Source of the DNA: a virus | Length of the DNA: 35,982 nucleotides | Virus record (IMG/VR): IMGVR_UViG_3300021495_000041 | Coordinates: 1-35,982 of that record | Direction: 5' to 3' (one strand) | Shown: in pieces, positions 1 to 35,982 of the stretch | Position numbering within the stretch: the stretch's first letter is position 1 | Layout of the letters: each line of letters opens with the position of its first letter | Program-made: the position numbers and the translations under genes | The notes under the pieces: model-generated | Seen by the model: only the letters and a program-made list of their open reading frames with translations | What the model was told of the DNA's origin: nothing | Databases searched by the model: none

Positions 1-13
1 CAAGGGTTTAATG

Positions 14-27
14 TTCCCCTACGGGAA
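14..27 (+). repeat. Left-end hairpin of an IS200/IS605-type element
   Basis: A perfect 5-bp stem (TTCCC/GGGAA) with a CTAC loop lies 17 bases before the tnpB start. IS200/IS605 elements carry subterminal imperfect hairpins rather than inverted repeats, so this fits the left end. The pentamer TTTAA at 7-11 could be the target-adjacent motif. The true element boundary may lie outside the window, so the assignment rests on position next to tnpB. Confidence 0.4.
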
Positions 28-43
28 ATAACTTACAACAAAG

Positions 44-1207
44 ATGGGAGAAGTAATTAAAACTTGTAGAGTGAAGCTGAATATCCTTCGGGAAAGGAGA
101 CAAGATGTTCTTGAAACTTTCAAACAGTACAACTTTGCTGCCAGTTTCTGTGTAGATAAGGCTTGGGAGCCTAAAAAGAAAATTACAGACAGGCTTGAGC
201 TTCATAAGCTTACTTATTACCCACTCCGAGAAAAAACAGACCTTGTTGCTGGACTTATAATCTCTGCTCGTAACAAAGCTTGTGACGCTGTTAGGCTTTG
301 TGTTGTCAACTGGAGTAGGAAGAGGAAAGCTTCCAAGCCAGTCTTTGGATCTTTCTCCGCAATTCGGTTCGATAAAAACACTGTTACTGTCAAAAACAGA
401 GAGTGTACTTTCTCTGCTTTAGGTGGCAGAGTAAAAGCTAAGTATGTACTTGGAGACTACCAAAAGAAAATCCTTGACGACCCTGATTACGAATTCAGAA
501 CCGGTACACTCACCTTTAATGGTAAGGATTTCTTCCTTAATATATCTGTAGTTAAATCTGTGCCCATCAAAGAAACAGGCACCATCATGGGTGTCGACTT
601 AGGCATCAATAATATTGCTGTTACCTCTACTGGTAGGTTCTTTAAAGCGGGGATTTTGAACGACAAAAGAAGGCAATACGCCGAGAGAAGATCCAAGATC
701 CAGCGCAAAGGCACTCGCTCCGCTCATCTCTTGCTTAAAAGAATGAGTAAGCGAGAAAACAGTTTCTCGCGCTGGGTCTTGCACAATATATCGCGACGTA
801 TTATAGAGGAGGCAAAACGAGTTGGTGCTAGTGTGATTGCTATGGAAAATCTCAAAGGAATCAGAGAACGCACTAAGAAGCGTGGGAAATCTCACAGACA
901 CAGAATCTCACTTTGGGCTTTCTTCAGGCTTCAAAGGTTCATTCAGTACAAAGCGCTGGAAGAGGGAATTAATGTTCAGTTTGTTGACCCGAAGTATACT
1001 TCGCAGAGATGTAGTAAATGTGGGAGCGTCTGCCAATCTAACCGGAATGGTTCTGTGTATCATTGCAGAGCTTGTGGTTATCAAGTCCATGCTGATTATA
1101 ATGCCTCCAAGAACATTACGTATTTAGTCCGGGAAGGCAAAAGTTCCTTCTTGGACTGGGCAGTGTGTAAGCCTGCCCTAAATCAGGAACTGGTTATGGT
1201 TCACTGA
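44..1207 (+). CDS. tnpB: TnpB (OrfB), RNA-guided endonuclease of IS200/IS605 family
   Basis: The 387-residue protein has all the marks of an intact TnpB. The RuvC-like catalytic acidic residues are visible as D185 (in GVDLGINN), E268 (in AMENLKG) and D351 (in HADYNASKN). A zinc ribbon is formed by C323/C326 and C341/C344. TnpB proteins cut DNA guided by an omega-RNA made from the transposon right end, and help retain the element. No TnpA transposase gene is in the window, so this is a solo, IS1341-like copy, or tnpA lies upstream of base 1. The ATG start is preceded by only a weak ribosome-binding site. The length is usual for the family. I see no frameshift or missing catalytic residue, so the nuclease is probably active. 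Confidence 0.95.
   Translation: MGEVIKTCRVKLNILRERRQDVLETFKQYNFAASFCVDKAWEPKKKITDRLELHKLTYYPLREKTDLVAGLIISARNKACDAVRLCVVNWSRKRKASKPVFGSFSAIRFDKNTVTVKNRECTFSALGGRVKAKYVLGDYQKKILDDPDYEFRTGTLTFNGKDFFLNISVVKSVPIKETGTIMGVDLGINNIAVTSTGRFFKAGILNDKRRQYAERRSKIQRKGTRSAHLLLKRMSKRENSFSRWVLHNISRRIIEEAKRVGASVIAMENLKGIRERTKKRGKSHRHRISLWAFFRLQRFIQYKALEEGINVQFVDPKYTSQRCSKCGSVCQSNRNGSVYHCRACGYQVHADYNASKNITYLVREGKSSFLDWAVCKPALNQELVMVH
1158..1206 (+). ncRNA. Candidate omega-RNA 3' portion / right-end hairpins of the TnpB element
   Basis: Two hairpins sit back to back at the 3' end of tnpB. One has a perfect 6-bp stem GGGCAG/CTGCCC (1158-1163 with 1173-1178, 9-base loop). The other pairs CAGGAAC (1184-1190) with GTTC-A-CTG (1199-1206), with one bulged base. 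TnpB omega-RNAs are known to overlap the tnpB 3' end and end at the element's right end, with the guide just downstream. The hairpins are seen directly. The RNA identity and its 3' boundary are inferred. Confidence 0.35.
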
Positions 1208-1219
1208 TAAAATCTTTAT

Positions 1220-1237
1220 AAGGGGGGATAGCTTACG
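1220..1237 (+). promoter_or_regulatory. G-rich Shine-Dalgarno followed by TAG-CTT-ACG initiation region
   Basis: A GGGGGG run (1222-1227) lies seven bases before an ACG at 1235 that opens the KH-domain reading frame. An in-frame TAG (1229-1231) only two codons upstream closes the frame, so initiation from an upstream codon is excluded. The 18 bases match the initiation region at 5171-5188 at 15 positions, and the last nine (TAGCTTACG) are identical. The next canonical codon is GTG 1256, which lies too far from the G-run for ordinary Shine-Dalgarno spacing. Confidence 0.5.
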
Positions 1238-1495
1238 GAGAGAGTAGTAAATGTAGTGAGAGAGGTTGCGTACGCCATTGTAGGTCCTAATAAGGTTAAA
1301 GTAGAACACAGTGGAGGAAACCAGACTCTCTTGATCACACTACGGGCAGTAGATCGGAAGTCGGCGGGTTTACTGATTGGGAAGAATGGTCGGATTATTT
1401 CGGCTATTAGAGTCATCGCGCAGGTTGTCGGTCAGTCTGTTGATCGGATGATGAAAGTTGTAGTTGAGGTGTTTACCGAAGGGAACCGCGCGTAG
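1235..1495 (+). CDS. KhpA-like single KH-domain RNA-binding protein (probable ACG start)
   Basis: The reading frame encodes a single KH domain of about 86 residues, the size of bacterial KhpA proteins, which bind RNA and often act as small-RNA chaperones with KhpB. The GxxG RNA-binding loop is visible as G49-K-N-G52, flanked by a typical LLIG...ISAIRVIA helix pair. Starting at ACG 1235 gives the N-terminal helix (MERVVNVV) expected for the family. The first conventional start, GTG 1256, would remove seven residues of that helix and has poor ribosome-binding spacing. The gene follows tnpB by 27 bases and may be read from its transcript. A KH chaperone in a phage-like region is uncommon. The family call is confident; the start codon is inferred. 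Confidence 0.75.
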   Translation, partial: TERVVNVVREVAYAIVGPNKVKVEHSGGNQTLLITLRAVDRKSAGLLIGKNGRIISAIRVIAQVVGQSVDRMMKVVVEVFTEGNRA

Positions 1496-1516
1496 TTACA
1501 CTGGTGAGGTTTGGAA

Positions 1517-1753
1517 ATGAAGGTGGTACTTAAGAACGTAACGCTAATTGTCTTTCTTCTCTTCTCCTTTAGTCCTGACGCGCCAAAGAGTGAGTTGTGG
1601 AGAAGCACATATAAACAATGCTTTCTAGAGTGTGTCAAGGCTTGGGGAAATGACTGTGGTAGACGTTGCAGGCATTGGTGTAATATTCGTTGTGTTTATT
1701 TCGCGGACAAGAAAGTTAGAGGAAGATGCATTAATAGAAGCAACGTAAGATGA
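1517..1753 (+). CDS. Small secreted cysteine-rich protein
   Basis: I do not recognise this 78-residue protein. Residues 1-20 look like a signal peptide: a basic start, then a hydrophobic run (VTLIVFLLFSF). The predicted mature part is basic and has seven cysteines at 35, 39, 47, 51, 55, 59 and 71. This includes a twin CX3C arrangement (CX3C-X7-CX3C), which in known helical-hairpin peptides is disulfide-bonded. The ATG at 1517 follows a GGTGAGG site; TTG 1511 is a less likely start. Its 3' end overlaps the next gene by four bases (ATGA), so the two are likely translationally coupled. It could be a secreted effector, a toxin-like peptide or a superinfection-exclusion factor. None of these is shown by the sequence. 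Confidence 0.6.
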   Translation: MKVVLKNVTLIVFLLFSFSPDAPKSELWRSTYKQCFLECVKAWGNDCGRRCRHWCNIRCVYFADKKVRGRCINRSNVR

Positions 1754-2241
1754 AGAAACCTATTTTTAATCCCGAGGATGAAGTTCCTTCTTTTGATTTG
1801 TGTTTGAAGCTAAAGAAGTTAGGTTATCCTCAAGAAGGTGGGGGTTGGTATTGGGAAGAGTTACCTGATGATGTATGCCTGCAAAGTAACCCTAAACAGC
1901 GTTGGATCCTCTCCTATTTAAGCTCGAGTCAAATTATAGCTATGGAAGATGGAGAAGTTTATAGGATGAGTTCTCTGTATGCGAGGGAAACAAAACCTCT
2001 TGTCAAAGCCCCTTCTGGTAGTGAGATAGAAAGATGGCTTCCCTCAATGACGCTCATGTGGAGGTTACCCGATGGTAGGTTTTGTTGTTGTGGGGAGTTT
2101 GAGGTAGTAGTGGGAGATACAGAACCTAACGCTCGAGCTAGGATGCTTGTTCAGTTGCGGTTGAGGGAGAAATGGATTTTTAAGCAGGGGGGTGTGTTAA
2201 CAGCGAGGCTTACGAACAAGCACGAGACAGTTGGGGTGTAG
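1750..2241 (+). CDS. Conserved phage-type hypothetical protein
   Basis: This 163-residue soluble protein has no recognised enzymatic motif. Its opening (FDLCLKLKKLGYPQEGG, then an aromatic WYWEE stretch), a central IERWLP element and a late NARARMLVQL segment follow a pattern I have seen in uncharacterised phage proteins of similar length. That is recollection, not a search result. A run of three cysteines (CCC) lies near residue 112. The ATG overlaps the stop of the preceding gene (ATGA), placing it in the same operon. No signal peptide or membrane segment is visible. Confidence 0.7.
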   Translation: MKKPIFNPEDEVPSFDLCLKLKKLGYPQEGGGWYWEELPDDVCLQSNPKQRWILSYLSSSQIIAMEDGEVYRMSSLYARETKPLVKAPSGSEIERWLPSMTLMWRLPDGRFCCCGEFEVVVGDTEPNARARMLVQLRLREKWIFKQGGVLTARLTNKHETVGV

Positions 2242-2245
2242 AAGG

Positions 2246-2533
2246 ATGACTCAGTTTATTACGAGCTATAGGGGTTGGGACGTCTATTTTGATGGTAAGG
2301 AGGAACTTACTGCTGGTGATCCACAATGGACCTTGATCTATTCACCCCTGCCTCAGACATCATCACTACCCCAGCAGCTAAGGGGTCAGGTTGTCTGGCT
2401 TCATGGTGGTTTGAGTCTGCGTGAGGTTAAGTGTTGTATTGATTATATAATGGGTTACTCCTTGTCTGATAATGTCCGGCACGTAATCGCGTCGTATTTG
2501 CGCCATATCTTAGCGATAAGCGCGGGTTCCTAG
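2246..2533 (+). CDS. Hypothetical protein
   Basis: I do not recognise this 95-residue protein. It begins MTQFITSYRGWDVYF, has a proline- and serine-rich middle (YSPLPQTSSLPQQL), and ends in a mainly hydrophobic helix-like region without a clear membrane segment. An in-frame TTG at 2231 is an alternative start that would overlap the preceding gene. The ATG at 2246 is preceded directly by GAAGG, so ribosome-binding spacing does not settle the choice. It lies in an early-type string of short genes. Confidence 0.55.
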   Translation: MTQFITSYRGWDVYFDGKEELTAGDPQWTLIYSPLPQTSSLPQQLRGQVVWLHGGLSLREVKCCIDYIMGYSLSDNVRHVIASYLRHILAISAGS

Positions 2534-2566
2534 CGAAGGTAAAGGGAAATATATGGGAGGTGTGCC

Positions 2567-3133
2567 TTGCCAACAAGTAATCCGTACGCAATAGTACACT
2601 TCATTGAAAAACTGATGGAGATGAAACCGCAATCCATACTTGATGTCGGTCCTGGTTTTGGGAAGTATGGGTTCTTAGCCAGGGAATATTTGGAAGTGTG
2701 GTTTTGGAGAATAAAGAAGTCTGAATGGAAAATCCGGATCGACTGTCTCGAGGCTTACGAGCCGTACATAAGTGTGGTTCATAAGTACATTTATGACAAC
2801 ATTTACATTGGGGATGTGAGGGAGTTTCCGCTGCATACCCTTCCGAACTACGATGTGATCATCTTCTCAGACGTCATTGAGCATATGGAAAAGGACGTTG
2901 GAAAGAAGGTGCTTGCGCGGCTTTACGGCAAAGCGAACAAAGCGGTTTTAGTATCTACTCCCGCTGAGTGGTATGGAGCTATGAAGGGGTGTAAGCCGGA
3001 CGATTTCGAGTCACATGTTTGTTACTGGGCACCTGAGGAAATTCTAGCTATCTATAAAAACACGGAGATAATCTATAGCGGGAGTGAAAAAGGGAAAAAA
3101 ACATACCTGGCAGTGATTAAGAAGAATTCATAA
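2567..3133 (+). CDS. Class I SAM-dependent methyltransferase
   Basis: The 188-residue protein has the Rossmann methyltransferase signature. Motif I is ILDVGPGFG (residues 24-32), an acidic strand end follows (DCLEAYEP), and YDVIIFSDVIEHME matches the motif IV/post-motif region of small-molecule and sugar methyltransferases. No target-recognition domain or NPPY/DPPY motif is seen, so a DNA N6-adenine methylase is unlikely. The substrate is unknown. The start is a TTG four bases after GGAGGT. The 3' end overlaps that of the convergent ligase gene by six bases. A shorter, degenerate paralogue lies at 16244-16702. Two glycosyltransferases follow the ligase, so methylation of a glycan is one possibility. 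Confidence 0.85.
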   Translation: MPTSNPYAIVHFIEKLMEMKPQSILDVGPGFGKYGFLAREYLEVWFWRIKKSEWKIRIDCLEAYEPYISVVHKYIYDNIYIGDVREFPLHTLPNYDVIIFSDVIEHMEKDVGKKVLARLYGKANKAVLVSTPAEWYGAMKGCKPDDFESHVCYWAPEEILAIYKNTEIIYSGSEKGKKTYLAVIKKNS

Positions 3134-4129
3134 CTTCCTGTGCATCTCCAGTACACCAAAGGCTTTAGCTGTCTTGATGATGGTGTCGACTGAATTGACG
3201 GGGGCAGTGGTTTTGGTTTGTATTTTGGGCGCATATAGATGCACTCTTTTGATTTTCCCGTCCTTCATGTAAGCGCTCACGTTGAAGCATGCTACTGCTG
3301 CATGATCACCAGGGGTGAGTCGGAGTCGTGTGTTGTAGCTTCTGGCGACTTTTATTAGCTTTCCTTCATGTGTAAGTGCTCCTAAGTCGTAGTTGTAAAC
3401 CCCTCTGGTTCTTGTGGGAATTCGTTTAAGAACCGACAAAGCGAATTCGATGTACTTCTTGAATTTTATGAATCTCAGGTTACGCGCGGTTTGATTTGTG
3501 GGTTTGATGATGACTCCTTCAAAGTGACGCAATCTGCAAATCTTTTTGGCGACCGCTTGAAGTGATGTTGGATTTTTTACACGCCAGTATGGAACCATGT
3601 TCAACGGTACCCTAGAGGGGGTGAGGAGCTGCGGTAGCTTGAGGGTCTTAAGCGAGTTTAACCTTTCTTGGGTGTTTTTTGTTGATATGTCTACCTCATT
3701 TAAGTATAAGCAGTCGAACAGGGTGACAACTTCGTGCACCCCTGGGGGGAGGTTTCTCTTTCTTCGATGTATAAGCCCAGTTATTAGGCCTCTAGCTTCA
3801 TGCTTCCCGTTGATAAAGAGTTCTAGTTCCCCTTCAGCTACTAGGGTTTTACAAGGAAGCTGTTTCACTTTCTCGACGATCTTACTGCTGATATTTGCTG
3901 TTAGGTTGTTACCTAAATCAGACCAAACACGGACTTCACTCCCATCTTTCGCGACTTGTACATAGAGCCCATCGTATTTGGGCTCAACGATAACATCTTT
4001 AATACCTCTCCTCTGAAGGTATTTATACACATCCGTGGTTCGGATTGGCTTTCTCACGTCGAAGATGAACGCGTCGTAAACGTGACGTCTTCCGTTGAAC
4101 CTGGTGGGACTTATTTCTGCTTTAAGCAC
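3128..4129 (-). CDS. ATP-dependent DNA ligase
   Basis: The 333-residue protein carries the nucleotidyltransferase motifs of ATP-dependent DNA ligases. The adenylated lysine is K51 in EPKYDG (motif I), motif III is TLFDCLYLNEVD (about 136-147), motif IV is FEGVIIKP (203-210) and motif V is FIKFKK (220-225). The C-terminal third looks like the OB-fold domain. Such ligases seal nicks during phage replication and repair; the short length fits a minimal two-domain phage enzyme. It is the only minus-strand gene among the first 12.5 kb. Its GTG start has no ribosome-binding site, but a sigma70-like promoter upstream (4136-4164) places the predicted transcription start on the GTG, suggesting leaderless translation. 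Confidence 0.9.
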   Translation of the reverse strand: MLKAEISPTRFNGRRHVYDAFIFDVRKPIRTTDVYKYLQRRGIKDVIVEPKYDGLYVQVAKDGSEVRVWSDLGNNLTANISSKIVEKVKQLPCKTLVAEGELELFINGKHEARGLITGLIHRRKRNLPPGVHEVVTLFDCLYLNEVDISTKNTQERLNSLKTLKLPQLLTPSRVPLNMVPYWRVKNPTSLQAVAKKICRLRHFEGVIIKPTNQTARNLRFIKFKKYIEFALSVLKRIPTRTRGVYNYDLGALTHEGKLIKVARSYNTRLRLTPGDHAAVACFNVSAYMKDGKIKRVHLYAPKIQTKTTAPVNSVDTIIKTAKAFGVLEMHRKL

Positions 4130-4135
4130 GTGTCC

Positions 4136-4164
4136 ATCTTAATTAGGGTTTGTTCAACCGTCAA
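4136..4164 (-). promoter_or_regulatory. Sigma70-like promoter for the ligase gene (leaderless geometry)
   Basis: On the minus strand, TTGACG (4164-4159) and TAAGAT (4141-4136) are separated by exactly 17 bases. Six bases separate the -10 box from the ligase GTG at 4129, so transcription would begin at or next to the start codon. A short inverted repeat CAACC-N5-GGTTG (4155-4169) overlaps the -35 box and could be an operator. Confidence 0.6.
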
Positions 4165-4196
4165 GGTTGGTGCGTGGGGATCCTAACTGACGAACC

Positions 4197-4227
4197 TTGC
4201 AAGAAGCGCAGGACTCTCTTATAAGAT
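4197..4227 (+). promoter_or_regulatory. Weak promoter candidate for the GT32 gene
   Basis: TTGCAA (4197-4202) and TAAGAT (4222-4227) are separated by 19 bases, longer than ideal. The -10 box is identical to the ligase one and is followed after five bases (GGAAT) by the in-frame GTG at 4233, giving near-leaderless geometry. The call rests on the shared -10 box and the lack of any ribosome-binding site here. Confidence 0.3.
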
Positions 4228-4232
4228 GGAAT

Positions 4233-5141
4233 GTGAAGTTAGTGCGGATCCGCTCGTTTTTTCCTGCGAATGATTTGGGTCTTAGCGGTCGTATTGGTAT
4301 TGTTACAGAAGAGTTTAACGATCAGCTTCGTGTTCATATTCCGGGGAAAGGCTTATGGTGGTTTTTCCCAGAGGAGGTTGATATGCAGTGTCTACCTTGT
4401 TTTACTTTTTGGACTGGGGGCAATGTCCCCGACTACTTTTTCGATTGTTTAGAGTCTCTCCACTTCCTCGGGGGGCTAGATGTTGTACTTTGCCTTGACG
4501 GTCCTAAATTGGATCGTGTGCCAGTCACTGTAGCGAGCTTGGAGGACCTCCTTAGTCGTAGTGAGTTAAGAGTTTACCATTCACTCAAGGGACGCTTTGT
4601 AGAGGTGAACCGAGCTGATTATTTTAGGATTGTAGTGTTGGCGAAGTATGGTGGGTTCTATTGTGACACCGACGTCTTTGCTATACGTCCGTTTTCGGAG
4701 CTAGTTAAGGATGTGTCTACCTATATTGCGTCTGAAGACGGGTTACACTTAAGTAATGGCATTGTATATGCGTCTTCACCTCATCAACCCGTGTTCGATT
4801 ATATGTATGAACATTTTTTAGAGAGGTACAGACCTGATACGTTCAACCTTGTTGGGCCACGTTGGTATAGTGAACTTGTGTATATGTTTGACAAGGTGGA
4901 TTATGTTTCCAAGCGACACTATTTTGTAGGTTGGAGGGAGTTTAAAAAACTCTTTGAACCCACTTCAATTACGGTTGAGGAGTTACTTCAGGAAAGCGTT
5001 TATAGCGTCCACCTATGGGGAGAGATGCTTAGAAGGACGCAGTTTCGTGTTTCAGACGCGCACCCTGATTCCTTGTTTGTAAAACTAACTCGATATCTTG
5101 AATCAAAGCGACCCTACGTGCATTCTGTAATTACTCCCTGA
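4233..5141 (+). CDS. GT32-like (DXD) glycosyltransferase with N-terminal SH3-like domain
   Basis: The central region matches the DXD sugar-binding glycosyltransferases (Gly_transf_sug, GT32-like): an FTFWTGG start near residue 57, then NRADYFRIVVLAKYGG followed by D145-T-D147, the metal and nucleotide-sugar binding DXD motif. Residues about 1-50, before the transferase fold, look like a small beta-barrel (RIGIVTEEF...LRVHIPG), which is not usual for the family. The GTG at 4233 gives a natural N-terminus (MKLVRIRS). An upstream in-frame TTG at 4197 would add 12 polar residues and also lacks a Shine-Dalgarno site. The enzyme probably transfers a sugar from a nucleotide donor; the acceptor (host glycan, virion protein or DNA) is unknown. 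A second glycosyltransferase follows. Confidence 0.8.
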   Translation: MKLVRIRSFFPANDLGLSGRIGIVTEEFNDQLRVHIPGKGLWWFFPEEVDMQCLPCFTFWTGGNVPDYFFDCLESLHFLGGLDVVLCLDGPKLDRVPVTVASLEDLLSRSELRVYHSLKGRFVEVNRADYFRIVVLAKYGGFYCDTDVFAIRPFSELVKDVSTYIASEDGLHLSNGIVYASSPHQPVFDYMYEHFLERYRPDTFNLVGPRWYSELVYMFDKVDYVSKRHYFVGWREFKKLFEPTSITVEELLQESVYSVHLWGEMLRRTQFRVSDAHPDSLFVKLTRYLESKRPYVHSVITP

Positions 5142-5170
5142 TGGACGAAGGTGGTGTAATTTGAGGCAAA

Positions 5171-5188
5171 TAGGAGGGGTAGCTTACG
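5171..5188 (+). promoter_or_regulatory. GGAGGGG Shine-Dalgarno followed by TAG-CTT-ACG initiation region
   Basis: A strong AGGAGGGG (5172-5179) is followed by an in-frame TAG (5180-5182), CTT and then ACG at 5186, eight bases after AGGAGG. It matches 1220-1237 at 15 of 18 positions. No ATG, GTG or TTG occurs in this frame until GTG 5276, 90 bases downstream and without a ribosome-binding site. Confidence 0.55.
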
Positions 5189-6139
5189 CGCATTCTGTAT
5201 ATTTGTAAAGATTACACGAACTGGATTGGGGTTTCACACATTGAGTTTAAGCGTGAGCTGTCTAAGCTTGTTGATGTGACCTTTTATCATCAGCCTTGCC
5301 ACTTACCCCACCTGATTGAGACGTATAAGGAACAAGGTAAAGACTTTGATGTTGTGATGTTAGGTGAAGCACCTCCCGTTACACCACCCGTTACTGGTAT
5401 TGATAGGGTGAGTTTACCAAAAGTAGTACACTACTGGGATCTACACTCTTACATCCCTGAAAGAGTTGAATTTGTTAGGAAAAATAAGATAGACCTGATT
5501 GTCTTTAAGTACAAAAATGCTTTATTGAAGCACTTCAAGCAGCTTATGATTACTAAGAGTGCGTGGGTCCCTATCGGAGCCGCGTCACTGTTTAAAGACT
5601 ATCAGCTTCCAAAGTCAATAGACATCTTGCTTACGGGTTGGGTTAGTCCTCAGTACTACCCTTTTAGGTCGCAGGCGTTAAGGTCCTTTCAAGGTTTCCC
5701 TGGATTTTACTACCTTAAACACCCCGGCTACAGACACTTTGAACCCAGTGAAGTTGTTATGGGTGCTGATTACGCACGGTTGTTGAACCGGGCCAAGCTT
5801 GTAGTAACTGATGGAGGTAAGTTTGATTACCTTGTAGCTAAATACTTTGAAGTACCTGCTTGTAAATCGGCCTTAGTAACACCCTGTTTTGATGACTTAT
5901 TGGAGTTAGGTTACAAGCCATATGAGCACTTTATACCCGCTTCTTTAGAAAACTTGGAAGAGGTCGTCTTTAAATCCTTGAGCGATGAAGAGTTGGTGAA
6001 GGAAGTGTCCTGCAATGGGCATCACTTAGTGCACCAGAAGTATACTATGGAGTGTATGGCAAAGCAGTTTGTTAACACATTATGTGCCTTATTGAGAGAA
6101 CCACAAATGTTTGAGAGCCCATTACCTCAATTCATTTAA
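5186..6139 (+). CDS. GT-B glycosyltransferase, CgeB/DUF3880-like (probable ACG start)
   Basis: Read from ACG 5186, the 317-residue protein begins MRILYICKDYTNWIG, a textbook first beta-strand of a GT-B glycosyltransferase. The C-terminal half resembles the CgeB-type glycosyl transferase group 1 domain: FEVPACKSALVTP, then ELGYKPYEHFIP and a late HHLVHQKYTMECMAKQF. The conventional start GTG 5276 would delete the first 30 residues, including that strand, and has no ribosome-binding site, whereas ACG 5186 has a strong one at ideal spacing. The activity is probably retaining transfer of a sugar from an activated donor; donor and acceptor are unknown. It lies 44 bases after the GT32 gene and is probably co-transcribed, so the two enzymes may build one glycan. 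Confidence 0.75.
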   Translation, partial: TRILYICKDYTNWIGVSHIEFKRELSKLVDVTFYHQPCHLPHLIETYKEQGKDFDVVMLGEAPPVTPPVTGIDRVSLPKVVHYWDLHSYIPERVEFVRKNKIDLIVFKYKNALLKHFKQLMITKSAWVPIGAASLFKDYQLPKSIDILLTGWVSPQYYPFRSQALRSFQGFPGFYYLKHPGYRHFEPSEVVMGADYARLLNRAKLVVTDGGKFDYLVAKYFEVPACKSALVTPCFDDLLELGYKPYEHFIPASLENLEEVVFKSLSDEELVKEVSCNGHHLVHQKYTMECMAKQFVNTLCALLREPQMFESPLPQFI

Positions 6140-6148
6140 GGGCTGATT

Positions 6149-6523
6149 GTGGAGGAGATTAAAGAAGAGATAGCAAAGATTGTGTCTTCCTCAGGGGGTT
6201 GCTACGGTGCTACGCGGGAGGAGCTGAGGAAGATAGATAAGCTTGTTAGACTTTTTAAACTCTACTATTACCTTGGTCTGCGGTATCCTGCCGTGATTGA
6301 AAAATTCACTGAGTATAATGGTGAGGAGTACTTTGGTGCGGAAATTCCTGATCTACCTGGCTGTGGCGCTGAGGGCAGGACTAAAGAAGAGGCACTTGAG
6401 AGACTCCAGGAAGCGAAACGTGCGTGGATAGAAGTTAGTCTTGAAAGAGGTTTAACTATCCCCGAGCCGGGAAGCAGTTTAGAATTGGTTGGAGGTGGCC
6501 TTGATGAACGCAAAGAAGGCTAA
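6149..6523 (+). CDS. HicB-like protein (antitoxin family) without HicA
   Basis: Residues about 46-108 match the HicB partial RNase H-like fold: YPAVIEKF, then YFGAEIPDLPGCGAEG, TKEEALERLQEAKRAWIE and LTIPEP. In type II systems HicB blocks the HicA mRNA interferase. About 45 extra helical residues precede the domain here, and there is no C-terminal DNA-binding domain. Neither neighbour encodes HicA (the following 53-residue basic protein lacks the HicA double-stranded RNA-binding pattern with its catalytic histidine), so this is an orphan. It could neutralise host HicA or have a different role. The GTG start follows AAGGG by six bases. It overlaps the next gene by 20 bases. Confidence 0.75.
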   Translation: MEEIKEEIAKIVSSSGGCYGATREELRKIDKLVRLFKLYYYLGLRYPAVIEKFTEYNGEEYFGAEIPDLPGCGAEGRTKEEALERLQEAKRAWIEVSLERGLTIPEPGSSLELVGGGLDERKEG

Positions 6524-6665
6524 GTGGTTGAGGAAGCAAATCTATGGTGAGCAGTATAACCCCCGATTCCGGACTTATCAGAGAGTGGAAGGTCAGGTGG
6601 TAGCGGATTCAAGGAGACAGGCTTATCAGAAATTAAAAAAGGAGTATAGTCGTAGACGTATTTGA
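6504..6665 (+). CDS. Small very basic protein
   Basis: This 53-residue protein is rich in lysine and arginine (opening MNAKKAKWLRKQ, closing KEYSRRRI) and in tyrosine. It has no recognised domain. The ATG lies seven bases after a clear GGAGGT, and the gene overlaps the HicB-like gene by 20 bases, both signs of a real, co-translated gene. Its charge suggests nucleic-acid or ribosome binding, which is inference only. Its 3' end is 12 bases from pyrF. Confidence 0.65.
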   Translation: MNAKKAKWLRKQIYGEQYNPRFRTYQRVEGQVVADSRRQAYQKLKKEYSRRRI

Positions 6666-6677
6666 AAGGAGGTTCTT

Positions 6678-7340
6678 ATGTCTATCATAGAAAAGAAGAG
6701 AGGCATTGTTATCGCGTTGGACGTCACAGACGTGGATTCGGCCGTTGAGCTTGCTAGGCAACTCTGTGACCTTGAAGGTAACTTTGTCTTTAAAATAGGA
6801 CGCCCCCTAGAGATGCAAAGGGGGTATAAAGTCATTTCTGAGATTAAAAAGGTTTCCCGGATTCCGGTAGTTTACGACGGAAAAATTGCTGATATTCCTT
6901 ACATTTCAAGCCGCATAGCTCAAATTGCCTATGAAGCAGGAGCTGATGCTGTTATTGTTCACGGTTTTGTAGGTAGAGATGTTATAGAAAGCATCCTAGA
7001 GTTAAATAGGGGCGATGTAATAGTAGTTATGAGCATGACCCATCCTGGTGCTTCTCAATATATTAATCCAATAGCAAAGCAGTTAGTGGAAACAGTCAAT
7101 ACTTTGGGCGTAGATGGTGTAGTTTTACCCGCTACAAAGCCGGAAATTATAGCTTCTGTTGCTCCCGTACTAAGGGAGAACATTTATATCATGTCTCCCG
7201 GCATAAAAGTTCAGGGTGCTAAGGTTGGGGATGCAATAAGAGCAGGGGCCGATTACGAGATTACGGGAAGGGCTATTTATGGCGCTTCAGATCCTAAAAA
7301 AGCAGCGGAAGAGCTTTATAAAGAAATATTGGAGGTATAG
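6678..7340 (+). CDS. pyrF: Orotidine 5'-phosphate decarboxylase
   Basis: The enzyme decarboxylates OMP to UMP, the final step of de novo pyrimidine synthesis. The 220-residue (beta/alpha)8 barrel has the expected motifs: ALDV at residues 13-16, K39 in FKIG, the catalytic DxKxxD as D67-G-K-I-A-D72, and a phosphate-binding C-terminus (SPGIK near 174, GADYEITGRAI near 195). The length is typical of short archaeal and bacterial forms. A strong AAAGGAGG precedes the ATG. pyrE follows within two bases, so the pair forms a minimal pathway for orotate to UMP. Codons look richer in A/T (ATA, GAA, AAA) than in several neighbours, consistent with acquisition from a cellular genome, though I did not measure this. 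Confidence 0.95.
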   Translation: MSIIEKKRGIVIALDVTDVDSAVELARQLCDLEGNFVFKIGRPLEMQRGYKVISEIKKVSRIPVVYDGKIADIPYISSRIAQIAYEAGADAVIVHGFVGRDVIESILELNRGDVIVVMSMTHPGASQYINPIAKQLVETVNTLGVDGVVLPATKPEIIASVAPVLRENIYIMSPGIKVQGAKVGDAIRAGADYEITGRAIYGASDPKKAAEELYKEILEV

Positions 7341-7341
7341 A

Positions 7342-8001
7342 ATGCTGACAGCCTATAAGGAGGAATTCATCCACCACCTATTTAAGACAGGTGCTATCAA
7401 GTTTGGGGAGTTTAGGTTAAAAAGTGGTCGCATATCTCCTTATTTTATAAATATGGGGTTGGCAATGAAGGACGGAGAGGGATGTTCTAAAGTAGGAACA
7501 ATATACGCACAGGCCATTTGGGATAATTTAGGAGACAGTTTTGATTATATTCACGGCCCGGCTTATAAGGGTATTCCTCTGGCTTCACTAGTTGCTGAAA
7601 AGTTGTGGGAGCGTTATGAGGTCAGTAGACGGTGGGGTTATGACAGGAAGGAGAGCAAGGATTATGGAGACACTGCGGAAAAACTTATTGTGGGTGATTT
7701 ACACGATGCGGACCGAGTGCTGATTGTAGATGATGTTATCACCACAGGAAAGACTAAGGTTGATAATTGGCAAAGACTTTCTGCTTTGAGAAAAGTCCTA
7801 CCTGTTGGCATTTTTATCGCAGTGGATAGACAAGAGTTAGCTAAAGAGGATCTCAACATACTTATGCAACATGACCTTAAGATTTTTAAGATAGTTGAGA
7901 TAAAGGAGGTTTTCGAATACCTGCTTTCGGAGAAGCTTGTCACAGAAGAAACTTTTGCCCGGTTTGATAAGTATATTAAGAGCGTGGTTGGGGGAGAGTA
8001 A
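7342..8001 (+). CDS. pyrE: Orotate phosphoribosyltransferase
   Basis: This enzyme joins orotate and PRPP to make OMP, the substrate of the adjacent PyrF. The PRPP-binding signature VLIVDDVITTGKT lies at residues 126-138, the flexible catalytic loop contains DRKESKDYGD (101-110), and the N-terminal RLKSGRISPYFIN matches the orotate site. The 219-residue length is normal. ATG 7342 follows GGAGGT at the very end of pyrF and was chosen over upstream in-frame codons that lie inside pyrF. The stop overlaps the next ATG (TAATG), so pyrF, pyrE and the following gene are likely coupled. No carbamoyl-phosphate or dihydroorotate genes are in view, so the pair would depend on host orotate. Confidence 0.95.
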   Translation: MLTAYKEEFIHHLFKTGAIKFGEFRLKSGRISPYFINMGLAMKDGEGCSKVGTIYAQAIWDNLGDSFDYIHGPAYKGIPLASLVAEKLWERYEVSRRWGYDRKESKDYGDTAEKLIVGDLHDADRVLIVDDVITTGKTKVDNWQRLSALRKVLPVGIFIAVDRQELAKEDLNILMQHDLKIFKIVEIKEVFEYLLSEKLVTEETFARFDKYIKSVVGGE

Positions 8002-8228
8002 TGAAAGCTGAGAAGAGGAAACAAGTAGACCCTTACTTGAGAAAGCTTCAGTGCTTTCTTTATTTACTGGTTCGGGATTATATGACTTTTGGGGAAATAA
8101 ACTTGTTAGTGAGAGAGATAAGTGGGAAGACGGGCCGTTTTGTTTTTTCTGACAGCCTCCAAGCAAAGTGGAGTCTGGAAACTGCCAAGTCTCTTCTCGG
8201 AGAAAGTGAAGAGGATGAAGTTGTTTAG
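8001..8228 (+). CDS. Hypothetical protein, coupled to pyrE
   Basis: I do not recognise this 75-residue protein. It is basic at the N-terminus (MKAEKRKQVDPYLRKL), amphipathic in the middle (FLYLLVRDYMTFGEINLLV) and acidic at the C-terminus (GESEEDEVV). The pattern suggests a small helical, possibly winged-helix or protein-binding, domain, but nothing decisive is visible. A GGGGGAG site lies before the ATG, which overlaps the pyrE stop codon. Confidence 0.65.
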   Translation: MKAEKRKQVDPYLRKLQCFLYLLVRDYMTFGEINLLVREISGKTGRFVFSDSLQAKWSLETAKSLLGESEEDEVV

Positions 8229-8239
8229 GAGGGTGTGAG

Positions 8240-8602
8240 ATGGATTTAAAGGAAAGGAGAGCAAGATTTTGCTACGAGGCAGCAAGGCTACACGCAATGA
8301 TGTTAGGGTGCCCAGTGATCCCAAAGTCTTGGGATGATCGGGATCCTGACTTCAGAAAACAGTTTGTTGAGTTAATCGACGATTTGTGTTCTGGGAGGAA
8401 GTCGTTTGGAGACTTTAAGGAGGCTCACGACTCCTGGGTGCGGAGGTACGAGGAAATGGGCTGGATATTTGGAAAAAAGTATGATCCGGAGAACAAGGTG
8501 CATCCAGACCTTGTTCCTTATGAGGCATTGGATCCGAAGGAGAAGGTGAAGGATGAGGTCTTTCTCCGTCTGGTTTCAATCGCGAAAGAGTGTATGTGGT
8601 AG
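8240..8602 (+). CDS. RyR-domain-like phage protein
   Basis: Residues about 61-117 match the RyR domain (first described in ryanodine receptors and also found in phage and bacterial proteins). The hallmarks are the spaced aromatic and glycine pattern (HDSWVRRYEEMGWIFG), then YDPENKVHPDLVPYEAL and EKVKDEVFLRLVSI. The 120-residue protein has a helical N-terminal part of about 55 residues with no known domain. The domain's function in phages is not established; ligand or protein binding is a reasonable guess. The ATG lies after GGAGGGTG, 11 bases behind the previous gene. Confidence 0.7.
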   Translation: MDLKERRARFCYEAARLHAMMLGCPVIPKSWDDRDPDFRKQFVELIDDLCSGRKSFGDFKEAHDSWVRRYEEMGWIFGKKYDPENKVHPDLVPYEALDPKEKVKDEVFLRLVSIAKECMW

Positions 8603-8618
8603 TTTGGGGGTATAGGAG

Positions 8619-8888
8619 GTGTTTAAGTTTTGCTGGCATAAGTGGAAATATGTTTACCGTGTTACCACCAATAATTTTTTAGGGGAGAACTGTCCTCGCT
8701 TAGTGAAAGAGTTTAGAATATGTGTAAAGTGTGGTAAAGTACAAGGGCTCTGTGCGTCACTTAGTGGGTGTTGGTGGGGAACTTTACCTGATTGCGAGAC
8801 TAAAGTGTTGTTGAGTAAGGTGGTTGATAGAGGAGATTGCTTTGTGTTAGAAGAAAGCCGCCCACCTTTTGGTGGGTGTGGTTTATAG
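8619..8888 (+). CDS. Small cysteine-rich, zinc-ribbon-like protein
   Basis: The 89-residue protein opens FCWHKWKYV and has a CVKCGK pair near residue 36, a layout I associate with short phage zinc-ribbon proteins of unknown function. Further cysteines near 43, 49, 57 and later could complete metal sites or disulfides. The start is unsettled: the GTG at 8619 sits inside an AGGAGGTG Shine-Dalgarno-like sequence and would need the GGGGG at 8606-8610 as its ribosome site, while no ordinary start codon lies at the right distance from AGGAGG. Confidence 0.6.
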   Translation: MFKFCWHKWKYVYRVTTNNFLGENCPRLVKEFRICVKCGKVQGLCASLSGCWWGTLPDCETKVLLSKVVDRGDCFVLEESRPPFGGCGL

Positions 8889-8899
8889 GAGGTGTGATT

Positions 8900-9121
8900 T
8901 TGGCTACTCCTCAGACATGTAAAAGGTGTGGGAGAGTGCAGAATGTAGTGTGGAAAGTTAGTGATGAGTTGTGGAACCGAGTCTGTAAGAAGTGTGGCTG
9001 GAATCCCACGAAAACTTTGTGTCTGGAGTGTTTCGCAGACCTTGCAGGGTATGTTGACTTAATCAGGTGGGGTAATTTAGATGCTGGAGTTGTTATGAGG
9101 AAGTTATGGGAGGAAAGATGA
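8900..9121 (+). CDS. Small protein with three CxxC pairs
   Basis: The 73-residue protein has three zinc-knuckle-like pairs: C7/C10 (CKRC), C29/C32 (CKKC) and C41/C44 (CLEC). A metal-binding fold with one or two zinc ions is likely, and nucleic-acid or protein binding is plausible. A TTG start was chosen because it lies six bases after GGAGGT (8888-8893); the longer in-frame reading would begin inside the preceding gene. It sits beside another cysteine-rich gene, but the two are not obviously paralogous. Confidence 0.65.
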   Translation: MATPQTCKRCGRVQNVVWKVSDELWNRVCKKCGWNPTKTLCLECFADLAGYVDLIRWGNLDAGVVMRKLWEER

Positions 9122-9167
9122 AGCTTTATTTACCCTATATGGGGAATAATGTAGAAGGAGGTAAGAG

Positions 9168-9407
9168 ATGGAGAATTGTATTGGTGAAGCTAGGCCAAAG
9201 TATTGGGATGAGATGACTCTTGACGAGAAAGTCGAGGTTTTGAGAAGTCACTTATCTTCTATGGTAGAAGAAGTGTTAAGGTTACAAAAACTAAGACAGC
9301 ACACGCACAGTCTATCAGGGAGGGTGGTCTACGAGGATGACGAGTTTCCTCCTCGTTCTTATAAGCTGCCGATGGACTTACAGAGAAAACCCCGCACGGT
9401 AGAGTAA
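9168..9407 (+). CDS. Small acidic helical hypothetical protein
   Basis: I do not recognise this 79-residue protein. Residues about 15-45 form a likely amphipathic or coiled-coil helix (TLDEKVEVLRSHLSSMVEEVLRL, in heptad-like spacing). The C-terminal 30 residues are proline-rich and probably unstructured. A strong GAAGGAGG precedes the ATG. Confidence 0.65.
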   Translation: MENCIGEARPKYWDEMTLDEKVEVLRSHLSSMVEEVLRLQKLRQHTHSLSGRVVYEDDEFPPRSYKLPMDLQRKPRTVE

Positions 9408-9429
9408 GAGGTTGTGAGAGGAGGCTGAA

Positions 9430-9879
9430 ATGATTTGGATACTTCTACTTTTAGTTGGTCTAATTTCAGTTATATATTTTGGGAAACGAGGGAAGGACCA
9501 CCTTGTGTTTTCTGGTCTTGTAAGTGCTCTTTTGTCTGTCATACTTTTGGCAGCACTTGTACCCAAAGGTATAACGACTTATCCCCAACTAGTAGGGCAG
9601 TTGCATGAAATAAAAGTGCTTCAACAAAGAATTGACGATATTAGAGCCGCTGTTTACCCAGAGCAGCCAGGAGATTTGGTCGGTGGGAGTTTGACGAACT
9701 TACAGCAGTCCTCAAAGTTGAGTGATTATTTACGCCGAGTTGCGGAAGCCGAAGCTGAGTATAGCTCGTTGCTGGTTAGAGCACGGTTTTACAAAAAAGA
9801 TTATATGTGGATAGTGTTCGGTCACGGGCTTTTTATTTCAGATAAGGTATTTCAACTGCCCGAGATTAAGGGAGGTTAA
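9430..9879 (+). CDS. Membrane protein with two N-terminal transmembrane segments
   Basis: Two hydrophobic segments (residues about 1-17 and 27-45) are followed by a soluble stretch with heptad-like spacing (LVGQLHEIKVLQQRIDDI) and a C-terminal aromatic segment (YMWIVFGHGLFI). This resembles small phage membrane proteins with a helical hairpin and coiled coil that often lie near lysis genes, but no holin or spanin family is recognisable. It precedes another small membrane protein by a few bases, and an M15 peptidase lies 1.2 kb downstream, so a role in lysis or membrane association is possible. A GAGGAGG site precedes the ATG. Confidence 0.7.
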   Translation: MIWILLLLVGLISVIYFGKRGKDHLVFSGLVSALLSVILLAALVPKGITTYPQLVGQLHEIKVLQQRIDDIRAAVYPEQPGDLVGGSLTNLQQSSKLSDYLRRVAEAEAEYSSLLVRARFYKKDYMWIVFGHGLFISDKVFQLPEIKGG

Positions 9880-9883
9880 AGTG

Positions 9884-10096
9884 ATGTTAATTTTAGAGAT
9901 TGTGTTAACGATACTAGCGTACAGGCAAGGTTGGAGGGGGTGGGCACTTCTACCTGGTGCGTTCATAATTGGGTATTGCTTCCTTTTAGGACTCACACAG
10001 ATACCCGGTAGAGGTCTACTTGGCTATTCGGCGGATTGTAGTTGCGTTTTAGCTCTAATTGTTCTGTTGATAGTTGGGAGGAAGCTCTTTGAGTAA
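9884..10096 (+). CDS. Small two-segment membrane protein
   Basis: This 70-residue protein is almost entirely hydrophobic, with membrane segments near residues 2-13, 21-38 and 52-66 broken by RQGWRGW and a short polar loop. Size and topology would suit a holin, given an M15 endolysin candidate downstream, but holins share little sequence and this is inference. ATG 9884 lies seven bases after GGAGGT; GTG 9881 is an alternative one codon earlier. It overlaps the next gene by eight bases. Confidence 0.65.
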   Translation: MLILEIVLTILAYRQGWRGWALLPGAFIIGYCFLLGLTQIPGRGLLGYSADCSCVLALIVLLIVGRKLFE

Positions 10097-10328
10097 GCAA
10101 GTGAAGTTTTTAGTGATTGGTGGTTATGTAGTAAGCCCAAACGATGGAGAAGTTCATTTCATATCAGCACGCAAATTGTGTGAGCTGTATGGGCTGGATC
10201 CCCGTGCTCCAAACGTTAGGTTAGCGGACATAAGACGCCCCGAAACGTTGTTGGGCTATGATGACACATGGCAAGTGCTGATGCCCCGAGACTTTGGAGA
10301 TTACTCAAAACCAACTTGCGATGAGTAG
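10089..10328 (+). CDS. Hypothetical protein
   Basis: I do not recognise this 79-residue protein. It starts with a beta-like strand (VKFLVIGGYVVS) and includes SARKLCELYGLDPRAPNVRLADI, which looks like a helix and loop of a small alpha/beta domain. The TTG start lies seven bases after GGGAGG (10076-10081), better placed than the earlier in-frame TTG at 10074. It overlaps genes on both sides by eight bases, marking it as part of the same operon. Confidence 0.6.
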   Translation: MSKQVKFLVIGGYVVSPNDGEVHFISARKLCELYGLDPRAPNVRLADIRRPETLLGYDDTWQVLMPRDFGDYSKPTCDE

Positions 10329-10845
10329 TCAACGCGAGAAGCGGCTCAACTTAGTCATTTCAGACGCAGATGGTAAAGAGTTATTTAAGGTGGCCGATAA
10401 GCTTAGCCCTGATCTTGCTGTAAGGTTTAAAAGCGCGATTGCGGCTACCATATCTGGCTGCCGTAAGAACTCGTTTCTTTGGAATGTGTTTATGCACTAT
10501 GGGTGTGATGTAGAGGTAGTGAAACGCGAACTGAGTAAACAGTATAATGAGAAGGGAACAATGGGAATGGGTTCCTATTGGGGATTCAGATATAACGTCG
10601 TTTTAGAAGGCTTAAAAAGAATAGGAATTAAGACTAAGCCCAGGGTGTACAACAACGCACCCTATGGGCTGGCAGAAGAGGCGTTTAAACGTTATGGAGG
10701 GATAAAGAAAGTGTTAGCGTCATTTGGTTCGATGCTGGAGTTCAGTAAGGTTTGTAGGGTATCGTCTTGTAACTTAGGAGAGTACCTCCATAGAAGTGGT
10801 TATTTTTACGATCGTAGTGAGGGAAAGTGGAGAGAAAGGAGGTGA
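10321..10845 (+). CDS. Hypothetical protein
   Basis: This protein of about 174 residues has no recognised catalytic motif. It is basic and mainly helical, with a tyrosine- and glycine-rich middle (NEKGTMGMGSYWGFRYNVV) and a cysteine pair in SKVCRVSSCNLG. The start is uncertain: ATG 10321 overlaps the previous stop but lacks a Shine-Dalgarno site, and TTG 10294 is an in-frame alternative nine codons earlier, also without one. Translational coupling to the upstream gene would explain the missing site. Confidence 0.6.
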   Translation: MSSQREKRLNLVISDADGKELFKVADKLSPDLAVRFKSAIAATISGCRKNSFLWNVFMHYGCDVEVVKRELSKQYNEKGTMGMGSYWGFRYNVVLEGLKRIGIKTKPRVYNNAPYGLAEEAFKRYGGIKKVLASFGSMLEFSKVCRVSSCNLGEYLHRSGYFYDRSEGKWRERR

Positions 10846-10851
10846 AGGAAG

Positions 10852-11025
10852 ATGAATAAACTACGTGTAGATGATGTAGTTGAACTTAAGGACGGAAGGA
10901 TAGTAAGGATTCTGGAAGTGAGAGACGAAAGCTATATGTATCCTATATGGTTTGTAGATATTGAAACAGGAGTAACGGGTGGCTGTAAATTTGAGGATAT
11001 AAGGAGAAAGGTGAGAGATACTTAA
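10852..11025 (+). CDS. Small KOW/SH3-like hypothetical protein
   Basis: This 57-residue frame has a strong AAAGGAGG a few bases before its ATG. The sequence (LRVDDVVELKDGRIVRILEV, then PIWFVDIETG) reads like a small SH3-type or KOW-like beta-barrel, as seen in many short phage proteins. It fills the gap between two well-supported genes, which together with the ribosome-binding site argues it is real. The function is unknown. Confidence 0.65.
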   Translation: MNKLRVDDVVELKDGRIVRILEVRDESYMYPIWFVDIETGVTGGCKFEDIRRKVRDT

Positions 11026-11038
11026 GTAAAGGAGGAAG

Positions 11039-11410
11039 ATGGGAGTGAGTTGGTGGGAGGAGGTCGATCACTTTAGTCCTAAAGAGTTTGCTTGCCCGTG
11101 TTGTGGTGCGTGTGAGATGAAGGAAGATTTCGTGAAGTGGCTCGATCAAGTAAGGTCGGATTTAGGGTCTCCTATTGTGATTGACTCAGGGTTTAGGTGT
11201 GCTCGTCACAATAAGGAAGTGGGGGGCGCACCAAATAGTGCACACTTGAGAGGCATGGCAGCAGATATTAGAGCATATGGTTCGGAGTATCGGTATCGGC
11301 TGCTCAGAGTCTTATTACGGTGGGGAGCGATTAGAATTGGAGTGAGTAAGAACTTCATTCATGTTGACATGGATATTAGTTTACCACATCCTGTGATGTG
11401 GGTATACTAG
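11039..11410 (+). CDS. M15 family zinc peptidase (endolysin-like)
   Basis: The 123-residue protein matches peptidase M15 (D-Ala-D-Ala carboxypeptidase / L-alanoyl-D-glutamate endopeptidase type). Zinc ligands are visible as H69 and D76 in SAHLRGMAADIRA and H108 in FIHVD, with D110 nearby. The FRCARHNKEVGGAPNSAH stretch is the family signature. It would cut peptide stems of peptidoglycan. There is no signal peptide, so a holin would be needed for export, which fits the two small membrane proteins upstream. A CPCCGAC cysteine cluster at 19-25 near the N-terminus is seen in other short M15 phage proteins. A strong GGAGG precedes the ATG. Confidence 0.9.
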   Translation: MGVSWWEEVDHFSPKEFACPCCGACEMKEDFVKWLDQVRSDLGSPIVIDSGFRCARHNKEVGGAPNSAHLRGMAADIRAYGSEYRYRLLRVLLRWGAIRIGVSKNFIHVDMDISLPHPVMWVY

Positions 11411-11420
11411 GAGGTATGAA

Positions 11421-11666
11421 ATGGCGAAGATTGAATTCGTGAAGGTGGAGTTACGCCCTGAAGTAGAGGGGTGCTACTTTAAAGATAAGATTGTAGTTAG
11501 TCTAACACCTGCTGTTGTTGAGCACATAGCTACTCAGTATAAAGAGCTTGCTTTAAGAGAGAGCGACTGTTACTTAAGACAAGGTACCTACAGGGAGATT
11601 TGTGACGGCTTCAAGGTGATCCTAGAGAAGTGGAAAAGCAGCAGAGCGGCGCAGCAAATAAAGTAA
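11421..11666 (+). CDS. Hypothetical protein
   Basis: I do not recognise this 81-residue protein. It has an N-terminal beta-strand pair (IEFVKVELRPEV, DKIVVSLTPAV) followed by a long helical part that ends basic (EKWKSSRAAQQIK). There is no signal or membrane segment. TAGGAGGT precedes the ATG, ten bases after the M15 gene, so it belongs to the same operon. Confidence 0.6.
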   Translation: MAKIEFVKVELRPEVEGCYFKDKIVVSLTPAVVEHIATQYKELALRESDCYLRQGTYREICDGFKVILEKWKSSRAAQQIK

Positions 11667-11678
11667 GGGGAGGTCACT

Positions 11679-12035
11679 ATGGTACTGCTTAATGAGGGAC
11701 TTAACGTGTCATTCAAAATTCTCAATTTAATCAAAAAAGATAAGGATTTAAAGGACTACAAGATTTGTGTCAACTGCTTCCAGAACGGTAGAGAAATGGG
11801 ACTAACTTTTGGAAACTTGGACGGTACTGACAATATGACTTACTGTGTATACGAGCACAGAAACTCAGATGACATCATCGTTAACGGGAAGAGAAATTGG
11901 ACAGGCTGGGCGGGAGACCTTCCTTATGCTGGCGAGACTAAGTATGACTATATCGCTTCGTTTAAAGCGGGGCAAATAAGAGAGTGCTTTTTGAAATTAA
12001 AAAAGCTTCTTTTAAAGGGTGTGAATCATGATTAG
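11679..12035 (+). CDS. Hypothetical protein
   Basis: I do not recognise this 118-residue protein. It has a lysine-rich N-terminal helix (LNLIKKDKDLKDYK), a central alpha/beta portion with many asparagine and aspartate residues (NLDGTDNMTYCVYEHRNSDD) and a basic C-terminal helix (FLKLKKLLLKG). The ATG follows GGGGAGGT. The 3' end overlaps the P-loop gene by eight bases, so both are probably translated together. Confidence 0.6.
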   Translation: MVLLNEGLNVSFKILNLIKKDKDLKDYKICVNCFQNGREMGLTFGNLDGTDNMTYCVYEHRNSDDIIVNGKRNWTGWAGDLPYAGETKYDYIASFKAGQIRECFLKLKKLLLKGVNHD

Positions 12036-12558
12036 AGTTTACGCTTTATCAGGGAGCCACGACGTCGGTAAAACGACGATTTTTACTCGGCTTAAGAGGC
12101 TCTTGCGTTCATACAGATTCGCCTTTGTAGGTGAGTTTGCTGATTGCCTACTGAAACAAATGGGCATCAGAGACGCTTGGAAGGAAACGATCCAACGCGA
12201 CGCTGAGGCTTATGACTATTTTGAGACAGCGTTGGACTTTGTTACTGTTGCTAGCTATTTGGTTTACAGGGACAAAGTGATAGTGGCTGACAGAAGTATA
12301 GTGGACAACTGCGCTTACAGGCTTTGTGTAGGATCACCACTAAACACAATGTCATTGCTGAGCTTTTATGACGTGAGTCTTTACACCTTTTTCGTGCGGA
12401 GTAAACGAGAAGACGCTGAGGTGACTAATGCTGTGGCTGAGGTGTTGAAGCGTTTTTCGTTACCTTATGAAGAGGTTCAGGTGATTGAGGGTAAGCCTGA
12501 TGAAACAGCTGAATCTGTTGCGCGTAGAGTTCTGGAGATAGAGAAACAAAGTACGTAA
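12028..12558 (+). CDS. P-loop NTPase / nucleotide-kinase-like (AAA_28 type)
   Basis: The 176-residue protein has a Walker A motif GSHDVGKTT (residues 9-17) and, in the middle, VIVADRSIVDNCAYR, the DRS...D..AY pattern of AAA_28/NadR-like and deoxynucleoside-kinase-like P-loop proteins. That pattern supports phosphorylation of a small substrate, perhaps a nucleoside or a nicotinamide compound, but the substrate cannot be read from the sequence. With pyrF/pyrE in the same module, a role in nucleotide metabolism is plausible. It is the last gene of the + strand block and converges with the minus-strand genes. Confidence 0.75.
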   Translation: MIRVYALSGSHDVGKTTIFTRLKRLLRSYRFAFVGEFADCLLKQMGIRDAWKETIQRDAEAYDYFETALDFVTVASYLVYRDKVIVADRSIVDNCAYRLCVGSPLNTMSLLSFYDVSLYTFFVRSKREDAEVTNAVAEVLKRFSLPYEEVQVIEGKPDETAESVARRVLEIEKQST

Positions 12559-12562
12559 GGGC

Positions 12563-12760
12563 TTATATCAACCTAAGTAGGTTTTCGAGTTTCTTAAATA
12601 ACTCCAGGAGTCTTTTCATAATCCTCTTACACTCGTCGGGATCTTCCGTCTCGTTACATCTGGTCCTATGTTCCAAAACCCAAACTTTAGCTATGGTTAT
12701 AAAACCTCGTAGTTCTGCTTTTTGCTTTAAGTCACTTTCCGCCACCCACTCCCGCTCCAT
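12563..12760 (-). CDS. Small helical hypothetical protein
   Basis: This 65-residue protein is highly helical and charged, with two cysteines (RCNETEDPDEC) and a leucine-rich end (RLLELFKKLENLLRLI) that could pack as a coiled coil. It overlaps the 3' end of the protease-like gene by 34 bases in another frame. The ribosome-binding site (AGAGG, three bases before the ATG) is only moderate. It could instead be the shifted tail of the protease gene, but it lacks the beta-strands expected there, so I treat it as a separate gene. Confidence 0.5.
   Translation of the reverse strand: MEREWVAESDLKQKAELRGFITIAKVWVLEHRTRCNETEDPDECKRIMKRLLELFKKLENLLRLI
12570..12585. terminator. Weak hairpin between converging operons
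   Basis: AACCT (12570-12574) pairs with AGGTT (12579-12583) around a 4-base loop, followed by two Ts. It sits where the + and - strand transcripts meet, but the stem is short, the T-tract is poor, and it lies inside the end of the minus-strand gene 12563-12760. Confidence 0.25.
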
Positions 12761-13716
12761 CCGCCTCTTATCACACCCTCATTCTTTACGAGAATAACGT
12801 CGTCAAATAAGGCAGTGAAGTTACCGTAGCTAACTTGGATGAAAGCCGACTCATCGGTTACGGTTGTTTCGTAATTACACCAAAAGCTAGTACCCTTTAC
12901 TTTATCTCCGTTATGCACTTCAACTACAGGGACATTGAAAGTGAAGCCTTTTTCAACAATGTATCTAGCTTTGCATATTACTCCCACTTGATCGCTCCCC
13001 GCGAAGAGGAAGCCTACCATAGGCGCCGACTCATCAATACTATCATCAGCTATCTTGTTAATGTGTTCGACAGTGGGAACGTACACGGCGAAGTCGATGT
13101 GGTTTACGTTATCTCTTTCTAGGGTGAGTCTTGTTCCGCTCCCAACTAATTTGGCTAAGAAGTTGAGGACACTCGCAACAGCTTTACCAATCGGGCACCC
13201 TTCATCTACTGGGACGACCCTCTCATGCCAAAAATATTCACCCACTATGCCTGAGTTTTTGTCGTGATACCTTCCGGGTTGGACTATCCGCTTCTCCCTT
13301 ATCTGTTCCGGGCTTAAACTCGCATCAGGAGTATAGCAGTGGGCGTTACCTCCTACAAGGACTACACCGTCTTTGTAAATAGGGTAGAAGCCCAAACTAC
13401 AGGCAGTGATGTTTATGTGTCCCACAGATACACCGATTTCGACTGGTCTAAACTCCTTTGTCTTGTCAACGTCTAAAGCCATGACATCACCTACTTCAAC
13501 CACATCAACCTTCTTTCCTTTAAATTCAGATGGGATGATGTCCTGCTCCCTAAGTAAGTTCTCGGGCAGTTTCTTCCTAACGTACACCCTGATACCTGTC
13601 TCACCTGTTTCCACACCTTTGGCTAAGACTGGCTGCTCCACCCTTGAAAAACCAACAAAACCACGTTTGCCTCTTAACTTCTTGTAAAGCTGTTTTAATG
13701 TTTTTTCGTCTATCAT
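12727..13716 (-). CDS. Probable chymotrypsin-fold serine protease (Nal1-like)
   Basis: The 329-residue protein follows the layout of bacterial and phage Nal1-like trypsin-fold proteases. An N-terminal domain (GIRVYVRKKLPENLL...IPSEFKGKKVDVVEVG) precedes a likely catalytic H126 (GGNAHCY, replacing the usual NNHV). Then come a QPGRYHD segment, D208 in NHIDFAVYVP and S321 in GGWSGSG. Two points are odd: tryptophan replaces the aspartate of the GDSG motif, and the chain ends six residues after the SGS, so the last beta-strands are missing or very short. It may be active, degenerate, or a structural descendant. It sits among small unknown genes downstream of lysis-like genes; its start codon overlaps the previous gene's stop. 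Confidence 0.6.
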   Translation of the reverse strand: MIDEKTLKQLYKKLRGKRGFVGFSRVEQPVLAKGVETGETGIRVYVRKKLPENLLREQDIIPSEFKGKKVDVVEVGDVMALDVDKTKEFRPVEIGVSVGHINITACSLGFYPIYKDGVVLVGGNAHCYTPDASLSPEQIREKRIVQPGRYHDKNSGIVGEYFWHERVVPVDEGCPIGKAVASVLNFLAKLVGSGTRLTLERDNVNHIDFAVYVPTVEHINKIADDSIDESAPMVGFLFAGSDQVGVICKARYIVEKGFTFNVPVVEVHNGDKVKGTSFWCNYETTVTDESAFIQVSYGNFTALFDDVILVKNEGVIRGGWSGSGWRKVT

Positions 13717-14039
13717 TGTGTCCTCCTTGTTGGGTATATAGTTTCCGTGGTTGGTATTGCATTGAGGAGAAATCTAACATCTTCAATAGTTAGTGCTACA
13801 CAGAACTCTGGGGTCAAATGTGGACTACCGAAACATATCATCCATAGATCTTCCTCCCCTTCCTTGTAGGATTCAAGGAGTGAGCGAAGCTTATTATAGA
13901 AGGCCAGTTTCTCCTCTGTCCCGTGTAGGTAGAGAGTGTATCTCCCCGATCTTTTGGTGATGGCGTACTCTTCCCCATCAGGGTGTAAACACTGACGAAC
14001 ACGCCAGTTTTGGTTTTGTGCTACAAGGTTACTTTCCAT
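13713..14039 (-). CDS. Hypothetical protein
   Basis: I do not recognise this 108-residue soluble protein. It has an alternating strand pattern early (WRVRQCLHPDGEEYAITKRSG), a helix (EEKLAFYNKLRSLLESY) and a C-terminal helix. The stop overlaps the ATG of the protease-like gene, indicating coupled translation. GAGGG lies before the ATG. Confidence 0.6.
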   Translation of the reverse strand: MESNLVAQNQNWRVRQCLHPDGEEYAITKRSGRYTLYLHGTEEKLAFYNKLRSLLESYKEGEEDLWMICFGSPHLTPEFCVALTIEDVRFLLNAIPTTETIYPTRRTQ

Positions 14040-14048
14040 TGTACCCTC

Positions 14049-14315
14049 CTAACTCGTTCTGAGCATGATAAAGTCGAACCACTTTTTATCTTTAATGTAC
14101 ATCGTTCCCTTAAGGGCGTGTTCGCTTTCCTCTTCCAAAATGTCCTTGATAGGTAAATACTTATAGTGTAACTCCATTCCTTTAACCTCAAAATCCAACA
14201 AAACCGCTTCGCTTCCCCACGGGAAGTAATTTTTTCCTTCTTTTCCTTTTATTTCCTTCGTCAAGATGTGCATCCCAGCAATGTAAACCTCCCAACGTCC
14301 TTGTAAATTTCCCAT
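14049..14315 (-). CDS. Hypothetical protein
   Basis: I do not recognise this 88-residue protein. It reads as a small beta-rich domain (GRWEVYIAGMHILTKEI; EAVLLDFEVKGMELHYKYL). The ATG at 14315 was preferred over the longer frame because GGAAGGGTG lies just upstream and the extra N-terminal residues (serine- and arginine-rich) look like non-coding frame. That start also abuts the stop of the NlpC-like frame. Confidence 0.55.
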   Translation of the reverse strand: MGNLQGRWEVYIAGMHILTKEIKGKEGKNYFPWGSEAVLLDFEVKGMELHYKYLPIKDILEEESEHALKGTMYIKDKKWFDFIMLRTS

Positions 14316-14509
14316 TACACCCTTCCTGATTTTATTAGTATTCCTCCCGCTGCTTGAATTATCTGAACGAATGCTTCGGGTGTCACCTTCCAAGGAGCTA
14401 TGTGATCCCACTCAAAGACCTTAACCAACGGGGCTATACACCCCTCAGAACAAAAATACTGACCCTTCTTTTTCCTTTCTCCACTTGGTGAATAGCCCGA
14501 AGCCAGCAA
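14315..14509 (-). CDS. C-terminal part of frameshifted permuted NlpC/P60-like protein
   Basis: This frame completes the protein begun at 14807. From the overlap onward it reads KGQYFCSEGCIAPLVKVFEW, where the cysteine in FCSE is in the right place for the nucleophile of permuted papain-like NlpC/P60 (DUF830/YiiX-type) proteins, in which the cysteine follows the histidine. The rest is helical (PEAFVQIIQAAGGILIK). Nothing suggests independent initiation. Joining the two frames by skipping one base near the run of five A (minus strand; 14469-14473) gives about 163 continuous residues. Confidence 0.6.
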   Translation of the reverse strand: MLASGYSPSGERKKKGQYFCSEGCIAPLVKVFEWDHIAPWKVTPEAFVQIIQAAGGILIKSGRV

Positions 14510-14807
14510 CGTAGTCGAACTTGGCTCTCGTCTTTACTAGCCCTAAGAAGAAGTTGTGGATGAACGTCTTGTGTGCTTCGCTGACTTCTAAGCCCCAAAT
14601 CTCGTACTTGTCCCCCTTTTTGTACCCTTTGAAAAGGGGACGTTTGTTCCATCTTACGTTCAGCAGCTGGTACCAGTGCTCGGGCCAGCACTCTATCACA
14701 TACCTGTCATTCCAGAGGTATGCTATATGGGAGTAGACTGATTGAGTTTGGTATTTGATGACCCTCGCGATCCAATCAGTCCCTTGGTAGGCTAAAAATC
14801 TAACCAT
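14445..14807 (-). CDS. N-terminal part of frameshifted permuted NlpC/P60-like protein
   Basis: The 120-residue frame begins VRFLAYQGTDWIARVIKY and contains H27 in SVYSHIAYL and E39 in YVIECWPEHW. These are the histidine and acidic partner expected at the N-terminal side of a permuted NlpC/P60 (DUF830-like) cysteine peptidase or amidase. YDYVAGFGLFTKW follows and normally leads straight to the catalytic cysteine, but here the frame passes an A/G-rich stretch (AGAAAGGAAAAAG) and stops after SVFLF. The cysteine lies in the +1 frame (14315-14509). The gene is therefore a recent frameshift mutant, a sequencing or assembly error, or a programmed +1 shift. Its start overlaps the lipoprotein stop. 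Confidence 0.65.
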   Translation of the reverse strand: MVRFLAYQGTDWIARVIKYQTQSVYSHIAYLWNDRYVIECWPEHWYQLLNVRWNKRPLFKGYKKGDKYEIWGLEVSEAHKTFIHNFFLGLVKTRAKFDYVAGFGLFTKWRKEKEGSVFLF

Positions 14808-15190
14808 TATATCATACCTGCGAATTTAATCATAAACGGGACGACTCGTTTTATGACGTCCTTACCTACTAAATAAGCGAACCGTTTCCAAAGTCCAAGG
14901 AGTCTTCCTTTCTCACACTCTGTCAAGTCTTCAGCGCTTCTACCCTTTGTGATTTGTTCTATTTCGTTTAAGATGGTTAATGCCTCGGCGGGTAGTTTGT
15001 TTATGTCGTTACCGAGAACTGCCTTCCAGTAGCAGCTTGAGAACTCACTGTGCTTGCATAATACTTCAGCCAGCGCATCTGCTTGCTTCATAAATTTATC
15101 GTAACTCTTACCCCACTTTTTTAAGCTTCCTCCTGCACATCCCCATACAATTGAACATAGCAGAAAGAGGACTACTAATCTTCTTTTCAT
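14807..15190 (-). CDS. Probable lipoprotein
   Basis: The 127-residue protein opens with a basic and hydrophobic signal (MKRRLVVLFLLCSIVWGC) ending in a lipobox-like VWGC with C18. The tryptophan at -2 is unusual, so lipidation is probable rather than certain. The mature part is helical with four further cysteines. Together with the neighbouring NlpC-like protein it could act at the envelope (a spanin-like or superinfection-exclusion role), but no family is recognised. ATG 15190 was chosen because AGGGGGTG lies nine bases upstream. Confidence 0.65.
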   Translation of the reverse strand: MKRRLVVLFLLCSIVWGCAGGSLKKWGKSYDKFMKQADALAEVLCKHSEFSSCYWKAVLGNDINKLPAEALTILNEIEQITKGRSAEDLTECEKGRLLGLWKRFAYLVGKDVIKRVVPFMIKFAGMI

Positions 15191-15212
15191 CTTACACACC
15201 CCCTATTTTTGC

Positions 15213-15860
15213 TTACAATGTTATTATTTTAGCCTTTCCACTTTCTATTACTAACCCACTTATAGAGTCCATCATATCCCCACAGTCTGCCAGACGCTGT
15301 CCCGTTTCTAATTCGTGGAGACTGGGGTAATGAGTATGTCCGATTACCAGTAGGGTACACCACGGATTCTCTTCCAGAAAGGTGAACGCGCTTGTGTAGA
15401 TGAGTCCTATTTTCTTCTTCCACTTTTCCCGGTTCCGTTTCTTCCACCCACTAGGTGGACGGAAGAAGAAAGGCGCAACTTTGGTCAGGAGTTTCCAGTT
15501 CCAGTGTTTGCATGCTGGATCGAGTTGGTGACCGTGTATGAAACCCATTCTGCCTAAACGGTAGGAAGGCACTGATTCAACCTCGAACCCTAATAGTTCA
15601 GTTAGCGATTTTCCTAGTTCTGGGTCGTGGTTACCCTCGACGAAGACCGTCTTTGTCTTTAGGATCACTTTCTTCAAAGCGTCTAGTAGCTCTCTTCCCG
15701 TTTTACTGTTCTTTATCTCCTTTACATTACATCTTACCAAGTCGAGGATGTCACCGTTAAACACAACAATATCTGCTTCGCACGCGTAGTTTGCGAACGT
15801 GATAAAGTGGCGGCTTGTGTAGGGGATGTGAAGGTCACTACAAGCAATTATTTTCTTCAT
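15213..15860 (-). CDS. Calcineurin-like metallophosphoesterase
   Basis: The 215-residue protein has the full metal-binding set of metallophosphoesterases: D9 and H11 (SDLH), D37 (NGDILD), N77-H78-D79 (GNHD), a later GHQLD and VIGHTHYPS. The order and spacing resemble the LpxH/YfcE-like single-domain enzymes. Substrates in this superfamily range from nucleotides to lipid-linked sugars, and none can be assigned here. The ATG at 15860 follows AAAGGGGGTG; an upstream in-frame ATG at 15884 lies before that site and is less likely. It is the first gene of its minus-strand run, back to back with the + strand cassette at 15960. Confidence 0.85.
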   Translation of the reverse strand: MKKIIACSDLHIPYTSRHFITFANYACEADIVVFNGDILDLVRCNVKEIKNSKTGRELLDALKKVILKTKTVFVEGNHDPELGKSLTELLGFEVESVPSYRLGRMGFIHGHQLDPACKHWNWKLLTKVAPFFFRPPSGWKKRNREKWKKKIGLIYTSAFTFLEENPWCTLLVIGHTHYPSLHELETGQRLADCGDMMDSISGLVIESGKAKIITL

Positions 15861-15923
15861 TTTCACCCCCTTTAATTGCTCCATAACGTTTTGCTGAAAC
15901 TATTTCAAGCTGCAGAGAGTTAC

Positions 15924-15952
15924 TTGACGCCGAGTGAACTAGTAGGTATTAT
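15924..15952 (+). promoter_or_regulatory. Near-consensus sigma70-like promoter, leaderless geometry
   Basis: TTGACG (15924-15929) and TATTAT (15947-15952) are separated by exactly 17 bases. Only seven bases (GTAAGGG) separate the -10 box from the ATG at 15960, so transcription should start at, or one base before, the start codon. The intergenic space is shared with the divergent metallophosphoesterase gene. Confidence 0.7.
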
Positions 15953-15959
15953 GTAAGGG

Positions 15960-16247
15960 ATGCCGCTGAAAACCCTTTTAGAGCTAAAGAAGCTGTCTGC
16001 TTTGCAGAAGAAGCAGTTACTCAATGATCATAAAATCTGCCATGCGTGGTGGTCTATGTTAAAGAAAGGCAGAAGAATGAAACTGAAGTCAGGGGAGAAG
16101 GTGACTAAAGAATTAGTCGCGAAACGTCATAAACTTGTTGTGGAAAAGCTGTTTGAGATTGGTTTCTGCCATCACATGAGAGATAGTTTGGATTTAACGT
16201 TGCCAAAGCGGCTAATAAAGGAGAGTTTAGAGTGTAGTCGGAGATGA
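15960..16247 (+). CDS. Small basic hypothetical protein, cassette gene 1
   Basis: This 95-residue protein is lysine-rich and helical, with a recognisable spaced pattern HKICHAWWSMLKKGRR, then VAKRHKLVVEKLFEIGFCHH and a final DSLDLTLPKRL. Similar HxxxHxWW...H..VV patterns occur in uncharacterised proteins from phages and thermophiles as far as I recall; I cannot name a family. It is transcribed against its neighbours from its own promoter and overlaps the next gene by four bases (ATGA). The likely absence of an mRNA leader explains the lack of a Shine-Dalgarno site at normal spacing. Confidence 0.7.
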   Translation: MPLKTLLELKKLSALQKKQLLNDHKICHAWWSMLKKGRRMKLKSGEKVTKELVAKRHKLVVEKLFEIGFCHHMRDSLDLTLPKRLIKESLECSRR

Positions 16248-16702
16248 TTAACCCACAAGTTCTGACTACCTTGATTACGCTTTTAACGAAGAATCCTCCT
16301 AAATCCGTTTTGGAGGTACACAACGAAAATGCACTTATTGGGTACTGTATCCGTACCTACTTCCCTAACATACACCTTGATTGTGTTACACCCTATTCAA
16401 TCGATTACGCACGCCTCTATAACACTATTTATGGCGGCGACATTTTGAGACAAGTTTTGAAGTCAAAGTACGACGTGATCTTCCATCATAGTTGGGAGTA
16501 TGATAAGCAAACCGGCACCACTGTGCTCGAGGTGATCCGAGCGAAAGCGCGCCGCTTGGTGATCATACTATCCCTCTTGGAGTGGTATGGAAGAGGTGTC
16601 TCACTTTGGACACCCGAAGACTTCAAACTCCGTGGTGCCAACATTTATTTATGCCACAGTGAGACTAGAGACCGCTCCTTTCTTGCGGTGTTTTGTAAAT
16701 AA
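16244..16702 (+). CDS. Degenerate methyltransferase-like protein, cassette gene 2
   Basis: The 152-residue protein resembles the methyltransferase at 2567-3133 from end to end. The motif I position reads VLEVHNENA (residues 22-30) instead of ILDVGPGFG, LDCVTPYSIDYARL replaces DCLEAYEPYISVV, YDVIFHHSWEYD replaces YDVIIFSDVIEHME, and both share an LEWYG/AEWYG then a W..PED/W.APEE element. Loss of the glycine-rich SAM-binding loop predicts no normal SAM binding, so it may be a regulatory or structural paralogue. It is translationally coupled to the gene before it. The 3' end runs antisense over the small minus-strand frame at 16665-16820. Confidence 0.65.
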   Translation: MINPQVLTTLITLLTKNPPKSVLEVHNENALIGYCIRTYFPNIHLDCVTPYSIDYARLYNTIYGGDILRQVLKSKYDVIFHHSWEYDKQTGTTVLEVIRAKARRLVIILSLLEWYGRGVSLWTPEDFKLRGANIYLCHSETRDRSFLAVFCK

Positions 16703-16820
16703 TACCTCCCAAAGGTGTTTGAGGTGTTCCTCCCTTCGAACGTTTCACTTCCTTAACCTTAGGTCTGACAACACGAGGTGGAGGTAGTTTTAGGGGTGGT
16801 TTGATAGCCTTTCTGTTCAT
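16665..16820 (-). CDS. Short proline/lysine-rich reading frame
   Basis: The 51-residue frame begins one base after the stop of the 16822-17277 gene. It is very basic and proline-rich (KPPLKLPPPRVVRPKVKEV). Its 3' end overlaps the convergent cassette gene by 38 bases. No good ribosome-binding site is visible. It may be a real small protein coupled to the gene upstream, or a chance frame. Confidence 0.35.
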   Translation of the reverse strand: MNRKAIKPPLKLPPPRVVRPKVKEVKRSKGGTPQTPLGGIIYKTPQERSGL

Positions 16821-16821
16821 C

Positions 16822-17277
16822 TTACTTAGCTGAAGCCAGGAACTCATCGAGCACCTCATCAAAGGATTTCGTTTTGTTGATCCCTATCTCAGGCTTGTCT
16901 GGGTCTAGTGCGTTTTTTTCTGCTTTCGTTAGGGTTTTCCCAAGCGCTGCTTTTGCGGTTATCATCATAACCTTTCTAGCGTCCACTACGGTAACAAACT
17001 GTTTCGTCCATTTGTTTCCGATTTTTCTTGCTTCTTCTTCTGTGACTTCAGTGATATCGCCACTCTTCAGGAAGCTAGGAGCGTCCTCGTCTTTCACCCC
17101 AATAAGGCAGTATTCGTCTTTGCCTCCACGCGCCAGTATCTTCTTCTCGTTTTCGGGCAGTGTGCTTTCGTAAACAGGACCAAACCACACTTTATGGGCG
17201 TTGTATTCCGTAGGATAATCGTAATGCCTCCCACCTGGTATTTGTGTTCTTCTGATTTTGACCAATAAAAACTTCAT
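16822..17277 (-). CDS. Hypothetical protein at the end of the tail module
   Basis: I do not recognise this 151-residue protein. It opens with MKFLLVKIRRTQIPGGRHYDYP, has an acidic middle (VKDEDAPSFLKSGDITEVTEEEARKIG) and a helical, lysine-rich C-terminus. AGGAGGT precedes the ATG, 12 bases after the propeller-like gene, placing it in the tail-fibre operon. It could be a fibre-assembly or virion-associated protein. Confidence 0.6.
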   Translation of the reverse strand: MKFLLVKIRRTQIPGGRHYDYPTEYNAHKVWFGPVYESTLPENEKKILARGGKDEYCLIGVKDEDAPSFLKSGDITEVTEEEARKIGNKWTKQFVTVVDARKVMMITAKAALGKTLTKAEKNALDPDKPEIGINKTKSFDEVLDEFLASAK

Positions 17278-17289
17278 TTAATTTACCTC

Positions 17290-18078
17290 CTAGTCAAGAC
17301 TAATTATTACACAGTATCCAGATCTAGGATAACTACACCTGACGCCATCTTGCACGGGGAATAGTCTAGAGATAAATCTCGCACGGGGTGCACCCATAAA
17401 GTACTTCCAGGCGACTCCATGAATATAGCCGCCAACACCTCCGACGGGGCCTCTTACATACTTCGTTCGATCGGAAAAACCATCTTGTTGACGAATCTCT
17501 TGAGCGCCGCCACAGACTATAATTAAATTCTCTCCATCCCAAGTGATGTCGCCAGCACAACGTATAGTGAAGCTGTCAGCTATTGTGCCTGTAAACCCAT
17601 AATGCTTATTGTACCTACTATTTTCACAGTACTCGTCCACGCACTGCGCGCTATATAAGCGGCCCGGATCACATGCACAACTACGCGCGTCAGGAAGGTA
17701 GATTTGTTTGATTGGTGTGTTAGAGAAACCTCTATACACCCGGATTTCATTAATATCTCGGTGTGCGACACACAGATTATTCCCACACCAAGCTAAATCG
17801 CAAACAGGACTACTGAGATAGATTGAGTCAGTAATTGTATTTGTCAGGCCATGACATTTGTGGACGTACCTTGTGGAGCTAAAAACGACCAAAAGGTTCC
17901 TCCCATCCCAAGCAATGTGGTACACGAAGTTAGGTGAAGGCCACCCAGTGCCACCTATTTCAACATTTGAGAAACCCCTGCATTCATAAACACTGTATGC
18001 TTGTGAAAACAACAGGTTCCCAGGCTGGTATACCGCGCCTTTCTCTACAGTAATACTTTCTTTTAGCTTTAATTTCAT
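17290..18078 (-). CDS. Beta-propeller-like tail-fibre-type protein
   Basis: The 262-residue protein contains at least five repeats of about 40 residues with the core Y..GFSN/GLTNTI.DSI...(D)LAWDG.NL, for instance ECRGFSNVEIGG, KCHGLTNTITDSI, VYRGFSNTPIKQI and HYGFTGTIADSF. The repeat length and pattern suit a beta-propeller or solenoid, and similar repeats occur in phage and environmental surface proteins. Position next to the giant multi-propeller gene suggests a tail-tip or fibre component. Cysteines are frequent (SCACDPG and others), which is unusual for a cytoplasmically assembled protein. Confidence 0.6.
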   Translation of the reverse strand: MKLKLKESITVEKGAVYQPGNLLFSQAYSVYECRGFSNVEIGGTGWPSPNFVYHIAWDGRNLLVVFSSTRYVHKCHGLTNTITDSIYLSSPVCDLAWCGNNLCVAHRDINEIRVYRGFSNTPIKQIYLPDARSCACDPGRLYSAQCVDEYCENSRYNKHYGFTGTIADSFTIRCAGDITWDGENLIIVCGGAQEIRQQDGFSDRTKYVRGPVGGVGGYIHGVAWKYFMGAPRARFISRLFPVQDGVRCSYPRSGYCVIISLD

Positions 18079-18088
18079 GTACTTCCTC

Positions 18089-21000
18089 CTACGCAGCAGC
18101 TAACCAAACATCTACAGTGCCAGACGTTATTGACTCTACATAAACCGCGATTGAGTGTGCACCATAAAGCTTTTCTACTCTTTCTACTCCCTTGTACTTA
18201 CCACCAGACGTAATATTAAGAGCGCTTATGGTAATCAAGTCTGAATAGGACTCAACCCCGCTTTGGTCACGACGCACTAAGCGAATGCTTGCCGACGCGC
18301 CAGCATCCGAAAATGCTAGAGTGATTAGGCCGTAATTCATACGTGTTGTTGTTATAAACTCAGATTTTTGACCCGTAGATAAGTTCGCACCCTTAAGCAG
18401 GTAGCGAAGAGGATAAAATTGAAGGGCGACTGTTTGGACATATTCTTCGTCAATTTCTGTGATTCCTGTCACGGGCTTAGGTTTCCTTGTACTAGCGTCT
18501 TGAATGTGGAGGTGATCTAATTCGAGTTCAGGTTCATCCCATGTAGCCCCATTATATCCATTTAAGCTACCATACCAAGTTATGAATAATCCTGTCTTTG
18601 GGAAGTTTGTCTTAGCGTTTCTTACAACAGGGAACACGTTTGACAAAAGATGCGGCTTACGCTGATTACTCATTAGATCTGTGGTCAGGAAATCAGACCA
18701 TGTGCCCCCCAACTTCACCTTGCTCCGTAAGTTGTACACAAAATCACACGCAGGCCAACCCAGACCTGTCCAGAAGAGGTAGACCTTATTATCTGCGTCT
18801 ACACCTAATGTAGGGTCAACTTGTGGTGCACCCGGCTCTTTACTAGTAATAGTCTCCACAGAGCTCAGCCCAGATGTTTTTGAGTACGTACGGTAATAGA
18901 TGTTAAAGTCACTGGAACCTCCGTACCACGCCAGATGGACAGTACCAGTAAGGTCTGACGCCACACTACTACCGAACCAATAACCTTCATCATCTGTAAC
19001 GTTTAAGACACTACCCCAACCAGTGTCCTTATTTTTAATTCGTAGCTTCACGTTAAGGTCGTTGGGGTATGCTCCCCAACCGTACCCAGACCACATCACG
19101 TATACATTTCCATTAGGATCCACTGTTATTTGTGGGTTGTCTTGAAAATGACTCACGTCAGTGACTAACTCAACGTCACTCCAGGAGCCCTCACTATATG
19201 TTATCATGTAGATGTTTGAGGTGGTTGAATGTGTGCCATATCCCTTGCCACTCCAAACCACAAACACTCTATCGTCACCATCGAGTGAAATATTGGGATC
19301 CCATTGATTGTGTGGTATGTCTGTTATAGATACGGCGTCTTCCCAAACACCTCGTACGTTCCTTCGACAAACTAAGTTGAATTTGTCAGGGTTGTTCCCC
19401 CAACCTTTACCTCGCCAAACAACATATACAATGTCGTTGGAGTCGATTACCATAACAGGGTCTGTTTGATCGTATGATGAGTCAGTTATGGCTTCTACTG
19501 ACCAAGTAGCTCCACGATCGTAAGATTGTGCCACGAAAATCTGGTTGACGTTGTCTACTCGTTTGGTGTAGGTCACCCACAGGACGCCTGATGAAGAACG
19601 CGCCGAGTAGAACCGACCGAAAGCTGCGTCTTTGTCAATCACTATGGGGATCGGGAGCGTACCTTTGTCAAAGTTAACATGAATTGTATGATTTGCAAGA
19701 ACGTTGTGGAATGCGTAGTTTAGTGTGGGTTCAACATCGTTTCCATCTACGAGTACTTGACTCACACAGTAGCCGAATTCTGGGACCATTTGGAAGGACG
19801 TACTCGCGTTGGCCGCGACTGTAACAGTCCCGCTAGGAATAATAACACCGTGTGTGCCAGCAGTTGCAGTAATTATGTACGGTCCACCTTCAGTGAACTC
19901 GGCGTGAATAGTATGATCAGATGTTACGTTTGTAAACATGTAAGTAGGCGTAGGCGCGATAGTCTCTCCATCAACCAAGAGGTAGTCGATCTGATATCCT
20001 TCATCAGGTATGATGTCAAACGAAATGCACGCCCCGTCTATTACTTTTACTTCTGAGATTGGTTCGTCCGACTTTGGCTCTTTAACCACACAGCAGTTAT
20101 TAGTGTCGTCAATGTAAAGGTAGAGGTCGTCACAAGCCACGCCTTGTGGGCTATCAAACTGTTTGTCATCATCGTAAGAGGTAATTTGTGATACATAACT
20201 TAAGTCGGATTTTTTCCTTATGACCACCCGATTGTTTCCAGTGTCAGTAATGTAAATATAAGTGTCATCACAAGCTATTCCCTTTGGGTTACCAAATTGA
20301 TCATTACCAGAGCCGTAGGAACCTACTTGTGATACATAGCTTAGGTCTGATTTAAGTCTTTTAACCACACGACAATTGCCGTAATCGGTGATGTAGATAT
20401 AAGTGTCGTCACAAGCTATTCCGCGCGGTTCGTAGAATTGGTCGTCCCCTGAACCCGAAGACCCGATTGCGGCTACGAAACTTAAATCAGATTTCAGTCT
20501 TTTAACCACACGGTGATTGTAGGTATCAGTAATGTAAATATAAGTGTCATCACAAGCTATCCCTTCTGGGTCAGCAAATTGATCATTGCCAGAGCCGTAG
20601 GAACCTACTTGTGATACATAGCTTAGGTCTGATTTAAGTCTTTTAACCACACGTTGATTGTAGGTATCAGTAATGTAAATATAAGTGTCATCACAAGCTA
20701 TTCCGCGTGGAGCATTAAACTGATCATTACCAGACCCTTGAGTACCTATTTGTGATACATAGCTTAGGTCTGATTTAAGTCTTTTAACTATACGGTGATT
20801 GGATTCGTCAGCAACGTAAATATAAGTGTCATCACAAGCAATGTCACGTGGATACTTGAATTGATCGTTACCAGTGCCGTAGGAGCCTATAACCATGCCT
20901 GTTAGGAGTACGGTCATTGGGTTTATGGACCCGTGCTCACCTGCGGTTGCAAGGATTGTGTGGTAAATGGGGCTAAATTTGGTGTGAATTGTATGATCTT

Positions 21001-23236
21001 GTGTAACGCCTGCGAAAGTGTAGTGCGTAGTTATCCCAATAGATGTGTTGTCAACTTGTACATCATCGATCTTGTGGTGTGGGTGGGGTACAATGGAGTA
21101 GGTTAGTGAGCCCCCTTCTGCAACATAACTAGCACCAGGCGGGATTACGTCACCACCACCTTCAGAAGTTGCAATTATCTCGTAGTATCCTACAGGGTGT
21201 TCCCACCTCAAATCTGGACTTTGGTAATACCTTAGCTCAGTTTGGTCGTAAACCCACACGAGCGCGAACCCTTGTAAGGGGCGGTCAACTCGGGCTGAAT
21301 TAACAACCGGGGCGTCTTTACACAAAGGGTTTGGCCCATAACTCGAATACATATCATTTGTGATAGGGGCAGTAACTCCATCAATCCCATGAATTATGTT
21401 GTAGCTATCTGGATGAGCACCCCAACCTTTACCTGCCCAGAAAATATGGCAGCCATAACTTATACCTATTGAAAGAGACGGCCAAGCATTTGTATATTCG
21501 TCCGCTACGGGTGCGTCTACGCGGACGAGTGGGTTAAGATTCAACGATTCATAGACGTGGTAGGTCGAAGTTTCGCTATCAATACATACAATGCTTACTG
21601 TTGTACCATCTGCGTCATACATTACGTCAGGGTCATAAGCGTACCCTTTGCCAGTAATCTGAGTAGCTTCACCCCAACTATCGGTGTACTTACGTGCATA
21701 CAACACCCGTTGGTTATCTATACCAGCAACCCATGTGGCTAAAACAGTTAAGCCAGAAATTGCGAGATCTGGGGTGAGTCCGTCATAAGTATCGTCGTGG
21801 TAAATAACCTCAGTTGTACTCCATGTTCCTCCAACTAGCACCCGATGTTGAATTACTTTCTTATCGGGGTAATCTGTGGTTTTCCCTGTCCATATAACAT
21901 GAACAGCGTCATTTGCGTCAACCGCGATATGTGGGTGGTCTTGATCAAACAGCTCACTCGACAACCATTCGAGCGTTGACCACTCACCACTTAGGGTCCT
22001 TGAGATGTATTGGATGTTGGAGTATTCTGGATTAGCACCACTTCCCCTGTTCTCCCAAACAAGATGGAGGGTTCCTTGTGAGTCAATGGCTATGTCAGGC
22101 CTGAACTGTTCTCCTTCTATAGCTGCAGATAATGGAACGTGAGTCCAACTATGCCCATTGTCTGTTGATGTAGCTAAAATTAGTTTTGGGGTCCTATCAT
22201 CCTGCTCATGAACAGCAACACACCATAGTTGTCCTGTTGCCCACCTCACAAGGTTACCAGGATAGACCCGGAGGTCTTCTATGACTGTTTCACCAGGTAC
22301 GCACAGAGCAAACTCGGCATGGATTGTGTGGTCTGATGTTATGTTTACGAAGTTATACGCTTGTGCAGCCCCCACACTTACCCCATCAACTACTATGTTA
22401 CTGATACAGTAGTCCTCATCGGGGGCGATGGAGAAGCTAATGTTTGAGTTCGCCTTAACGGTTACAACACCTGAAGGTATGATAACACCGTGTGTGCCAG
22501 CAGTTGCGGTTATAGTGTATGTACCCTCTTCAGCGAACTCGACGTGAATGGTATGATCCGATGTTACGTTTGTGAATGTATATGTTGAGCATGCCCCAAC
22601 GGACACTCCGTCAACTAAAACATAATCTATGTGGTACCCACCATCAGGCCATATATCGAAGCTGATTGATTGACCGTCTGTTACTTCTATAACCCCGCTT
22701 GGTACAATGTAACCATGTGTGCCAGCAGTTGCGGTTATGGTGTGTGTACCAGCACCAACAGTAAATTCAGCATGGATTGTGTGATCTGTTGTCACACCTT
22801 CAAAAACATAAAAACCCACTGCACCTATAGTCTCTCCATCAACTGTGACTTCTTGGATTCTGTAGTTAGGCTCGGGGATGATCCAGAACATCGCGTCTGA
22901 ATAAAGAGGTACAATTATGTCTCCTTTAGGAATGATAGTGCCGTGATCACCCGCGGAGGCTGAAATCACTGGGAGGGGAGCAAATGTTGCGACGACTTCT
23001 GAATCTTGGTAAACGGTCAGTGTATAGGTTTGTTTTCTGCTTACTACTACACCGTTGACTTGGAGGCTTTTAACTGCGTAGCCAGGATCTGGTGTTAGAG
23101 TGAATGTAACTTCAGATCCTGCTGGGACAGAAAATGACCCACTGGGGTTGATTGACCCCCCGGGTCCAGCGGATGAATTGACGATAAAGTAGCCTCCCCA
23201 AGCTAAGTCGTCACTTGGAACTATCTCGGTGTACAC
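18089..23236 (-). CDS. Giant multi-propeller tail protein with InlB-like repeats
   Basis: The 1715-residue protein is a chain of surface modules. InlB B-repeat-like units of about 68 residues (core TATAGTHG..IPSG, then YxIDYVLVDG, then HTIHAEF) occupy about 15-310, 685-750 and 1118-1186. A first sialidase-like propeller with an Asp-box (STDNGHSW) spans about 315-680. Six NHL-type repeats span about 780-1050, and a second sialidase-like propeller with SYDRGATW about 1190-1560. The C-terminal part is unclassified. The NHL block interrupts an InlB-like repeat. The GTG start follows GAGGTGAG. The protein is almost certainly a tail fibre or adhesin that binds a surface glycan or protein. Sialidase activity cannot be inferred from Asp-boxes alone. 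Confidence 0.8.
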   Translation of the reverse strand: MYTEIVPSDDLAWGGYFIVNSSAGPGGSINPSGSFSVPAGSEVTFTLTPDPGYAVKSLQVNGVVVSRKQTYTLTVYQDSEVVATFAPLPVISASAGDHGTIIPKGDIIVPLYSDAMFWIIPEPNYRIQEVTVDGETIGAVGFYVFEGVTTDHTIHAEFTVGAGTHTITATAGTHGYIVPSGVIEVTDGQSISFDIWPDGGYHIDYVLVDGVSVGACSTYTFTNVTSDHTIHVEFAEEGTYTITATAGTHGVIIPSGVVTVKANSNISFSIAPDEDYCISNIVVDGVSVGAAQAYNFVNITSDHTIHAEFALCVPGETVIEDLRVYPGNLVRWATGQLWCVAVHEQDDRTPKLILATSTDNGHSWTHVPLSAAIEGEQFRPDIAIDSQGTLHLVWENRGSGANPEYSNIQYISRTLSGEWSTLEWLSSELFDQDHPHIAVDANDAVHVIWTGKTTDYPDKKVIQHRVLVGGTWSTTEVIYHDDTYDGLTPDLAISGLTVLATWVAGIDNQRVLYARKYTDSWGEATQITGKGYAYDPDVMYDADGTTVSIVCIDSETSTYHVYESLNLNPLVRVDAPVADEYTNAWPSLSIGISYGCHIFWAGKGWGAHPDSYNIIHGIDGVTAPITNDMYSSYGPNPLCKDAPVVNSARVDRPLQGFALVWVYDQTELRYYQSPDLRWEHPVGYYEIIATSEGGGDVIPPGASYVAEGGSLTYSIVPHPHHKIDDVQVDNTSIGITTHYTFAGVTQDHTIHTKFSPIYHTILATAGEHGSINPMTVLLTGMVIGSYGTGNDQFKYPRDIACDDTYIYVADESNHRIVKRLKSDLSYVSQIGTQGSGNDQFNAPRGIACDDTYIYITDTYNQRVVKRLKSDLSYVSQVGSYGSGNDQFADPEGIACDDTYIYITDTYNHRVVKRLKSDLSFVAAIGSSGSGDDQFYEPRGIACDDTYIYITDYGNCRVVKRLKSDLSYVSQVGSYGSGNDQFGNPKGIACDDTYIYITDTGNNRVVIRKKSDLSYVSQITSYDDDKQFDSPQGVACDDLYLYIDDTNNCCVVKEPKSDEPISEVKVIDGACISFDIIPDEGYQIDYLLVDGETIAPTPTYMFTNVTSDHTIHAEFTEGGPYIITATAGTHGVIIPSGTVTVAANASTSFQMVPEFGYCVSQVLVDGNDVEPTLNYAFHNVLANHTIHVNFDKGTLPIPIVIDKDAAFGRFYSARSSSGVLWVTYTKRVDNVNQIFVAQSYDRGATWSVEAITDSSYDQTDPVMVIDSNDIVYVVWRGKGWGNNPDKFNLVCRRNVRGVWEDAVSITDIPHNQWDPNISLDGDDRVFVVWSGKGYGTHSTTSNIYMITYSEGSWSDVELVTDVSHFQDNPQITVDPNGNVYVMWSGYGWGAYPNDLNVKLRIKNKDTGWGSVLNVTDDEGYWFGSSVASDLTGTVHLAWYGGSSDFNIYYRTYSKTSGLSSVETITSKEPGAPQVDPTLGVDADNKVYLFWTGLGWPACDFVYNLRSKVKLGGTWSDFLTTDLMSNQRKPHLLSNVFPVVRNAKTNFPKTGLFITWYGSLNGYNGATWDEPELELDHLHIQDASTRKPKPVTGITEIDEEYVQTVALQFYPLRYLLKGANLSTGQKSEFITTTRMNYGLITLAFSDAGASASIRLVRRDQSGVESYSDLITISALNITSGGKYKGVERVEKLYGAHSIAVYVESITSGTVDVWLAAA
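20070..20890 (-). repeat. NHL-repeat array with 141-base DNA period
   Basis: Six tandem units encode about 47 residues each. The marker CACAAGC recurs on the + strand at 20131, 20269, 20410, 20551, 20692 and 20833, giving one spacing of 138 and four of exactly 141. Long stretches (GTAATGTAAATATAAGTGTC and neighbours) are identical or nearly so between units, so the duplication is recent or maintained by recombination. Confidence 0.85.
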
Positions 23237-23247
23237 TTCGTCTCACC

Positions 23248-24423
23248 TCACAGTTCAACTTGATAGATTTTTATTAGAGCGTCTTCATCTCGTTCGATTT
23301 GTGTCAGTAAATACACTTCACCTTTCAAATTGGTTGCAACGTCGATAGCGTTAACATCTTGAGAGAGTGTATATGTTGATGCGTCACTCCACCCACTTAT
23401 GGTCTTCACACGAAGGTGGATCTTTTTCGTACTTGGATCATAGGCGACCACATACAATTCATCAGCAGGTGTACAGTCGCAACATATAAGGGCGTTACTT
23501 ATATCAAAGATCTTTTCTTCACTTGAAGCTCCCTTCTGTTTGTAGTAGACACCATCAGAAGCGCTACGAATTTCATGGTATCCACCCCTTGGAGACGCGG
23601 ACCGTGCATAGCCTTCTTCGGAGCTAAAAAAGACCTCGCCCGCAGCGTCTTGTTCTAACTCATCGTTACTTGTCAGGCACCGCATGTGTGCAAAGCCGGG
23701 GTCATCAAACGAATTGGTGTCAGAATGGAAGCGAAATCCTTTTACGTGTATAGAGCCGTAGTTACCATATACCCGTACGTCACTTTGGGAGAGAGTTACA
23801 GCGCGCACTAGTGACGGCTGTGCGTCTGCTTGATGTATGGACCAGTGGTAGAGATCGGGTGACTTTAGCACACACAATTTTGAGTTGTATCCCTTCGCGA
23901 CACATGCCACAAAGCAGTGATCTTTATTGAGCACAAGGTCTCCTGAACTGAAGCCAGGTAGTTTATACCCTTTTAGGTTTGTTGGTGGCTCCTCTTCAGG
24001 CTCAGGAGGAGGTGGGGGAGGTGGTTCTGGATCAGGTTCCGGTTCCGGTTCAGGCTCTGTTGAGCTGTTACAGTGGGGACACGCTCTCCTTGGATCACCT
24101 GCGGACCCACCTGAATACCAGTATGTCTCTGGGTGCTCTCCATAATTCAAGTAAAGCCAACTCGCCAACCACGCAGGTATATCCTCTTGCTGTAGTAAAT
24201 CATTCCAATCACCTAAGTACGACGGTCCAAAGTAGCGTTCAGCTTCTTCTTCAGAGCGTGGCTCTTCTTCCGGGAAAAGGCCGCGACGCTCCCTCTTCGC
24301 GGCTTCTCTAAGCCTTCTTAGCTTCTCTAACGCTGCGCATCTAATAGCTTCTTGACGGGTCATCCCAGGCCATGGCCAGGCAGTACCACCTACTGCGTCT
24401 TCGCTAGACCAAGTAAAAGCCAT
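23248..24423 (-). CDS. Tail-tip protein with Pro/Glu linker
   Basis: The 391-residue protein has a charged helical N-terminal domain (about 1-105), a CPHC pair near 114, then a low-complexity linker of alternating proline and glutamate (about 122-148), then a C-terminal region of about 240 residues with repeated beta-strand patterns (LYHWSIHQ, ISNALICCDC, VAYDPSTKKIHLRVK) that looks like another propeller. The design resembles a fibre with an anchor domain, a stiff spacer and a binding domain. ATG 24423 was chosen over TTG 24429 because it lies six bases after GGAGAGG. A near-consensus promoter lies just upstream, inside the end of the Kelch gene. Confidence 0.65.
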   Translation of the reverse strand: MAFTWSSEDAVGGTAWPWPGMTRQEAIRCAALEKLRRLREAAKRERRGLFPEEEPRSEEEAERYFGPSYLGDWNDLLQQEDIPAWLASWLYLNYGEHPETYWYSGGSAGDPRRACPHCNSSTEPEPEPEPDPEPPPPPPPEPEEEPPTNLKGYKLPGFSSGDLVLNKDHCFVACVAKGYNSKLCVLKSPDLYHWSIHQADAQPSLVRAVTLSQSDVRVYGNYGSIHVKGFRFHSDTNSFDDPGFAHMRCLTSNDELEQDAAGEVFFSSEEGYARSASPRGGYHEIRSASDGVYYKQKGASSEEKIFDISNALICCDCTPADELYVVAYDPSTKKIHLRVKTISGWSDASTYTLSQDVNAIDVATNLKGEVYLLTQIERDEDALIKIYQVEL

Positions 24424-24449
24424 ATCCAACCTCTCCGTAGCTACACACC

Positions 24450-24478
24450 ATCATATTTCTAGGGAAGTGAATAGTCAA
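24450..24478 (-). promoter_or_regulatory. Near-consensus sigma70-like promoter for the tail-fibre genes
   Basis: On the minus strand TTGACT (24478-24473) and TATGAT (24455-24450) are exactly 17 bases apart. Transcription would start near 24443, leaving a leader of about 20 bases with a GGAGAGG site before ATG 24423. The -35 box overlaps the stop region of the Kelch gene. Confidence 0.65.
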
Positions 24479-26073
24479 GCGGCGCGTACAACGGCTGTGT
24501 GATAGCACATATCTGTAAAGTCATAAGTAGACCAAGTACCGGACTCAAGGTCGTAGACGTACATTTTGTCACTCACTAAGTAAGAACCACCTTCTTGATA
24601 GATTCCGCTGAAGATGTAGATTTTACTCCCGTAAATTACGCCAGCAGCGTCTGAAAGACCGCGAGGCCCGTGGCTAATAAGGTGCCAGCTTCCATCGTAC
24701 ATGAGAAGTTCATCTCTGCAACTGGAACCATCGTATCCCCCGAAGATGTACATTCTCTCACCGTCAGTTAGTCCTATATGGCCTACACAACCGTTTGGGT
24801 GGAACGGGCAGTCTTGTAGTTGAGCCCATGTGTTAGTGAGGAAATCAAACGAATATAGTTTGTTGTCACGTACTGGTGGGTTACCTTCACCACAAGGAGT
24901 GTCTTCCCGCTCACCACCGTACACGTACATTTTGTCCCCTATTACTACTGCTGTGTGACCTGTGACACAAAAAGGTGCATTTGGCATGCTGGACCACGTT
25001 GCGTACTCGTATTTCACTTCGATGTCGACCGGTTTAGGGGTGTAGAATAAATTGAGGTAAAACTCCCTGTCATAATTCCGAACCCATCCAGCACCTGCTC
25101 GTTCATCGGAATACCATCCATATGAAGTGAGCTTCGTTGAACCCCCTGCGGTAACTAAGTCTATAGAGGTCTGAATTGAGGAATCAGTTCGAGTGTCACT
25201 TAACCCCTCACCAGTGTCCCAAAGCGTGTATGTTCTGTCACTTCTAGTGTATTTGACGGTTAAAGTTCTTGGAATAATGGGAGAGTGTTGTAGATAAGTT
25301 GTGAAGATAGGGTTGTGAAGCGTGAAATGCTCTACCGCTATATTGTCAAGTCTGCATCGCCAGAATGTGTTGTTGACCAAGTAAGTTGGTGGTGGGTTGG
25401 GGTTAGGGCATGTTCCACCTAGAACGTATATACTATTCCCCCACACAGCCGCTGAGTGGTTGAACCGTACACCTGGCATAAATCCCAAAATCCGCCAAAT
25501 GTCTGTTTGGGGGTTATATGCGTAGTAAGTACTCGTTACACCACTTGATGTTGATCCACCTAAAACGTACATTAGACCCTTATGCATTACAGCTGCGTGA
25601 TGACTCACTGCGACTATTTGTGCCTCCCGATCCTCTAAGCTTTCGTTGTAAATGTCGTACAGTAAAAACCGTGGGTTGCCATAGTAATAGCCTAGAAGGA
25701 ATACGGGCTTTACACAGCGTGTTGGTAGTCCACCACGTCTTACTTCCAGAAAGCCACTTATTTCGGAACATTCAGCTAAACCAAACTTCCTAGAGACTAT
25801 CCTGGGAGTGCCTTCGTCGAACCGTAATACAACTATATCTCCAATGTCAAACGCTGAAGCGGCGTGCTCGGACGTTCCACCTATTTCTAAGGTAGTGGGT
25901 GTGCAATGATAATGAAACAAAACATTATCGTAAATTTCACCTGTTGGGTTAAGCCCACCGTCCAGGATTTCCACTTTCGCTTTATCACCGGGCTCACACA
26001 GGCTGAGGATCCTCGCCCATTTATGGAACCTACCAACCATACTGTCTGCGTTTGTTATATTATACTCTGACAT
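24475..26073 (-). CDS. Kelch-propeller tail-tip protein
   Basis: Residues about 1-100 resemble the OB-fold domain of baseplate spike proteins (GDKAKVEILDG; FDIGDIVVLRFDEGTPRIVSRK). The rest is a Kelch-type beta-propeller with at least five motifs, such as HHAAVMHKGLMYVLGG, NHSAAVWGNSIYVLGG, GHTAVVIGDKMYVYGG and ERMYIFGGYDG, each followed by a spaced aromatic (NTWAQL, GTWSTY). Around residues 245-360 a non-Kelch segment (PRTLTVKYT...LFYTPKPVDIEVKYEY) interrupts the propeller and resembles the small beta module seen in the hub and the 468-residue tail protein. It probably mounts a binding propeller on the baseplate. It is two bases from the CAP-domain gene. Confidence 0.75.
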   Translation of the reverse strand: MSEYNITNADSMVGRFHKWARILSLCEPGDKAKVEILDGGLNPTGEIYDNVLFHYHCTPTTLEIGGTSEHAASAFDIGDIVVLRFDEGTPRIVSRKFGLAECSEISGFLEVRRGGLPTRCVKPVFLLGYYYGNPRFLLYDIYNESLEDREAQIVAVSHHAAVMHKGLMYVLGGSTSSGVTSTYYAYNPQTDIWRILGFMPGVRFNHSAAVWGNSIYVLGGTCPNPNPPPTYLVNNTFWRCRLDNIAVEHFTLHNPIFTTYLQHSPIIPRTLTVKYTRSDRTYTLWDTGEGLSDTRTDSSIQTSIDLVTAGGSTKLTSYGWYSDERAGAGWVRNYDREFYLNLFYTPKPVDIEVKYEYATWSSMPNAPFCVTGHTAVVIGDKMYVYGGEREDTPCGEGNPPVRDNKLYSFDFLTNTWAQLQDCPFHPNGCVGHIGLTDGERMYIFGGYDGSSCRDELLMYDGSWHLISHGPRGLSDAAGVIYGSKIYIFSGIYQEGGSYLVSDKMYVYDLESGTWSTYDFTDMCYHTAVVRAA

Positions 26074-26074
26074 C

Positions 26075-27685
26075 TTACCACCAGAATCTTACGGGAAGTA
26101 ATATATCTGACCCACGATCCAAAGTGTACGCTACGTTGCTATCACTTATTGGGTCAAAAAACATTCTTCCGTCAGGTGCTTTGTAGACGAATGGGTAGTC
26201 TGCGCCCCACGGAACTGGGCCACGACACGCTGGTTCTAACACAAGGTTCCCTTTTTGGTCTAAGGACTTACTAGTACCACCCTTTAGGATAACCCCACGT
26301 TCGCCTATGTTATACCTATAAGAGTCACTACATCTTAACCAGAAGTAGCTCCCTTTGAAGTCCACTAACCAATGCAAACGCGAGTCCCCAACCCAGCGAT
26401 CCTTCATTGTCACTCCTATACCGCCTTCTATTACGTTACCATCTGAGTCCAGCAAGCCACATCCTCGTATTATACCACTCGTCCAGCAGTGGGTCTCAAA
26501 CCAACCAAATCCTATTATAAAAGGATTGCATTCGTCCTCGTAGTCTTTTAGCCATCCATAAACTATCATATAGCTCCCAGGATAGAAGCAATGCTGACTT
26601 TCAGCGAAATTCCAACGTATTGTCCACACCCTATCCTGTATATATGAGTTGCCTATCGCTTCTTTGTTATTCCACGCAAACTCCAACCTATTATCACTTG
26701 GGATGGGGCTCTTTTCTTGGTCTAGATAGTACTCAACGTAACACGGTCCTAGCTCGAATTGAAACCGTATTTTGTAGAGAGCACAAATTTGAGGGAGCTT
26801 TATCTGAGTGATAATTACCGGTTTGGGTTCTTTGTACTCGATCCATTCGTCTTCATACCATACTTTAACCAATTTATAATCCTGATGCCAATGAATCTTT
26901 TCGACACATTCGCCTGTACATGGTAGCTCCGGCTTAGCTACAACCGCGCTCTCGAATGGACCATCATCACTCGCGAAGATCGCGACGGCTATATACTTCT
27001 TATATACATTTCCTACGTTATCTGTCCACATCCAATACGCTATTCCGAAACCTACCCTGTTAAACGCCGGGTTCATAATATTACCACGATGTCCAGAGCT
27101 AGACATCCACCCCTCAAACAAGTCTATAGCAACAGCGGAAGTTCCTTTGAATGTGTTGACATATTCCTTACAGGCTATATTCTCGCTTGTGGGTACTTTT
27201 TTATATCCGAAATACTCTAGTCTCGCAGTATGATCCCTGCCAAAACTATCAGTGTGACGGAAGTAGTCATTTTCGACCATGTCGCGCGCGTGCCAGAACG
27301 CTATCTCACACAAGGCTTTATCTAACTCCAAGTGCCTACACTCGGCAGGGGGGCATTCATCTGGGTGTGTCACTCTAGCGTCATTGTGTAAATCCAACAT
27401 CTTCATACAAAAGCTTTCGTTCGCGATTTCTGGTGTTGGTTCAACATCTGAGTCAGTACACGTAGGAACGCAGAGTAGGCAGTCAATTGCGTTTCTATCT
27501 TTTGGAAGTAAATATGCTTTCACTTCGGTTCGGTTGCACTCGAAACCTTCAGGGCATAGGAAGGTTTCAACTTCGGTTTTATCACCTTCTGTCCTAGAAG
27601 ACGTAGAAGCTTTGACGTTCGTGGGATTACACAACCCACGTGGTCTCCAAGGGTGTGGGCATAAATATGCAATTAGTTCCGTCAT
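26075..27685 (-). CDS. CAP/SCP-domain tail-tip protein
   Basis: Residues about 93-240 match the CAP superfamily (cysteine-rich secretory, SCP-like): LDLHNDARVTHP, WHARDMVENDYFRHTDSFG, SENIAC (E168) and SSSGHRGNIMNPAFNRVGFG (H199). The characteristic His and Glu residues are kept. The N-terminal 80 residues contain short near-repeats (TELIAYLCP, TEVETFLCP, TEVKAYLLP). The C-terminal 290 residues are beta-rich, aromatic and cysteine-rich, with no family I recognise. CAP domains bind sterols, lipids, peptides or metals; some bacterial ones act at the cell envelope. Placement between baseplate and Kelch genes argues for a virion role in host contact or cell-wall interaction. Its start overlaps the previous gene's stop. 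Confidence 0.8.
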   Translation of the reverse strand: MTELIAYLCPHPWRPRGLCNPTNVKASTSSRTEGDKTEVETFLCPEGFECNRTEVKAYLLPKDRNAIDCLLCVPTCTDSDVEPTPEIANESFCMKMLDLHNDARVTHPDECPPAECRHLELDKALCEIAFWHARDMVENDYFRHTDSFGRDHTARLEYFGYKKVPTSENIACKEYVNTFKGTSAVAIDLFEGWMSSSGHRGNIMNPAFNRVGFGIAYWMWTDNVGNVYKKYIAVAIFASDDGPFESAVVAKPELPCTGECVEKIHWHQDYKLVKVWYEDEWIEYKEPKPVIITQIKLPQICALYKIRFQFELGPCYVEYYLDQEKSPIPSDNRLEFAWNNKEAIGNSYIQDRVWTIRWNFAESQHCFYPGSYMIVYGWLKDYEDECNPFIIGFGWFETHCWTSGIIRGCGLLDSDGNVIEGGIGVTMKDRWVGDSRLHWLVDFKGSYFWLRCSDSYRYNIGERGVILKGGTSKSLDQKGNLVLEPACRGPVPWGADYPFVYKAPDGRMFFDPISDSNVAYTLDRGSDILLPVRFWW

Positions 27686-28407
27686 GACACAGTAAAAGAG
27701 TCATTCGCAATTGTGTCTGAGTCACTATCCTGGTATCCATACTTTGACATTTTTAACGAATGTGTCCCAACCTTTAGCTTCCCCAAATAAATCCTTCCTT
27801 GTAAGTCCGTTGTTCCTATGTACTTACCATCAACCCACACAAAGACACTTGGGATTATTGTACGAGTGCAAGCATCTCTCACGGTCAGGTACACTTCGCG
27901 AGTTTCTGGCTTCCACCTTAAAGTGATGTGGCCGTATCTATCTTCCTTTATAGCTTCTAAGAGCACCGACGCTTCTTCTGTACAATGTACTTCAATTCGA
28001 TCGAATAAGGTCTGATATTTAACTTTAAGGATTCCTGAAAACTCTTCGCTTAATAAGATCGTACCCTCGGTAGTTACTTTTGGTGGGGGTCCTTCTCGTC
28101 CTACCCACTCCCATTCAAAGTTGGAGTGATAAGGGTACCGTAAATTAGCACTTTTGCTCCGTGCGAAGGTGATCTCGTCTTCCTGTGATAATGGTAAGCC
28201 TTCCGCTTCAAGTCTCGCAGTGCCCATACTTACTCTTAACTCTGGTTTGAGCAGCGCAGGAAAGCACCGAACATAAGCGAATTCCCCAGGCGGGAATGTA
28301 GATTGACCTCTGTTTTTTTCCGAGTCTAACTCAAGCGTGAAGGACTTTACTTCAACCCCAGCGCAGGTCTTTGAGATCCCAACTTGGATTTGGCTTCTGG
28401 CAGGCAT
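27682..28407 (-). CDS. Tail protein with shared baseplate domain and PEGA-like end
   Basis: Residues about 1-150 share a pattern with the gene at 28407-28907 and with the hub C-terminus: FTLELDSEKN, FAYVRCFP, EDEITFA, WEWVG, and GILKVKYQTLFDRIEV. Residues about 175-235 read like a PEGA or carboxypeptidase-regulatory-like beta-sandwich (VYLTVRDACT, VFVWVDGKYIGTTDLQGRIYLGKLKVGTHSLKMSKYGY), common in surface-exposed proteins. It is likely a baseplate or tail-tip component. It abuts its neighbours by overlapping start and stop codons, so it is translated together with them. Confidence 0.65.
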   Translation of the reverse strand: MPARSQIQVGISKTCAGVEVKSFTLELDSEKNRGQSTFPPGEFAYVRCFPALLKPELRVSMGTARLEAEGLPLSQEDEITFARSKSANLRYPYHSNFEWEWVGREGPPPKVTTEGTILLSEEFSGILKVKYQTLFDRIEVHCTEEASVLLEAIKEDRYGHITLRWKPETREVYLTVRDACTRTIIPSVFVWVDGKYIGTTDLQGRIYLGKLKVGTHSLKMSKYGYQDSDSDTIANDSFTVS

Positions 28408-28907
28408 TACTTCTCCTCTACTTCCTTAATAAGGATGAGAACCAAGTAGGTCTCATAGTCTCTGGGGGGTACAGTTATGCTATAGACACGATAAAAGCTT
28501 TTATATGTCAATTGTAGTACCGCACACCCCTCTTTAGCGGCCACAATTGTTGAACCCCCAATACAGGTGACCTGACCCAAACTCGTCCCAAACCAGTCAT
28601 ATGAGACGAGAGCACGGATGTATCGATGTGTTGAGGCTTCTTTTGTGTCAGCGAATGTTAATATCTCATCTTCGATAGTTTCTGTACTGCTTCCTTCCGC
28701 GTTGATCGATCCGTCACTTGGCGTCAGTGTGATCCGCATATCATGAGGGTATGTATACACTCTAAAATATACTTTTTCTCCATATGTGAAGCAGTTCTTC
28801 CCTTCATTACGCTCAGCATCTAACTCGGCTGTGATCCCATGTCCTGGTTCAGCAACACATAGTGCCTTAAACGTTACAGTGATGCTACCTTTTGTGACTT
28901 CTGCCAT
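28407..28907 (-). CDS. Tail protein with shared baseplate domain
   Basis: The 166-residue protein is essentially one copy of the domain shared with the following gene and the hub C-terminus. Matching positions are ITAELDAERN, VYFRVYTYP, EDEILTFADT, VSYDWFG and AVLQLTYKSFYRVYSI. No catalytic motif is visible. The repeated use in three adjacent genes suggests a structural building block of the tail tip. It ends in an acidic tail (IKEVEEK) that overlaps the next ATG by one base. Confidence 0.65.
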   Translation of the reverse strand: MAEVTKGSITVTFKALCVAEPGHGITAELDAERNEGKNCFTYGEKVYFRVYTYPHDMRITLTPSDGSINAEGSSTETIEDEILTFADTKEASTHRYIRALVSYDWFGTSLGQVTCIGGSTIVAAKEGCAVLQLTYKSFYRVYSITVPPRDYETYLVLILIKEVEEK

Positions 28908-28917
28908 CTTTCAGCTC

Positions 28918-29151
28918 CTAAACATCAGCTCTGACTACCTTTGGTTCACGTGGGGTTCCTTTTCTCTTCCCAATGACAACGTATTGTGTTCCTGCTCTTC
29001 CCACAACAACTCGATCACCTACTGTGAACGAGTGACTTGATGTAGCTCTTATGGTTGAAGCCCCAACCTTTACTATGTACAAGCCTTCACGGAATCCTGT
29101 AACCACGCCAGTCTTAAGCTCTTCACTAGTCTCGAGAAGGCGGATTTTCAA
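28918..29151 (-). CDS. Small OB/SH3-like baseplate protein
   Basis: The 77-residue protein is a compact beta-barrel candidate: GVVTGFREGLYIVKVGASTI, then FTVGDRVVVGRAGTQYVVIGKRKG, the pattern of OB-fold domains in gpV and gp45-like spike proteins. The TTG at 29151 was chosen because GGAGG lies nine bases upstream; the longer frame would extend back over the hub gene's end. It overlaps the hub gene by 26 bases and probably caps or links hub and spike. Confidence 0.65.
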   Translation of the reverse strand: MKIRLLETSEELKTGVVTGFREGLYIVKVGASTIRATSSHSFTVGDRVVVGRAGTQYVVIGKRKGTPREPKVVRADV

Positions 29152-31300
29152 AGCAAACAACCTCCAAATCTTGCCAAATTTTACGTGTACTTCCACTAAG
29201 ATTTATCACAATATTAGCCTGCCGTATCAAGCCGCGCCCGTACAAGTTGTGCACATCGTCTTCCAGGTCAGCAACTTCACCATCGACAGCACCTTCATAC
29301 GGGACCCGGAAGGTGAACTTTCTCTTAAGGTAGTAGTTATCATCCAAGAATGACTTCCCACGAGTTACAGCAACAGAGTCCGTTGCTATTAGATCATCGT
29401 CTATAGGATCACACTCCTTATCACCCTTACCCATGACTACCTTCACTGAGACAGCAGCGGCTTCTTCAGGGACAACAACACATACTAGGACGGGGCGTTC
29501 TTTTTCATCAGGCGCGAGTTTTCCACACGACACTTTATAGACATCATACTTTGTTGTGTATTTCACACGAAGTACACCACACTTACAGCCCGAAATATGA
29601 AGCGTTTTCCCGGTTCGTACCACACTTCCCCGACACTTACCTACCCAAGTATAGGAGAAGTCCTTGTAAACTGGATGTTTAAGGGAACCGCTCTCATTTG
29701 TGATAGTTATTGTCTCCTCTACCTCTTCCGTTTTCGCACCATGTACTTTTGTCACGGTCCCTGTTGAGACGACCTCGTACGGAAACCCAACTGGGTTTGC
29801 GTACACGCGAATATAAGCGCTATCAACGCCAGCTTCGTAGCATGGTTCACCGTCATCCATCTCCAATGTGAAAGAAACTTCATGACCTGTGGGCTCACCT
29901 TTTACAACCACAGCGTTACAAGTAGGGAGTTCTTCACTGTAGTCTAATGAAACTAAGTTAGTGTACCGATCGTAATGACGTGTTTCCGTTACTTCTGACA
30001 AGTCTTTCGGGCGAACAGTGAATTTTGGTCTGACCAATAAACTCCCGTCCGGTTTAGTACGAACAACAGCGCCTACTGTTTCAGCTAACCTTCCTATTAT
30101 ATCTAGGGGGTAACCTTCAAAACTACCATAAGGAATATAGTAGTCCACCGCTTCCCAATCTAGGGGTACACTACCAGCTAGTTCTGCCGCTATAGATGAC
30201 GCGTTTAGGTCTGACCACTCTTTGTCAACCTTCTCCGCGAACGGTTCTGTTAAGAGTGCTGCTTTAGCTCTCCCCCAAATCGTGAACTCTACTTCTGAAC
30301 CTTCACGTGACTCGAGAAGGAAAGAATATGTTGTGTCACCAACAGTTAATTGGATCCTTTCCACACCCCAGTTATGGGCAGGGTCACACATTGTGAACTT
30401 AGTGGGGTCTTTCACGGTAACCTCAATGTGATTGATCTTTTCGCTCTCTCTTTGGCTAACGTGAACTTCGCTCACGACCGTACTGAAATCAACTCCATCA
30501 ACCTTTAAAGACCAGTCAACCATCCTACGGGTATATGAAGCTAGGATTGACGAACCTATGTCCGGTGCGTTTGTGAACGTAAGTGTTAGATGACCGTTAG
30601 GATCAATGGCCCCACTAGCTATGTAGGTACCTGTTATGTTCCCGTCTTCATCAGCAACACCCTCGTATGAGACACTATTGATAGTGTAATGGATAACAAC
30701 GGAAGATATGTGCGGTGTATAAGTTAGGGTGTCGGTGAACGTCGTACTCACTCCGTCACCGAAACCTACTAGATCACTTGGAGCACCACCAACTGACGAT
30801 CGCAGATAATGCTCAGCAGTCAATGTAAATGTAGTCAAAACGTTACGTAGGAATTGACTCCTTTGTGTTGGGTCACTAGAGATCAGACTCTTCAACTGCT
30901 GCGCGATCCCATCAGTAATCTGATTCATGTGGTAAATGTGTGATGGAGTGTTGTATTTTACGATTGTGTTTTTCAGTTGTTGCACAGCACCGTCAATGAT
31001 TTGAGTTACAGGATAACTCCGTAGAGGTATGTTGAGTTTTGTAACTGTGTTCTTTAAAAACCGAGTTATGTTCTTTGGTGGTGGGAACTCGATTAATCCC
31101 CATTGACGCATCAGCCATATTAGTGGTTGAGCTTGGAACTGGTTCAGCACGCTTCCCGAACTAGTTATTAGATACCAAGGGATATGTGCTTCCCTCAGAA
31201 GGGATAACTGTAAGTATTGTCCTCCTGAATTTGTTAGAATCCCACTACGTGTTTGAACGAAGGCCTTGCCTGTCGTTTGGCCGAAAAGTACAACGGGCAC
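29126..31300 (-). CDS. Baseplate hub protein, gpD/late-control-like
   Basis: The 724-residue protein has four parts. Residues 81-155 hold two and a half helical repeats (LKNTVTKLN...IIDGAVQQ, LKNTIVKYN...ITDGIAQQ). Residues 178-258 are a beta module (GFGDGVSTTFTDTL...LASYTRR) seen in other tail proteins here. Residues about 262-485 fit the gpD/XkdQ hub fold (WSLKVDGVDFS, IQLTVGDTTYSFLLESREG, a YPLDIIGRLAETVGA helix, RPKDLSEVTETRHYDRYTNLV). Residues about 488-620 are the domain shared with the next two genes. The hub ring joins tail tube to spike. The GTG start follows GGGAG, in a 16-base overlap with the end of the gene before. Confidence 0.75.
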   Translation of the reverse strand: MPVVLFGQTTGKAFVQTRSGILTNSGGQYLQLSLLREAHIPWYLITSSGSVLNQFQAQPLIWLMRQWGLIEFPPPKNITRFLKNTVTKLNIPLRSYPVTQIIDGAVQQLKNTIVKYNTPSHIYHMNQITDGIAQQLKSLISSDPTQRSQFLRNVLTTFTLTAEHYLRSSVGGAPSDLVGFGDGVSTTFTDTLTYTPHISSVVIHYTINSVSYEGVADEDGNITGTYIASGAIDPNGHLTLTFTNAPDIGSSILASYTRRMVDWSLKVDGVDFSTVVSEVHVSQRESEKINHIEVTVKDPTKFTMCDPAHNWGVERIQLTVGDTTYSFLLESREGSEVEFTIWGRAKAALLTEPFAEKVDKEWSDLNASSIAAELAGSVPLDWEAVDYYIPYGSFEGYPLDIIGRLAETVGAVVRTKPDGSLLVRPKFTVRPKDLSEVTETRHYDRYTNLVSLDYSEELPTCNAVVVKGEPTGHEVSFTLEMDDGEPCYEAGVDSAYIRVYANPVGFPYEVVSTGTVTKVHGAKTEEVEETITITNESGSLKHPVYKDFSYTWVGKCRGSVVRTGKTLHISGCKCGVLRVKYTTKYDVYKVSCGKLAPDEKERPVLVCVVVPEEAAAVSVKVVMGKGDKECDPIDDDLIATDSVAVTRGKSFLDDNYYLKRKFTFRVPYEGAVDGEVADLEDDVHNLYGRGLIRQANIVINLSGSTRKIWQDLEVVCFENPPSRD

Positions 31301-31312
31301 TTGAGCACTCCC

Positions 31313-32719
31313 TTATTCGACATAGATTTCCAACATCACACCGTTATCACTGTATGGGCCAATCCCAGCCGGAACTACTTCCTTCCACCACAGTGGTGCG
31401 GCTGCGGGGTGAGTTTTAAAAGTAATAGTATCGCCCGACACCCAAGCACCTCCCCAAGCGGAAGGAGGAATCGTAAAGTAAGGCTGACCTGTGTTTGAAT
31501 TTATTGGGCTAAAGCTTGAAGTGATGTTTCCAGTACCGACACTTCCTTCGTTAGCACCAGAGCAAGTGAACTCGGTCGCGCTAGTGAATGTTATAGTCCA
31601 GTCATCCTCTACCGTGCCTTGGTTATCTTCGGTCATCAATGTGTGGTTGAAAGTTCCGTTTGCTGAATTGACCACTACGTCGGAGTGACTTGGTTCTATA
31701 TCCCCAATAGGAACGCATATACCCACGAAAGTGTTCGCAGCGAGGTAATCATTCGCAACAGGTTCCGCTAAGTCTATAGTACAAACATACCCACTCCAAG
31801 AGTAAGCTCGTTTAGTGTAGTCACACGTTATTTGTGTTCCAGAGTCGGGTGGTGCAGTAAAAACAAGGTGAATAACCCCGGTTGTGTAATCTATAGACCC
31901 ACTTGATATATTCATCCCGCTGATATTACCTTCACCATCGTCACTACCTGAATACGTAGCACCACTAATAGTGTAGTAGACTGTTACTGTGTTCGGTTCC
32001 ACGGAGGGGTGCTCTAATGTATCAGTAAAGTCAGTTATGCTTCCATCTCCAGTACCAATAACCTCGCCTGTATACTTGTCATTTGCAACAGTGAGGTACT
32101 CTAGTTCTCCGTTGTCATTGTAGCTGAATACTTTATTGTTTCCTAAGTACGTTCCATATGGGTATACGTCTTCAGAGTCTGCGTCGGGTGCAGATTCCTT
32201 TACCCACATACCTTGCACAGAATCAAATTTCACCGCGTCAAACGCTCTCACACCAGACATGATTGTTTGGCCAACCAAGAAGTGACTGTTGATCGCGATA
32301 GTCATCCCATTTGCAATATGGTAGTCATCACTTTCAAACTCAATCGAGATTTGAGTTGCACCAGCAGTTACGTCCGAGTGTAGTGCGCCTCCACCATACC
32401 ATTTATAGCTGTCATCAATATCCCCCTGAGTGTCTGTCTGTGTCCCCTCAGCTAGATAAAACCTGTCACCCGCTGGACTGGGGTATAAGATGTAAGCTAA
32501 CACACCATATGCAACTTCATTTGCTGCGTTTTTGTTCCATAGGAACTCTTTACGATATCTAGTTTTACCATTCATCCTCTCAGGACGTGTTACGCGAGGG
32601 AATAGATTAAACCGAGTACGGTTTGGTACCTCAATGTAACTTTTTCGCCCACCGTTGTTGTCTGTGTCCGTAACAGTTGCGCTTTTCACAAATGCCAAAT
32701 CGTCTCTTGTTACAGCCAT
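31313..32719 (-). CDS. Structural tail protein with GDG-type beta module
   Basis: The 468-residue protein is soluble and beta-rich, with no membrane segment. Residues about 225-310 contain the module also seen in the hub (IGTGDGSITDFTDTL, then TVYYTISGATYSG, SGSIDYTTGVIHLVF, GTQITCDYTKR). The N-terminus (MAVTRDDLAFVKSATVTDTDNNGG) and the ending (GIGPYSDNGVMLEIYVE) are typical of virion proteins. Position between a small tail protein and the hub suggests a tail-tip or baseplate component; its exact role is unknown. AGGAGGTG precedes the ATG. Confidence 0.65.
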   Translation of the reverse strand: MAVTRDDLAFVKSATVTDTDNNGGRKSYIEVPNRTRFNLFPRVTRPERMNGKTRYRKEFLWNKNAANEVAYGVLAYILYPSPAGDRFYLAEGTQTDTQGDIDDSYKWYGGGALHSDVTAGATQISIEFESDDYHIANGMTIAINSHFLVGQTIMSGVRAFDAVKFDSVQGMWVKESAPDADSEDVYPYGTYLGNNKVFSYNDNGELEYLTVANDKYTGEVIGTGDGSITDFTDTLEHPSVEPNTVTVYYTISGATYSGSDDGEGNISGMNISSGSIDYTTGVIHLVFTAPPDSGTQITCDYTKRAYSWSGYVCTIDLAEPVANDYLAANTFVGICVPIGDIEPSHSDVVVNSANGTFNHTLMTEDNQGTVEDDWTITFTSATEFTCSGANEGSVGTGNITSSFSPINSNTGQPYFTIPPSAWGGAWVSGDTITFKTHPAAAPLWWKEVVPAGIGPYSDNGVMLEIYVE

Positions 32720-32729
32720 ATTTCACCTC

Positions 32730-33116
32730 CTAAAGCTGCTTTACTTCACGTAGTTTTAGTACAACGTCGTACAGCCCACTAGGGTAAATTTGGTTCATCT
32801 CAATACATGGAGGGTCTTCGTGGGCAAAACGGACCTTGTAAGTACTCCCATCATGAGTTAAGTTGTAGGTTGCGTTGGGGACCCGTGCCAATTCGAGGAC
32901 CTCATCAAGTTGATCTTCGGTAAATGTTGACAGCCTCCATTCTCCTAATTTTGTAGTTAGTGTGATTGGCCTTCCGCCGATCAAAGTATGTTCCCACACG
33001 ATTTCTGTGCCCCCCAAAGTCCTATCTACAGATCCTGTTACTTCACTAACTAGTTTTTCATCAACCCAAAGCATGTCAGGTAACTCAATTCCTGCTAACT
33101 TAAACTTTAAACTCAT
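32730..33116 (-). CDS. Small tail protein
   Basis: The 128-residue protein opens LAGIELPDMLWVDE, has GRPITLTT in the middle and VPNATYNLTHDGSTYKVRFAHED near residue 90. I associate this pattern with phage proteins encoded between the tape measure and the hub (Mu-like and siphophage tails). It is probably a tail adaptor or distal-tail component, an assignment from position and pattern only. Its ATG overlaps the stop of the tape-measure gene. Confidence 0.65.
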   Translation of the reverse strand: MSLKFKLAGIELPDMLWVDEKLVSEVTGSVDRTLGGTEIVWEHTLIGGRPITLTTKLGEWRLSTFTEDQLDEVLELARVPNATYNLTHDGSTYKVRFAHEDPPCIEMNQIYPSGLYDVVLKLREVKQL

Positions 33117-35982
33117 GCGTTTGCACCTACTAACGCTTTCCTTTTCAACGCTTTAACTAAACCGTCGACCACATCTGGCCTCCCCCTAAGCGGATATGTC
33201 TCAGAACCTACTCTAAAGTCGAGTCGTACTACTCGTTCAGCCGCAGGTTCTGGTACAAGCCCTCCTTCTTGCATCCGAACGACTGGGGGAGGAGCTAAGG
33301 GGGTGTTCTTACGTAATGATTCAAAGAAGGACACCCCTAATCTTTCCACTACACGTGTTGGTATTACATACTCTCCTGGTTCTAACAATGCAGGCACAAT
33401 ATCTCCTTTGCCTGATCCGGGAACCAAACCACCAAACTGGCGACGTAAATATTTACCAATAAGTCCACCCACATGACGGCTTTCTTCAACGATAATCTTC
33501 ACGTGTATTTCTCTGGGTAGTTCTTTCAGCTTCTTGATCAATGAGGATATTCTTTCTTCTAACTTGGTGTAATACCGGGTCGCCCACTCCTCTGATGCTT
33601 CAAAAGCGGCTTTATGGTCTTCTAACAGCTTGGTCATCTTTTCCATCGTCTCTTTTATATTTGCGGCTTCCTCTTTTTCCTTCTCGATGCGTTTGTCAGC
33701 GAGCATTAGTATGAAATCATGAACCTCTTTTACCTTACGGGCGCCCTCTCTACGTGCTTCGTCTTCTTTCTCCTTAACTATTTTTGTACCCTTCCACGTT
33801 TCTCTTGCTTCTTCAGCCGCCGCTTCGGCCATCTGTTTATATAAAGGTATGGCTTTTCGAGCGAGACTCTCTGCGGCTTCGTAATTGCCTTTGTAGTAGA
33901 GATCCCATGCCTTCCTCATATATTCTGTTGCACGCTCAGAAGCCATACGCTTTCTGTCTTCCGCTGACGCGTGTGTGTTTACCATGTCTTCGATGTCGTG
34001 CCTGAACTCCATCTGCATAACTTCGAACGCGTCTCGCATTTTCTCCACGTTTTGCTGGGCTCTAAGATACTCCAATTGTAAGGTGCGGACCTGTTGGATG
34101 ATGCTAGTATGCACTGAGCGAAGTTGCTCCAACGCAGCTTGTCTCGCGCGAGGTGCTACAACAGCAGATGTTGCGAGTCTTTCGTAAGCACTGATTATTC
34201 GTTCGAGGCTCCCTACATAATCCGCGTCTAACGCCTTTCTTCTAGCATGAGCCGCCTCGTACTCTGCAGTGCCTCTCCTTAGTAACTCAAGTCGCTGTAC
34301 CTCAAACTCACGTGCACTCCTTAGTCCACTAAGGTGTACCTCTGATGATCTGACGACTTGGCTGATGAACTGAGTCTGTAATGAAACCACTTTTTCGATA
34401 TGTGATCGATACTGACGGAAGGTCTCCTCATACACCTCAGAGCCTTCTCTTAGGGCGTCGAGCTTCTCTCGAATCTTCGTAGTGAGTTCTACCTCACGCC
34501 TAATCTGCTCGTCGAGTGTGTCCACACCCAGTGCTGCTTGAATTTGGAGCTCCCTGAATCCTTTCTCACGGATCTCCCGAAGTTCCTTTTCTATGGCAAC
34601 AACCTCTGCGAGTCGCTTTTTAAACTCTTCTGGAGTCTCTGGTTTCAAAAGGGGTGCTTTAGCCACGTCTTCTATAGCTTTCTTTAGTAATTCCTGTTGC
34701 AGCTTTAACTTACTGGATTCAGAGGTGAGTACCCCCGCTGCAGCGGCGCTCTTTGTGTAAGCATCTGTGAGCTCTTTTAGTAACTCGGGGTGCTCCTCTA
34801 AGCTTCCGCCCACCTCTCGTAACTTCTTTGCCAGGGCCTTTAGATGTGTCGCTTGCGCCTCTAGTGCGGGCTTTGCTTCACTGTCGGCTGTGGACGCCCA
34901 CTCAGAGAAAAGATCCGCTAGTTGGTCAAAGTCACCCGCGAGATCTCGCGCAGCCAGTGTACTTCCTGACATTACACGAGCTTGGTCTTCTTGAACCTTA
35001 CTGATCAGGCTGTAAAGTGTGACTTGGTTCTTTAAAGCTGGTTCTATTCCTTTGTGTACACGAAGATGCTCTATGTAAGCGTTACCTAAGGTCTTTACTT
35101 GATCGAGCTCGGTCTTCGTAGCTTTTGTTGACTCCTCGATAGCTTTCTTAAACTTGTTTTCCGCTGAATTTGCTTCTAAGGTAACTTTTTGGAGGTGTTC
35201 TCTTTGTGCCCGTAACCCCCTGTCGGTCAAGAGGCCTTTTTCCTTCGCTTCTTCCAAATCCTCTCTGAGCTTCTGCTCGGCTTCCAACGCGTATTTGTAA
35301 TCAATCGCTCTCTCAATCAATACTTTATAGGATTCAGCAACAGCTAAGTTTAGCCCTCTTTCCTTAGCACGGGTCTCTAAGGTTGTAAGTAAATTTTCTA
35401 CTTCCTTACGGAGATCACGTGTCTGCTTCGTTGACTCACTCGCTCCCTTTGCCATCTCGTCTAAACGGAACGACAAATCAACGAATTTATCCCCCAGACC
35501 CTTTACCTTTCCTCCTATAAAAGGAAGTCTCTCTAAGAGCTTAAGAGTGAGCCCTATGGTTAGTGCTAATCCGGCAAACGCTTCGGTTAGCACACTAGCA
35601 ACGACATTAACTGCTAACTTCCCTAACCAGATGATGGGCTTTATGATGTCGTATAAAAGAGCACCGACTGCTTTGATTACTGGGACTAACCTAATAGTCA
35701 CACCAAACGCTTCCGAAACCGCTCCAATTAGGTTTCTCAGAGCCTGAATGACGCCAAGTACAGCCACAGCTATAAGGGAGAATCGCATTCCCACGGTGCG
35801 AACTATTGACCAAAGAAGCTTAAACTTCTCACCAAGAACGCCAAGCGTACCGATTCCAATATTTGAGATGAAAGTTATTAGCCCGCGAAACCTTCCCAAC
35901 AAACCAGCGAACCTTGTTTCTGATAGCTTTACAAGGCCTATCGCTTGTAAAAAAGCACCGCCCCAAGCACGCGCCGCCGCCT
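33113..35982 (-). CDS. Tail tape measure protein (5' end outside the window)
   Basis: The frame is open to the window edge, so at least 955 residues are visible and the true start lies beyond base 35982. Hydrophobic segments at the visible N-terminal end (LIAVAVLGVIQALRNLIGAV; IIKPIIWLGKLAVNVVASVL) are followed by a very long coiled-coil region rich in Glu, Lys, Leu and Ala. Near the C-terminus is the tape-measure hallmark GGLVPGSGKGDIVPALLEPG followed by EYVIPTRV. Such proteins set tail length and pass through the tail tube during DNA entry; the hydrophobic segments are thought to interact with the host membrane. The adjacent gene order (small tail protein, then hub) is normal for siphophage or myophage tails. 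Confidence 0.9.
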   Translation of the reverse strand, partial: AAARAWGGAFLQAIGLVKLSETRFAGLLGRFRGLITFISNIGIGTLGVLGEKFKLLWSIVRTVGMRFSLIAVAVLGVIQALRNLIGAVSEAFGVTIRLVPVIKAVGALLYDIIKPIIWLGKLAVNVVASVLTEAFAGLALTIGLTLKLLERLPFIGGKVKGLGDKFVDLSFRLDEMAKGASESTKQTRDLRKEVENLLTTLETRAKERGLNLAVAESYKVLIERAIDYKYALEAEQKLREDLEEAKEKGLLTDRGLRAQREHLQKVTLEANSAENKFKKAIEESTKATKTELDQVKTLGNAYIEHLRVHKGIEPALKNQVTLYSLISKVQEDQARVMSGSTLAARDLAGDFDQLADLFSEWASTADSEAKPALEAQATHLKALAKKLREVGGSLEEHPELLKELTDAYTKSAAAAGVLTSESSKLKLQQELLKKAIEDVAKAPLLKPETPEEFKKRLAEVVAIEKELREIREKGFRELQIQAALGVDTLDEQIRREVELTTKIREKLDALREGSEVYEETFRQYRSHIEKVVSLQTQFISQVVRSSEVHLSGLRSAREFEVQRLELLRRGTAEYEAAHARRKALDADYVGSLERIISAYERLATSAVVAPRARQAALEQLRSVHTSIIQQVRTLQLEYLRAQQNVEKMRDAFEVMQMEFRHDIEDMVNTHASAEDRKRMASERATEYMRKAWDLYYKGNYEAAESLARKAIPLYKQMAEAAAEEARETWKGTKIVKEKEDEARREGARKVKEVHDFILMLADKRIEKEKEEAANIKETMEKMTKLLEDHKAAFEASEEWATRYYTKLEERISSLIKKLKELPREIHVKIIVEESRHVGGLIGKYLRRQFGGLVPGSGKGDIVPALLEPGEYVIPTRVVERLGVSFFESLRKNTPLAPPPVVRMQEGGLVPEPAAERVVRLDFRVGSETYPLRGRPDVVDGLVKALKRKALVGANA

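What the first reader, a model, noticed from the sequence alone, without database searches (positions are those of the whole stretch)
1220..1237. KH-domain gene appears to start at ACG, within an initiation region shared with a second gene
The frame is closed by TAG two codons before ACG, a GGGGGG run lies at ribosome-binding distance from the ACG, and translation from ACG restores the KhpA-type N-terminal helix. The region matches 5171-5188 at 15 of 18 bases, with TAG-CTT-ACG in the same frame in both genes though the proteins are unrelated. Two independent cases make a chance mutation less likely. Possible explanations are deliberate weak ACG initiation, a regulated start, or editing of C to U to create AUG.
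Basis: partly seen in the sequence, partly recalled or inferred. Interest (0 to 1): 0.7.

Follow-up and report, generated by a model that had tools for sequence, protein, structure and literature searches.

The report
Two phage genes starting at ACG
Two unrelated genes of this bacterial virus appear to begin at the codon ACG instead of the usual ATG, GTG or TTG, in a nearly identical short ribosome-binding context; this probably keeps their protein output low and would be a start codon rarely or never documented for phages, but only an experiment can prove it.

Summary
A KhpA-like KH gene (1235-1495) and a glycosyltransferase gene (GT, 5186-6139) both lack ATG/GTG/TTG where they should start. 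Both carry a strong Shine-Dalgarno (SD) run exactly 8 nt before ACG, with the same TAGCTT spacer. For GT the case is strong: relatives at 46-49% identity start with ATG or GTG at, or one codon before, the ACG, and the next standard start would delete 30 residues including invariant ILYICKD. For KH it is good: relatives start AAGGAGGTAGGTTATG against AAGGGGGGATAGCTTACG here, and the GTG alternative halves helix 1. Four genes of the same module have weaker start codons here than in relatives (ACG, ACG, TTG, GTG against mostly ATG), which fits down-tuned expression. Two more ACG starts with the same spacer turned up in unrelated phages, but that search was for the motif, and a matched control does not prove that TAGCTT matters. 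Nothing points to RNA editing. Best reading: weak, SD-driven initiation at ACG, derived from ATG/GTG. A start-loss allele or consensus error is not excluded: no close relative covers this region and no reads were available.

The parts
1222..1227 (+). SD-like GGGGGG run of the KH gene
   Evidence: sequence; GGGGG 1222-1226 ends 8 nt before ACG
1229..1237 (+). TAGCTTACG: in-frame TAG, CTT, proposed ACG start (1235-1237) of the KH gene
   Evidence: relatives have TAGGTTATG after AAGGAGG
1235..1495 (+). KhpA-like KH-domain gene, 86 aa from ACG
   Evidence: PF13083 E 3e-10, residues 7-77; model helix 1 at residues 2-16
1256..1258 (+). GTG, first standard start in the KH frame (alternative start)
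   Evidence: would remove 7 residues, about half of helix 1
5141..5164 (+). mini-ORF ATG..TGA (MDEGGVI) overlapping the stop of the upstream glycosyltransferase gene and entering the 5' arm of the hairpin
   Evidence: sequence; role inferred
5154..5217 (+). predicted hairpin holding ACG in its apical loop and part of the SD in its stem
   Evidence: -22.8 kcal/mol, z -3.8, none of 200 shuffles; rank 1 of 44 window starts
5173..5179 (+). SD GGAGGGG of the GT gene
   Evidence: sequence; GGAGG 5173-5177 ends 8 nt before ACG
5180..5188 (+). TAGCTTACG: in-frame TAG, CTT, proposed ACG start (5186-5188) of the GT gene
   Evidence: GTG of L006 aligns with this ACG
5186..6139 (+). glycosyltransferase gene, 317 aa from ACG
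   Evidence: PF13524 E 8e-8; relatives L003-L009 at 46-49% identity from residue 2

Best explanation
ACG is the genuine, weak translation start of both genes. A strong SD 8 nt upstream places ACG in the ribosomal P site and initiator tRNA is accepted despite the mismatch at the middle codon position; the U at -1 (and -2) may add pairing with the initiator tRNA anticodon loop. The ACGs are derived (ATG or GTG in relatives) and lower the output of two accessory genes. At the glycosyltransferase gene a hairpin that holds ACG in its loop, and a mini-ORF coupled to the upstream gene, may lower it further or couple it to upstream translation. Shown by sequence: the anatomy, the absence of a standard start where homology begins, the relatives' start codons, the shared context, the predicted hairpin. 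Inferred: that ribosomes start there, how strongly, and that low output is selected.
For: Relatives of GT start ATG/GTG at or one codon before the ACG; KH relatives start AAGGAGGTAGGTTATG. Identical SD spacing and spacer at both sites, shared by 1.6e-4 of ordinary start pairs. Both frames are intact with their domains conserved. Four of five module genes have weaker start codons here than in relatives. Two further well-fitting ACG gene starts in unrelated phages. Precedent for strong SD plus non-canonical start at about 10% of AUG (PMC13009471); U at -1 aids initiation (PMC4587860).
Against: No expression data. ACG is a poor start in bacteria (my knowledge). The ACGs are not conserved in relatives. 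The outside examples were found by searching for the motif, and a matched control is not significant (2 of 71 against 0 of 145). KH could start at GTG 1256.
Confidence: 0.6

Rival explanations
1. Start-loss alleles: ATG mutated to ACG in each gene, and both are now barely or not translated in this lineage.
For: Relatives have ATG/GTG; a nearby gene of the same record carries a frameshift.
Against: Both frames are intact with conserved domains; two chance losses would not be expected to share an identical spacer and SD spacing; other phages have genes that fit an ACG start.
Confidence: 0.15
2. The KH gene starts at GTG 1256 and only the GT gene has an unusual start, so the shared motif is largely coincidence.
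For: GTG is a standard start only 7 codons downstream; the Pfam match begins at residue 7.
Against: No well-placed SD before 1256 (the nearest G-rich stretch, GGAGAG, lies about 13 nt upstream; by eye); the model's helix 1 spans residues 2-16; relatives start upstream.
Confidence: 0.1
3. Assembly or consensus error, or a minority variant, at one or both sites.
For: No close relative covers this region; the record has an extra A relative to G008 that breaks a gene near 14450.
Against: Two substitutions of the same kind in the same context are unlikely; in the region shared with G008, 27 of 29 start codons agree and the other two are not real start changes.
Confidence: 0.11
4. C-to-U editing of the mRNA turns ACG into AUG.
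For: ACG is the classic target for start-codon editing in plastids (PMC9845219).
Against: No editing enzyme was seen or looked for; mRNA C-to-U editing is not established in bacteria or phages to my knowledge, and the paper search brought no example; relatives carry ATG/GTG in the DNA.
Confidence: 0.02

Closest known systems
Non-canonical start codons with strong or extended SD (S. aureus infC AUA, cvfC1 AUU, ccpN AUA; E. coli infC AUU)
   Same: Strong SD at good spacing directs initiation at a codon other than AUG/GUG/UUG; expected low output (about 10% of AUG in S. aureus reporters; PMC13009471).
   Different: Those codons mismatch at position 3; ACG mismatches at the middle position. Here the codon is not conserved among relatives and the genes are phage accessory genes; no expression data.
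Chloroplast ACG starts (edited to AUG, or weak non-AUG initiation)
   Same: A gene whose DNA shows ACG at the start.
   Different: No editing evidence; a bacterial virus with a strong SD.
Translational coupling through a start-sequestering hairpin and upstream translation
   Same: The GT start lies in a strong predicted hairpin just downstream of a gene end and a mini-ORF.
   Different: No covariation support (relatives lack the hairpin) and no such structure at KH.
KhpA/KhpB KH-domain proteins
   Same: PF13083 match with the GKNG loop and an N-terminal helix.
   Different: Virus-borne and divergent; below the NCBIfam KhpA-type cut-offs.

Membership tests
SD-driven initiation at a non-canonical codon | gene homology begins at a codon that is not ATG/GTG/TTG, with no standard start available there | tested here: met
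   GT clearly; KH with a GTG alternative 7 codons downstream
SD-driven initiation at a non-canonical codon | strong SD at suitable spacing | tested here: met
   GGAGG / GGGGG 8 nt before ACG at both sites
SD-driven initiation at a non-canonical codon | non-canonical codon conserved among relatives | tested here: not met
   relatives have ATG or GTG
SD-driven initiation at a non-canonical codon | ribosomes initiate there and protein is made | not testable with these tools
   no ribosome profiling, proteomics or reporter data
C-to-U edited start codon | cDNA shows AUG | not testable with these tools
   no RNA data
KhpA/KhpB KH domain | profile match above curated cut-off | tested here: met
   PF13083 40.2 bits against cut-off 32.1; NCBIfam equivalogs below cut-off
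hairpin-coupled translation (GT gene) | start region more structured than chance | tested here: met
   z -3.8, none of 200 shuffles
hairpin-coupled translation (GT gene) | structure conserved or covarying in relatives | tested here: not met
   relatives' start regions are unremarkable

The most novel reading that the evidence does not exclude
GGAGG-N2-UAGCUU-ACG is a recurring phage translation-initiation element in which a defined spacer makes ACG a usable, deliberately weak start; it would occur in at least four unrelated genes from three unrelated phages (both window genes, L077, L146).
Probability: 0.12. Interest if true: 0.72.

Novelty: new variant of a known kind. Interest (0 to 1): 0.42.

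Why it matters
Gene finders using the usual ATG/GTG/TTG set would truncate both genes (GT by 30 residues) and cannot propose ACG. If ACG starts are used, phage annotations miss real N-termini, and a codon thought nearly useless in bacteria serves as a low-output setting. The claim is cheap to test with a reporter.

Tried and rejected
1) GGRGGGRTAGCTTACG in IMG/VR: 10 hits, none at a gene start by my reading. 2) 380 genomes of the phylum of MAG AUK014: two motif hits, neither a gene start. 3) Upstream start plus frameshift or TAG readthrough: reading by eye, I found no standard start in the other frames that stays open to the GT site, and a second in-frame TAG (5171) lies upstream; TnpB ends in TGA TAA before KH. 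4) Common RNA structure: only GT has one. 5) ATG-to-ACG at window 11039 in close relative G008: looked like a third case, but G008 also has a 1-nt deletion and starts at an in-frame GTG; rejected. 6) tRNA or known RNA family in the window: none. 7) Phage GenBank relatives of KH and GT: none. 8) IS605 target (TTAC) or element-end explanation of the repeat: considered; no TnpB lies at the GT site. 9) More KH relatives by direct scans: none; they were reached through the GT-bearing records.

Full report
OBSERVATION. The window is a 35,982-base virus record. At 1220-1237 it reads AAGGGGGGATAGCTTACG and at 5171-5188 TAGGAGGGGTAGCTTACG: 15 of 18 bases match, and each is followed in frame with ACG by a gene with no ATG, GTG or TTG at its beginning. 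SD spacing is the same (8 nt) and the spacer TAGCTT identical. TAGCTTACG occurs only at these two places. Among 646 SD-led starts of this virus and its relatives, 1.6e-4 of all pairs match as well as this pair.

GENE IDENTITY. The first gene encodes a KhpA/KhpB-type KH domain (PF13083, E 3e-10), the second a Glyco_trans_1_2 glycosyltransferase (PF13524, E 8e-8); the proteins are unrelated.

START OF THE GLYCOSYLTRANSFERASE. Seven relatives in IMG/VR (46-49% identity; several are near-identical copies) start ATG-CTG/TTA-AAG/AGG-ATT or GTG-AAA-ATT. In the alignment the GTG of L006 falls on the ACG column and the ATG of the others one codon before it. The next standard start, 5276, would remove 30 residues including invariant ILYICKD and TNWI and the predicted first strand and helix (the model is low-confidence overall, pLDDT 77 over residues 1-10).

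START OF THE KH GENE. Five of the seven GT-bearing records also hold a KH gene. In G001, G002, G003 and G007 it starts AAGGAGGTAGGTTATG, and in G006 with an ATG in another context. The first is strikingly like AAGGGGGGATAGCTTACG, though the proteins share only about 32% identity and the relatives have six more N-terminal residues. The AlphaFold model puts helix 1 at residues 2-16 (mean pLDDT 67); GTG 1256 (residue 8) would cut it. The KH evidence is therefore good but weaker than that for GT.

MODULE CONTEXT. KH, a ligase-like gene (3128-4129, minus strand) and a methyltransferase-like gene (2567) (both names are my reading; the second gave no Pfam match, the first was not scanned), GT1 (4197) and GT2 (5186) have counterparts in one region of G001. 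Start codons in the relatives are ATG (one GT2 is GTG); in the window they are ACG, GTG, TTG, ATG (internal 4383 for GT1) and ACG. Four of five are weaker here, which fits a module tuned down in this lineage.

ACG ELSEWHERE. Two unrelated phage contigs have well-fitting genes starting at GGAGG-N2-TAGCTTACG. In L146 the ACG lies 3 nt after the stop of the preceding gene, the gene's end overlaps the ATG of the next (baseplate J-like by my reading), and the protein matches the sheath-initiator family from near its first residues (E 3e-4, below Pfam's cut-off). In L077 the gene follows a tail-like gene and reads (T)AWTTPKTW; I recall phage proteins beginning MAWTTP, but no relative was found to test this. 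Both were found by searching for the motif. Across 2.58 Mb of viral DNA, 1557 ACG codons lie at SD distance and four fit as gene starts, all with TAGCTT; with the matched control GGAGG-N6-8-ACG the comparison is 2 of 71 against 0 of 145, not significant alone. So ACG starts seem to exist in other phages; a special role of TAGCTT is only suggested. A gene of a relative (G001, L045 15694) has the same TAGCTT spacer with ATG.

RNA STRUCTURE. The GT start lies in a predicted hairpin (-22.8 kcal/mol, z -3.8; none of 200 shuffles as stable; rank 1 of 44 window starts): stems 5154-5162/5209-5217 and 5166-5172/5200-5206, SD bases 5176-5179 in the upper stem, ACG in the apical loop. A mini-ORF (5141-5164) overlaps the stop of GT1 and enters the 5' arm, so translation arriving from upstream could open the hairpin. 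Relatives lack this hairpin and KH has none, so it is a feature of one gene, without covariation support.

MECHANISM. A strong SD holds the 30S subunit so that ACG is in the P site; initiator tRNA pairs at positions 1 and 3, with a mismatch at 2. U at -1 can extend pairing to the anticodon loop (U preferred at -1: PMC4587860). IF3 penalises such complexes (PMC2268962), so output should be low. In S. aureus, extended SDs support AUU/AUA starts at about 10% of AUG (PMC13009471). The steps on the ribosome are inferred.

LIMITS. The left 8.9 kb has no close relative: G008 and G009 (about 90-97% identical DNA elsewhere) both end at the base matching window 8900. The window has an extra A that breaks a gene near 14,450, so record flaws or real mutations occur; against a general substitution problem, 27 of 29 start codons tested agree with G008 and the other two are not real start changes. 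No reads or expression data were available. IMG/VR scans may omit near-identical records.

VERDICT. Real feature; most likely weak ACG initiation in an SD-strong context derived from ATG/GTG; no support for editing.

Noticed in passing
window about 14440-14460 (minus strand): An extra A in an A run relative to close relative G008 shifts the frame of a YiiX/CHAP-like gene (14445-14807 continues in another frame as GQYFCSEGCIAPL); G008 is intact there.
   Followed up: partly
window 2498-2531 and L051 15614-15647 (G008): A 34-nt identical stretch, TTGCGCCATATCTTAGCGATAAGCGCGGGTTCCT, in otherwise unrelated context.
   Followed up: partly
window 8900: Contigs G008 (131 kb) and G009 (65 kb) both end at the base matching window 8900, which is a gene start; possibly trimming at a predicted boundary, or a real junction.
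   Followed up: partly
window 6678-8001: The virus record carries an orotidine-5'-phosphate decarboxylase gene followed by a phosphoribosyltransferase gene, apparently pyrF-pyrE-like.
   Followed up: no
window 44-1207: TnpB-family gene (NF040570, E 3e-53) directly upstream of the KH gene and in the same frame, ending TGATAA.
   Followed up: no
L045 15694 (G001): A gene of unknown function (phrog_1501) in a relative starts AGAGGAGGTAGCTTATG, the same TAGCTT spacer with ATG.
   Followed up: partly
window 28918-29196 and 29126-31300 (minus strand): Two long frames overlap by about 70 nt, also in G008; possible frameshift site or gene overlap.
   Followed up: no
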